Assembly (NCBI GenBank): GCA_029865945.1
Contig: JARXAH010000022.1
Location: forward strand, 1-43,663
Length of the DNA stretch: 43,663 bases
Source of the DNA: Bacteriovoracaceae bacterium
Lineage (GTDB): Bacteria > Bdellovibrionota > Bacteriovoracia > Bacteriovoracales > Bacteriovoracaceae
Reading direction: 5' to 3'
Shown here piece after piece: positions 1 to 43,663 of this stretch. A program made the translations under genes and the position numbers. The notes beneath the pieces were generated by a model. It was given only the letters and a program-made list of their open reading frames with translations. It ran no database searches and was not told the DNA's origin. The first letter of the stretch is position 1; each line of letters opens with the position of its first letter.

Positions 1-33
1 AGAACAAATAAGATTGCGGCTTAATTGTTCGAG

Positions 34-63
34 CGTTGTGGGCCAATTAACATGGCCCCAGCG
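34..63. repeat. Hairpin at window edge
   Basis: GGGCCA (40-45) and TGGCCC (53-58) pair across a 7-base loop. The stem extends outward by five more pairs (one of them G-U) with a single bulged base. No T-run follows on either strand, so it is not a canonical intrinsic terminator. It may belong to a gene or element upstream of the window. Confidence 0.35.
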
Positions 64-124
64 AGCCAAAAGATGAGGTAGTATTGTTGAAGGATTCTAA
101 GTAAAAATAATTTAGGCGACATAT

Positions 125-664
125 ATGCTGACAATTACCGACATTGTTGAATCAAATCTAAATGGTATTAAAAAAAAGTATGTTCTTAAGGAGTCGCATA
201 CAGGAGATATTTTTATACAAAATATGCAGAACTCTTTTTTTACTGGAAAATGGTTAAAGATATTTTCTATCAAGCAAAAATTTACATTTGAAATTCCGGA
301 AATTTATGACTTGTTCATAGACTATGAAAAACAGTCAGCGTATATGCTAATGGAGTATATCGAGGGAGAAACCATTGCTGAATATATTAAGTCATCTCGA
401 AATCATAGTACCTTAAATCAGTTTGCGCAAAATTTGCTAACCGATTCCCGGAAGCTAAGTCAATATAACGGCATGCTCCTTGATATTAATTCCGATAATA
501 TCATACATGCTAATCATGACGGAAATTTTTATCTTGTCGATACTGGGTTGCTATCTAGAAATACAGATTTAGCAAAAAATCCAGAGCAACTATTTGGGTC
601 GTGGCAAACGAGAGGGCGCTACCAATGTGAAGATTTTTTACGAATGTTTGGGGTGAATAAATAA
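125..664 (+). CDS. Small protein-kinase-fold phosphotransferase
   Basis: This 179-residue protein carries the core signatures of the kinase/aminoglycoside-phosphotransferase fold. A YVLKE strand near residue 19 could supply the ATP-binding lysine. A hinge-like segment YMLMEYIEGE lies near residues 75-84. A catalytic loop reads LLDINSDNI (Asp and Asn in D-x4-N spacing, near residues 118-126), followed by a DTG triplet in place of DFG. The substrate could be a small molecule, lipid sugar or protein; nothing here decides. At 179 residues it is shorter than the usual 250-300, with little after the DTG segment, so it may be a minimal (Bud32/RIO-like) or C-terminally reduced kinase. The ribosome site is weak (TTAGG about nine bases upstream). 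It stands alone, with about 350 bp of non-coding DNA after it. Confidence 0.55.
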   Translation: MLTITDIVESNLNGIKKKYVLKESHTGDIFIQNMQNSFFTGKWLKIFSIKQKFTFEIPEIYDLFIDYEKQSAYMLMEYIEGETIAEYIKSSRNHSTLNQFAQNLLTDSRKLSQYNGMLLDINSDNIIHANHDGNFYLVDTGLLSRNTDLAKNPEQLFGSWQTRGRYQCEDFLRMFGVNK

Positions 665-1016
665 ATTCTCTGGTTTCGTGAGCGAAATTGCGTTTATTTG
701 ACTTTCTGAATTTTTTTGTTTCTGCTCACTTGAAAATAGGATTCACAATTTAAAGCACTAATCTAGGCAGGTTTACAATATTTTCACTGCTTCAATTTTT
801 ATACTTAATAGGACGTGTTTCATCTTCAGATTGCTGACTGAAAATGGCCTACATCTTAGAGTTAAGAAGAAATTCCGTTCCAATTTTCCAGAAACCATTA
901 CTTTTTTTTCGCATCTAAAACTTTATATGCAAAAAATTTTCATTGTAACCAAAGCTATTAAGTTTCCTATGCTAAGTTGCCCAAATAAAAAAAATAATTA
1001 TCTTAAGGAGTTTAAA
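665..1016. other. Intergenic stretch, about 350 bp
   Basis: The frame of the next gene is open back to 831, but that extension lacks a ribosome site and has no signal-peptide logic, so I treat it as non-coding. A TATACT at 800-805 could be a -10 element, but no convincing -35 lies at the right distance. I see no RNA gene or long repeat here. Confidence 0.4.
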
Positions 1017-1535
1017 ATGAAATCTGTTTTTTTGTTCTTTTTATTTTTTGCAAGCAGCATCTACGCTCAATCGTACAGTTTGCAAATTACTGCTTTAAAT
1101 TTTTTGCAAGGAGGACTTGAAGGATGTACTGATGTCAAAGATAGGATATACATCTTCAGTAAAGACGATAAGAATCAAAAAACGATTATTTGTAAAAATT
1201 CAAAAGTGGAACTTCATATTGTAAGCAATGATGGAATTTTATATTTTCATGCATTCGATTTGGAACTTAATAGCGAGATAGTTACTTATTACCCTGGAAC
1301 AGAAACTTCCTATGTATTAGGAAAAACTGAAGGGAGTACTAAATTTTCCCCAAAACGCGATTATAGTTTTACATTCATGAGGGTCGAAGATGTGAGTGAT
1401 GTGCCAGTTGAGTTATTAACAAAATTTAATAAGCTAAACAGTGAGCGATCTAATCTAGTTGCTCAAGTTATTGATGCAGAAAATCAAGGACAAAGTGTTC
1501 CTGAAGAAACGAAATTCAAAATTTTAGAACTTTGA
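1017..1535 (+). CDS. Exported protein of unknown function
   Basis: A 172-residue protein begins with a classic signal peptide: Met-Lys, a hydrophobic run VFLFFLFFASS, then a probable cleavage site after IYA before QSYS. The start at 1017 was chosen over an in-frame upstream start at 831 because a strong AAGGAG ribosome site lies 7 bases before it and the signal peptide begins there. The mature part has two cysteines (GGLEGCTD and IICKN) that could pair, and alternating polar/hydrophobic strands suggesting a beta-rich periplasmic domain. The C-terminal 40 residues are helical and polar. I do not recognise the family. Confidence 0.7.
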   Translation: MKSVFLFFLFFASSIYAQSYSLQITALNFLQGGLEGCTDVKDRIYIFSKDDKNQKTIICKNSKVELHIVSNDGILYFHAFDLELNSEIVTYYPGTETSYVLGKTEGSTKFSPKRDYSFTFMRVEDVSDVPVELLTKFNKLNSERSNLVAQVIDAENQGQSVPEETKFKILEL

Positions 1536-1624
1536 TAAAGAAATGTATAAAATAAGGGATTTTATATCAAATATTAAACGTTTATAAATGAGAAGTTTTT
1601 TTAAAGTCCATTAGTGAATTAATG

Positions 1625-1646
1625 CTGGGGGAATGATAGCTCCCAG
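1625..1646. terminator. Hairpin between convergent genes
   Basis: CTGGGGG (1625-1631) pairs with CTCCCAG (1640-1646), one G-U included, over an 8-base loop. It lies between a plus-strand gene ending at 1535 and a minus-strand gene ending at 1682. There is no strong T-run on either side, so terminator function is only plausible. Confidence 0.35.
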
Positions 1647-1681
1647 TGGTTTGATATTCTGATAGAAAAATATTACTAGTA

Positions 1682-2008
1682 CTATTCATCCGTTCGAATA
1701 ATTTCCGGTTCTTTTGTCGGTGGAGGAGAGGCGATTTCATCTTCAGTAGAGGTCGATGAATCTTGAGGTGTCACTTTTGAAGCGATGGCCCTCGATCCTT
1801 GACTGCCGCTCGTGCGCATCGACTTAAGGTTTATTTTCGCAACGGAATTAGAAATTTTCACCGTATTTTCTAATTGGGATTTTTCACTAATAGTTGAAGC
1901 TGCGGTTGAGTCTTCTTCGATAAAAGGGCCTGAGGCAAAAACTTTATCGAGTGCAAAATTGAGAATAAATAACAATAGTCCAACAATCACAAACGCTTTG
2001 GGCATCAT
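1682..2008 (-). CDS. Small exported or membrane-anchored protein, Ser/Thr-rich
   Basis: The 108-residue product starts MM-PKAFVIVGLLLFILNFAL, a signal peptide or N-terminal membrane anchor, then VFASGPF as a possible cleavage region. The rest is low complexity, rich in Ser, Thr, Glu and Pro and ending in a PPPTKEPE segment, which suggests a disordered periplasmic tail. AAGGAGG lies 2 bases before the first ATG and 5 before the second (2005), so the second Met may be the true start. An opposite-strand frame overlaps here but has no comparable ribosome site or composition. Function unknown. Confidence 0.6.
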   Translation of the reverse strand: MMPKAFVIVGLLLFILNFALDKVFASGPFIEEDSTAASTISEKSQLENTVKISNSVAKINLKSMRTSGSQGSRAIASKVTPQDSSTSTEDEIASPPPTKEPEIIRTDE

Positions 2009-2086
2009 TGCCTCCTTAACTCAAATTATATCTCAGTTTTTACTTGAGGAGCTAGAGAGAAAAAATGTGCTGTTTCTACTCAAGTA

Positions 2087-2236
2087 ATACCAATTCCGTT
2101 TAATTTTCAGGTACTAGGAGGGCGAGGCTGAAACGACGAGACGTTACTGCACGTCGCAGGTTGAGGAATCCAACGATTTGGATTCCGAAGAAGTCGATGG
2201 CCGACAACGTAGATGAAGATTAAACGGATTTGGTAT
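2087..2236. mobile_element. MITE-like palindromic element, about 150 bp
   Basis: The ends are inverted repeats of 18 bp with one mismatch (2087-2104 against 2219-2236). Pairing continues inward for about five more positions, one of them G-U. Inside are a perfect 9-bp hairpin with a 4-base CGAT loop (2165-2173 / 2178-2186) and a 5-bp GACGT/ACGTC stem (2140-2144 / 2151-2155). It is more G+C-rich than its flanks and abuts the stop codon of the phosphatase gene (2240). No coding frame of note is present. It looks like a non-autonomous repeat or a mobile structured RNA; I saw no second copy in the window. Confidence 0.55.
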
Positions 2237-2239
2237 AAT

Positions 2240-3001
2240 TTAGGAATTTTTGGACTGTGCTAGTGCCAAAATGACTGAAATATTATCATTTCCGCCTAAT
2301 TCGTTGGCCCTTTGAATTAATTTTTTGGTAATGAGTTGAATATCTTCTGCCGAGCAAAGTGAGGGATCTGGGATTGCCTGATTGATTATGTCTAGTATCT
2401 CATCGTCATAAACTTTACTATAAAGTCCATCTGAGCAAAGTAAAAATAAATCGTTCTTACTAATAGCGTATTCAAAAATATCAATGGTAATGGAATCTTC
2501 GAATCCCAAAGTTCGAACCAAAATGTTTTTATTTTTATCCATCATGGCCTCTTCACGGCCATAGATTCCGAGATTAAGTTTTTCTTGCACCAAGGAATGA
2601 TCGCGAGTTAACTGATAAATTTTTTGATTATTAATTAAATAAATGCGCGAGTCGCCCACGTTGGCCAAATAGGCCTTCGAATTATGGATGAGTAAACTAG
2701 TCACCGTCGTTCCCATGCCTTCTAGTCCTGCATCTTGCTGGGATTTTTCAAAAATAAGTTTATTGGCGAGCTGAATGCTTCGATTCAATACTGGAACTTT
2801 ATTTTCGTCATCCGCTTTTAGCTGGGCCAGTTGATCAGCAAAAATTTGGATAGTGAGTTGGGAAGCGATATCTCCGCCTCGGTGTCCGCCCATTCCGTCG
2901 GCCACCACAAAACATTTGTGGAGTGGATTGATCAAGATACTATCTTGATTTGTTTTGCGTACAAGTCCCTGATCAGATAGTCCGCAGCAAAGCAGTGGCA
3001 A
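2240..3001 (-). CDS. PP2C-family Ser/Thr protein phosphatase
   Basis: This 253-residue protein is a complete PP2C (PppA/Stp/PrpC type) metal-dependent phosphatase. Visible motifs in order: R-K-T-N-Q-D ending at D20; VVADGMGGHRGG with D35; GMGTTV near 96-100; NVGDSRIY near 115-121; LTRDHS near 131-136; LLCSDGL with D191; and GGNDNISV with D239. The metal-binding aspartates are therefore present. There is no membrane segment, so it should be cytosolic. The start is a TTG at 3001, supported by AAGGAGG 6 bases upstream; no ATG fits. It diverges from prkA across about 180 bp, so it may reverse phosphorylation by that kinase (inference). Confidence 0.93.
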   Translation of the reverse strand: MPLLCCGLSDQGLVRKTNQDSILINPLHKCFVVADGMGGHRGGDIASQLTIQIFADQLAQLKADDENKVPVLNRSIQLANKLIFEKSQQDAGLEGMGTTVTSLLIHNSKAYLANVGDSRIYLINNQKIYQLTRDHSLVQEKLNLGIYGREEAMMDKNKNILVRTLGFEDSITIDIFEYAISKNDLFLLCSDGLYSKVYDDEILDIINQAIPDPSLCSAEDIQLITKKLIQRANELGGNDNISVILALAQSKNS

Positions 3002-3185
3002 AATTCCTCCTTACAAAATGGTGTCAAAAATCATTCTACTATATTTTTATTGTAGAGGCAGAATTTTGTTTGTCGAGAGAGTCTTTTAATTATCATAAAT
3101 AAAAGTGTAAACTATTCTTAGAACCATTTTCTTAAAACCATTTGAGAAAATAATAAATGGACGTGGCACTTTGGAGGAATAATTT

Positions 3186-5240
3186 ATGAAATCAACGATT
3201 GAGCTCGCTTCCTTTGTATCCCAGTATTATGGGCCACAAGATTTTTCCCACTTGTATTGGAATGGGAATTTGCAAGAGTACATCGACATCTTAATGAAAA
3301 ATCCCAAAATTGCGCGCAACAGTTTTCAGCGCATTCACGATATGATTATGTCCTTTGGTGTAACGAAATATACAGAGTACAAAAAAGAAGTGACACGATA
3401 TCACTTTTTTGATGATCCCATCGCCCAAGGAAAAGATGCCATCTTCGGGATTGATGTTCACTTGATGAAATTTGTAAATTTCTTTAAATCTGCGGCCGCA
3501 GGCTATGGAACAGAAAAAAGAATTTTATTATTACACGGGCCGGTTGGTTCAGCGAAATCCTCGATCGCGCGCCTTGTGAAAAAAGGCCTTGAGCATTATT
3601 CCAAAACAGATGACGGTGCCCTTTATACTTTTGAGTGGTTTGATGAGGTTGAGAGTGACATCTTGGGAGGATCGAAAATTTTTCCAAGTCCCATGCATGA
3701 AGATCCATTAAAACTTTTACCGATGGAAGCGCGGGTAAAATTGCTCGAGCAAGTAAATAAGCTTGGCTATCAACACAAAATTCGCGTCAAAGGGGATTTA
3801 GATCCTGCGTCTCGCTACATTTATCAGCAATATCTTCGCAAGTATAATGGCGATTGGGCGAAAGTCATGAAGCATATAAAAGTGAAACGCTTAGTGCTGT
3901 CCGAAAAAGATCGTATCGGAATTGGAACGTTTCAACCAAAAGACGAAAAGAATCAGGATTCAACAGAATTAACTGGTGATATCAACTACCGAAAAATTGC
4001 GCAGTACGGAAGTGACTCAGATCCCCGTGCTTTTAACTTCGATGGAGAGTTTAACGTCGGAAACCGAGGCGTCGTCGAATTTATCGAGATGTTGAAGCTC
4101 GATGTGGCCTTCTTATATGATTTACTTGGTGCTTCTCAAGAGCAGTCCATTAAGCCCAAAAAATTTGCGCAAACAGATATTGATGAAGTGATTTTGGGGC
4201 ATACCAATGAGCCAGAATTTAAGAAATTGCAAAGTAATGAATTTATGGAAGCTTTGCGAGACCGTACGGTGAAAATTGATATTCCTTATATTACGCGCCT
4301 AGATCAAGAGCAAAAAATTTACAGGAAGGATTTCAATAGTGAAACGCTCCCTGTCCACATCGCGCCGCACACTCTTGAGATGGCAAGTACCTGGGCCATT
4401 CTCACGCGTCTTGAAGAGCCAAAAAAATCTGACTTAACTAAGCTTCAAAAATTAAAATTGTATAACGGAAAAACTCTGCCGGGTTACAACGAAGACAACG
4501 TAAAAGAACTTAGAAAAGAAGCGATTCGTGAAGGGCTTGAAGGAATTTCTCCTCGCTATATTCAAGATAAAATTTCTAACTCGCTCGTAAAAAATTCTCA
4601 CACCGGTTGTCTAAATCCATTCATGGTTTTTAATGAATTAGAAAGTGGACTTAAGCACCACGGCCTCATTAATTCTCCTGATCAACTGGAGCATTATAAA
4701 GAACTACTCGCCATCACACGACAAGAATATGAAGATACAGTAAAAAATGATGTGATGAAAGCAATCAGTGTGGATGAATCAGCGATTCAAACTCTATGCT
4801 CCAATTTTATTGATAACGTGAAGGCCTACACCCAAAGAGAAAAAATTAGAAATAAATATTCTAACAAATTAGAAGAGGCCGATGAACGCTTCATGAGATC
4901 CATTGAAGAAAAAATTGATATTCCTGAATCGCGCAAAGATGATTTCAGGCGTGAGATTATGAATTACATTGGGGCACTCGCCATTGAGGGAAAACAATTT
5001 GATTATAAAACCAATGAGAGATTGCACCGAGCTCTCGAATTAAAATTATTTGAAGATCAAAAAGATACGATTAAGTTAACGACGATTATTTCTAATGTGG
5101 TGGATAAAGTGACTCAAGAAAAAATTGAAGTCGTGAAAACGCGCTTGATTAAAAATTTTCACTACTGTGATATCTGTGCAACCGACGCGCTCAATTATGT
5201 GGCGAGTATTTTTGCGAAAGGCGATGCAATTAAAGATTAG
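3186..5240 (+). CDS. prkA: PrkA-family serine protein kinase
   Basis: At 684 residues this matches the PrkA/YeaG family. An N-terminal AAA-like domain carries the P-loop GPVGSAKS (118-125), and the C-terminal PrkA domain has the kinase-like region. PrkA proteins are cytosolic serine kinases linked to stress and stationary-phase responses in enterobacteria and to sporulation in Bacillus. GGAGG lies 9 bases before the ATG. It is followed after 9 bp by a DUF444 gene and then spoVR, the conserved three-gene arrangement, so the three are very likely one operon. Two more unknown genes follow with equally short gaps. Confidence 0.96.
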
Positions 5241-5249
5241 GAGGTCTGC

Positions 5250-6371
5250 ATGGATCATCCCATAAAGAGAGATCATTCCCGCTTTCGCAAGATTGTGAAA
5301 GGAAAAATTCGCGACGGGCTTCGCAAATATATTTCTCAAGGCAAACAAATTGTTCCCAAGGGTAATGGCTCCTTCTCGATACCCATGCCATCGATTGATA
5401 TCCCTCGTTTCAAATTTGGAGATAAATCCCAAGGGGGAACGGGGCAAGGTGATGGCCAGGAGGGGGATCCCGTTCAAGGTGGCCAGGGACAAGATCAACC
5501 CGGCCAAGGAAATGAAAAACCGGGCCAACAAGAAGGCCAAAAAGAATTAGAAATTGAAATGTCTTCGATTGAGCTCGCCAAAATTTTAGGTGAGGAGTTA
5601 GAGCTTCCCAATATTTTGCCTAAAGGAAAAAAAACCATTCCTTCCGCGATTAATCGCTACACCAGTATTGGAACCGTGGGGCCGGATTCTTTGCGCCATG
5701 TGAAGCGAACTTTTAAAGAATCGCTTAAGAGGCAAATTTCTCTTGGCCAGTATGATCCCAATAATCCCATCATTATTCCTACGAGACGCGACATGCGTTT
5801 TCGCTCAAGCAACGTGAAAGTGGAAAATGAAAATTCCGCCGTTGTGATTTACATGATGGACGTCTCAGGATCGATGGGGGATGAACAAAAAGAAATTGTG
5901 CGCACGGAGAGTTTTTGGATTAATTTGTGGCTTAAAAGTCAGTACAAAGATATTGAAATTCGCTACATCATTCACGATGCGACCGCCAAAGAAGTGGAAG
6001 AAGATACTTTTTTTCGCACCCGTGAAAGTGGAGGAACGCTCATCTCATCTGCTTATAAAATTTGTGCCAATATCATTGAGCAAGATTACAATCCCAATGA
6101 GTGGAACATTTATCCGTTTCATTTTTCAGACGGAGATAACTGGTCGAGCGATGACACCAAACTTTGTTTGCAAATTATGAATGAACAACTGCTACCAAAG
6201 TGTAATATGTTTTGCTACGGCCAAGTGGAGAGTCGCTACGGCTCTGGACAATTTTACAAAGATCTTGTGGCCGCTTACGGCGATAAATCCGACAACGTTA
6301 TTTTAAGCAAAATAAAAAACAAAGAGGGAATCCTCGAATCAATTAAAGATTTTCTAGGCAAAGGAAAATAA
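5250..6371 (+). CDS. DUF444 (YeaH/YhbH) family protein
   Basis: This 373-residue protein belongs to the DUF444/YeaH/YhbH family that travels with PrkA. The N-terminal 60 residues are basic. Residues 61-97 are a Gly/Gln/Pro-rich low-complexity linker. A von Willebrand A-like domain follows, with the metal-ion site D-V-S-G-S starting at D204. The C-terminal part has the family's HFSDGDNW segment. Family members act with PrkA in stress signalling, though the biochemical role is not settled. GGAGG lies upstream of the ATG, which is 9 bp after the prkA stop. Confidence 0.94.
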
Positions 6372-6383
6372 AGAGGTTGAATA

Positions 6384-7910
6384 ATGCTTCGAAGTAAATC
6401 CATCTCTGGAGCTCTAAGACAACTGCAACAACAAATTGAGGCCTACGCTCGCGGTTATGGCCTAGATTTTTTCCCTCAAATTTTTGAAGTTTGTGATTAC
6501 GACACCATAAATATTTTGGCCGCGCAAGGTGGATTTCCCTCGCGTTATCCTCACTGGCGTTTTGGTATGGACTACGACCAAATGTCTAAGGGGTATGCTT
6601 ACGGGCTACAAAAAATTTATGAAATGGTGGTGAATACGGATCCTTGTTACGCTTATCTCTTAGAAGCCAATAATTGGGTTGATCAAAAAATTGTGATGGC
6701 CCACGTCTATGCACACAATGATTTTTTTAAAAATAATGCGTGGTTTGCCAATACTGATCGGCGCATGATGGATCAGATGGCCAATCATGGAGTGAAGATT
6801 CGTCGCTACATGGAAAAATATGGTGTGGACCGAGTGGAGAGTTTTATAGACAAGGTTTTATCTTTAGAAAATTTACTTGATCCCATGGAGCTTTTCGAGA
6901 CCCAGGAAATTAAGCGTCGCCGCGAAGAGCTAGAGAAGCAATTTTTTGATGAGAAGGGAAAGACTCCTGACATGCTTGATCAACACAGCAGTGAGGCCCT
7001 TCGCTCCTACATTCGGGCCAAACTGCAAGAAGAAAAGAAAAAAGATTTGCTCAAGGCCAAAGAAAAATCAGCTGCCAAAGAAATTAAAAAAAGTTCCGCA
7101 ATTGAAACGCCCATGCGCGACATCTTGCTTCTTCTCATTCAATTTGCACCACTCGAAGAATGGGAACTTGATGTGATCGGTATTTTACGAGAAGAGGCCT
7201 ACTACTATCTTCCGCAGCGCATGACTAAAATTATGAACGAAGGGTGGGCCAGTTATTGGCACTCCAAAATCATGACCGAGAAAGCGCTCGATGGTAGTGA
7301 AATTTTAGATTTCGCCGATAAGCATAGTGGTGTCATGGCGATGTCGAGGCAGCAAATTAATCCCTACAAGGTCGGGATTGAACTCTTTCGGGACATTGAA
7401 TATAGGTGGAACACCGGGCGCTTTGGAAAAGAATATGTTGAATGTGAAGACATGGAATTGAAGGCGAAATGGGATCGTAAAACGAACTTAGGACAACAAA
7501 AGATTTTTGAGGTGAGACGCACTCACAATGATATTTCATTTATTGATCAATTCTTCACCCAAGAATTTTGCGAACGTCAGCAAATTTTTACTTATAAATT
7601 TAATCCCAAAACTAGTCGCTATGAAATTGAAAGTAGAGAATTTGAAGCAATTAAGTCGAAGCTGCTTGCTCAACTTACCAATTTTGGTCAGCCAGTGATT
7701 GAGGCCGTTGATGATAACTACCAAAATCGATCAGAACTTCTTCTTGTGCATCGTCACTATGGAGTGGACCTCGATGTGAATTATGCTTCTGAAACACTGA
7801 GAAATCTTTTTGCCCTGTGGAAACGTCCGGTCAATTTACAAACAACCGTGGAAGATAAATCTGTGGTTTTTAAATTTGATGGAAAAGAATTTAAACACTC
7901 CTCACTCTAG
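6384..7910 (+). CDS. spoVR: SpoVR family protein
   Basis: A 508-residue protein matching SpoVR/YcgB in length and landmarks: WRFGMDYDQMSKGYAYGLQKIYEMVVN near residues 52-80, HVYAHNDFFKNN near 111-122, and MNEGWASYWHSKIM near 280-293. SpoVR is required for spore cortex formation in Bacillus, but it is widespread in non-sporulating bacteria next to prkA and DUF444, where its role is unclear. AGAGG lies 5 bases before the ATG, 12 bp after the preceding stop. Residues 185-235 are a charged, Lys/Glu-rich helical stretch. Confidence 0.95.
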   Translation: MLRSKSISGALRQLQQQIEAYARGYGLDFFPQIFEVCDYDTINILAAQGGFPSRYPHWRFGMDYDQMSKGYAYGLQKIYEMVVNTDPCYAYLLEANNWVDQKIVMAHVYAHNDFFKNNAWFANTDRRMMDQMANHGVKIRRYMEKYGVDRVESFIDKVLSLENLLDPMELFETQEIKRRREELEKQFFDEKGKTPDMLDQHSSEALRSYIRAKLQEEKKKDLLKAKEKSAAKEIKKSSAIETPMRDILLLLIQFAPLEEWELDVIGILREEAYYYLPQRMTKIMNEGWASYWHSKIMTEKALDGSEILDFADKHSGVMAMSRQQINPYKVGIELFRDIEYRWNTGRFGKEYVECEDMELKAKWDRKTNLGQQKIFEVRRTHNDISFIDQFFTQEFCERQQIFTYKFNPKTSRYEIESREFEAIKSKLLAQLTNFGQPVIEAVDDNYQNRSELLLVHRHYGVDLDVNYASETLRNLFALWKRPVNLQTTVEDKSVVFKFDGKEFKHSSL

Positions 7911-7927
7911 ACTTAGGCATCAAGGTT

Positions 7928-8716
7928 ATGAAAACAGATTTAATACTCGTTGACGGCCAGATTTCCTTATCATTGGCGAAGGCCCAATTTTTCCAAGGTG
8001 AAGTCGTTGAAGGAAAAATAGTCACAACTTCGAAGAAGAAATTAGATATTCTTCTCTCTCTCGTTTTTATGCACCAAGATGAAAAAAAAGCTAGGCCAGC
8101 GGAAGAGAAAGGTAAGTGGGAGATTGTTATATCGCCTGATCAAAAAAATAAGCAGGGCCAAGAATGGAATTTTACTCTTCCTTTGGGGAAGAATTTTTTT
8201 GTAACGAGAGAGACGGATTCCTTTTTCCTCCAACTAGAAGTGCCCAGTGAAAATAAAATGAGTAAGATTTCTTTCGCTATCACTGCGAATGCTCTTTATG
8301 CAAGTTTAGTTGAGGTATTGGAGCGATTTTACCGCTTTAAAGTGAAGAGAATTTATTCCACGCCTCCTAAAGATAAAATGCTAGATAAAGCAAAAAAGCT
8401 TGAGGATGCCCAACGTCTCTTTGAAACAGGAGTGGTTTATGAATTTAAATCCCCCGAAGGAAAAGATTTTGGAAATTGTATCGACTTTGAAATACTATTT
8501 AAACAACTGAATGAGGAAATTTCCCTCGAACTAGACATGACTTGGAAAAAAATTGAATTTCAAGGTTCAAGCATGTCGTCAAAAAATGTGAAAAAATCTC
8601 ATCAAGTAGCGTGGCCAATGGCTAAAATATTAATGTCGGGGAAATTTTTTAATCATGAGTGGGTTCAAAATAGTTGGTCTACATTACTTAGTGAAGTAAA
8701 AGAAAAATTAATCTAA
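7928..8716 (+). CDS. Unknown cytosolic protein, possibly arrestin-like
   Basis: This 262-residue protein has no signal peptide or membrane segment. Its first 120 residues read like a beta-sandwich. The phrase QFFQGEVVEGKIV followed by a long hydrophobic strand, and a later WNFTLPL, resemble arrestin-like/Spo0M domains. The C-terminal half is more helical and basic. The resemblance is weak, so I do not assign a function. It begins 17 bp after spoVR with AAGG just before the ATG, and is probably co-transcribed with the prkA module. Confidence 0.6.
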   Translation: MKTDLILVDGQISLSLAKAQFFQGEVVEGKIVTTSKKKLDILLSLVFMHQDEKKARPAEEKGKWEIVISPDQKNKQGQEWNFTLPLGKNFFVTRETDSFFLQLEVPSENKMSKISFAITANALYASLVEVLERFYRFKVKRIYSTPPKDKMLDKAKKLEDAQRLFETGVVYEFKSPEGKDFGNCIDFEILFKQLNEEISLELDMTWKKIEFQGSSMSSKNVKKSHQVAWPMAKILMSGKFFNHEWVQNSWSTLLSEVKEKLI

Positions 8717-8732
8717 TAGGCTTGATAAATTT

Positions 8733-9455
8733 ATGAAAAAGAACATGGTTTTTTTCTTTGCTCTTGGATTATTTTTTTCTTCTTTTCCTAGCAAGGCCAT
8801 GCTCTTTGATACGCCGGCCAACGAATTTTTTAAACGCTACAAGGAAGAGCAATTGATTAAGGTGAGCAAGTATGACTATAAGATTCAATTACTCAGCTTA
8901 AAGGATAAATATAAAGCGGAGTCAGCGGTCTTTCATATTTTAGTAGATGGCAAGAGTATTCATGTGCTACCGCTATTTCCTCGCAACGTGGATTATTTAT
9001 CTGAATGGGAAGTGCAAGGAACTAAAGTTACAGAGTGGAAAATTAAGAATAACAAAAGAATAAAAATGGGTGATGGTTCACTTCATTCCAAAGTTTTTCT
9101 TAATGTCATTTTGAGTGATATGATCATTAATGAATGGCAAAATGATTACGTTCCAGAAATGAAAAGTGAGGGTAGGGACGAGATCGTTTTAGATTTGAAG
9201 AAAAAAGCCAAAAGCAAAAATCATCTACAGTATTCAAGAATTCAGGTTAATTTAGAAAAATCCACCTCACTTCCTAAGAAAATAGATTTTTTTGAATCAA
9301 AAAAAATTGCTAAGACCTATCATTTCAAAAAATACATGGAAATTATGGGCAAGTTTCGCCCTAAAATTATTGAAATTTCAGCGCCAACTTCATCAACGAA
9401 GTCTAAAGATTCAAGTTTGCAACTGACCTATTACAATATGAAGCGCACGATCTAG
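8733..9455 (+). CDS. Exported protein, possibly LolA-like fold
   Basis: A 240-residue protein with a clear signal peptide (MKKNMVFFFALGLFFSS, cleavage probably after SKA). The mature sequence has repeated strands and short phrases such as GKSIHVLPLFPRNV and VNLEKSTSLPKKIDFFES. The latter recalls the LolA/outer-membrane lipoprotein-sorting fold, in which a protein-specific strand is followed by 'leP.k..yy'. That is a fold-level impression only. It starts 16 bp after the preceding gene, completing a likely five-gene run from prkA. Confidence 0.6.
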   Translation: MKKNMVFFFALGLFFSSFPSKAMLFDTPANEFFKRYKEEQLIKVSKYDYKIQLLSLKDKYKAESAVFHILVDGKSIHVLPLFPRNVDYLSEWEVQGTKVTEWKIKNNKRIKMGDGSLHSKVFLNVILSDMIINEWQNDYVPEMKSEGRDEIVLDLKKKAKSKNHLQYSRIQVNLEKSTSLPKKIDFFESKKIAKTYHFKKYMEIMGKFRPKIIEISAPTSSTKSKDSSLQLTYYNMKRTI

Positions 9456-9511
9456 CAGTTGTCTAAAATTAAGTTTCGCTTGTGAGTCCATCACCCAATA
9501 AATTTTTCACG

Positions 9512-9539
9512 TTACAATTGAAAAACAATTTAATTGTAA
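9512..9539. promoter_or_regulatory. Inverted repeat TTACAATT / AATTGTAA
   Basis: Perfect 8-bp arms (9512-9519, 9532-9539) are separated by 12 bases, about 95 bp upstream of the LysM gene. TTGACA follows at 9546-9551, but no good -10 lies at standard spacing. It is a possible operator, or the end structure of the preceding operon. Confidence 0.3.
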
Positions 9540-9633
9540 GAAAATTTGACACTTAAAGAAATAATTCACAGTAACTATAAAAATTTTACTTCATGGTGGT
9601 TTCACGGTTAGGGTGTATTAGAGAAATTGATGC

Positions 9634-10914
9634 ATGATTTCATTTATGAAACTATATCTTAATATTAGAAAATTTATTTTGGGCCTTACTTTTATTCTTT
9701 CGGCGGCTCAGCCATGGGATGTCTTAGGTGAATTACCGATTAGACAAAAAAATTATTTAAATTGCTTAGGAATTAGCGGCTTTGCTGAAGCTTATAAATC
9801 TGATTTTTTGTGTAAAAAATTTGGTATTAAAACTATTTCTTCCAATAAAAACACGAGTAATATCGTAAGTGTAAATAAACATTACTCTTCAACTGCTCAT
9901 CCTAATAATCCGCACAGAATGATGTATGGAGTTGCTGCAGAAACAAAAGTCTTTGATGATAAAGATAACACTGTTCGCTGTTCAATAAAATCAAACGTTA
10001 CACTTGATTCGCAAAATAAGAAAGTTGTGGCCCTGAATTTTCAAGCTACAAATGGAGATAGGAATGAAGACTTTTTTGATTTCTTGGAACTAGATAAAAC
10101 GCACTTTGCAAATATAAAAAAAATTTGTCATTCTCAAAACATATTGAATGAAATGGGACGAGAAGTTTGTCAAAATTTTTTTGATACCTTTCGAGATGCT
10201 ATCTATCAACAGGCCTTATTAGAGTCCGGAAACTTTACATCGGATAAGTCACTGTGTCTTAATAATCATACTGGACTATCTATAGCAGGCCTTAATGGAC
10301 GAAATATTTTGGCCGATAGTGGAAGCACAAAAAAAGGAGATCTTGATCCTGTTGGAGCATTTGGAAGTTTGCAAGATTTTTTTGAGGCCTACATTCGTAT
10401 GATTTATACTCCCTTCTTTAAAACGAGTGTCGATGAAAGAAGTCAAAACCTAAAACTTGATTCCCCAAACAGTAAATTCTTCCATGGACTATGTATTCTC
10501 ATCGCAGATCAAAATTCTGAAGTTGAATTATCAACGGAAGAAATGTGCGCCGCCGTTTCTCATTGCCAATATAATTTTCAAAAAGACTATTCACCTTTTG
10601 TTAAGAAAAATCAGGCTGGCACGCGGTGGTATCTTAATGAGAGTGCGCCAGACTGTGAAAATCCCACCTCAAGAAAAATTGTAGAAACCAAAGTCGTAAC
10701 AAAAAGCAGCGACGGGTACATATCCTATACCGTCGCTCAGGGTGAAACTTTATATGGAATAGCGAAGTCTCGATGCGAAGATTTTCAATCTCAAAATTTC
10801 AATTCTCTCGGTGAATGTATCAATCTCCGCATAGATAAAATTCGCCAAGCAAATGATCTGAAATCTGACTCAACAATAAAAGTAGGTCAAAATTTAAAAA
10901 TTCCATCGCACTAG
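9634..10914 (+). CDS. Exported LysM-domain protein
   Basis: The 426-residue product has an N-terminal export signal (hydrophobic run FILGLTFILSAAQ, after a basic start) and a C-terminal LysM domain. The LysM begins YTVAQGETLYGIAK near residue 364 and ends KVGQNLKIP near 423. It is longer than usual because of a cysteine-containing insert. LysM binds peptidoglycan or related glycans, so the protein probably acts at the cell wall. The middle 300 residues, with about a dozen cysteines, are not a family I recognise; they may be a disulfide-rich enzyme or binding domain. The start could also be the in-frame ATG at 9646; neither has a strong ribosome site. Confidence 0.7.
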   Translation: MISFMKLYLNIRKFILGLTFILSAAQPWDVLGELPIRQKNYLNCLGISGFAEAYKSDFLCKKFGIKTISSNKNTSNIVSVNKHYSSTAHPNNPHRMMYGVAAETKVFDDKDNTVRCSIKSNVTLDSQNKKVVALNFQATNGDRNEDFFDFLELDKTHFANIKKICHSQNILNEMGREVCQNFFDTFRDAIYQQALLESGNFTSDKSLCLNNHTGLSIAGLNGRNILADSGSTKKGDLDPVGAFGSLQDFFEAYIRMIYTPFFKTSVDERSQNLKLDSPNSKFFHGLCILIADQNSEVELSTEEMCAAVSHCQYNFQKDYSPFVKKNQAGTRWYLNESAPDCENPTSRKIVETKVVTKSSDGYISYTVAQGETLYGIAKSRCEDFQSQNFNSLGECINLRIDKIRQANDLKSDSTIKVGQNLKIPSH

Positions 10915-10926
10915 TAGTGGAAATGA

Positions 10927-11568
10927 CTACTTAATCGCCTTCTCAATGGCTTCTTTTATATCTTTGTGATCCGGGGAAACACTAGATTTATATCTTCCAA
11001 CTAAAGTGCCATCTTTTCCGATGAGAAATTTTTCAAAATTCCAACCAATCTCTTCGTTTTTATTTTTTGTGTCGAGCTTAAGGAGGGCATCATACAATGG
11101 TTGCTTATCTTTCCCTTTCACTGAATTTTTTGAAAACATAGGAAAGGTAACTTGGAACTTGGTCTTACAAAATTTTGCAATTTCTTCGTCCTTGCCAGGC
11201 TCTTGTCCGTTAAAGTCATTGCTTGGAAATCCTAGGATAACAAAATTTTTATCGCCGTAGGTTTTATATAATGCTTGGAGCTGTTCATACTGAGACGTAT
11301 ATCCACATTGTGAGGCCGTATTCACGATGAGTAAAACTTTGTTTTTGTACTCACTTAACGTTGTCTCTTTTCCTTCAATGGTTTTAACTTTGATATCGTA
11401 GAGAGAAGGGGAATTTTTATCCTGCGCCTTCGCCTGCACTTGTGTCTGGGCATTTTCCTGCTTTTTTTCCTGCTTCTTGTCCTCTTTCTTGGTCGCGGCA
11501 TGCAACCCAAATTGTGAAGTTAAAAAAAGAATCAAAATTGAAGCTATCCCTAATTTAAAATGTTTCAC
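10927..11568 (-). CDS. Exported glutathione-peroxidase family protein
   Basis: This 213-residue protein has a signal peptide (residues 1-24), a Lys/Gln-rich linker (26-50) and a complete glutathione peroxidase domain. The peroxidatic cysteine is C88 in NTASQCGYT, with Q122 in NDFNGQEPG and W176-N177 in GWNFEKF as partners. It uses cysteine, not selenocysteine. Most bacterial members take electrons from thioredoxin rather than glutathione. The signal peptide places it in the periplasm. The start is GTG at 11568, supported by AAGGAG about 7 bases upstream. It diverges from the ovothiol operon, so a functional link to low-molecular-weight thiol redox chemistry is possible. Confidence 0.92.
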   Translation of the reverse strand: MKHFKLGIASILILFLTSQFGLHAATKKEDKKQEKKQENAQTQVQAKAQDKNSPSLYDIKVKTIEGKETTLSEYKNKVLLIVNTASQCGYTSQYEQLQALYKTYGDKNFVILGFPSNDFNGQEPGKDEEIAKFCKTKFQVTFPMFSKNSVKGKDKQPLYDALLKLDTKNKNEEIGWNFEKFLIGKDGTLVGRYKSSVSPDHKDIKEAIEKAIK

Positions 11569-11892
11569 GGTCTCTCCTTAAAAAAATGTCTATAGATTCA
11601 ACTAAATTCTGTTTCATCTGCCAGGCTTTAGCAACTACCTAAGGCGCAAAATAATGAATTCTTTTTTCCTTCACTTAAAGGGCCCATCAACTGATCTAAT
11701 AATAACTTTTGCACAACTCATTTTTTAAGAAAAATTTACAGAGACTTCGTATAAAAAAATTTGGGTTTCGATAAGAATTTCCTACTTGCTGTTAAGTTTT
11801 TGAAAATATCAACATAGCTGTCGCCCTTACTCGGCTTTTGAGCTATCATCACCAGATATCTTCTTAAATCTAAATTCTAAAAAAATGAGTAA
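11569..11892. other. Divergent intergenic region with a hairpin
   Basis: The 324 bp between the peroxidase and the ABC-ovo operon should hold both promoters. A hairpin with a 7-bp stem (11625-11631 / 11639-11645, one G-U) and 7-base loop lies in what would be the peroxidase leader. I could not match it to a known riboswitch, and no promoter hexamer pair stands out. Confidence 0.4.
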
Positions 11893-12702
11893 ATGATGGT
11901 TCGAAAATTTTCTAAATTGTCAAAATTATCTTATCTATTCTTGGGTATGAATTTACTTCTTTCTCAAGTCCTATTCGCATCGCCTTTAGAAAAAAATTTA
12001 GTCGTCGGAATGGAATTGTCTTATCCTCCCTTCGAGATGACGGATGCTCAAGGGGTTCCCTCGGGAGTGAGCGTGGAGTTGGCCAAGGCGCTCGCACAAC
12101 ATTTAAAGCGAGAATTAAAAATTGAAAATATGTCCTTTGATGGACTGATTCCCTCGCTTAAAACCGGAAAAATTGATCTCATTATTTCTTCTATGACAGC
12201 GACAGAAGAGCGTGAGAAATCGATTGATTTTTCCACTTCCTATTTGAAAACTGGACTTGCCCTTCTTCTCAATTCAAAATCGTCTGCGAAAAGTATTTCT
12301 GACCTAGACGCTTCCAAAAAAATTATTGTTGTTAAAAAAGGAACCACAGGGCATCAGTACGCAAGCAAGAATTTAACATTGGCCACCATTCACGTCCTAG
12401 ACAAAGAGTCATCTTGCGTTCTTGAAGTCATCCAAGGCAAGGCCGATGCTTTCATCTATGATTCCATGTCGGTGTATCAAAATCACAAGCGAAACCTTGA
12501 TACCACCAAAGCAATTTTAACTCCTTTCAAGGAGGAATTCTGGGCCATAGGAATTCGTAAAGGGAACAGTGAACTGAAAAAATCCGTAGACGAATTTTTG
12601 ATCAACTTTAAGCAAGCTAAAGGCTTTGAGGTATTAGGAGATAAGTTTCTTAAAGAAGAAAAAGATTATTTTCAAAAAAATCATATACCATTCTATTTTT
12701 AG
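11893..12702 (+). CDS. Amino-acid ABC transporter, substrate-binding protein
   Basis: A 269-residue periplasmic binding protein of the polar amino acid (SBP_bac_3) family. It has a signal peptide (about residues 1-29), then LVVGMELSYPPFEMTDAQGVPSGVSVELAKALA and the lobe-1 signature GLIPSLKTGKIDLIISSMTATEER. The closing part FWAIGIRKGNSELKKSVDEFL is typical of family 3. The ligand cannot be read from sequence. Because the same operon makes ovothiol from histidine and cysteine, one of these or a related thiol amino acid is an attractive guess. The permease begins 2 bp after its stop. Confidence 0.92.
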   Translation: MMVRKFSKLSKLSYLFLGMNLLLSQVLFASPLEKNLVVGMELSYPPFEMTDAQGVPSGVSVELAKALAQHLKRELKIENMSFDGLIPSLKTGKIDLIISSMTATEEREKSIDFSTSYLKTGLALLLNSKSSAKSISDLDASKKIIVVKKGTTGHQYASKNLTLATIHVLDKESSCVLEVIQGKADAFIYDSMSVYQNHKRNLDTTKAILTPFKEEFWAIGIRKGNSELKKSVDEFLINFKQAKGFEVLGDKFLKEEKDYFQKNHIPFYF

Positions 12703-12704
12703 TC

Positions 12705-13451
12705 ATGAAATTGATGGAAAAAAAAATTCTTTCTTACCTTTTAGTTCTATCGCTTTTTTTTCTTTTTCTTTTTTGGTCTTTTCATCAACTTAACTATCAG
12801 TGGAACTGGAGTGCCGTTTATGAATACCGATCCAAATTTATCTCGGGGTGGCTAACGACCGTGGCCATGAGTCTTGCCTCACTCATCCTCAGTAGCATGA
12901 TTGGCCTTTGCGGATCTCTTTTTCTCCTAAGTCGATCAGAAATTTTGAAGGCGACTGCTCGTGTCTATATTGAAACGATACGCGGAACTCCTTTCTTAGT
13001 GCAGCTCCTCATTATATTTTATGTTGTTGCTAATGCCCTTGGAATTGAAAATCGATATTTCGTAGGAATAGTTTGCATGTCGCTATTTAGCGGTGCCTAT
13101 ATGGCAGAAATTATTCGTGGGGCGGTTAATTCTATTGAGAAAGGCCAGCTAGATTCTGCGCGCGCCATCGGCCTTACCTCGATTCAAACTTACCGACTGG
13201 TCATTTTTCCTCAGGCCATGCGCTTAATCCTTCCTTCTATGGCCGGTCAATTTGTCTCTCTCATCAAAGATTCTTCCTTGCTCTCTGTGTTGGCGATTTC
13301 TGAATTTACCCTCAATGTTCAAGAGGTGAACTCCTTCACCTACAGCACCATGGAAAGTTATTTGCCGCTCGCTCTTGGCTATCTGCTTCTCACGATGCCG
13401 CTCTCACTTTTTATCCAAATTTGGGAAAAAAGGTGGCGCTATGAAGCTTAG
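12705..13451 (+). CDS. Amino-acid ABC transporter permease
   Basis: A 248-residue inner-membrane permease of the HisM/GlnP family. An N-terminal membrane helix (LSYLLVLSLFFLFLFW) is followed by the family motif ETIRGTPFLVQLL and the EAA-like coupling loop (IRGAVNSIEKGQLDSARAIGL, then PQAMR), which contacts the ATPase. It starts 2 bp after the binding-protein gene and overlaps the ATPase gene by 11 bp, so the three are co-translated. A second possible start is 12714. Confidence 0.94.
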   Translation: MKLMEKKILSYLLVLSLFFLFLFWSFHQLNYQWNWSAVYEYRSKFISGWLTTVAMSLASLILSSMIGLCGSLFLLSRSEILKATARVYIETIRGTPFLVQLLIIFYVVANALGIENRYFVGIVCMSLFSGAYMAEIIRGAVNSIEKGQLDSARAIGLTSIQTYRLVIFPQAMRLILPSMAGQFVSLIKDSSLLSVLAISEFTLNVQEVNSFTYSTMESYLPLALGYLLLTMPLSLFIQIWEKRWRYEA

Positions 13452-14193
13452 GCTTAATCAAGTTTCCCAATCCTTTAACCATCAAGAAATTTTGCACCAG
13501 ATTTCTTTTTCCACCAGCGACATTCAAGGATTGGGGATCATTGGCCCATCTGGTGGTGGTAAGTCTACCTTGCTTAGAATTTTAGCTGGCCTTGATATTC
13601 AAAATCTAAACACTAAAATGAATCAGGCACCCGGAGAGATTTTTTTTGATGAAAAAAAATTAAATTTTGATGGAAAATCACTTCATCTCCACCGAACGAA
13701 AATGGGGGTCGTGTTTCAATCATTCAACCTTTTCCCTCACTTGAGTGCCTGGGATAATCTGATGCTACCCCTTATTCAAGTGCATCATTGGGAGCTGAGC
13801 AAGGCCAAATTGCGGTTGGATGCATTATTGAAACGTTTTCAACTTTCCATGCACGTCCACAAATTTCCATCCCAATTATCAGGCGGTCAAAAGCAACGAA
13901 TGGCCATTATCCGGGCGATCTCTCATCATCCAGAAATTTTATTTCTCGATGAACCTACCTCGGCCTTAGATCCAGAGATGGCAAGCGAAGTTTTGCACAT
14001 GATTTTAGATTTAAAAAAAGAGGGAACTAAGATCGTTTTAGTGACACATCAAATGGATTTTGTTAAAAGAGTGGCCGATGAGATTGCTTTTTTGAGTCAA
14101 GGAAAACTAGTCGAATTTGCAAAAACATCCCTCCTCTTTAGTTCTTCGTCGCAGGTAGAAGTGGTTCAATTTTTTCAAAAAATATTACTATAA
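13441..14193 (+). CDS. Amino-acid ABC transporter ATP-binding protein
   Basis: A 250-residue ABC ATPase of the polar amino acid type (GlnQ/HisP). Walker A is GPSGGGKST (35-43). The Q-loop lies in VVFQSFNLFPHLSAWDN, the signature is LSGGQKQRMAI, Walker B is ILFLDEPTSALDPE, and the switch histidine is in LVTHQMDF. The start at 13441 (MKLRLNQVSQ) was chosen over an in-frame extension to 13375, which only reads through the permease gene. Its TAA stop overlaps the first possible ATG of ovoA by one base. Confidence 0.94.
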   Translation: MKLRLNQVSQSFNHQEILHQISFSTSDIQGLGIIGPSGGGKSTLLRILAGLDIQNLNTKMNQAPGEIFFDEKKLNFDGKSLHLHRTKMGVVFQSFNLFPHLSAWDNLMLPLIQVHHWELSKAKLRLDALLKRFQLSMHVHKFPSQLSGGQKQRMAIIRAISHHPEILFLDEPTSALDPEMASEVLHMILDLKKEGTKIVLVTHQMDFVKRVADEIAFLSQGKLVEFAKTSLLFSSSSQVEVVQFFQKILL

Positions 14194-16367
14194 TGGAGTC
14201 CTCCATGAACAGATCCTTTCCATCTATCAAACCGATAACATTGTCCGGCGCGAATGTTGAAAGTAAGCGCGCTGAAATACGAAATTATTTCATTGAGAGC
14301 TATGATCTTTACGAATCATTATATTCACTTATCAAAAGTGAAACGTCCTATTTTTACAGATACGAACCCTTAAGACATCCGCTCATTTTTTATTTTGCTC
14401 ATACGGCCACCTTCTTCATCAATAAACTCATCACGGCCAATCTCATCACAAAACGAATTAACCCCGACTTAGAATCCTTAATGTCTGTCGGAGTTGATGA
14501 GATGTCGTGGGATGATTTAGATAAAACAAATTATGATTGGCCTTCAGTTCGAACCGTGAAGGAATACCGAAATTTAGTGAAGGAATTAGTCGTTCAATTT
14601 ATTGATACCATGGATCTCAAGCTCCCCATTACCCAAGAAGATCCTGCATGGATCATTCTGATGGGGATAGAACACGAACGTATCCATCTTGAAACGTCTT
14701 CTGTGATCATGAGGCAGATGCCATTAGATTTATTACACTGCGAATCTGGAGTTTGGCGAAGTTGCAAGCTCACAGAAGCTAAGGTAGGCGCCAATAGTTT
14801 ACTTCCGGTCAAAGAAAAAAAATTGCAGCTAGGAAAATCCATCAATGATGAAACCTATGGATGGGATAATGAATATGGAGTTTCAGAGCACCAAGTGGGC
14901 CCTTTCCTTGCTTCCAAATATTTAGTTAGCAACCAAGAATTTCTGGAATTCGTTTTAGATAAGGGGTATCAGACAAAAAAATATTGGACGCAAGACGAGG
15001 GATGGCCCTGGGTTCAATTTTCAAAGGCCTCCCACCCCAGGTTTTGGATCAAAGAAAAGGGAAGTGAAGGGCAAGAGATATTTTTTCAAAGGAACTTACT
15101 AGAAAGGATTCCACTGCCACTAAGTTGGCCAGTAGAGGTAAATCAATTAGAGGCCCACGCTTTTTGTGAGTGGAAAGCTTCAAAATTGAAGCAAAAAATT
15201 GCGTTGCCCACAGAGGCCCAGTGGTATGCGCTTTGCGAAAATATTTCCGATACCGATTGGCAAAATCTTTCATCTAATATTGGACTCATGCACGGCGCCA
15301 GCTCTCATCCTGTTGATCAATTTAAGCAGGGAGATTTTTTTGATCTACGCGGAAATGTATGGCAGTGGACTAAAACTCCGATTTATCCCTTCACTGGATT
15401 TAAAGTTCATCCTACTTATGATGATTTTTCTGTTCCTACTTTTGATGGAAGGCACAATTTAATGAAAGGGGGATCATGGATCTCCACCGGGAATGAAGCG
15501 ATTAAGAGTTCACGGTATGCTTTTCGAAGGCACTTTTATCAGCACGCAGGATTTAGGTACGTGCAAAACTTTGTCGACTCAGATGATTATGCTGCTTATT
15601 CTTCAGGTAGTTTCATTTATGAAACTGACGATTCCGTCGCCCAGTATATTGAATTTCATTTTGGTGAGGATTATTTTTCAGTTCCTAATTTTCCCAAAAA
15701 TTGCATCGAGCAACTGTTAGCTTTTATTCCCAAGGGGCAAAGGGCCCGCGCCCTCGATTTAGGCTGCTCTGTCGGGCGATCGTCTTTTGAATTATCAAAG
15801 TATTTTTCTCATGTGGATGCTATTGATTTTTCAACCAGATTTATCCAGGTGGCCGATCGTATGCAAAACGAAGGATCCATTCACTATGAAGTGGTGAGGG
15901 AAGGAAAAATAAAAGAGCGAAAAACTGTGGAATTAAAAACATTTTCTGAAAATCATAAGTTTGCATTTAAAAATATCCATTTTTCTCAAGGAGATGCTTG
16001 TAATTTGAAATCACAATTTCATTCCTATGATGTGGTCTTTGCTGGGAATTTAATTGATCGCTTGTACGATCCACGTCTGTTTTTAGAAATGATTGCCGGC
16101 AGAATTCTTCCAGGAGGATTCCTTGTCCTCACTTCTCCCTATACTTGGCTTACAGACTATACCCCTCATGATAAATGGATTGGTGGGAGAGTGGAGTCAG
16201 GAGGGAGTCCCATTTCGACCATGAGTGGACTTAAATCTATCTTGGAAGGTGCGAGTGACCATAAATTATCCTTACTTGAATGTAGGGACATCCCCTTTGT
16301 CATTCGTGAAACTGCAAGAAAATTTCAGCACTCAATAGCTGAAATGAGTATTTGGAAAAAAGTATAA
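14193..16367 (+). CDS. ovoA: OvoA: 5-histidylcysteine sulfoxide synthase / methyltransferase
   Basis: This 724-residue protein has the full OvoA architecture. An N-terminal DinB-like four-helix domain carries the iron ligands H70 (FAHTATFF), H161 and H165 (HERIHLE, an H-x3-H-x-E motif). A formylglycine-generating/EgtB-type sulfoxide-synthase domain follows at about residues 215-465, with LRGNVWQWT and a GGSWIS...FRRHFYQHAGFRY ending. A C-terminal SAM methyltransferase has DLGCSVGRSS near 522. In characterised systems OvoA joins cysteine to histidine C5 with O2 and, after OvoB acts, methylates the imidazole nitrogen. GGAG sits 6 bases before an in-frame ATG at 14205, which may be the true start (720 aa). 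The gene overlaps the ABC ATPase stop, so it is coupled to the transporter. Confidence 0.95.
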   Translation: MESSMNRSFPSIKPITLSGANVESKRAEIRNYFIESYDLYESLYSLIKSETSYFYRYEPLRHPLIFYFAHTATFFINKLITANLITKRINPDLESLMSVGVDEMSWDDLDKTNYDWPSVRTVKEYRNLVKELVVQFIDTMDLKLPITQEDPAWIILMGIEHERIHLETSSVIMRQMPLDLLHCESGVWRSCKLTEAKVGANSLLPVKEKKLQLGKSINDETYGWDNEYGVSEHQVGPFLASKYLVSNQEFLEFVLDKGYQTKKYWTQDEGWPWVQFSKASHPRFWIKEKGSEGQEIFFQRNLLERIPLPLSWPVEVNQLEAHAFCEWKASKLKQKIALPTEAQWYALCENISDTDWQNLSSNIGLMHGASSHPVDQFKQGDFFDLRGNVWQWTKTPIYPFTGFKVHPTYDDFSVPTFDGRHNLMKGGSWISTGNEAIKSSRYAFRRHFYQHAGFRYVQNFVDSDDYAAYSSGSFIYETDDSVAQYIEFHFGEDYFSVPNFPKNCIEQLLAFIPKGQRARALDLGCSVGRSSFELSKYFSHVDAIDFSTRFIQVADRMQNEGSIHYEVVREGKIKERKTVELKTFSENHKFAFKNIHFSQGDACNLKSQFHSYDVVFAGNLIDRLYDPRLFLEMIAGRILPGGFLVLTSPYTWLTDYTPHDKWIGGRVESGGSPISTMSGLKSILEGASDHKLSLLECRDIPFVIRETARKFQHSIAEMSIWKKV

Positions 16368-16372
16368 AGGAC

Positions 16373-17512
16373 ATGAATTTACATCCCTTGCCCCATCGTA
16401 AGTTTATTAACAACCTTCGCTCGATCGCAAACATTACGGACAATTTAAGTAATGCTTGTGCTCCGGCCACCTCTGTTTCTGACTGGGTGAGTGAAGAAAA
16501 AATTTTAGAAATCGCAAGACTACCCTCAACTTACGTTTCAGATCTGGGATCTTGGGAGTTACGAAAAACTATTGCCGATCTCTATATCCGACGTCCCTCT
16601 CACCCCATCGATCCTGAAGATGTCATCGTGTTTACCGGTGCCCAAGAGGCCATCTTTGCCTTGCAGATTTCTCTTCTAGGCCCTCATGATGAAGTCCTCG
16701 TGGTGACTCCCACTTATGGAAGTATGATGAGCTTTCTTTTGAGTTTAAAAATTAAAATCATTGAAGTTCCGCTTTCCCAAGAAAATTCTTGGAAGATCAA
16801 CGTTTCAAAAATTGAACAATCCCTTACTCCTCGTACAAAATTAATTTCTATTAACTTTCCCAATAACCCCATCGGCGTGGATCTCACCCCCGAAGATAAA
16901 GGAGAGTTGGCCAAACTTTCCGAAAAATATAATATTCCTATCCTATCTGATGAAGTCGGGCTTTGGACAAAGTCCCAAACAGATCTCGGAAATTGGAAAG
17001 GCGATGCCTTATCTAGTTACTCCGATAAAGTAATTTCCCTAGGTGTGACTTCTAAAAGCTTTGGATTACCTGGTATTCGGCTCGGGTGGCTGATTGTGCG
17101 TGATCAAGGGATCAGAGAAAAAATTCTTAGCGTAAAAACTCACCTCTCCATTTGTAGTAGTCAAATAGATGACTTCCTAGCGGTAGAAATTTTTAAGCGT
17201 GCAGATGAAATCCTCGTGCACCACAATCAAATGATTGAAGAAAATAAAACTAAGTTTGCTTTATTTTGTAAAAAACACTCCCATTTATTTCGGTATCAAA
17301 AAGTAGATACGGGGGTGACAGGGATAGTGGAGTTCGTTTCTTCTCTCGACGTCAAAGAATTCTCTCACTCACTGGCCATGAAAAATCAACTACTCATGAT
17401 TCCTTCAGAATTTTTTTATCTACCCGGAAATTTTTTTCGAATCGGTTTTGGAGCAAAGAATTTTAGTGAAATGCTGGAGAAACTGGAAGATTTTATTTTG
17501 AAAACTTCTTAA
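16373..17512 (+). CDS. ovoB: OvoB-type PLP-dependent C-S lyase
   Basis: A 379-residue fold-type I aminotransferase-like enzyme. SINFPNNPIG and SDEVGLW are the cofactor-contact segments, and the PLP lysine is K228 in GVTSKSFGLPGIRLGW. Directly after ovoA, it is best read as OvoB, which cleaves the sulfoxide intermediate to 5-thiohistidine. A generic aminotransferase is the alternative. The ATG at 16373 follows an AAAGG; a TTG at 16352 inside ovoA is possible but less likely. The 3' end overlaps the convergent FabI-like gene by 20 bp. Confidence 0.88.
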   Translation: MNLHPLPHRKFINNLRSIANITDNLSNACAPATSVSDWVSEEKILEIARLPSTYVSDLGSWELRKTIADLYIRRPSHPIDPEDVIVFTGAQEAIFALQISLLGPHDEVLVVTPTYGSMMSFLLSLKIKIIEVPLSQENSWKINVSKIEQSLTPRTKLISINFPNNPIGVDLTPEDKGELAKLSEKYNIPILSDEVGLWTKSQTDLGNWKGDALSSYSDKVISLGVTSKSFGLPGIRLGWLIVRDQGIREKILSVKTHLSICSSQIDDFLAVEIFKRADEILVHHNQMIEENKTKFALFCKKHSHLFRYQKVDTGVTGIVEFVSSLDVKEFSHSLAMKNQLLMIPSEFFYLPGNFFRIGFGAKNFSEMLEKLEDFILKTS

Positions 17513-18302
17513 CTACATTTTCATCAAAATAATTGGCACCCATACCCGCGTCCACCGTAATCACTTGCGCATTAATTCCAGAGCTCATCGAGCTAAGTAA
17601 AAAAGTGATCGCGTTCGCCACTTCTTGGGTATCCAAATTTTTCTTTCTTAAGGTGAGAGCTTCGCTATACAAGTAGTGCTCGATGTAGTTGGGGATCCCT
17701 GCAGAGGCCGAAGTCTTAAGTGGGCCAGCGGCCACCGCATTGAATCTTATTTCACCACTCAAACCACTTTCACCACTCTTAACATTCATTAGCGAAAAAG
17801 ATTTTGCTAAATAGTCGACCAAGCTATTGAGCATCGCCTTGATAGGCCCTAAATAACCATAGGCAGTGGCCCTGGTATTAGAAATGGAAACGGTTACCAC
17901 TGAAGCGCTCGCATTAAAGTGATTTTTAAAAATTCGCGATAATTCTACCAGCGAAAAAGCACTTATCCTTGTCGCCTCTTGGAAGTTTTCCCAACTTGTT
18001 TCATGAAAGGGAACAGGATTTTGAAAATTAGCGTAGGCCAGGCAGTGGAGTAGTCCATCTATTTTAGGCAACGTGACCATTTCTTTTGAAAAATTTTCAA
18101 TCGATGTTGAGGATCCCACATCAAGCAAAAATATCTTTTCATTCGGAAATTCTTTTTCTACAAAATTTTTTTGTGTTTCATTTTGGACACTAAAACTTAA
18201 AAGCGATCCCAAACTTTGAAGTTGCTTTGCTGTCACATAAGCGACACTTTTTTTATTTGAAATCCCCGTAATAAAAAAATGCTTATTTTTTAAATCAAAC
18301 AT
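17493..18302 (-). CDS. FabI-like enoyl-ACP reductase (SDR), variant active site
   Basis: A 269-residue protein of the FabI division of the short-chain dehydrogenases. The NAD-binding opening TGISNKKSVAY matches FabI's 'GVASxxSIAxG'. The catalytic block is AYGYLGPIKA, keeping Y-x6-K. The first tyrosine of FabI (Tyr146 in E. coli numbering, in 'SYLGAERA') is replaced: the segment reads TVSISNTRATAY, with Ile there and about two residues fewer before the second Tyr. It may be a true enoyl reductase or a paralogue for another acyl substrate. Last gene of a four-gene operon, 2 bp after its neighbour. Confidence 0.8.
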   Translation of the reverse strand: MFDLKNKHFFITGISNKKSVAYVTAKQLQSLGSLLSFSVQNETQKNFVEKEFPNEKIFLLDVGSSTSIENFSKEMVTLPKIDGLLHCLAYANFQNPVPFHETSWENFQEATRISAFSLVELSRIFKNHFNASASVVTVSISNTRATAYGYLGPIKAMLNSLVDYLAKSFSLMNVKSGESGLSGEIRFNAVAAGPLKTSASAGIPNYIEHYLYSEALTLRKKNLDTQEVANAITFLLSSMSSGINAQVITVDAGMGANYFDENVVKKFSK

Positions 18303-18304
18303 AA

Positions 18305-18805
18305 CTAAAGACTATTCCCAGCATCACGATCAATCAGGGCAACTGCAAATTCTAAAGTAATTGCTACTTTTTGTTGAACGAGAATTTTTCCTCTCAAAAA
18401 AGCAACGTCACCCATTTTTTCTAATAATTGAACATGCCCCTCACTCTTATCTCCTGGGCGAACGATTTGTTTAAATTTGGCTTCACTCATTCTGGTCACG
18501 ACTGGCGTTCCATTTTTGATACCTAATTTACCTTCTTTACCCTCTTTAACTTCTTTACCATCCTTACCTTGCTGTAAAGACATCCACAAGGCCCCGCACT
18601 GCAAGAGCATCTCACACAAAATGACCCCCGGAACAACCGGATTGCCAGGAAAATGTCCTTTCAAAAAATATTCATCCTCTCGCCAGGTATAAACGCCATG
18701 AAGGGAATTTTCGCTAGCATCCAAAATTTCATCGACAAACAAAAATGGATGGGCCTGGGGAATAAGTTTTGAAGGGTGAGGAAAGTGCTTATTACTCGAT
18801 TCCAT
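18305..18805 (-). CDS. FabZ/FabA-like 3-hydroxyacyl-ACP dehydratase
   Basis: This 166-residue hotdog-fold protein has the FabZ landmarks: HPFLFVDEIL, then FLKGHFPGNPVVPGVILCEMLLQ with the catalytic His and Glu. Between the long helix and the next strand is a low-complexity Lys/Gly/Glu insert (about KDGKEVKEGKEGKLGIKNG), encoded by a short repeated DNA motif at 18528-18568. FabZ itself is usually about 145-150 residues, so the insert accounts for the extra length. Both neighbours are 2 bp away, so the genes are co-translated. Confidence 0.85.
   Translation of the reverse strand: MESSNKHFPHPSKLIPQAHPFLFVDEILDASENSLHGVYTWREDEYFLKGHFPGNPVVPGVILCEMLLQCGALWMSLQQGKDGKEVKEGKEGKLGIKNGTPVVTRMSEAKFKQIVRPGDKSEGHVQLLEKMGDVAFLRGKILVQQKVAITLEFAVALIDRDAGNSL
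18528..18568. repeat. Degenerate short tandem repeat inside a coding gene
   Basis: Five near-copies of a CTTTAC-like unit (with variants such as CTTTAACTT and CCTTACC) encode the Lys/Gly/Glu-rich insert of the FabZ-like protein. The tract is in frame. Such tracts can change length by slippage. Confidence 0.6.
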
Positions 18806-18807
18806 GA

Positions 18808-19569
18808 TTATAGTCCACCGGTCACGTCGATAGTGGATCCGGTGATGTAGGTAGTCGTGGGAAGCGATAAAAATAACACCGCACCGGCCACATCTTGAAC
18901 TGATCCAAAGCGCTTCATGGGCACTTGATCGATGTATTGCTTCTTGAGAGCTTCAGGCAAATCACTGACTAAATCCGTTTCAATAAATCCCGGTGCCACA
19001 TTATTGATGGTGATATTTCTTTTTGCCACTTCTTTACTCAAAGATTTTGCGAAAGCAATTTGTCCGGCCTTGGAGGCGGAATAACTCGTTTGCCCCGGAA
19101 GGCCAATGGTGGCCGCCAATGAACTGATGTTCACAATGCGCCCATACCTAAAGCGAAGCATTCGGTCTACGGCGAGCTTAGTCATGTTGAACGTTCCACC
19201 AAGATTAGTTTGAATAACTTGATTCCAATCGACTTCGGTCATGAGGGGAAGCAGATTATCTTTTCTGATTCCAGAATTATTAATCAGCACGTGTACTTGA
19301 GGATACTTTTCATCAAGAGATTGATAAAATTTTTGACATTCACTAAAGGAGCTTACATCAAATTTTCTTAAATCTAAGCGCTCTTGTTCGTCAGCACTTA
19401 AAGATTTTTTAAATTCATTGGCCGCTTGATCATTGGATTGGTACGTGGCCACGACTTTCGCACCAGCACTTAAAAAGCATCTTGCAATGCCCGCGCCAAT
19501 TCCCCGCGTTGCGCCAGTGATAATAACAACATGATCTTTAAGATCATTTTTTAATTCATTTGATGACAT
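18808..19569 (-). CDS. FabG-like 3-oxoacyl-ACP reductase
   Basis: A 253-residue classical short-chain dehydrogenase. The cofactor loop is TGATRGIGAG, followed by VLINNSGIRKD. The catalytic residues are S in NISSLAATIG and Y-x3-K in SYSASKAG, and the C-terminus is ITGSTIDVTGGL. These fit FabG, which reduces 3-ketoacyl-ACP with NADPH. As it sits between a desaturase-like gene and dehydratase/reductase genes, it probably serves the same acyl chain. TAGG precedes the ATG. Confidence 0.9.
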   Translation of the reverse strand: MSSNELKNDLKDHVVIITGATRGIGAGIARCFLSAGAKVVATYQSNDQAANEFKKSLSADEQERLDLRKFDVSSFSECQKFYQSLDEKYPQVHVLINNSGIRKDNLLPLMTEVDWNQVIQTNLGGTFNMTKLAVDRMLRFRYGRIVNISSLAATIGLPGQTSYSASKAGQIAFAKSLSKEVAKRNITINNVAPGFIETDLVSDLPEALKKQYIDQVPMKRFGSVQDVAGAVLFLSLPTTTYITGSTIDVTGGL

Positions 19570-19612
19570 AAATTACCTACAAAAGTTATTAAGAGAACGT
19601 ATCATATTTGTT

Positions 19613-21040
19613 TTATTTTTCATTTAAATAACGGTCGACTTCATTGGAAACGATGACCCCATAGTTGGCCGCACCCAACCATCCACTCATGATGATTCCC
19701 ACTGAGCCCGCGTGAAACAATCCCTTCGCTTCTTTGGGCAATTGTTGGCTCACTTTTAATCCTTCAAATTTAGTCCCGAAAGCAGCGCCCTGATGATGAT
19801 GAGTATAATGTTCCACCGTCAGGGGAGTCGCGGCGTCTACGAATTCTAATTTATCTCGCAAATCCGGAATCCATTTTTCAAGCGACACAACACAATCTTC
19901 CATCATTTTCTTTTTTGCTGCTTCGTATTCTTCTTCACTTAATTTCTTCCAATCTTCATACCGCGCATTCATGCTGGCCACTATGGTTGTTGGCGCGTCC
20001 ACCATATCAGGTCGCGATTCTGGATAATAAAAAGAAAAGGTTCGCGACGTAATATCAAAATCCATGATCGCTTTATCATCGTAAGTGGGACACGTCGAGG
20101 TAAATAACAAATCTCCCAAGTGAGGAATGGTCTGTCCTTTTTTTATCGCCATGTACACTTGGCAACTTGACGAATTCATTCTCACGGCCTTCGCTGCCGC
20201 TTTGAAATCCTCTTGAAAATATTGTTCACCGGTCATCTTAAAAATGGTGTTGTATAAATTGGCATTGGATACAACCGCCTTCGCCTCTACTATTTGGCCC
20301 GCGTCCAATTCAACACCACGCACACTACCGTTATCATTCATCAAAATTTTACTCACCTTACCTTGCATTTTGATATCTACATTATTTTCAAGTAAGATGC
20401 CTTGCATTTTTTTGATTAACTGATCCGTCCCGCCCACAAAAGTATAAACTCCACTTCCCATAAAATTACTAAACACAATTCCATAAGTCACAGCTGGATC
20501 ATCGAGTGTTGATCCGTTGGCATAGGTGATGGGCTCCATTAAAAGCCTGACCACATCGTTGCGGCCTGGGAAAAATTTTTCAAACAATTCCCGATTCGTC
20601 ATGGAGATGTCATCGTAAAAATTTAAGCTCTCCACATATTTGAAGAAATCTTCTACCGTTTCAATATTGATACCAAATTTTCCTACCAAAATATTTTTAA
20701 AATCCACCTTGGTATAATCAGTTTCTAATTCAAATTGCGGATTGGAAAAGCGAACACCTTTAAGTTGGACAATGTCATCAGCAATTTCTTTACTCCAATA
20801 CTTTCGGCAAGTTTTTTTCATGCCGGCAGGAAATCCGTGCAACGAGACATCAAAGATAAATTGTTTTTGAGAGCGAAAAAACCAAGTGGCCAGGCCTCCC
20901 AATTTATTGTGGGCCTCTAAGAGTAATACTTTCTTTCCACCCTTGGCCAAAATATTGGCCGACGTCATTCCCCCAAGGCCTGAGCCTATCACCACCACAT
21001 CATAGGTATCATTCACTCTATCCGCTCGGCCAAAAAGCAT
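19613..21040 (-). CDS. FAD-dependent phytoene desaturase/retinol saturase-like oxidoreductase
   Basis: A 475-residue amine-oxidase-fold flavoprotein. The N-terminal dinucleotide-binding motif is [35 protein letters not shown], and the C-terminal FAD-contact segment is [22 protein letters not shown]. The family includes CrtI-type carotenoid desaturases, carotenoid isomerases and retinol saturases; I cannot tell which reaction applies. First gene of an operon with FabG-, FabZ- and FabI-like enzymes, which favours a fatty-acyl or polyene substrate. AGAGGA precedes the ATG. It diverges from hemF. Confidence 0.82.
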
Positions 21041-21064
21041 ATAGTCCTCTCATTATTTTCATCA

Positions 21065-21079
21065 AGATCATTGATCTTA
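21065..21079. promoter_or_regulatory. 15-bp palindrome between desaturase operon and hemF
   Basis: AAGATCA-T-TGATCTT is a perfect 7+1+7 palindrome in the short divergent intergenic region. ATCAA and TTGAT are present but in the opposite order from an FNR box. It is a candidate operator acting on either or both directions. Confidence 0.45.
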
Positions 21080-21146
21080 ATCGGGGGCCATGTTTAAATC
21101 AAGCCCACAAACCACCATTCAATTTTTATTATTAGGAATTCATTCC

Positions 21147-22049
21147 ATGAGTAAAATTTCTCTTGAAGAGGCAAAGAAAGTCTTTACAAAATTTGTGCAA
21201 AATTTACAAAATGAAATCACTAAGGAGATGCAGCATCTCGACAGTGGCATCAAAATTATGAATGATCCTTGGGAGCGAAAAGATTTTAAAGGCCTCCCTG
21301 GAGGTGGTGGATTAACGCGCTTTCACCAAGGGGAAATTTTTGAATCGGCCGGAGTAAATACTTCTACCATCTGTGGGGCGATTGATCCCAAGTTTGCGTC
21401 GCAACTAGAGGGCAGTGGCAGTGACGTTTGGGCCACCGGAATTTCCCTCATCATCCACCCCCGCAATCCCCACATTCCCACCGTTCACGCCAATTTTCGT
21501 CTTATTCATCAAGGTGAGCGCTTCTGGTTTGGTGGCGGTGCCGATCTCACGCCCTACTACCCGCACCTGGAAGATTTTCAATATTTCCACCAAGTGTGGA
21601 AGGAGGCCTGTGGGCCCTATGAAACTTACTCGTCCATGAAAAAAGTTTGCGACCATTATTTTACCAATCATCACCGCGGCACAGAAATGAGAGGCATTGG
21701 CGGAATTTTTTATGATCATTTTTATTCAGGAAATTTAGAAAAAGATTTGGCGATGACCATGGAGCTGGGAAATAATTTTATCCGAAGTTATTTTCCCATT
21801 GCTCAAAAACGCAAAGATACTCCTTGGACTGCAGAGGATGAAGACTTTCAACTTCACAGACGCGGACGGTATGTCGAGTTTAATTTAATTCACGACCGCG
21901 GTACCATTTTTGGCCTTAAAACCAACGGACGCACAGAATCTATCTTGATTTCTCTTCCTCCGCGAGTAAAGTACACCTACAACTATCAACCTAGGCCACA
22001 TACGCCTCAATCCGAGATGATGGACTACTATCAACCTCGTGATTGGTAA
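21147..22049 (+). CDS. hemF: Aerobic coproporphyrinogen III oxidase HemF
   Basis: The protein is 300 residues from the chosen start, matching the about 300 of E. coli HemF. Family landmarks are GGGGLTRF, GVNTSTICG, HANFRLI, WFGGGADLTPYYPH, HHRGTEMRGIGGIFYDHF and LPPRVKYTYNY near the C-terminus. HemF converts coproporphyrinogen III to protoporphyrinogen IX in heme synthesis using O2. An in-frame ATG at 21090 exists, but the extra 19 residues have no counterpart in the family, and AGGAA lies at fair spacing before 21147. It diverges from the desaturase operon. Confidence 0.95.
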   Translation: MSKISLEEAKKVFTKFVQNLQNEITKEMQHLDSGIKIMNDPWERKDFKGLPGGGGLTRFHQGEIFESAGVNTSTICGAIDPKFASQLEGSGSDVWATGISLIIHPRNPHIPTVHANFRLIHQGERFWFGGGADLTPYYPHLEDFQYFHQVWKEACGPYETYSSMKKVCDHYFTNHHRGTEMRGIGGIFYDHFYSGNLEKDLAMTMELGNNFIRSYFPIAQKRKDTPWTAEDEDFQLHRRGRYVEFNLIHDRGTIFGLKTNGRTESILISLPPRVKYTYNYQPRPHTPQSEMMDYYQPRDW

Positions 22050-22065
22050 AAAAAGGAAACTGTTT

Positions 22066-23274
22066 ATGCAACGTTACTGGAAAGAATTGTTTATTTTCGC
22101 GATGCTCATAGCAGCGTCTACAACCCAAATTCATGCGCAAGATCTCACCCACAAATGGGGAGTGGGCGGCGCCTTCGGGATTAATTACCCGCAGCAGAGT
22201 AATTTTTTTCAAGAAAATTATGATCAAGACAAATTTTTTGAAGCACATCTACTCTATCATTACTCCCCAAGACTCGCTTCAATTTTGGAACTTTCTCATG
22301 AAACGTTTGATGCAACGAATGCTGCTGGCACATTCAATGGAGCTCAAACCCTTTTAGGCGGAGTTTTTTATCGCATTGGCAATCCCGTTTCTCCTTGGAT
22401 TTCAGGATTTAAATTGGGAGTAGGGGCAGCACGTCTAGATGACGACCGCGGATCTAAAATTCGTGTGGCAGCTGCGCTAGGATTTTCCATGGCCTACTTG
22501 TTTCAAGAAAAATGGTCCTTAGGTCTTGGGATCGATTACAAATATTTTGATGCTTACAACAATGGTTTTTCTGAATTTAAAACGATTACGCCGATGGCGA
22601 TGGTGACTTATTACTTTGACGGAGAAAAACGTCGTGATTCCGATCAAGACGGCGTGAGTGATTCCGTTGACCAATGTGCTAACACGCCAGCACGGACAAA
22701 GGTAGATGCTAAGGGCTGTGCGGTTGCAGAGGAAGATGACGATAACGACAAAGTTGATAATGCAAAAGATAAATGTCCCAATTCTCCACAAGATGAAAAA
22801 GTAGACGCAAATGGTTGTGCCCTTTCTCAAAAAGATTCTGACCGTGATGGCATCAGTGATCTTCGCGATCACTGTCCAGATACTAAAGTCGGAACAAAAG
22901 TTAATTCTACTGGCTGTGCTGATAATCAAAAAGTAGAAGTGGAAGTAAACATTCAATTCGCGACGAACAGTTCAGAAATTGAAGCGAAATATTTTGATGA
23001 ATTGCAAAAAGTGGCACTCTTCTTAAAAAATTATCCAGATACTAAAGGCGTGATTGAAGGGCATACTGATGCTCAGGGAAATCCTAAGGCGAACCAAAAA
23101 CTTTCAAGTGAGCGCGCTCAAAAAGTTCGCGACTACATCGTGACAAAATTTGGAGTGGATGCTTCTCGATTAACGGCGAAAGGTTTTGGATCAAGTAAAC
23201 CCGTGGCCAACAATAAAACGGAAGCCGGCCGATCAGAAAATCGAAGAGTGATTGCCGTTTTTAAAGGTAAATAA
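22066..23274 (+). CDS. OmpA-family outer-membrane protein
   Basis: A 402-residue protein with a signal peptide (cleavage near IHAQ, about residue 25), an eight-strand-type beta barrel (about 26-185), three thrombospondin-3-like calcium-binding repeats (DSDQDGVSDSVDQC, then DDNDKVDNAKDKC, then DSDRDGISDLRDHC, each ending GCA), and an OmpA/MotB C-terminal domain that binds peptidoglycan (EGHTDAQGN, SSERAQKVRDYI). It probably ties outer membrane to cell wall. The ATG at 22066 follows AAGGAAA; an in-frame GTG at 22039 inside hemF is less likely. A strong terminator follows the gene. Confidence 0.93.
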   Translation: MQRYWKELFIFAMLIAASTTQIHAQDLTHKWGVGGAFGINYPQQSNFFQENYDQDKFFEAHLLYHYSPRLASILELSHETFDATNAAGTFNGAQTLLGGVFYRIGNPVSPWISGFKLGVGAARLDDDRGSKIRVAAALGFSMAYLFQEKWSLGLGIDYKYFDAYNNGFSEFKTITPMAMVTYYFDGEKRRDSDQDGVSDSVDQCANTPARTKVDAKGCAVAEEDDDNDKVDNAKDKCPNSPQDEKVDANGCALSQKDSDRDGISDLRDHCPDTKVGTKVNSTGCADNQKVEVEVNIQFATNSSEIEAKYFDELQKVALFLKNYPDTKGVIEGHTDAQGNPKANQKLSSERAQKVRDYIVTKFGVDASRLTAKGFGSSKPVANNKTEAGRSENRRVIAVFKGK

Positions 23275-23307
23275 TAATACGAAACCCATTTAGTAGTTTT
23301 CCTCTTT

Positions 23308-23343
23308 GGAGCGCAATAAGTTTTGTTGCGCTCCTTCTTTTTC
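23308..23343 (+). terminator. Rho-independent terminator after the OmpA-type gene
   Basis: GGAGCGCAA (23308-23316) pairs perfectly with TTGCGCTCC (23326-23334) around a 9-base loop, followed by TTCTTTTTCTT. It starts 34 bp after the stop codon. Confidence 0.88.
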
Positions 23344-23474
23344 TTCAAATATTTTCTCAAACGCCATTTATTTTTTAAAAATAGATTTCTGCAAGCCGGA
23401 AATTTTTTCCCTGCTTGGTAAAAAAAGTGTCTGAAATCAAACTAAAGGAGTGACCAACTAACCATAGGACAATC

Positions 23475-25076
23475 ATGTTTCATCATCATATTCGCCTTGC
23501 TGTGCTCATCAAGATCGCTTCCCTCTTTGCCTGCGCCAGTTTCATCTCTATCGCTAAGGCAGATTCTTTTTCTGAATCTGAAATTTTTTCTAAATTGAAG
23601 AAAAAACTTTCGACCGTAGGAAATATCGACGAGCAAAGTGCTTGCTACGTGAATCAAAACGCCGAAGTTGTAGGTGTGAATATTAACCAAAAAAGGGATC
23701 TTGCTTCGGTTTCAAAATTACTTACAACCTTTTTTGCCCTGGCGAATTGGGGAGAGCAGTATCAGTTTAAAACAACCCTTTATATTTTTGGAAATAAAGG
23801 TTACCTACAAGGCGATCTGGATCCCATTTTTGGCACAAGGAGAGTGTATGATTTAATTTCGCAGTTAAACAAATTGGGCATTACCAAACTAAGTCAGCTT
23901 TTTTACGATAAAAAAGTCATTATAAAAGATTCCATTATGTCCCCCTCTAGCGCAACTCAAGTCTATGGCCTTGATCCTGAGGAATTAATTAAGAGCTCTG
24001 GCAAACAATTGATGGCATTAATGAATACCGCCAAATGGAGCGAATCGAAAAAAAGTGAGTTTCAAAAATGGAGCGCGGCCTATCCTCGGATTTCTAAAAA
24101 AATAAATTTTAGGTTGGAAGAATCAAATCTTACCTCAACAACTAGTCAGAGAGCAGCAGCGCAAAAGATTAAGTTAAACTATCAATACAAAATAGAAATT
24201 TTTTCGGAATCACTTTCAGAAATTGTGAAGTTAGTGAATGTCTTCTCCCATAATCCTATTTCTGATTTGTTGTATTACCGTGCGCAAAATAATTCCTCTT
24301 TTAAAAAATTCTATGAAAAATACATACCAGGATTTGCTGATACCTTTGAATTCTACTCTGGATCTGGACTTCCCGTTTATGATCAAAAAGAATTAAAAGC
24401 GTTTTTTCGATCTCAAGAAAATTTAAGATCTCTTGAATTGACGTCCAGCGATCAAAGAGAAGGTGATACCCTTGCTGTAGATGAAAAACGCTTGAGCGAT
24501 TTTGAAGACTTGGAATTCAGCGTGGCGCACAATGAATTACTTGTTGAGTCCGACCAGCAACAATTTGAAAACTTAAAAAAATCTCGAAAAACTAATCGAT
24601 CAAATTGCGTCGGAGTTCTGAAAATCTTGGAACTTTGGAGTAAATTTTCTGCGGGTGAAAGGCCCTCGGAAATTTTAGGATTTCAATATCCCTCTGAAAT
24701 TATAAAGGGGCAGCGAGCAAAAAACTGGATCGCAGTTTCGGGACGAGAAGGCACAATAAAGGGCCGTTACCTCGATCTTAAAAATCAATTTTTAGCGAAG
24801 ACTGGTACGCTTAGGGACACAAGTAATTTAAGTGGATCATTGATGACCGAAAAAGGACAAGTGCACTTTTCGATCATGAATCATTTTGTGGCACAGCAAG
24901 AGGGAAAAGTAGATCAATCGAGAAAAATTCAGCGATCCATCGTGGATGACTTATTTTTATCCTTCGATGGCGCAGCTGCCTTTGACTACCGTTTAAGTAG
25001 AATAAATTCTGAAGTATCTTGGTTTGGAACGAAAAAAGTGCTGATAGAAACTCGTAGGAAAACGGGGCCCTTTTAA
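23475..25076 (+). CDS. PBP4/DacB-like D-Ala-D-Ala carboxypeptidase (peptidase S13), variant
   Basis: A 533-residue exported protein (signal peptide about residues 1-30) of the S13 family, which trims or cleaves peptidoglycan peptides in the periplasm. Motif 1 is S78-V-S-K81, and motif 3 is K442-T443-G444 within AKTGTLRDTSNLSG. GREGTIKGR and YSGSGLPVYD are also family features. The expected S-x-N motif appears as S263-D-L265 in NPISDLLYYRA, so the Asn is missing. Two charged, low-conservation inserts lie near 190-220 and 325-375. AGGA lies 5 bases before the ATG. The stop overlaps the convergent next gene by 4 bp. Confidence 0.85.
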   Translation: MFHHHIRLAVLIKIASLFACASFISIAKADSFSESEIFSKLKKKLSTVGNIDEQSACYVNQNAEVVGVNINQKRDLASVSKLLTTFFALANWGEQYQFKTTLYIFGNKGYLQGDLDPIFGTRRVYDLISQLNKLGITKLSQLFYDKKVIIKDSIMSPSSATQVYGLDPEELIKSSGKQLMALMNTAKWSESKKSEFQKWSAAYPRISKKINFRLEESNLTSTTSQRAAAQKIKLNYQYKIEIFSESLSEIVKLVNVFSHNPISDLLYYRAQNNSSFKKFYEKYIPGFADTFEFYSGSGLPVYDQKELKAFFRSQENLRSLELTSSDQREGDTLAVDEKRLSDFEDLEFSVAHNELLVESDQQQFENLKKSRKTNRSNCVGVLKILELWSKFSAGERPSEILGFQYPSEIIKGQRAKNWIAVSGREGTIKGRYLDLKNQFLAKTGTLRDTSNLSGSLMTEKGQVHFSIMNHFVAQQEGKVDQSRKIQRSIVDDLFLSFDGAAAFDYRLSRINSEVSWFGTKKVLIETRRKTGPF

Positions 25077-25585
25077 GGCAAGCAGTTGAATTTAACTTCT
25101 TGGTAAACTTTATTCTTAAGTGTGATGGCCTCAGATAACATTTTGATGGTGATGACGTTTTTTTGATCTTTGATTTCAAACTTAATATCTTGCGTCTTTT
25201 GAGCGCCGTAAATTGTGGTACTCACTTCCCATGTTTCTTTATCAAGTTGTGTTAAGGGCAATTCGTATTTCTTTCCTTCATTCTTTGAATTAACAATTCC
25301 AAAGACAAGTCGCTGGGGAATGGCGTCGTAGATATTATGTACGGAAATAATGCCTATTCCTTCTAAGGTGACGTAGTTTTGTTCTGCATTGAGTTCCAGG
25401 GCGACCCGGTGACATTTTTTAGAGGGACGAAATGACGCCAATTCTTCTGGCGTAAGTTTGACAATTTTGGGATTTGCGCTCGCTCTGGTAATCGAAGCAA
25501 GAGTTGAAAATAAAAATAATAAAATCGATAAAGCGATAATTTTAAAAAAGTAGAACCGGCCTGTTTCTAGTAATTGATTAAGCAT
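25073..25585 (-). CDS. Exported protein of unknown function
   Basis: A 170-residue protein with a hydrophobic segment at about residues 15-33 preceded by a basic residue, and possible cleavage at SANP near 38. It is either secreted or N-terminally anchored. The mature part appears beta-rich, with one Cys near the start (KKCHR) and one at the very end (FNCLP) that could pair. I do not recognise the family. No strong ribosome site is visible; an inverted repeat lies immediately upstream (25591-25610). Confidence 0.6.
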   Translation of the reverse strand: MLNQLLETGRFYFFKIIALSILLFLFSTLASITRASANPKIVKLTPEELASFRPSKKCHRVALELNAEQNYVTLEGIGIISVHNIYDAIPQRLVFGIVNSKNEGKKYELPLTQLDKETWEVSTTIYGAQKTQDIKFEIKDQKNVITIKMLSEAITLKNKVYQEVKFNCLP

Positions 25586-25590
25586 TAGGT

Positions 25591-25610
25591 CTCAATACCT
25601 AGATATTGAG
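25591..25610. promoter_or_regulatory. Inverted repeat CTCAATA-N6-TATTGAG
   Basis: Perfect 7-bp arms (25591-25597, 25604-25610) start 6 bp upstream of the exported gene's start codon. On the minus strand TTGCCA then TATTGA at 17 bp overlap it, so it could be an operator over a promoter; alternatively it is a leader hairpin. Confidence 0.35.
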
Positions 25611-25644
25611 AAAATGGCAAGTTCATTTAGCTGAGCTGAGGAAA

Positions 25645-26586
25645 TTAGTGGGAATTTTCTAACCAGCGCTCCGCTCGCATCGCGGCCATGCAACCCGAGC
25701 CAGCAGCAGTAATCGCCTGGCGGTAGTAAGAATCTTGCACGTCGCCGCAAGCAAAGACGCCTGGTATATTGGTGTCTGGTGTTCCAGCAATTGTTTTGAT
25801 AAATCCATTTTCATCTGTAGAAATCTGCCCCTCTAAGAAGGTCGTATTCGGCGTGTGTCCAATGGCATAAAAAAGGCCGTCGGTTGGACGCTCAGTCGTC
25901 ACTGCGGTCACTAAATTTTTTACTTTTATTCCCACGACACTTTGATCTTTTTCTAAAATTTCTACCACTTCACTATTCCAAATAAATTCAATCTTGGGAT
26001 TATTCATCGCCCGCTCAATCATGGGCTTCGAGGCCTTGAGCTTATCTCTACGGTGAATGACGTAAACTTTTTTTGCAAATTTCGTAATAAACGTTGCGTC
26101 TTCCATCGCTGTATCGCCGCCGCCCACGACGTGCACGATGCGGTCACGATAAAAGAAACCGTCACAGGTGGCGCAAGTACTTACGCCTTTGCCTGTTAAT
26201 TCTTTTTCTCGAGGTAGGCCTAAAAATTTTGCACTGGCGCCGGTAGATAAAATGAGCGTTTCTGCAAAATAATCTTCCCCATCTTCAGTTGTTATTTGAA
26301 AAGGGCGTTGATTCAATTGCGTTTTTACTATTTTTTTTCCCAAAAACTCTGCACCAAAACGCTCAGCTTGCGACCTCATATTGTTCATGAGCTCTGGGCC
26401 GTTGATTCCGTGGATGAAACCTGGAAAGTTTTCAATATCGGTCGTTAAGGTGAGCTGACCGCCAGGTTCTTTGCCCTCGAAAACGATAGGGGATAAATTC
26501 GCTCTCGCCGCATAAATGGCCGCCGTCATACCAGCAGGGCCCGTTCCAATAATGATAAGCGGTCTTTTGTTATGTTTTTGGTTCAC
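25645..26586 (-). CDS. trxB: Thioredoxin reductase
   Basis: A 313-residue class II thioredoxin reductase. It has an FAD-binding IIIGTGPAGMTAAIYAARA at the N-terminus, the redox pair C138-A-T-C141 followed by DGFFYRD, the NADPH-binding VVGGGDTAMEDA, and a C-terminal GVFACGDVQDSYYRQAITAAGSGCMAA. It passes electrons from NADPH to thioredoxin in the cytosol. The start is a GTG at 26586, as the nearby ATG is out of frame. It lies 7 bp after a small basic protein's stop and is probably co-transcribed with it. Confidence 0.95.
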   Translation of the reverse strand: MNQKHNKRPLIIIGTGPAGMTAAIYAARANLSPIVFEGKEPGGQLTLTTDIENFPGFIHGINGPELMNNMRSQAERFGAEFLGKKIVKTQLNQRPFQITTEDGEDYFAETLILSTGASAKFLGLPREKELTGKGVSTCATCDGFFYRDRIVHVVGGGDTAMEDATFITKFAKKVYVIHRRDKLKASKPMIERAMNNPKIEFIWNSEVVEILEKDQSVVGIKVKNLVTAVTTERPTDGLFYAIGHTPNTTFLEGQISTDENGFIKTIAGTPDTNIPGVFACGDVQDSYYRQAITAAGSGCMAAMRAERWLENSH

Positions 26587-26593
26587 ATGATGC

Positions 26594-26818
26594 TCACGAG
26601 TTAAGTTTTGAACTATCTGTGGATGTGGTCGTTGTTACACCCAACTTCTTTTTGACCACCGCCGGACGGTCATCTAGTTCCGGATGCATTTGATAATATC
26701 CTTCCACGGAAACGAGGTCGGACGGGTTTTTTGATTCCCGAGTAAGTCGATAGGTTTTTCCGGTGAGTGTGCATTCGTATCGATAATAAGTTTTTTCGCG
26801 ACGTCTTCTTCCGTACAT
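26594..26818 (-). CDS. Small basic protein of unknown function
   Basis: A 74-residue protein with a very basic start (MYGRRRREK) and a compact core TYYRYECTLTGKTYRLTRES, then LVSVEGYYQMHPELDDRP and a Thr/Ser tail. It has no signal peptide and a single cysteine. The basic start and core could bind nucleic acid, but this is a guess. An AGGA lies about 9 bases before the ATG. It is immediately upstream of trxB on the same strand. An overlapping frame on the same strand (26670-26921) lacks comparable support. Confidence 0.65.
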   Translation of the reverse strand: MYGRRRREKTYYRYECTLTGKTYRLTRESKNPSDLVSVEGYYQMHPELDDRPAVVKKKLGVTTTTSTDSSKLNS

Positions 26819-26975
26819 AATGTAATTTCCTGTTATTGAAAGTAGGGGATGGTATTAATACTTGATAACCTAAACTACAAACAGGCGGCAAAAAAGTCAA
26901 ACGAAGTTGTATTTCTGACATGTGGTAGTAGAATAATCTTATACAGAAGTGTGATCATTTGAGAGAGGCCTTAGG

Positions 26976-28193
26976 ATGAGGATTCGTCTTAGAAATTTAT
27001 CTGGGGTTATTTTGTTGCTTGTGGCTTCATCTGCCCGTTATGTTCTGTCTCAAGATGAAGACTCCTTCGAAGAGTCATCTGAGGAGTCTGTATCGTTGGG
27101 CGCAGAAAATGAATCCAACGTTCCAGACGAATCCGTGGCCCAAGAGAAACTCACCGTCGACAACACGCTTACTATTCGCATTTTAAAATCAACTTCCTCG
27201 AAAAAAACTATTCTCATTAATCGGGGCACCGATGATGGCCTTGACATGGGAATGCACGCCCGCTTTTTTAATGAAGGGGGGACAGTCGCCCGGGGAATCT
27301 TGGTGGATAAAAAAGATGATCGTTCCATTTGGTCTATCTATCGACAAGTTTCTCCAGACCTTCTGGAAACAGATCAAGTGATGTCGATTAAAATTACGCC
27401 GGAAGTAAAAATTACCAACGATGAAACGAAATCTGTTTTGCGAGAGGGCCTTGATCAAAAGCTTCTTCCGGATCGGTTGGCACCTAACCGAATTCCATTG
27501 GATCAAGTTCAAGGTGACTTGCCTACGGATTTAGCAAGTTCTGGAGTGGCCGAGTCCAATCTCTCAGATTTTAACGCCAAGGATTTGGATCTAACAAAAA
27601 AGAGTATCGAAATTTATTTCAAAGGATTTCTCTTAGCTCAAACATCTGAGGCCACCTCAAGCGATGGCGCCACCTTTACGGGAAGTAGTTATGCGGGAAG
27701 TGTTTCCTTGGGAATAGAAAAATATTTTACCCGCAGCGATTCATGGTTGAAACGTTTTTCCATTACGCCCTATGGCCACTTTGGTGCGCAGAAATTGCTT
27801 TCTTACGAAGGAACTCAAACCGATAGTCAATTTTATGAAGCGGGAATTGGTCTCAATTTTTATTTTTTAGATGCTCCACATTTAGCAGATACCCTTCATC
27901 CTTACTTAAGTTTTGCTAGTACTTATGGAGTTGTTCAAGATCAATTTTCTAGTGGACAGCGCGACGCGAATAGAGACGCTGCCTCTCTCTCCAAGGTATC
28001 CGGAAAGACTTCCTCTGTTTCTGGCGGAGTCGGGGTAAAATATTTTACCACGAGGGGATGGTCCTTTAGTTTTTCTACCGAAATCGTGAGACGAATTGAT
28101 CTTTTTGATGGAGATCCTGATACAAGCAATGCTCTCTGGGACCGCATTGTGCTTGGGCCAAGAGTTTCTTTCGGCATGGGATTGCGTTTTTAA
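26976..28193 (+). CDS. Probable outer-membrane beta-barrel protein
   Basis: A 405-residue protein with a signal peptide (hydrophobic LSGVILLLVASSA, cleavage near VLSQ), an acidic Ser/Glu-rich N-terminal segment (about 27-60), and a compact domain around KTILINRGTDDGLDMGMHARFFNEGGTVARGILV that resembles an SH3-like or OB-like fold. A C-terminal half of alternating strands ends in GMGLRF; a terminal Phe is typical of outer-membrane barrels. Substrate or partner is unknown. GAGAGAGG lies upstream of the ATG. Confidence 0.75.
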   Translation: MRIRLRNLSGVILLLVASSARYVLSQDEDSFEESSEESVSLGAENESNVPDESVAQEKLTVDNTLTIRILKSTSSKKTILINRGTDDGLDMGMHARFFNEGGTVARGILVDKKDDRSIWSIYRQVSPDLLETDQVMSIKITPEVKITNDETKSVLREGLDQKLLPDRLAPNRIPLDQVQGDLPTDLASSGVAESNLSDFNAKDLDLTKKSIEIYFKGFLLAQTSEATSSDGATFTGSSYAGSVSLGIEKYFTRSDSWLKRFSITPYGHFGAQKLLSYEGTQTDSQFYEAGIGLNFYFLDAPHLADTLHPYLSFASTYGVVQDQFSSGQRDANRDAASLSKVSGKTSSVSGGVGVKYFTTRGWSFSFSTEIVRRIDLFDGDPDTSNALWDRIVLGPRVSFGMGLRF

Positions 28194-28200
28194 TTAACAT

Positions 28201-28366
28201 GAGCTCGGGAAATCCGTCGGTCTGCTGTGTAGCAAGAACTGCTCTCTGAACCATGCTTTGGCATGCTTCAGTTTGCGGCTTGGTTTTCACCAAGCCTCAG
28301 TCGGTCGCACTTACTCGAAAATGCCTATGCATTTTCTCCCCTTGCATACCTCGGATTTGCCGACTC
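28201..28366. mobile_element. Second palindromic (MITE/REP-like) element, about 165 bp
   Basis: The outer ends form an imperfect inverted repeat: GAGCTCGGGAAATCCG (28201-28216) against CGGATTTGCCGACTC (28352-28366), one mismatch and one gap. Inside are three hairpins: 28248-28269 (9-bp arms, one mismatch), 28277-28284/28289-28296 (perfect 8 bp, 4-base loop) and 28317-28324/28329-28336 (perfect 8 bp, 4-base loop). An alternative stem pairs 28299-28304 with 28360-28365. It lies 8 bp after the beta-barrel gene and looks non-coding. Confidence 0.55.
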
Positions 28367-28378
28367 AAGGCTTTTTTA
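28293..28378 (+). terminator. Possible terminator formed by the element's 3' arm
   Basis: AAGCCT-CAGTCGG (28293 onward) can pair with CCGACT-CA-AGGCTT (28360-28373) with a small bulge, and a run of T follows to 28378. This would terminate transcription from the beta-barrel gene. The long enclosed segment makes it less typical. Confidence 0.4.
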
Positions 28379-28417
28379 TCAATACAGTTCTGATGTTTTT
28401 CACCGAGCTGAGGTTAA

Positions 28418-28966
28418 TTATATTCTTTTTCTCATTTTGCTGGCGAAAGTGGCAAAGGGCACAATTTTTTGCAAGAAGGGCGACTGAACTCCTACATATT
28501 GCTGAACGCATTGTGCGTTTTTAGAGGGAGTTTTTGCGCCAAATTTTTGTGCGCAATGTTTTGAGGCCGCCACATAAAGATTTTCACAGCTATTTAAAAA
28601 TTTTTCACCTTCTTGAGAAGCAAGTTGTTTTTGAATTCGCAAAATAAGTTTTTCTTCTAATTCCATTTTTTGATCAAAGTTTTGGGCCTTCAATTGATCT
28701 TTATTATTTTGTACCAAGATTTTGGCAATACTAAAGTCCAGATTTTTTGATACGACCGATGGAAGTGATTTGAAATCAAAAGAATTTTTGTTGTTAGCAA
28801 TATTTCGATCAATCATTTTATTGAGTTTATAGTACGCCGTCATTTTTTCTTGCACCATTCTTCGTCCAAGGTCTACGCAAAGAGGACGGTATTCATTAGC
28901 TAAGGAAGGAACTGAATGAATTAGATTCATGATTGAAATCATTAAAAATGTTAATTTTGTTTTCAT
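28418..28966 (-). CDS. Exported protein of unknown function
   Basis: A 182-residue protein with a signal peptide (MKTKLTFLMISIMNLIHSVPSLA, cleavage near residue 23). The mature part looks all-helical and polar, with four cysteines (in RPLCVDL, NSCENL, SKHCAQ, NAQCVQ) that could form two disulfides in the periplasm. It ends in a basic KMRKRI. AAGGAAA lies upstream of the ATG. No family recognised. Confidence 0.65.
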   Translation of the reverse strand: MKTKLTFLMISIMNLIHSVPSLANEYRPLCVDLGRRMVQEKMTAYYKLNKMIDRNIANNKNSFDFKSLPSVVSKNLDFSIAKILVQNNKDQLKAQNFDQKMELEEKLILRIQKQLASQEGEKFLNSCENLYVAASKHCAQKFGAKTPSKNAQCVQQYVGVQSPFLQKIVPFATFASKMRKRI

Positions 28967-29154
28967 TTAATTTTTCCTTCTGGATTTTGTTGTCTCTGTT
29001 GTAGACATTCTTTGCATGTGGTATGCCAAACAGCTTTTTAATGAAATTGCATACTTAAATTTTTAGACTGTTCAATCTTTTTACAGAGTCGGAAATCTTT
29101 ACACAACAACGACTTTTTTTAAATCATTTTAAGGCCCTATGAGACAATAGATGT

Positions 29155-29853
29155 ATGAATAAAATTCAAAAATCACATTTTTCTCAATTTTTTTCTCTCT
29201 TTATCCTTATGGGCGTGGTGTTTTCGTTTTCTTTTATGAGCGAATCTTTCGCAAAGAATTTGAAAAAAAAGACTCACAAGGCAACAACCGCCAAAAATCA
29301 TAAGAAAAAAGTATCAAAAGTGAAGCTTGAGGAAAAACCTGATGTCGCAATAACTTCGGAAAAAACAATTAGTTTATCCATCAATCCCATGAGCGAAAAT
29401 AGTTTGGATCCTGACCTCATGATTCAATTTTCTGTTACGACTCAAGATAAATTGACTGAAGATAGCCTCAAAGATGCCATGATTGCTTTTGGAAGAAGCT
29501 ATCCAAGAAAGTGTGTGGTGGAATTGCCACTTTTAAGTCAAAATCCAAAATACTATTTAGGTAATTCTTCTGTGTTTGTTTCTCAGTCTGATTTAAAAGG
29601 TTATGGAATCAGTGATACTGATAATTCTCTTAATACCACCATGGCAGATACTAAAGACATACAAAGCTTAATGAAGACGTGGGATCAAGGTTCAAGAGGA
29701 ATTTCCTTTTCAGAAATAGATAGTGAAAATATGAAAAAATTTATCGATCAATTAGTGGCGCAACTTAATTCCACGGAACATCAAGAGTGTATCAAAAAAA
29801 TAGAAATTCAAAAATCACTCACGGCAAAAGAATCAACCGCCCCAACCTTGTAA
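29155..29853 (+). CDS. Exported protein of unknown function, Lys-rich N-terminus
   Basis: A 232-residue protein with a signal peptide (hydrophobic FSLFILMGVVFSFSFM, cleavage near SFAK at about 34), then a strongly basic Lys/Thr-rich tract (about 35-60), then a mixed domain with two cysteines (RKCVVE and HQECIKK). The basic tract could contact peptidoglycan, nucleic acid or lipopolysaccharide. The last 21 bp overlap the convergent glycerol-3-phosphate dehydrogenase gene. The ribosome site is weak. Family unknown. Confidence 0.62.
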   Translation: MNKIQKSHFSQFFSLFILMGVVFSFSFMSESFAKNLKKKTHKATTAKNHKKKVSKVKLEEKPDVAITSEKTISLSINPMSENSLDPDLMIQFSVTTQDKLTEDSLKDAMIAFGRSYPRKCVVELPLLSQNPKYYLGNSSVFVSQSDLKGYGISDTDNSLNTTMADTKDIQSLMKTWDQGSRGISFSEIDSENMKKFIDQLVAQLNSTEHQECIKKIEIQKSLTAKESTAPTL

Positions 29854-31059
29854 CGGATTTAAAGTTTTCTTCTTCGAGTAAGGAATTTTTCTTCTATTAC
29901 AAAGTGTTTGTGCAATATCTTGCACCATCACTCGAAAGGTAGTGTATTTACCACCCACTAGTACAAAGACATTATTCAAGGGCTCAAAAATTTTATGATG
30001 CCGACTAATTTTTCCCACATCGGATTGACTTGATATATTGTCTTCAGGTCTAGAAACGACTAGCGGTCGAATGCCACTGTATTTGGCCAAGATATCTTGC
30101 GTGGAAATATTTATTTTTGGAAAATAAAAACGCAAACAATCTAGTAAATAGTCTGTTTCTTCTTGAGTGATAAATTTTTCTTGATCAATATTTTTAGGAT
30201 CAATCGATTTCTCCGTCGTACCCAGTAAAACTTTATTCCCCCTCGGCATTAAAAAAATGACTCTTCCGCTTTTATCTTGCATGACCATGGGGTGAGGTAA
30301 GCTCAAGGATTTAGAGTCAAGCCAAAGGTGGGAGCCTCTGGAGGGCCTCAAGCAATTGATCCACGGAATTTTTAAGTGATTCATCATTTGATCGGTGAAG
30401 GGCCCGGTGCAAAAAATTACTGAATGGGCGGTGATGATTTTTTGGGAAGAATTTTTTTGAGCTAAAGTGAGTTCATAAGTTGTTCCTTCATGAGTGCTTT
30501 TTGTTTCCATTCCCCGCAATTCACTGTAGGCCCACGCCTGATTGCTAGGATTTTGCAGCAAGGCGTCCTGCAAGTTCGCCATCCCCAACCCATAATCATC
30601 CATGTAAGCATCTTCATAACGGGCCGTGCCTTGTAGTCCATCTGCGTTAAGTAAGGGAAAAAGTTCCAGCGTTTTTTTTGCACTGATGGGTAAATAAATG
30701 GGATCGTTGCCTGAGGCGAGTAGTCCATAGAGAAGTGATCCCAAGGAAGTCGTTACAATGTTATGAGGAGAGTGATCATAAACGGGGATATGAAATTTAG
30801 CTCGCATAGCATATTGAGGTAAAAGTTTTAGCCAAGTATTTTTTTCTCTTAAGGCCTCAAACACTAGCTCAAAATCCAAAGATTCTAGATATCGAATTCC
30901 CCCGTGAAGCATCTTGGAGCTGTATTGACTTGTTTCACTGCAAAATTCGCCGCGCTCAATAATGAGGGCATTGACACCGTGAAGCGAAAGATCTCTCAGA
31001 AGTCCAATGCCGTTAATACCGCCACCAACAATAACAACATCATAATGGGAATGACTCAT
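29833..31059 (-). CDS. glpD: FAD-dependent glycerol-3-phosphate dehydrogenase
   Basis: A 408-residue GlpD-type flavoprotein. The dinucleotide-binding GGGINGIG begins at G12, followed by ERGEFCSETSQYSSKMLHGGIRYLE, the conserved active-site region. Later segments GLQGTARYEDAYMDDYGL, PSRGSHLWLD and ALLGTTEKSIDP are also typical. The C-terminal extension of the longest members is short here. It oxidises glycerol-3-phosphate at the membrane and feeds the quinone pool. The ATG at 31059 overlaps the TGA of the preceding gene (ATGA), so translation is coupled; an upstream in-frame TTG inside that gene is less likely. Confidence 0.9.
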   Translation of the reverse strand: MSHSHYDVVIVGGGINGIGLLRDLSLHGVNALIIERGEFCSETSQYSSKMLHGGIRYLESLDFELVFEALREKNTWLKLLPQYAMRAKFHIPVYDHSPHNIVTTSLGSLLYGLLASGNDPIYLPISAKKTLELFPLLNADGLQGTARYEDAYMDDYGLGMANLQDALLQNPSNQAWAYSELRGMETKSTHEGTTYELTLAQKNSSQKIITAHSVIFCTGPFTDQMMNHLKIPWINCLRPSRGSHLWLDSKSLSLPHPMVMQDKSGRVIFLMPRGNKVLLGTTEKSIDPKNIDQEKFITQEETDYLLDCLRFYFPKINISTQDILAKYSGIRPLVVSRPEDNISSQSDVGKISRHHKIFEPLNNVFVLVGGKYTTFRVMVQDIAQTLCNRRKIPYSKKKTLNPLQGWGG

Positions 31060-32111
31060 AGTTTGATTGTCCTTACGATAATGCCAGTACAAAGAATTTT
31101 TTTACCTTGGTCAATTCCCGTTAGCGCCTGTTCGACCTTCCAGTTGATGAGGGAATTTCCTTTACGCAATTTAATTTCTTGCTTAATGCTCGGCCATACT
31201 AAAAATTGATCGCCAGATCTTTCGTCCATCCAGATGGTTTGTATTAAAGGCCCTATCGTTTCTAAAATTTCATGGCCGGGAATTTTATGATCCATTGAGA
31301 GAATGATTTGGTCATGATCTTTCTCAAAGTCATGTTGCGAGGTTTGATTTAATTGCATGGTGGCCCGAGATTCACCTTGCTGATTTTCAAAATGGGCAGA
31401 TGAGTTTTCAAAGAGATGAGAGTGATTAAGATAGACGTGGGCCTGAGTTTTCATCAAGTCTTGATAGAGAAAATTGGCCACATATTCATTGATCTGGGAG
31501 ATGAACACTGTCCCCCTTTCAATTGAGCGGTCGAGTAGATTCGCCATGACGGAATCCTTATAGAGTCCAATTTTTTTCAAAGAATTTTGAATATGTAATT
31601 TATCAGTTTCTTTTTTTATGTGAGAAATGATCATACTAAAGGGGGGAACTCCTTCAAGAGGAACATGCTCAATTTGTACGGATTCCATTTCACTTTTTAA
31701 TTCTTGAAAGTAGTCTTGGGATTTTTTCTTGGATCTTTCGGACAACATTTCTGAATCATTCTTGGTACTTTTTTCATCTTTTGAATGATCATCATCACTA
31801 AAAAGGGAATCTTGGAATTGATCGCTAGGTTCCAAAAATGAAACATCATCTTGCGTTTTTTCTTCTGCCTCAAAACTAGGAGTGGATTCCTCTTCCAATA
31901 AATATTCCTCACTTTCCTTAGTTTCCTTAGGAACCGGAGGAACATTTTCATCCCTATTTTCAGGAGACGAAATTTCGATTTGAGTTTCGATTTGATTTTC
32001 TGATAGAGATTCTGATTCTAAATGATCGAAAGGTGCGAGATCCTCAATGCGAGTAATGTCTTCGCTCGATTTTACATTCGGTCTTTTTTTGGGAGGGGAA
32101 ATCATGCTCAT
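31056..32111 (-). CDS. Acidic cytosolic protein of unknown function
   Basis: The product is 351 residues from the ATG at 32111, preferred because GGGGA lies about 5 bases upstream; an in-frame ATG at 32129 adds six residues but has no ribosome site. The first 130 residues are very acidic, Ser/Glu/Asp-rich and probably disordered. A helical segment PFSMIISHIKKETDKLHIQNSLKKIGLY begins the ordered region, followed by alternating strands. No signal peptide or membrane helix is visible. I do not recognise it. The ATGA overlap with glpD implies coupled translation. Confidence 0.65.
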   Translation of the reverse strand: MSMISPPKKRPNVKSSEDITRIEDLAPFDHLESESLSENQIETQIEISSPENRDENVPPVPKETKESEEYLLEEESTPSFEAEEKTQDDVSFLEPSDQFQDSLFSDDDHSKDEKSTKNDSEMLSERSKKKSQDYFQELKSEMESVQIEHVPLEGVPPFSMIISHIKKETDKLHIQNSLKKIGLYKDSVMANLLDRSIERGTVFISQINEYVANFLYQDLMKTQAHVYLNHSHLFENSSAHFENQQGESRATMQLNQTSQHDFEKDHDQIILSMDHKIPGHEILETIGPLIQTIWMDERSGDQFLVWPSIKQEIKLRKGNSLINWKVEQALTGIDQGKKILCTGIIVRTIKL

Positions 32112-32164
32112 ATTTCCCCATGATAACATATAACTTTTTTGAGTCTGTAGAGGGTTAAGATGTT

Positions 32165-32194
32165 CCTAGGCCGACCTAGGCCGACTTAGGCACC
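32165..32194. repeat. 10-bp tandem repeat over the secA stop codon
   Basis: CCTAGGCCGA occurs twice in tandem (32165-32174, 32175-32184) and a third diverged unit follows (CTTAGGCACC), which contains the secA TAA stop on the minus strand. It appears to be a local duplication of the end of secA. Confidence 0.6.
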
Positions 32195-34780
32195 GTGACA
32201 ATGCTTATACTTCTTACCTGACCCACACGGACAAGGATCATTTTGTTTTACGTGCGCGAGTTGTCGCTTAATGGGCCCCGCTGGCGATTGGGCCTTCTTT
32301 TCTGCTTGATCTTTGCGCTTGGCCGCTTCTTCTAGTTGTCTGCGGTGGGCCTCAAGTTGCTTATCCATCATCTCTTGTTGTCTTCGCTTGATTTCATCAA
32401 TTTCAGCTTGGGTATAGAGCCTGATACTGAAGAGTGTTTCAATGACGGAACGCTTGATTCTTGAGCGCATACTTTCAAACAAATGGAACGCTTCACGTTT
32501 ATATTCCACGAGGGGATCTTTTTGGCCATAAGAGCGAAGTCCAATCCCATCTTTCATGTGATCCATCATAAGGAGATGATCTTTCCAGTGACTGTCAAAG
32601 GTTGATAATAAAACTTCCTTGGAAGAAAGCCTCACCTGTTCGGGATCATATTGCTCAAATTTCGCCTTTAAAGTTTTACTGCTGATGTCAACTAATGCGG
32701 TATTGAGTTCGCCTTTAAATTGATTTAAAACAATTTCTCCCGATAATTTTTTTTCTAGTTCTTCTTTAGGAATCGCATAAACATCGGCCACTGTGGTAGT
32801 CAAGGCCGGCCAATCCCATTCCATCACCGGTGTATTAGGTGCGGGCACATACTCTTCTTGAATTTGCAGCGCTACATCTTCTTGAAAGGCCCCAATAAGA
32901 TCTTGATTACCATCATCATTGAGAATTTCTCGGCGGATTCGGTAAATCACTTTTCGCTGCTCATTCATCACATTGTCGTAATCTAGTAAGTGCTTACGAA
33001 TATCAAAGTTATGTGCTTCCACTTTCTTTTGCGCCTTCGCAATGGCATTACTTATCATTCTATGTTCAATAGGCTCATCTTCTTTGAGGCCCATGGTGAT
33101 CATAATTTTTTTAATTCGGTCACTTCCAAAAATTCGCATCAAATCATCTTCAAGGGATAAGAAAAATTTTGATCGCCCTGGATCTCCTTGTCGTCCGGAT
33201 CTTCCTCGCAACTGATTGTCGATCCGTCTCGCTTCATGTCTTTCCGTTCCAAGAATGAAAAGACCTCCCAGTAACTTTGTTTCAGGGGTCAATTTAATAT
33301 CTGTTCCTCGGCCCGCCATGTTGGTGGCAATGGTCACAGCACCCTTAGTACCGGCCTGGGCAATAATGTGTGCTTCCCGTTCGTGCTGTTTCGCATTGAG
33401 TACTTCGTGAGGAATTTTTTTTGCACTCAAATAGCCTGATAAGATTTCAGAGCTCTCAATGGAAATAGTTCCCACTAAAACCGGTTGTCCTTTTTCGTGA
33501 GCGAGAGCAATCATTTCTGCGGCGGCCAAGTATTTTGCTTTTTTAGTGGCGTAAATGACATCGGCCTCATCGTCTCGCACCATCGGTAAATTAGTTGGGA
33601 TTACGACCACATCGAGGTTGTAGATTTTTTTAAATTCTTCTGCTTCCGTATCGGCCGTTCCCGTCATCCCGGAGAGTTTTTCATAGAGTCTAAAATAATT
33701 TTGAAAGGTAATAGATGCTAATGTTTGATTTTCTTTTTTGATCTTTACATTTTCTTTTGCTTCCACCGCTTGGTGAAGCCCGTCAGACCAACGAGATCCT
33801 TGCTTGAGGCGGCCAGTAAATTCATCTACGATAATAATTTGATCATCTTTAACGACGTAATTTACATCTTTTTGATAGAGCGTGTGGGCCTTGAGAGATT
33901 GATTCACGTGATGCACAACTTCAATGTGGGCCGGGTCAAATAAATTGTCGATGCGAAGAATTTCTTGAACTTTGTGAATACCGTCGTCCGTCAAAACCGC
34001 AGAGTGATGTTTTTCATCAACAAGGTAGTGAGTTTCTTTTGTAAGTTTGGGAATGACTTTATCAATTTTATAATAAAGCTCTACGTCCCCTTCACTTGGC
34101 CCAGAAATCAAGAGCGGAGTTCTCGCTTCATCAATTAAAATGGAATCGACCTCATCGACGATACAAAAGTGATGGGGGCGCTGAACATAATGATCCAAAT
34201 CAAATTTCATGTTGTCGCGAAGATAATCGAAAGCGAATTCGTTGTTCGTTCCATAAGTGATATCTGCGGCGTAGGCCACTTTTCGCTCTTCATCATCTAG
34301 GTCGTGCACGATGGTCCCTACCGTTAGGCCCAACCATTGATAGAGTGCTCCCATTTCTTCGCCGTCTCGTTTCGCTAAATAATCATTCACGGTCACCAAG
34401 TGAGCGCCTTTTCCCGTGAGTGCGTTGAGGTAGAGGGCGAGCGTGGCGGTTAAGGTTTTTCCTTCACCGGTTTTCATTTCTGAAATTTTTCCTTGATGAA
34501 GAACAAGTCCACCCATGAGCTGCACATCAAAGTGACGCATTCCCAGAACTCGCTTTGAGGCCTCTCTGACAACGGCAAAGGCCTCCGGTAACAATTGATC
34601 AAGTGATTCGCCGGCCTTAAATCTCGCTCTAAAAGAGGGAGTTTTATTTTTTAATTCTTCATCGCTTAAGGATTGAATTTTAGGTTCCCATTGATTGATG
34701 ACATCCACCACTTTTTTGAGAGATCGAACATCTCGGTCTTGTTTGTTTCCAAAAACGGTACGCATGATTTGATAAAACAT
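32186..34780 (-). CDS. secA: Preprotein translocase ATPase SecA
   Basis: A full-length SecA of 864 residues. Walker A is in EMKTGEGKTLTATL near residue 102, and the DEAD-type motif appears as VDEVDSILIDEARTPL. NMAGRGTDIKL and ERHEARRIDNQLRGRSGRQGDPG form the second motor domain, and LLSTFDSHWKDHLLMMD the helical scaffold. A C-terminal zinc-binding SEC-C motif uses C850, C852, C861 and H862. SecA drives export of unfolded preproteins through SecYEG. AAGG lies 8 bases before the ATG. Confidence 0.98.
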   Translation of the reverse strand: MFYQIMRTVFGNKQDRDVRSLKKVVDVINQWEPKIQSLSDEELKNKTPSFRARFKAGESLDQLLPEAFAVVREASKRVLGMRHFDVQLMGGLVLHQGKISEMKTGEGKTLTATLALYLNALTGKGAHLVTVNDYLAKRDGEEMGALYQWLGLTVGTIVHDLDDEERKVAYAADITYGTNNEFAFDYLRDNMKFDLDHYVQRPHHFCIVDEVDSILIDEARTPLLISGPSEGDVELYYKIDKVIPKLTKETHYLVDEKHHSAVLTDDGIHKVQEILRIDNLFDPAHIEVVHHVNQSLKAHTLYQKDVNYVVKDDQIIIVDEFTGRLKQGSRWSDGLHQAVEAKENVKIKKENQTLASITFQNYFRLYEKLSGMTGTADTEAEEFKKIYNLDVVVIPTNLPMVRDDEADVIYATKKAKYLAAAEMIALAHEKGQPVLVGTISIESSEILSGYLSAKKIPHEVLNAKQHEREAHIIAQAGTKGAVTIATNMAGRGTDIKLTPETKLLGGLFILGTERHEARRIDNQLRGRSGRQGDPGRSKFFLSLEDDLMRIFGSDRIKKIMITMGLKEDEPIEHRMISNAIAKAQKKVEAHNFDIRKHLLDYDNVMNEQRKVIYRIRREILNDDGNQDLIGAFQEDVALQIQEEYVPAPNTPVMEWDWPALTTTVADVYAIPKEELEKKLSGEIVLNQFKGELNTALVDISSKTLKAKFEQYDPEQVRLSSKEVLLSTFDSHWKDHLLMMDHMKDGIGLRSYGQKDPLVEYKREAFHLFESMRSRIKRSVIETLFSIRLYTQAEIDEIKRRQQEMMDKQLEAHRRQLEEAAKRKDQAEKKAQSPAGPIKRQLAHVKQNDPCPCGSGKKYKHCHGA

Positions 34781-34834
34781 GATTTTTGCCTTGATAGGGT
34801 TTTAATTTTTAATAAGTAGTTAGTTATTTTAATA

Positions 34835-36310
34835 TTACTCTAGAATAAAATAAAAAGGGTCGACTGGCACACCGTTAATTCGCACTTCATAGTGAAGGTG
34901 TGGCCCGGTAGAATGTCCTGTACTCCCAACGTTGGCAAGCAATAAACCGCGGCTCACGACTTGACCCGTTTTTACGTGCAACTTTTCTGAATGAGCGAAC
35001 ATGGTTTCAATCCCGTAGCCATGATCAATTTGTACGTGCTTTCCAAAGCCAGGTTTGATTCCCGCAAATACCACCACTCCATCAGCAGGCGCGACAATAG
35101 GCGCTCCAAAAGGTGCACCAATATCGATTCCTTCGTGCATTTTTAATTGGCTGGTGTAGGGATTAAGCCGTGGCCCAAAAAAACTAGTAATCCATCCGTT
35201 GGTAGGCATGAGGACGGGAGTCGACAAAATCATGGACTCGCGGTCAATAAGATTCTGATCCACTTCTCCGAGCAGTCCTTCAAGGTGGATGGCGAAATTT
35301 TTTTGAAGTTCATAAGTATAATCAAAAGTTGCTAGTTGATTCGCCAAACCTTCAGCTCGGGAGTTGAGGGTAGAAATTTTATTAGTCACCGAAGTATATT
35401 CGTCAGATAGGCCAAAAGCTTCTCTAATCCCACTTCCATAGCGGCGAAGAAGTTCGCGGTAACGTTCATTTTCCAATAATGACGAAGTCATCTGGAGAAC
35501 AGGAGTTAACGGCCCATCACCTTGGGAATAATTTGAACCAGAGGAGGCCGCATTTTGCGCGTGGGCCTTTGCCCAAAAAAGATGAGAAATCATTTCCTGA
35601 CTAAGTTTTAAATAAGGAATAGATCGTAGTTGTGGTTTTGTTTTATTATCGATGAATGTCGTTGAATCGCCGCCTGAGGAGGGTACGTTATTTTCAACGG
35701 GAGGTGCAGCAGGGGCCTGGATAGAGGGAGAAGAAGAGGATGGCGCCGAGGGAACATTGTCTTCGTTCATCGTGTCGCTATTTTTTAATTTTTCCGATCG
35801 TTTTTTTTGGCGATAGGGCATAGTTTTGGCAGGATTGATGGTTTCCGGATCATCCTTGTCGAGAATTAAATCTCTCGATTTTCTACTTGAGCTTTGGCCC
35901 GAACTTGCACTAGATCCTGAGGCCTCATTATCTGTATCCACACTGTTTTGATCTTGAAGAAGCTTGAGCGTTTCAAAATAGGAACGTGTGAGTTTTTCGC
36001 GGTCTAATCCTGTAATGGTGCGAATCTTTTTTTCAAAGATACTAATTCGCTCAAGGTCTTGGCCGAGCGCATTCATTTTCATTTGCATGATTTGGAGTTG
36101 CTCTCTTAAGATTTTATTTTCTTTAGTGACATACTTTCCATCCACCACATTGCTCATGAGCTTCCAGTAATCGATATAAAAAACGCCGAGAGTGATAAGA
36201 AAGATCGCCAAGAAGACGGACACGAGCCTGACAGTTAAAGCAGAAATTTTCACCGTCTTGGATGCTTGAGTTTTTTCGGGGATGATCACTAGAGTATAAT
36301 ACTTATCCAT
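34835..36310 (-). CDS. Membrane-anchored M23 (LytM-type) peptidase
   Basis: A 491-residue protein. A cytosolic basic N-terminus is followed by one membrane helix (about 33-50), a coiled coil (KENKILREQLQIMQMKMNALGQDL), a long Ser/Pro-rich linker, a second helical region, and a C-terminal M23 domain. Zinc ligands are visible as H-E-G-I-D and H-L-H-Y-E (GPHLHYE), so it should be an active peptidoglycan endopeptidase in the periplasm. The ATG at 36310 was chosen; a GTG three codons upstream is possible. It is followed by secA, 54 bp downstream on the same strand. Confidence 0.93.
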   Translation of the reverse strand: MDKYYTLVIIPEKTQASKTVKISALTVRLVSVFLAIFLITLGVFYIDYWKLMSNVVDGKYVTKENKILREQLQIMQMKMNALGQDLERISIFEKKIRTITGLDREKLTRSYFETLKLLQDQNSVDTDNEASGSSASSGQSSSRKSRDLILDKDDPETINPAKTMPYRQKKRSEKLKNSDTMNEDNVPSAPSSSSPSIQAPAAPPVENNVPSSGGDSTTFIDNKTKPQLRSIPYLKLSQEMISHLFWAKAHAQNAASSGSNYSQGDGPLTPVLQMTSSLLENERYRELLRRYGSGIREAFGLSDEYTSVTNKISTLNSRAEGLANQLATFDYTYELQKNFAIHLEGLLGEVDQNLIDRESMILSTPVLMPTNGWITSFFGPRLNPYTSQLKMHEGIDIGAPFGAPIVAPADGVVVFAGIKPGFGKHVQIDHGYGIETMFAHSEKLHVKTGQVVSRGLLLANVGSTGHSTGPHLHYEVRINGVPVDPFYFILE

Positions 36311-36415
36311 AAACACCACTGGAGTCAGAAGGAAGTAGAAAAAAATAAGCGCTATTTTCTAAGTGCCTGAAATGGGAAGTAAAGTCAAGGTAATGGATCG
36401 ATTACCAAAAAGGGA

Positions 36416-37009
36416 TTACGAATCTTCAAGGGAGGGATTTCTCAATGAGAGGACATTCTCTTCGGCCTGTTTATTCTCCTCATTTTCTTCACTGTGAGAG
36501 AGCGAATTTCGTTTTATGTAATTGTGGGCCCTGCATTGAGACAATTTTGGAAAATATTTTTGTAGGGCGACGAGTTCTTGCAGTCCGAAATTTATGTTTG
36601 AGATTGAGTCTTCGATTAATTTTTTTGTTTTTCCGAATTCCAACATTCGAAAGGCGATTTCTGCAAGTTCTTGTGGCCCGAAAGGTTTAACCACAAAATC
36701 AAAGGCACCCAGTTGCATGGCACTGATGAAGTTTTCTTTTGTTTCGTAGGCACTAATAAAAGTAAACGGCGTACTAATTCCTTTGGATCGCAATTTTTTT
36801 AGTAATTCTAGTCCAGATCCTTGGGGCATATTGATGTCGCAAAAAACAGCGGTAATGTCATTGTTCATTAAGATTTGTTCGGCACTTTTGATATCTGTGC
36901 AGGCAAGACAAGAGACCAGTTCTTTTTTTAGGAACGCCTCGATGATTTCAAGGATGTCTGGTTCATCGTCAATGATGAGAAATTTGCTAATGTATGGGGA
37001 GGTATTCAT
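36416..37009 (-). CDS. Receiver-only response regulator (copy 1)
   Basis: A 197-residue protein with an N-terminal receiver domain: LIIDDEPD with the acidic pocket, phospho-acceptor D58 in VFCDINMP, T/S in FISAYETK, and K in VVKPFGPQEL. No DNA-binding domain follows. The last 65 residues are helical (SISNINFGLQELVALQKYFPKL), then acidic. It is clearly paralogous to the response regulator at 42853-43374, including the tail motif with L-x2-LQKxxPK. No histidine kinase is adjacent. AGGA lies near the ATG. A copy of the cassette palindrome lies 34 bp upstream. Confidence 0.9.
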   Translation of the reverse strand: MNTSPYISKFLIIDDEPDILEIIEAFLKKELVSCLACTDIKSAEQILMNNDITAVFCDINMPQGSGLELLKKLRSKGISTPFTFISAYETKENFISAMQLGAFDFVVKPFGPQELAEIAFRMLEFGKTKKLIEDSISNINFGLQELVALQKYFPKLSQCRAHNYIKRNSLSHSEENEENKQAEENVLSLRNPSLEDS

Positions 37010-37042
37010 AAATCCTATCCTTGGGTGTGAATATATATAAAA

Positions 37043-37068
37043 TTATTCTAATTGGAATAAATAGTCAA
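37043..37068 (-). promoter_or_regulatory. Promoter with palindromic operator, response regulator copy 1 (site A)
   Basis: On the minus strand TTGACT (37068-37063) is followed by two bases, then TTATTCCA-AT-TAGAATAA (37060-37043), an 8+2+8 palindrome with one mismatch. A -10-like TAATTT falls 17 bp after TTGACT, overlapping the palindrome. The layout matches site C exactly, so a protein bound here would sit between and over the promoter hexamers. Confidence 0.65.
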
Positions 37069-37119
37069 TAAATTTGCTAACGTTGTTTAAGCGTGAATAG
37101 GGTTGCTACCTCGTGATAT

Positions 37120-37944
37120 TTATAATTTTATTTTAATTAATACCTTTTGTCCCAATAACAAGCTTCTTGGATCAATGATGGATTGTGGGAATTCAACTAA
37201 AAATCTTTTGCTATCTTCAGCGCCAAGGATTGATTGCAATAGGGGCATGGCATGCCATAGTCTTTGCGACCAGTTCAAGGCCTCGGCCTTTCTATCTTCT
37301 GCAGTGGGTAAAGTTAATGGAAGAGTTTTTAAATCAATTTGGCCTGGATCTATTCCAATATCAATAAACATGCCTCTTAGTTTTAATCCTATGTTTAGAT
37401 CAATTGTACTTTTGGTTTCTATTATTTTTATTTGATCCATTAACCAAGCATTATCGGTGTCAAAATGAGACATAGCTCCGAAAGATTCAATCAGAAAAAT
37501 TTCACTGCTTTCGCTAGCTAACTTGATGATATTTTTAATGGCATGGTAGCGGAGTTCAATGCTAGGTAAGTGTTGAAGTATATAGCGGCAAAAAATTTTA
37601 TTAAATAAACCGATGTTCATTTCACCAACAATGGATTGTTGAAAAAGTTGGATTTTCGATGTTGATGGAAGTTTTTTGTTTTCGCGCTCTGCATCATTAA
37701 GAAGATTAGTAGAGATATCAATCCCACTAATTGAACAAGAAATATTTTTTTCAAGATATTTTTGACACAAGAATCTACTCAATAGTCCAGTGCCACAGCC
37801 TATATCGATAATCCTATCGTTCTCATTCATTGTAATATTTAAGGATTGGATTTCGTCTTCTAGCGAAAAAGTTTTTGATTTTGCTTGTTGTTCCAATCGG
37901 AGTGTTTCACTGGGGTTATCGAGTTGATATGAATTGTTGGCCAT
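37120..37944 (-). CDS. Class I SAM-dependent methyltransferase
   Basis: The product is 274 residues from the ATG at 37944, preferred over one at 38013 because AAGGA lies about 9 bases upstream and the extra segment would cover the shared palindrome. The SAM-binding motif is IIDIGCGTGLL (D47, G49-G53), with an acidic GIDIS after the second strand and a motif-IV-like NKIFCRYILQHLP. This resembles UbiE/COQ5-type small-molecule methyltransferases. The substrate is unknown. It diverges from the acyltransferase gene, so the two may act on the same metabolite (inference). Confidence 0.82.
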   Translation of the reverse strand: MANNSYQLDNPSETLRLEQQAKSKTFSLEDEIQSLNITMNENDRIIDIGCGTGLLSRFLCQKYLEKNISCSISGIDISTNLLNDAERENKKLPSTSKIQLFQQSIVGEMNIGLFNKIFCRYILQHLPSIELRYHAIKNIIKLASESSEIFLIESFGAMSHFDTDNAWLMDQIKIIETKSTIDLNIGLKLRGMFIDIGIDPGQIDLKTLPLTLPTAEDRKAEALNWSQRLWHAMPLLQSILGAEDSKRFLVEFPQSIIDPRSLLLGQKVLIKIKL

Positions 37945-37960
37945 TGGTGATATCCTTTTT

Positions 37961-37978
37961 TTATTCCATTTGGAATAA
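37961..37978. promoter_or_regulatory. Palindromic operator in divergent promoter region (site B)
   Basis: TTATTCCA-TT-TGGAATAA has perfect 8-bp arms. It lies between the methyltransferase (start 37944) and the acyltransferase (start 38030). For the acyltransferase a TAATAT at 38000-38005 would place the palindrome centre near -42.5. For the methyltransferase TTGAAT (38009-38004) and TAATAT (37987-37982), 16 bp apart, would place it over the start of transcription. Confidence 0.65.
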
Positions 37979-38029
37979 TTAATATTAACATCACTTTCGT
38001 AATATTCAATCATTTTTCAAGGAGGAAAT

Positions 38030-38788
38030 ATGGTAAATGTCTTAAAGGAAAATCAAAATGAAAGAGATGTCCAACTTTTGCTCATTCAAAATTATTTTTC
38101 ACAAGTTGGGGAAAACGTAGATTTAGATAAATCCTTTTGCCAAATGTTAGCTACTAAAAAAAAGGGATATCTCACGATGCATGAGTCCAGATTTCTCCCT
38201 GTTAATACTTACGATTATTTTTCTATTCATATATTACTGTGTGACAGGCAATCGAAAGAAATAATTTTAACCGCTAAAATTGTAACTTATTTTGATTGTG
38301 AATTTTATCATTTAAAATTTCCCCTCTTAGACATGGAAGGTGTTTTTAATCCTTTAGAAATGCAGGAAGTAAAAAAAATCATAAGTACCAGAGTCAATCT
38401 TGGACAAAATATTAGTTACTCTGGAGGGTGGACTATTAACCCTAAGTTTAAAGGGTTGGGAATGTCATCTTTACTTAGAGATATTTATACCGGGATACAT
38501 TATCAGGTACATCAGTATTTCAACATTCATACAATGATGGGATTTGGAGCACCTAAAGTTGGAAGTTTAGAATTCTTTAAAAAATGGGGAGTAAGGCCAC
38601 TTGTTGTTGAGGGCAATGAAATGTCACCCATCGCTATGCCTTTTTGTAACTTTACAGAATTAGTTATGGCCTGGGGAGATATTTCAGATTTAAGTGACTA
38701 TAAAAAAGAAATGGGGCAAAAATATAATTCAATTTGGCAAAATCGAAAAGAATATTTATTAAGAAATAATATTAAGGTGGCCTCGTAA
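38030..38788 (+). CDS. GNAT-fold acyltransferase, possible N-acyl amino acid/AHL-type synthase
   Basis: A 252-residue cytosolic protein. NTYDYFSIHILLCDRQSKEI at about 59-78 resembles the 'YD..S.HLLV.D..tG' stretch of FeeM/OlsB/PEP-CTERM-type N-acyltransferases and, more distantly, LuxI. The acyl-donor-binding motif A reads TINPKFKGLGMSSLLRDIY (135-153), followed by FFKKWGVRPL near 195-205. Such enzymes transfer an acyl chain to an amino acid or lactone. The actual donor and product are not readable. AAGGAGG sits 5 bases before the ATG, predicting strong translation. The 3' end overlaps the convergent regulator gene by 30 bp. Confidence 0.55.
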   Translation: MVNVLKENQNERDVQLLLIQNYFSQVGENVDLDKSFCQMLATKKKGYLTMHESRFLPVNTYDYFSIHILLCDRQSKEIILTAKIVTYFDCEFYHLKFPLLDMEGVFNPLEMQEVKKIISTRVNLGQNISYSGGWTINPKFKGLGMSSLLRDIYTGIHYQVHQYFNIHTMMGFGAPKVGSLEFFKKWGVRPLVVEGNEMSPIAMPFCNFTELVMAWGDISDLSDYKKEMGQKYNSIWQNRKEYLLRNNIKVAS

Positions 38789-39643
38789 ATTGTTTTCTTT
38801 TAAGTAAAAATCTAACTTCTGTCTCCCTTTATGAAAAGAGGTTTTAACATTAATGATATTCATTGGGCGTTTCCCCATGAGTACCGTTGTGCATTCCATT
38901 GTAAATTTTTTAAATAAAACAACTTCTGGAGTAGTTAATTCTTTTAGCTTTAGGCCATCGTGAATATCTTGTTTTGCCAAACTACTGACATGTAAAATGT
39001 TATCGTTTTTTTTAAGGGAGTACTCAAAATTGGATTCATATTTTGTTGAATTGACCACCATTAGTCGGAGCGTAGATTCATCTGATCGAAAAGTTTTTGC
39101 AAGTTGTAGTATCTGGTGACGATTATTTATTTGGTAGCAAAGATAACTTAATTCACGAAAATGTAGTGGCGTAAAATTAAGTTTACTACTACAAAAACGA
39201 AAAAACTTATTGACAAGTAAAACGTTAACTTGAATTTGATCATTTGTGAAACATTCCCTGGTTAAGTGTAAGTGATCCAGTAAGGCCTGTTCGGTTTGAA
39301 TATTAAATTTGCATCTTACGTAGGCTAGGCAGGCCTGAAGGACGGAAATTTTAGTGCCTGCGCAATCTAAATATTCTTGAGGAATGGACCAAGGCGTACG
39401 AAGGAATTTCTCTTTAATTTCTTTCCACGGGGGAGCATCTGACAATATATGATCGATAGAGATTCCTATTCGCTCTGAAATTTTCAAAAAATGAGATAAC
39501 TGAATTTTATTTTTTAAAAGCTTTTCTTTGAATTTTTTTGGATGATCATTTAAAAAAAATTCTAATAGGGAGGGATTATTCCCGAATTGATAAATAAGGT
39601 TGTGGAAAAAAAAATATAATTTTTTATCAAAATCCTGATACAT
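38759..39643 (-). CDS. Degenerate XRE-like regulator paralogue
   Basis: A 294-residue protein whose N-terminus (FFLNDHPKKFKEKLLKNKIQLSHFLKISERIGISIDHIL) lines up with the HTH region of its upstream neighbour but lacks the usual Q..A...G.S recognition pattern. The C-terminal part also aligns loosely with the neighbour (helical core with LLDHLHLTRECF..IQVNVLLVNKFFRF, then NVKTSFHKGRQKLDFYL). It may be a partner or antagonist that cannot bind DNA on its own. It overlaps the upstream regulator gene by 17 bp and the convergent acyltransferase by 30 bp. The ribosome site is weak, which suggests coupled translation. Confidence 0.6.
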   Translation of the reverse strand: MYQDFDKKLYFFFHNLIYQFGNNPSLLEFFLNDHPKKFKEKLLKNKIQLSHFLKISERIGISIDHILSDAPPWKEIKEKFLRTPWSIPQEYLDCAGTKISVLQACLAYVRCKFNIQTEQALLDHLHLTRECFTNDQIQVNVLLVNKFFRFCSSKLNFTPLHFRELSYLCYQINNRHQILQLAKTFRSDESTLRLMVVNSTKYESNFEYSLKKNDNILHVSSLAKQDIHDGLKLKELTTPEVVLFKKFTMECTTVLMGKRPMNIINVKTSFHKGRQKLDFYLKENNLRGHLNIIS

Positions 39644-40406
39644 ATATTTTAATTTCCAATCCTGGGTGTTCTGCCCGGTTTTGGGATTTATGAATTTTTA
39701 AAGGAGTATGAAAAGTTACCAGAAAATCAAAACAAATAAACTTAAGGAGAAAAGAATCTTCTAGGTTTGATGTATTTTGCGAGTTTGAATTTTTTAAGGA
39801 AATTGCAAATTGAAGATATTTTTTTTCTTTTTTGTAGTCACTCACATTTATCATTTGATTGTTGATGACAATGGATTTAATTAAAGATTCAGAAAAGGGG
39901 ATTTCATCTTGGGGGATATAACTTTTAAATATTTCTTCTACTTTTTCTTTAGGGGCATATTTGATGAGCTCATTGATGAACCTACTATTGAATTTAATGG
40001 AAGAAAAAGAAAGAATATCTTTATCCATGTTTAGAGATTGATAAATCTTGGGAAATTTATTTCTCCTTAAGGTCTCAAGTAGAAAAAAAATACATTTTGC
40101 TGATAAAAATCCCTCTTTTAAATAGATGGCATAGGGTGAAAAGTTACTTAATTGGAAATCATTATCGTTGTATGGGTGCGTGATATGTCCAAAGCGGAAA
40201 ATATTTAAATCAATTTTTAGCTTTTCTGAAAGCTGTATTACAAATTTTAAATCTGGGCTGAGGTGTCCGTTTTCTATTTTTGAAAGAGCGGATTGTGAAT
40301 AACCTAATAATGAGCAAAATTGTTGCTGAGAAAGTCCATGAATTTTGCGAAGGCTTCTGATAATCTGAGATTCATCGAAAAAATATTTTTCTGATACTGA
40401 AATCAT
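39627..40406 (-). CDS. XRE-family transcriptional regulator with C-terminal sensor-like domain
   Basis: The product is 259 residues from the ATG at 40406 (a GTG at 40424 would overlap the hydrolase gene; GGTGGAG lies about 12 bases before the ATG). The XRE/Cro-type helix-turn-helix is clear: SLRKIHGLSQQQFCSLLGYSQSALSKIENGHLSPDLKFVIQLSEKL, roughly residues 17-62. The remaining 180 residues are a helical then beta-rich domain I cannot name, which could bind a ligand or mediate dimerisation. It lies in the hydrolase operon and is the prime candidate to bind the repeated palindrome. Confidence 0.85.
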   Translation of the reverse strand: MISVSEKYFFDESQIIRSLRKIHGLSQQQFCSLLGYSQSALSKIENGHLSPDLKFVIQLSEKLKIDLNIFRFGHITHPYNDNDFQLSNFSPYAIYLKEGFLSAKCIFFLLETLRRNKFPKIYQSLNMDKDILSFSSIKFNSRFINELIKYAPKEKVEEIFKSYIPQDEIPFSESLIKSIVINNQMINVSDYKKEKKYLQFAISLKNSNSQNTSNLEDSFLLKFICFDFLVTFHTPLKIHKSQNRAEHPGLEIKIYVSGF

Positions 40407-40414
40407 CTTGTGAT

Positions 40415-41395
40415 TTATCTCCACCTTACTAGTTCTGGGAATTCAATGTGTGAGTAATGTTTGGAATTCTTCAGAACTTTATATTTATTGTGTTTGAAGT
40501 AATTTCTTAGGTAAGGAATTTCATTTGAACGTACTATAACTGGGTCATTTTCTCCGAAATAAGTAATGGTAGGAATGGAAATTTTTTGATTTGGACTTAA
40601 TTTTACGATTGGCATACTTAGTCTTACGCTAAAAAAACTGGCCGGGTCAAAAGCAAAGGCCCCAGTTAAGAAACTAAAATATTTACTCAAATTTTCAAAG
40701 CTACTCCAGTAGTTCGTAAATAACAGTAGAGGCTCATACTTTGAGGCCAAAGTAAAGGCCTCTAATTTTTTTTGATTAAAACCAGGTTGTAATTCATTCA
40801 TCAGTTGAAAAATTTTTACACTAGTTTCATAGTCGCCACTCGATGCTAATCCGTTGGCCGCCAAAGTAAGGATATTTTTATCGGAATTATCTATATTTAA
40901 TCCTGGGGAGAAAAGTATAATTTTTTTAATATTTTTTGGAAATTTTTTTGCTAGATAAACAACTGCATGAACACCAAATGAGTGGGCCACTAAGGTTACC
41001 TTTATTTTTGAATTGTTTCTACAATGGTTAGATTCAATCCATTTTTTTTGATGTTGGAGTATTCCCAGAAAAGATTTCTTAGCATTTACTAAATAATGAT
41101 GAAAAGCATTTTCATGTGTGAACGGAAATCCTGATGATCTCAATTGAGAGGGTTCATCAATTCCTATTGGACTAAGGCCTAAAGACTCAAGATAGGGGAA
41201 TAAAAGTGATCGCTCGGGATTTGAATTAAATCCTGGGCCCCCTGGAAGAAAGACAACAAGTGGCCTCACAGAACTACGTTGGCAATTATGAGATTCATTT
41301 GCGTATGTTTCAAGTGCGTATTTTTCAAAAGCGTAAGAAGGGCCTTGAGCAATCACAAATAGCATTGATAAAATAAATGGAATGAACCGATTCAT
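40415..41395 (-). CDS. Exported alpha/beta hydrolase
   Basis: A 326-residue protein with a signal peptide (about residues 1-22). The oxyanion region is FLPGGPGF (GGPG, typical of proline iminopeptidase/S33-like members). The nucleophile elbow is A-H-S139-F-G, the acid is probably D284 in GENDPV, and the base is H313 or H316 in SKHYSHIEFPE. The full triad suggests an active periplasmic esterase, amidase or lactonase. AAGGAG lies 8 bases before the ATG. It is first in an operon with the two regulators, so it could release or destroy a signal (inference). Confidence 0.85.
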   Translation of the reverse strand: MNRFIPFILSMLFVIAQGPSYAFEKYALETYANESHNCQRSSVRPLVVFLPGGPGFNSNPERSLLFPYLESLGLSPIGIDEPSQLRSSGFPFTHENAFHHYLVNAKKSFLGILQHQKKWIESNHCRNNSKIKVTLVAHSFGVHAVVYLAKKFPKNIKKIILFSPGLNIDNSDKNILTLAANGLASSGDYETSVKIFQLMNELQPGFNQKKLEAFTLASKYEPLLLFTNYWSSFENLSKYFSFLTGAFAFDPASFFSVRLSMPIVKLSPNQKISIPTITYFGENDPVIVRSNEIPYLRNYFKHNKYKVLKNSKHYSHIEFPELVRWR

Positions 41396-41410
41396 CGACT
41401 ATTCTCCTTG

Positions 41411-41449
41411 TATTCCAACGAGGATATTCCAGTTGGAATAATGAGTCAA
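41411..41449 (-). promoter_or_regulatory. Promoter with palindromic operator, hydrolase-regulator operon (site C)
   Basis: On the minus strand TTGACT (41449-41444) is followed by two bases, TTATTCCA-AC-TGGAATAT (41441-41424; 7+2+7 perfect), and TATCCT as a -10 17 bp after TTGACT. A further half site TTGGAATA (41418-41411) lies just downstream. The layout is the same as site A. Confidence 0.7.
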
Positions 41450-41508
41450 CGAAATGATGAAAGTGATAGTGTCTTTGAGTAAGATCAAAGACACCCCTGA
41501 GTTTAAGA

Positions 41509-42744
41509 TTAGGAATTTAGTTTTTTAAGTAAATTTTGATCGATGGCCTGCAAAAAATCTTCTGTCGAAAGGTAAGCACTTTCTGGAACTTGGTCGCCGT
41601 GGATACAGGCGGCAAGGTCCTTAGTCATTTTTCCGCTTTCAACAGTTTGAATACAAACTTGCTCTAACGTCTCTGCAAAACGAATGAGCTCCGCATTGCT
41701 ATCTAATTTCCCGCGAAAGGCGAGCCCTCTGGTCCAAGCAAAAATGGAAGCTATTGGGTTGGTGGAAGTTTTTTTCCCTTGCTGGTGGAGGCGATAATGC
41801 CTCGTCACTGTTCCGTGCGCCGCTTCTGATTCCATGGTTTTTCCATCCGGAGTCATCAGCACAGAAGTCATGAGGCCTAAGGATCCAAATCCTTGCGCCA
41901 CCGTATCAGACTGGACATCACCGTCATAATTTTTACAGGCCCACACGTAACCGCCGCGCCATTTCATCGCACTGGCCACCATGTCATCAATAAGACGATG
42001 TTCATAAGTAATTTTTTTAGCAGCAAATTTTTCTTTGTAATTTTTCTCAAAGACATCTTGAAAAATATCTTTAAAGCGCCCGTCATATTGTTTCAATATT
42101 GTATTTTTAGTTGAGAGATAAAGTGGCCATCCCTTGATGAGCGCCATATTAAAGCAAGAATGAGCAAAACCGGTGATAGATTCATCCGTGTTATACATAG
42201 AGAGGGCAACCCCATCTCCTTTGTACTGATAAATTTCCCACGTCTTTACTTCACCGCCACCATCGGGAGTAAAAGTCATCGTGAGTTTTCCTTTGCCCTT
42301 AATGAGCGTATCCGTTGCGCGGTATTGATCTCCAAAGGCGTGTCTACCAATCACAATGGGCTTGGACCAGTGAGGCACGAGGCGTGGAATATTTTCACAG
42401 ATAATGGGTTCGCGAAAAACAGTTCCATCCAAAATATTTCGAATGGTTCCATTGGGAGATTTCCACATTTTTTTTAGTTTAAATTCTGAAACGCGGGCCT
42501 CATCAGGAGTAATGGTCGCGCACTTGACACCCACATTATATTTTTTGATCGCCTCGGCCGCATCAATCGTAATTTGATCATCGGTTTTATCTCTCGATTC
42601 CATTCCTAAATCATAATATTTAAGATCGATGTCTAGGTAAGGGAGAATTAATTTTTGTTTGATAAAGCTCCATATCACTCTGGTCATTTCATCCCCATCG
42701 AGTTCGACAACAGGATTTTTTACAAGGATTTTTTTCCAGGCCAT
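41509..42744 (-). CDS. icd: NADP-dependent isocitrate dehydrogenase, eukaryote-type
   Basis: A 411-residue enzyme of the eukaryote-like homodimeric subfamily. It opens with [14 protein letters not shown] and has the substrate-binding [19 protein letters not shown]. The metal/NADP region is [43 protein letters not shown], followed by [11 protein letters not shown], typical of NADP specificity. It makes 2-oxoglutarate and NADPH in the TCA cycle. AAGGAAA lies upstream of the ATG. It is transcribed in the same direction as the cassette but begins outside it; a separate palindrome lies in its promoter region. Confidence 0.96.
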
Positions 42745-42784
42745 AGATTTCCTTTTTTAAGATTAATGAAAAATATTATTGAGG

Positions 42785-42804
42785 AATTCTACCACTATAG
42801 AATT
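42785..42804. promoter_or_regulatory. Inverted repeat AATTCTA-N6-TAGAATT upstream of icd
   Basis: Perfect 7-bp arms (42785-42791, 42798-42804), about 40 bp upstream of the icd start. It differs from the cassette palindrome. It could be an operator or the end structure of the upstream gene. Confidence 0.35.
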
Positions 42805-42852
42805 ACAGTATCAATTTTTTAGATTTTTATTTTGCTTTTTTGGTACGCGTTT

Positions 42853-43374
42853 TTACGCCGCTTTTTTTATCGTTCGTTTTTGAAAATTGTTGGCCAAATG
42901 CTGGCCGATCTTAGGATAAATTTTCTGTAATTTTAGGAGCTCGTCCATTCCTAAATTTAAATTATTAATATTTCTCTGGATGTGACTTAAAATTTTTCCA
43001 ACTTCTAGCATTCTAAAAGTGACATCCGCCAATTCTTGGGGAGAAAAGGGTTTAACAATATAATCAAAGGCATTAAGTCTGAGAGCATCAATAAGATAAT
43101 TTTTCGTGTCATAAGCACTGACAAAAGTGATCGGTATTAAGCGTCCTTCTTTTCTTACCTGAGTTAGAAACTCAATTCCCGTGCCTCCCGGCATACTCAT
43201 GTCACATAAAATGGCAGTAAAATCCTCATTTCTTAACGCTTTAAAAGCGTCACTGATGTTGGAGACACCCACTGTATCAATATTTTCAGCTTTTAAGAAA
43301 TGTTGAATAATTTCTCTAATATCTCCCTCGTCATCAATAATGAGCACCTTGCTTATGATACTTTCATTGTTCAT
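42853..43374 (-). CDS. Receiver-only response regulator (copy 2)
   Basis: A 173-residue protein with a complete receiver domain (LIIDDEGD, D58 in ILCDMSMP, SAYDTK, VKPFSPQEL) and a short helical tail NINNLNLGMDELLKLQKIYPKIGQHLANNF that matches the tail of copy 1. The shared tail motif (L-x2-LQK-x2-PK) is not a DNA-binding domain; it may bind a partner. Its ATG overlaps the TGA of the histidine-kinase gene (ATGA), so it is the partner of that kinase. Confidence 0.92.
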   Translation of the reverse strand: MNNESIISKVLIIDDEGDIREIIQHFLKAENIDTVGVSNISDAFKALRNEDFTAILCDMSMPGGTGIEFLTQVRKEGRLIPITFVSAYDTKNYLIDALRLNAFDYIVKPFSPQELADVTFRMLEVGKILSHIQRNINNLNLGMDELLKLQKIYPKIGQHLANNFQKRTIKKAA

Positions 43375-43663
43375 GCGATACTCCTAAAGATGTGACTTTC
43401 TGTTTTATCTAAATTTATTTTTCTAGGAATTTTTAAAACAAAAGTCGTATGTCCTTCGACACCTTCATTTTGATAGTAAAGATCCCCGCCATGACTTTCT
43501 AAAATATTTTTTGAAATGCTTAAGCCTAAACCGGTTGAACTATTTCCTTTAGTGCTGAAAAACGGTTGCATAATTTTATCTTGGATAGTAGGTGAGATTC
43601 CCATTCCTCCATCGATGATTTGGATCAAAATGTACTCCGAATGATGGCGATCATCTAATCTAA
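43371..43663 (-). CDS. Histidine kinase, C-terminal part (runs off window)
   Basis: Only the last 97 codons are in the window and the frame is open to its edge. Visible are the ATP-binding G1 box IIDGGMGIS (usually DNGxGI, here D-G-G-M-G-I), the F-box region PFFSTK, and the G2 box TGLGLSISKNILESHGG. It is a two-component sensor kinase with a HATPase domain. Its TGA overlaps the ATG of the response-regulator gene. Confidence 0.9.
   Translation of the reverse strand, partial: RLDDRHHSEYILIQIIDGGMGISPTIQDKIMQPFFSTKGNSSTGLGLSISKNILESHGGDLYYQNEGVEGHTTFVLKIPRKINLDKTESHIFRSIA

Follow-up and report, generated by a model that had tools for sequence, protein, structure and literature searches.

A complete amino-acid ABC importer is encoded directly upstream of the ovothiol synthesis genes of a Bacteriovoracaceae bacterium, and orthologs of this importer lie upstream of ovoA or ovoM across one family of Planctomycetota. 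Because 13 genomes of that family have kept the importer and OvoM where no sulfoxide synthase was detected, the constant partner of the importer is the N-methyltransferase, not the enzyme that couples histidine and cysteine. The data supported the proposal, made in a preliminary description of this DNA, of a transporter dedicated to ovothiol synthesis, and the importer probably has some function in the ovothiol pathway.

Organization of the five-gene unit

The window, that is, the whole stretch of DNA that was analyzed, is one entire contig (C60, JARXAH010000022.1; 43,663 nt) of a genome of 3.08 Mb that is 96% complete. The preliminary description had placed a binding protein, permease and ATPase set running into ovoA and ovoB at 11893-17512. 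These coordinates were exact, and reading of the junction sequences confirmed that the genes are separated by gaps or overlaps of 1-11 bases: a 2-base gap between the binding protein and permease genes, an 11-base overlap between the permease and ATPase genes, a 1-base overlap (TAATG) between the ATPase gene and ovoA, and a 5-base gap between ovoA and the OvoB-type gene (Table 1). A consensus scan of the + strand found nothing resembling a terminator between the five genes and one weak match inside ovoA; the terminator and promoter scan gave fewer sites than in shuffled sequence. The spacing of the five genes, together with the same order conserved elsewhere, suggests that they are co-transcribed as one operon, and the region upstream of the binding protein gene likely holds the promoter of the unit. 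About 320 bases upstream of the unit lies a glutathione-peroxidase-like gene, read divergently, and downstream a FabI-like gene is convergent. The glutathione-peroxidase-like gene was considered as a pathway partner and dropped, as none of the other loci retrieved contained a relative of it.

Table 1. Features of the importer and ovothiol gene unit in the window
Feature	Position	Strand	Basis
Solute-binding protein, family 3 (polar amino acid type), periplasmic	11893..12702	+	ORF list, profile matches, alignment
ABC importer permease, His/Glu/Gln/Arg/opine type	12705..13451	+	ORF list, profile matches
ABC importer ATPase	13441..14193 (ATG 13441; longest ORF from TTG 13375)	+	ORF list, profile matches
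OvoA, sulfoxide synthase and OvoM N-methyltransferase fusion	14193..16367	+	TIGR04344, TIGR04345, 8khq, motifs
OvoB-type PLP beta-lyase (putative), aminotransferase class I/II fold	ATG 16373 (or TTG 16352)..17512	+	Aminotran_1_2, TSKSFG
Upstream region, between the unit and the divergent glutathione-peroxidase-like gene	11569..11892		sequence reading

The polar amino-acid importer set was complete, with all three components above the model cut-offs. The binding protein matched SBP_bac_3 (PF00497; 116.9 bits, cut-off 26.4), the permease matched BPD_transp_1 (82.5 bits, cut-off 26.4) and TIGR01726 (78.6 bits, cut-off 42.2), and the ATPase matched ABC_tran (PF00005; 104.2 bits, cut-off 25). The binding-protein-dependent architecture argues for import as the direction of transport.

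Both domains of OvoA exceeded the curated cut-offs. The sulfoxide synthase domain (residues ~14-457) gave 643 bits to TIGR04344 (ovoA_Nterm; cut-off 400) and the methyltransferase domain (residues ~476-723) gave 284 bits to TIGR04345 (ovoA_Cterm; cut-off 170), and the protein matched the solved OvoA 8khq across its length (E 8e-234). The motifs HTATFF, EHERIH and HPTYDDFS were retained at residues 70, 160 and 406; HTATFF, EHERIH and YDDFS presumably supply the catalytic tyrosine and the residues that bind iron. The OvoB-type enzyme, whose gene adjoins ovoA, matched Aminotran_1_2 (137.8 bits, cut-off 19.7) and carries the PLP-lysine motif TSKSFG, and no curated OvoB model was found among the NCBIfam matches listed. 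Its relatives were encoded directly behind ovoA in L040, L044, L052 and L065, nearby in L056, and also in L289. The OvoA and OvoB activities are thus predicted from these matches, the latter enzyme being a putative C-S lyase that would act on histidylcysteine sulfoxide or sulfide. The unit has the same enzymes in the same order as the canonical ovoA-ovoB operon. It differs from that operon in being preceded by the complete three-gene importer, and the planctomycete units differ further in the addition of an ADP-ribosylglycohydrolase-like gene and, sometimes, in reduction to the methyltransferase.

Linkage of the importer to ovoA in other genomes

In the genome collection, 585 OvoA relatives were found, and the best 80 loci were examined. 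In 11 of these 80 loci (L016, L017, L019-L023, L025, L026, L035 and L037), orthologous transporter genes matched at high scores lie ahead of ovoA in the same orientation, all with hosts in one Planctomycetota family; the remaining loci among the best 80 were without the transporter at those scores. In the planctomycete loci, a gene for an ADP-ribosylglycohydrolase-family protein (DraG-like; PF03747, 131 bits) lies between the ATPase gene and ovoA, and ovoB is usually absent. An orthologous OvoB was found behind ovoA in one of the 61 family genomes with an ovo gene (L289, 229 bits), where the order of binding protein, permease, ATPase, DraG-like protein, OvoA and OvoB is that of the window unit plus one gene. 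A window-type OvoB encoded elsewhere in the 14 planctomycete ovoA genomes was also sought, and generic aminotransferase scores of at most 70 bits were all that was obtained. The DraG-like gene is constant in the planctomycetes and absent from the window unit, and it is hard to place in the role proposed below, which counts against that reading; its product gave no match in the PDB.

Orthologs of the binding protein scored 247-328 bits, and other proteins at most 174 bits in the genome searches; one match of 181 bits, in L255, was left unclassified and entered in no tree. Orthologs occurred in 12 of the 14 planctomycete ovoA genomes but in none of 49 non-planctomycete ovoA genomes (from 50 of 66 such loci). 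Most ovoA genomes therefore manage without this transporter, which is an observation against a dedicated role. In the sampled phylum of the window, the only genome with an ortholog among 339 was the window genome itself, and in a sample of 294 genomes from the planctomycete phylum one genome had an ortholog. No ortholog of the binding protein was found among 398 Pseudomonadota genomes at E 1e-40, a set without a positive control, and plasmids gave no match at E 1e-25. The preliminary description had named an arrangement unique to this strain as grounds for rejecting its proposal. Such uniqueness was found within the sampled phylum of the window but not in general, since transporter orthologs lie upstream of ovoA or ovoM in the Planctomycetota family, and a chance neighbourhood of importer and ovo genes was rejected on the strength of the order conserved in another phylum.

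In the planctomycete family, 72 genomes were surveyed. The binding protein was present in 60 and OvoA or its methyltransferase half in 61; 53 genomes had both, 7 the binding protein only, 8 an ovo gene only and 4 neither. The ovo locus was fetched and tabulated for all 61 genomes with an ovo gene. In all 57 genomes whose upstream sequence reaches at least 600 bases, the DraG-like gene lies directly upstream of ovoA or ovoM. Where this sequence reaches at least 1.9 kb, the ATPase gene is upstream as well (50 of 50), and where it reaches at least 2.5 kb, so is the permease gene (48 of 48). The gene for the binding protein is usually next after that of the permease; G700 and G732 carry it at a distance of 11-13 kb, G740 has it on the opposite strand, and in other family genomes it is on a separate contig or was not detected. 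Also against a dedicated role, 7 of the 72 genomes carry the binding protein without OvoA or OvoM; in four of these the locus is cut at a contig end, and in three a flank of 4-7 kb is without the partner genes.

In a tree of binding proteins, 53 orthologs, the window protein included, fell on one side of a branch with starred support of 99, and 68 other proteins on the other. The transporter-linked methyltransferase domains, again including that of the window, formed one group with starred support of 96 in a tree from which 26 of 109 rows had been removed beforehand as near-copies by genus. This group excluded the OvoA proteins of L002, from the phylum of the window, and L003, from its family, and the window domain was on a long branch (0.89). 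The sulfoxide-synthase tree agreed with the methyltransferase tree, with a support of 79, not starred, for the transporter-linked group. Both groupings indicate that the window unit shares its ancestry with the planctomycete unit rather than with the ovoA of its own relatives; transfer between the phyla, in either direction, would be the simplest reading.

Genomes with the importer and OvoM without a detected synthase

Fifteen of the 61 family genomes with an ovo gene matched the methyltransferase half only. Two of these, G712 and G714, were dropped because their ovo gene ends at a contig end and they grouped with fused OvoA in the tree. In the other 13 (G708, G710, G711, G744-G747 and G749-G754), the unit ends in a stand-alone OvoM, and the importer genes, the DraG-like gene and the OvoM methyltransferase are all retained. 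No sulfoxide synthase was detected anywhere in these 13 genomes at E<=1e-4; they are draft assemblies of many contigs, so that the evidence for absence comes from 13 separate draft assemblies and from no closed genome. The same search detected the synthase in 46 of the 72 family genomes, and a comparable search elsewhere picked up distant synthase relatives of about 25% identity.

The stand-alone OvoM gave 269-281 bits to TIGR04345 in the three copies scanned, and one copy matched the solved OvoM 9bxl with 256 bits. All eight pairs compared were under purifying selection (dN/dS 0.06-0.19). Of 56 near-invariant OvoM columns, 46 were kept in all 13 copies, and Arg549 and Gln599 (window numbering) differed in 12 of the 13; as some near-invariant residues are changed in most copies, the substrate of the stand-alone enzyme might differ. 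Stand-alone N-methyltransferases, OvoM and OvsM, have been solved (PDB 9bxl, 9bxh). The planctomycete enzyme, which resembles the former, differs from both in sitting behind an importer in genomes without a detected sulfoxide synthase. A further, weak hint of a tie between importer and methyltransferase came from G156, where a distant relative of the binding protein (163 bits) was found and an OvoM-like methyltransferase is encoded divergently beside its transporter; this methyltransferase scored 147 bits to TIGR04345, below the cut-off of 170.

Ligand pocket of the binding protein

The pocket was read from an alignment to E. coli GlnH, HisJ, ArgT and TcyJ. The alpha-amino-acid (zwitterion) anchors Arg107 and Asp190 were present and invariant in 50 sequences; they are the counterparts of the anchors Arg75 and Asp157 of GlnH. 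The predicted pocket comprises Glu41, Tyr44, Phe82, Ser99, Ser100, Thr102, Lys148, Tyr189 and Trp217, with Glu41, Tyr44, Phe82, Lys148, Tyr189 and Trp217 at the side-chain positions. Of 16 first-shell positions, picked from GlnH contacts, 13 were invariant in the 50 sequences from two phyla, against a background of 66 invariant columns in 234 (hypergeometric P 7e-6, a guide only, as the sequences are related). The C-terminal tail, which ends in IPFYF, was also conserved. The predicted pocket fits an alpha-amino acid and differed from that of each of the four E. coli proteins. Glu41 and Lys148 could read either the imidazole N-H and thiolate of a ligand or, as in GlnH, an amide.

The structure model of the binding protein had a mean pLDDT of 83.7, and its best structural matches were amino-acid binding proteins (Z 23-26). 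The closest structure was rejected as a guide to the ligand, since the ligands of matches in this range include lysine, arginine, glutamine, glutamate and cysteine, among others. Among the listed matches, the protein was below every named equivalog cut-off: 65.6 bits for HisJ (cut-off 459), 114.7 bits for the cystine protein TcyJ (cut-off 312) and 121 bits for GlnH (cut-off 303). The importer has its superfamily and architecture in common with E. coli HisJQMP, TcyJLN and GlnHPQ, but differs from them in its own orthologous group and its own pocket.

Candidate ligands

The retention of the importer with OvoM alone suggests that its ligand is what this enzyme uses or makes. The preliminary description had suggested that the transporter supplies a precursor of OvoA or recovers the product, and had named His, Cys, ovothiol and 5-thiohistidine as ligands to try; recovery fitted better, and supply of histidine or cysteine to OvoA was weakened by the 13 genomes with OvoM only. 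The leading candidate for the ligand is an amino acid of the 5-thiohistidine type, namely 5-thiohistidine, ovothiol or a disulfide, which would be taken up for salvage; we hold this reading tentatively.

The main rival is that the importer brings histidine to OvoA, uptake being coupled with use in a histidine auxotroph, because no Histidinol_dh match was found in the window genome; histidinol dehydrogenase was present in 29 of the 34 genomes searched and in 13 of 14 controls. Imported histidine would therefore be useful to the window organism. Histidine binders do exist among family-3 binding proteins, and both the anchors and Ser99/Ser100 match HisJ. However, 12 of the 13 OvoM-only genomes and 17 of the 20 OvoA-bearing planctomycetes searched possess histidinol dehydrogenase, so that import of histidine should not be needed there, and the importer persists where the histidine-using synthase was not found. 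The pocket also departs from that of HisJ (Lys148 for Leu117, Phe82 for Leu52, Tyr189 for Gln160), and the HisJ equivalog score is far below its cut-off; we consider histidine supply unlikely.

A general importer of polar amino acids such as glutamine, lying beside the ovothiol genes by position only, is slightly less probable. The protein is nearly the sole family-3 binding protein found in the window genome, whose only other match to this protein scored 47 bits; this would fit a histidine or general importer and speaks against a dedicated role. In the same direction, Glu41/Lys148 resembles the glutamine-reading Asp10/Lys115 pair of E. coli GlnH. A merely positional neighbour is hard to reconcile with a neighbourhood conserved across two phyla and a whole planctomycete family, with linked methyltransferases that group together, and with the rarity of orthologs elsewhere (1/339 and 1/294). 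Delivery of cysteine or cystine to OvoA is very improbable: cystine and cysteine binders (2yjp, 1xt8, 3zsf) are among the structural matches and Glu41 and Tyr44 are common to TcyJ, but Ser99/Ser100 replace Asn/Gln, Lys148 replaces Gly and Phe82 replaces Trp, the cystine equivalog score is low, and the importer is retained in genomes in which the enzyme that uses cysteine was not detected.

Proposed role in thiohistidine uptake

For uptake of a 5-thiohistidine-type ligand, the importer, OvoA and OvoB would form one ovothiol unit in which the importer is tied most closely to the last step. The binding protein would capture 5-thiohistidine, ovothiol A or their disulfides that the same cell or others nearby have released, and the permease and ATPase would carry the ligand inward, driven by ATP. 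OvoM would then methylate 5-thiohistidine to ovothiol A. Where OvoA and OvoB are present, as in the window, ovothiol would also be made from histidine and cysteine. The full proposal is more doubtful: a dedicated 5-thiohistidine or ovothiol transporter for salvage or cross-feeding, a planctomycete lineage that does without the oxygen-dependent sulfoxide synthase and finishes foreign 5-thiohistidine with OvoM, and a DraG-like hydrolase that may act on N-glycosylated or ADP-ribosylated 5-thiohistidine to free it.

Comparison with known systems

PMC9732360 describes EgtU, an ergothioneine ABC importer of Firmicutes found almost solely there, whose betaine-binding domain is of the osmoprotectant type (cluster F). 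EgtU is likewise a binding-protein ABC importer, for a thiol derived from histidine, and such a ligand is proposed here for the window importer. The window importer differs in having a separate family-3 protein whose Arg/Asp anchors suit a free amino acid, within a biosynthetic operon; no osmoprotectant-type family was found in this separately encoded protein at E<=0.001, SBP_bac_3 being the best Pfam match. According to PMC12631010, the 5-thiohistidine N-acetyltransferase 5THNAT was tied to 5-thiohistidine by its ovoA neighbourhood, and OvoA without the methyltransferase module was reported. 5THNAT is a modifying enzyme, not a transporter, and the methyltransferase-free OvoA is the converse of the OvoM-only case.

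Excerpts of PMC9103826 and PMC10903977 contain no ovothiol transporter. A transporter of ovothiol or 5-thiohistidine was not found described in open-licence PubMed Central papers, although a subscription paper could still describe one. The enzyme and transporter families of the window unit are known ones; their conserved combination was not found described in those open-licence papers.

The orthologs from two phyla are ready material for binding assays, and the OvoM-only lineage offers a direct test, as it should turn external 5-thiohistidine into ovothiol. If the transporter is dedicated to this pathway, ovothiol would, like ergothioneine, be a shared good taken up by microbes.

Gene neighbourhood of the ovothiol unit and of related loci

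In the planctomycete family, the ADP-ribosylglycohydrolase-family gene was found immediately 5' of ovoA/ovoM in every case with sequence available, and it was absent from the operon of the window. This gene gave no match against the PDB.

A stand-alone OvoM preceded by the importer was found in 13 genomes (loci L245-L256 and L258), in which the sulfoxide synthase was undetected. In L266, an OvoM-like methyltransferase was read divergently from a transporter more distantly related to the importer.

The glutathione-peroxidase-like gene of the window was divergent from the ovothiol unit, with about 320 bases between them, and had no relative among the other fetched loci. The LysM-domain gene lay closely upstream. 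The row of Fab-type genes was convergent with the unit; its FabA/FabZ-type and FabG-like names were assigned solely by eye from the translation.

Features of the window and of related loci
Feature	Location	Strand	Match
LysM-domain protein	window, 9634-10914	+	LysM domain; glucosaminidase match weak
Glutathione-peroxidase-like gene	window, 10927-11568	-	GSHPx, 130 bits
FabI-like reductase, probable FabA/FabZ-type dehydratase, FabG-like reductase, consecutive	window, 17493-19569	-	
ADP-ribosylglycohydrolase-family gene	L019, 5807-6829; equivalents in 57 planctomycete loci		PF03747 (from a single scanned copy)
OvoM-like methyltransferase	L266 (genome G156), 5278-6447	-	TIGR04345, 147 bits

No match to histidinol dehydrogenase was obtained in the whole genome containing the window (96% complete), and the organism is probably a histidine auxotroph.

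Follow-up and report, generated by a model that had tools for sequence, protein, structure and literature searches.

Does a palindrome that recurs three times beside regulatory and enzymatic genes of a Bacteriovoracaceae bacterium mark a private regulon, and if so, which protein reads it and what do its genes make? We address this question in a window comprising the whole 43,663-nt stretch of DNA analysed here. A first-pass annotation of that window had read the three copies as one shared operator, placed over biosynthetic, regulatory and hydrolase genes and most likely governed by an XRE-type protein encoded among them.

Palindromic sites in the window and the genome

At a threshold of up to three mismatches, the 18-bp palindrome TTATTCCA-N2-TGGAATAA matches the window exactly three times, with at most one mismatch in each case. 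These are the copies first noticed by eye, at 37043-37060, 37961-37978 and 41424-41441 (one, zero and one mismatch, respectively), and the remark that the window holds no other copy stands even at three mismatches. Each copy also lies directly upstream of genes, as had been claimed, at distances of 35, 16 and 51, and 30 bp. Site 1 (TTATTCTAATTGGAATAA, 37043..37060, one mismatch) sits 35 bp upstream of a response regulator gene (36416..37009, minus strand; PF00072, E 1.5e-26), within the spacer of a promoter-like TTGACT-N17 element whose -10 sequence, TAATTT, is weak. Site 2 (TTATTCCATTTGGAATAA, 37961..37978, no mismatch) occupies the space between divergent genes for a SAM-dependent methyltransferase (MT; 37120..37944, minus strand; PF13847, E 2e-9), 16 bp away, and an acyltransferase (AT; 38030..38788, plus strand), 51 bp away. 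Site 3 (ATATTCCAGTTGGAATAA, 41424..41441, one mismatch) lies 30 bp upstream of an alpha/beta hydrolase gene (40415..41395, minus strand; PF00561, E 6.6e-12), whose product carries an N-terminal signal-peptide-like segment, and falls between the two hexamers of TTGACT-N17-TATCCT, in the 17-bp spacer ahead of the hydrolase operon. A weaker tandem site (TATTCCAACGAGGATA, 41411..41426), with two mismatches to the core, overlaps site 3. All four sites are recorded without strand.

The hydrolase operon runs in the order hydrolase, XRE1, REG2, with the genes mutually overlapping. XRE1 (39627..40424, minus strand) is an HTH_3 regulator (PF01381, E 8.8e-13) and the likely operator-binding protein; REG2 (38759..39643, minus strand) is its apparent paralogue, with an eroded HTH and a C-terminal domain of predicted H-NOX/V4R/VirS-type fold (residues 97-289). 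The response regulator beside site 1 was rejected as a candidate DNA-binding protein, as it consists of a receiver domain only and has no output domain. An anti-phage defence set was likewise rejected, since PADLOC recognised nothing beyond generic HTH, receiver and methyltransferase components.

The longest methyltransferase open reading frame, starting at 38013, would span site 2. Alignment with homologues begins at the ATG at 37944, so we place the methyltransferase start there and take site 2 as intergenic. The positions of the sites also suggest a sign of regulation. A protein bound within a promoter spacer, as at sites 1 and 3, would stand in the way of RNA polymerase, which makes repression the simpler assumption there. 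The acyltransferase has a promoter-like TTAACA-N17-AATCAT (37985-38013) that starts directly downstream of site 2, which makes activation possible.

Two further features adjoin this stretch. The inverted repeat TGTCTTTG-N8-CAAAGACA, at 41470-41493 and directly after an isocitrate dehydrogenase gene, is probably the terminator of that gene. Towards the end of the window lie a second receiver-only response regulator (42853-43374), which resembles the one at 36416, and the end of a histidine-kinase gene (43371-43663) that the contig boundary interrupts; neither gene (42853-43663) has an operator copy nearby.

We scanned the host genome (3,079,245 bp, or 3.08 Mb, in 103 contigs; 96% complete) with the same palindrome. 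At one mismatch or fewer it occurs in four places, three of them in the window and the fourth (C57:40349) within a pilin-like open reading frame, so that the dozens of unrelated copies that would have spoken against a regulon are not there. The 12-bp core, TATTCC-N4-GGAATA, is found in 26 places at the same threshold. Outside the window almost all of these lie within open reading frames, and only three are intergenic (L175, L181 and L182). The strong intergenic sites of this genome are the three in the window, and 'private' is a fair word for them. One of the intergenic core matches (TATTCCATTGGGAGTA, L175:1451; G000:C73:33750-33765) stands 19 bp upstream of a gene for a secreted protein of about 197 residues, which is a possible further member of the regulon.

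Conservation of the cassette and its operator

Relatives of the acyltransferase occur in 43 of the 129 genomes of the family that was searched and, by profile search, in 93 of 369 genomes across the phylum; the nearest named records are metagenome-assembled genomes (MAGs) of Bacteriovoracaceae and Halobacteriovoraceae. We retrieved a first set of 40 homologous loci; MAG contig ends truncate several loci. These acyltransferases share just 17-48% identity with the window copy. Near them, iterated profile searches found a methyltransferase gene in 29 of the 40 loci, XRE- or REG2-type genes in 36 and hydrolase-family matches in 31 (the window is left out of these counts), defining a conserved cassette of an acyltransferase, a methyltransferase (often replaced elsewhere by a ThiF/E1-like enzyme), two regulators and an alpha/beta hydrolase. 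The acyltransferase and REG2 genes are usually convergent, and the flanking genes vary between genomes. Loci that lack the methyltransferase often have a ThiF/E1-like gene in its stead (PF00899, with E 1.8e-39 in L079). We observed such genes in L070, L073, L077-L080, L085, L090 and L119-L126, and in another family, f6, it is the ThiF-like gene that usually accompanies the acyltransferase.

Small soluble HATPase-type proteins of about 200 residues, with no sensor domain, recur next to the cassette (L067:6914-7564, L071:6249-6869, L076:2506-3129, L077:7507-8148, L079:7498-8148, L081:6780-7406 and L085:3146-3733), and several have an operator copy directly upstream. One locus has an acyl-CoA dehydrogenase gene (L083:4279-5448) between the methyltransferase and the acyltransferase, 3 bp before the latter; its presence hints at an acyl-CoA substrate for the acyltransferase.

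The operator is kept along with the genes. Upstream of cassette genes, intergenic DNA contains the core at two mismatches or fewer 40 times, in 27 of the 40 loci, a density of 2.83 per kb compared with 0.48 per kb in the other intergenic DNA of the same loci. Sixty permutations of the half-site gave a mean of 1.9 sites, the true arrangement included, and the next best reached 8. A second set, of 36 more distantly related loci that mostly come from other families, has the core 14 times, in 8 loci (permutation mean 0.88, next best 3). Intergenic DNA should be saturated with substitutions at these protein identities, though related genomes are not independent of one another. The position of the operator varies by genome. 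It stands before different cassette genes, before HATPase-type kinase or response regulator genes that neighbour the cassette and, in many loci, upstream of the XRE operon itself; in L098 a perfect copy lies 26 bp upstream of a homologous response regulator gene. A private regulon under one operator, as first proposed, is thereby supported twice over, by sites nearly confined to this stretch and by their retention in homologous loci, and common control of these genes is very likely.

We dismiss as extremely improbable the reading of the palindromes as chance events or as a generic element of promoters in AT-rich intergenic DNA. At the loose three-mismatch threshold chance supplies 0.86 matches per window and 7 of 100 window shuffles reach three, but the sites are scarce genome-wide and recur strongly next to the same genes even in distant loci, and permuted half-sites and non-cassette DNA give low counts.

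Which protein, then, binds the operator? Across both sets, a site is present in 31 of 50 loci that carry an HTH-bearing gene of the XRE1 type and in 4 of 26 that do not (Fisher p 1e-4, uncorrected for kinship). This co-occurrence is the best evidence for XRE1 as the operator binder, an assignment that we consider likely. No site occurs in the f6 loci (L119-L126), nearly all of which are without an XRE1-type HTH protein. Seven first-set loci with an HTH gene showed no site within two mismatches. HTH_3 is recognised in 30 of 31 XRE1 orthologues, and few parts of the protein are better conserved than helix 3 (SQSxxSKIEN in the three closest); covariation of recognition-helix residues with site loss is only suggestive. 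The first-pass annotation had named the XRE protein at 39627-40406 (39627-40424 in our gene model) as the regulator. Its association with the sites supports that choice, and binding is what we infer from it.

The sites could instead be genuine operators of another regulator encoded elsewhere in the genome, with XRE1 and REG2 acting otherwise. A palindrome of this kind would suit many dimeric regulators, and a few site-bearing loci have no HTH-bearing gene of the XRE1 type, some of them at contig ends. We regard this reading as improbable, given the association of sites with the HTH-bearing genes, their presence upstream of the operon that encodes them in many loci and their near confinement to this locus genome-wide.

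Predicted folds of the acyltransferase and REG2

The acyltransferase has no Pfam family: the 38 members examined gave only stray weak matches. There is one TIGR03694 match, a weak one (E 0.03), and a search of PDB sequences with the family profile returned nothing. Structural models of the acyltransferase (by AlphaFold2) and of REG2 were built from four sequences each, those for the acyltransferase being the window protein and three fetched relatives. The acyltransferase model (pLDDT 82.5, pTM 0.81) is best matched by the N-acyl amino acid synthase FeeM (Z 16.2, rmsd 2.7 over 175 residues, 8% identity), followed by the CoA-dependent acyl-homoserine lactone (AHL) synthases BjaI (Z 16.0, rmsd 3.0, 191 residues aligned) and RpaI (Z 15.8), and after these by LasI (Z 14.5) and MesI. 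The stretch matched by plain GNAT enzymes is shorter, and sequence identity to the known synthases is 8-10%. By its model, then, the protein has the AHL-synthase fold, tied with that of FeeM. The fold does not give the substrate, and GNAT enzymes are common. Many family members share a D-x-x-D spacing around residue 62, which we take to recall LuxI. This autoinducer-synthase-like fold, and the phylum-wide spread of family and cassette, had gone unnoticed in the first-pass annotation.

The end of the protein shows a bias of its own. Among the acyltransferase (38030-38788) and its orthologues (L066-L154), 44 of 79 end in -AA and 66 of 79 in A; 11 of 638 other open reading frames have the -AA ending. 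A protease degron on the synthase is a possible explanation.

REG2 was modelled with middling confidence (pLDDT 75.8, pTM 0.67). Residues 97-289 superpose on H-NOX domains with Z up to 14.3 over about 172 residues, and the model matches the N-terminal domain of M. tuberculosis VirS with Z 13.0. V4R (PF02830) has no match in the window protein; at E <= 0.1 it is found in 4 of 36 relatives of the Bacteriovoracaceae set and in 10 of 13 of the ThiF-type set. A haem-binding H-NOX is an unlikely identity for REG2, the 36-member alignment containing no conserved histidine column.

REG2 had been counted as a second XRE protein beside XRE1. XRE1 does have a true HTH. The second protein (38759-39643) has none recognisable on its own and carries a ligand-binding-type fold: Pfam detects no HTH_3 in the window copy and matches only 3 of 36 relatives. 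The REG2 family profile nonetheless matches XRE proteins (E 1.4e-7) and, applied to the genome, detects XRE1 with similarity extending past the HTH, so REG2 is probably a sensory paralogue of XRE1 with an eroded DNA-binding domain. Direct comparison of small REG2 and XRE1 alignments is weak (probability 6.5%); the paralogy is based on the larger profiles.

A candidate acyl-signal circuit

Computation gives us the sites, their conservation, the cassette and the folds. From these we propose, with somewhat better than even confidence, that the palindrome serves as operator for an autoregulated local circuit of signal type, LuxI/LuxR-like but built from non-homologous parts. XRE1, probably together with REG2, would bind the three promoters and so control its own operon, the acyltransferase/methyltransferase pair and the receiver-only response regulator. 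The acyltransferase would join an acyl group to an amine, for example an amino acid, and the methyltransferase, or the ThiF/E1-like enzyme in other genomes, would modify the product, most simply by capping a carboxylate. Members of both the methyltransferase and the ThiF-like superfamilies can act on carboxylates. The ligand-binding-type domain of REG2 may sense the product and alter the hold of XRE1 on the operator, closing a feedback loop, and the alpha/beta hydrolase would degrade or mature the product. That a small-molecule product is sensed by the XRE1/REG2 pair seems fairly probable; that it serves as a cell-to-cell signal is a more tentative proposal.

The strongest competing explanation retains the autoregulation and the product feedback through REG2 and XRE1, and dispenses with communication between cells. 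The cassette would then make a cell-internal or membrane product, or a metabolite directed at prey, such as an acylated amino-acid lipid, a surfactant or a toxin-like small molecule. The best structural match of the acyltransferase, FeeM, makes N-acyl amino acids that are not established signals, and natural-product clusters, too, typically show tailoring by a methyltransferase or a ThiF-like enzyme. Set against this, the constant part of the cassette is small and mostly regulatory, with two regulators and with response regulator and kinase genes under the same operator, and the conserved set includes neither a transporter nor a large biosynthetic enzyme. We consider a product of this kind plausible, if rather less than probable.

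The signal-type circuit resembles LuxI/LuxR systems in several respects. The synthase fold is common to the acyltransferase and the CoA-type synthases BjaI, RpaI and MesI, as well as LasI (closest to BjaI among these), and a synthase gene adjoins regulators, with a palindromic operator over synthase and regulator genes. It differs in its regulators, which here are XRE and V4R/H-NOX-fold proteins, and in the addition of a methyltransferase or ThiF-like enzyme. Canonical LuxI/LuxR membership was rejected: PF00765 (LuxI) matches none of the 38 acyltransferase family members and nothing in this genome, and PF03472, the LuxR autoinducer-binding domain, is also without a match in the genome, with E. 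coli as positive control. Elsewhere in the phylum, five proteins with open frames of about 270-340 residues (L155-L159, in G008, G085, G323, G082 and G044) have weak PF00765 matches, four of them above the cut-off, and possibly represent a further synthase-like family.

Other systems resemble single components. FeeM, for all its structural likeness, shares 8% of its residues with the acyltransferase, and the regulatory context differs, being confined here to the operator and the XRE pair. The fold common to H-NOX, V4R and VirS superposes on REG2, which departs from it in its eroded XRE HTH and its lack of a conserved histidine. For the product, the nearest idea is the N-acyl alanine methyl esters (NAMEs) of Roseovarius, described as AHL analogues that lack assigned synthase genes and that are reported to take no part in AHL signalling (PMC11580390). 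Such a compound would arise from an acyltransferase acting with a carboxyl methyltransferase; the parallel is one of analogy only.

Bacteriovorax marinus is listed only as an AI-2 'listener' (PMC11069264). The literature searched describes no acyl-type signal synthase/receptor pair for Bdellovibrio-type predators, and we found no earlier description of the cassette in open-licence texts. The cassette might represent a phylum-wide signalling class in predatory bacteria, comprising a non-LuxI synthase, an acylated and carboxylate-modified signal, a receptor pair of XRE and H-NOX/V4R-fold proteins and, where the XRE protein is present, a conserved operator of 16-18 bp; we consider this possible, though somewhat short of probable. 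One palindrome spotted by eye can reveal a regulon conserved far outside its own genome. If the circuit is as proposed, it would bring in a family of synthases other than LuxI, together with a receptor of another type for the product of an acyl synthase, and would offer the study of communication between predatory bacteria a set of named genes with an operator and a molecule that can be tested.
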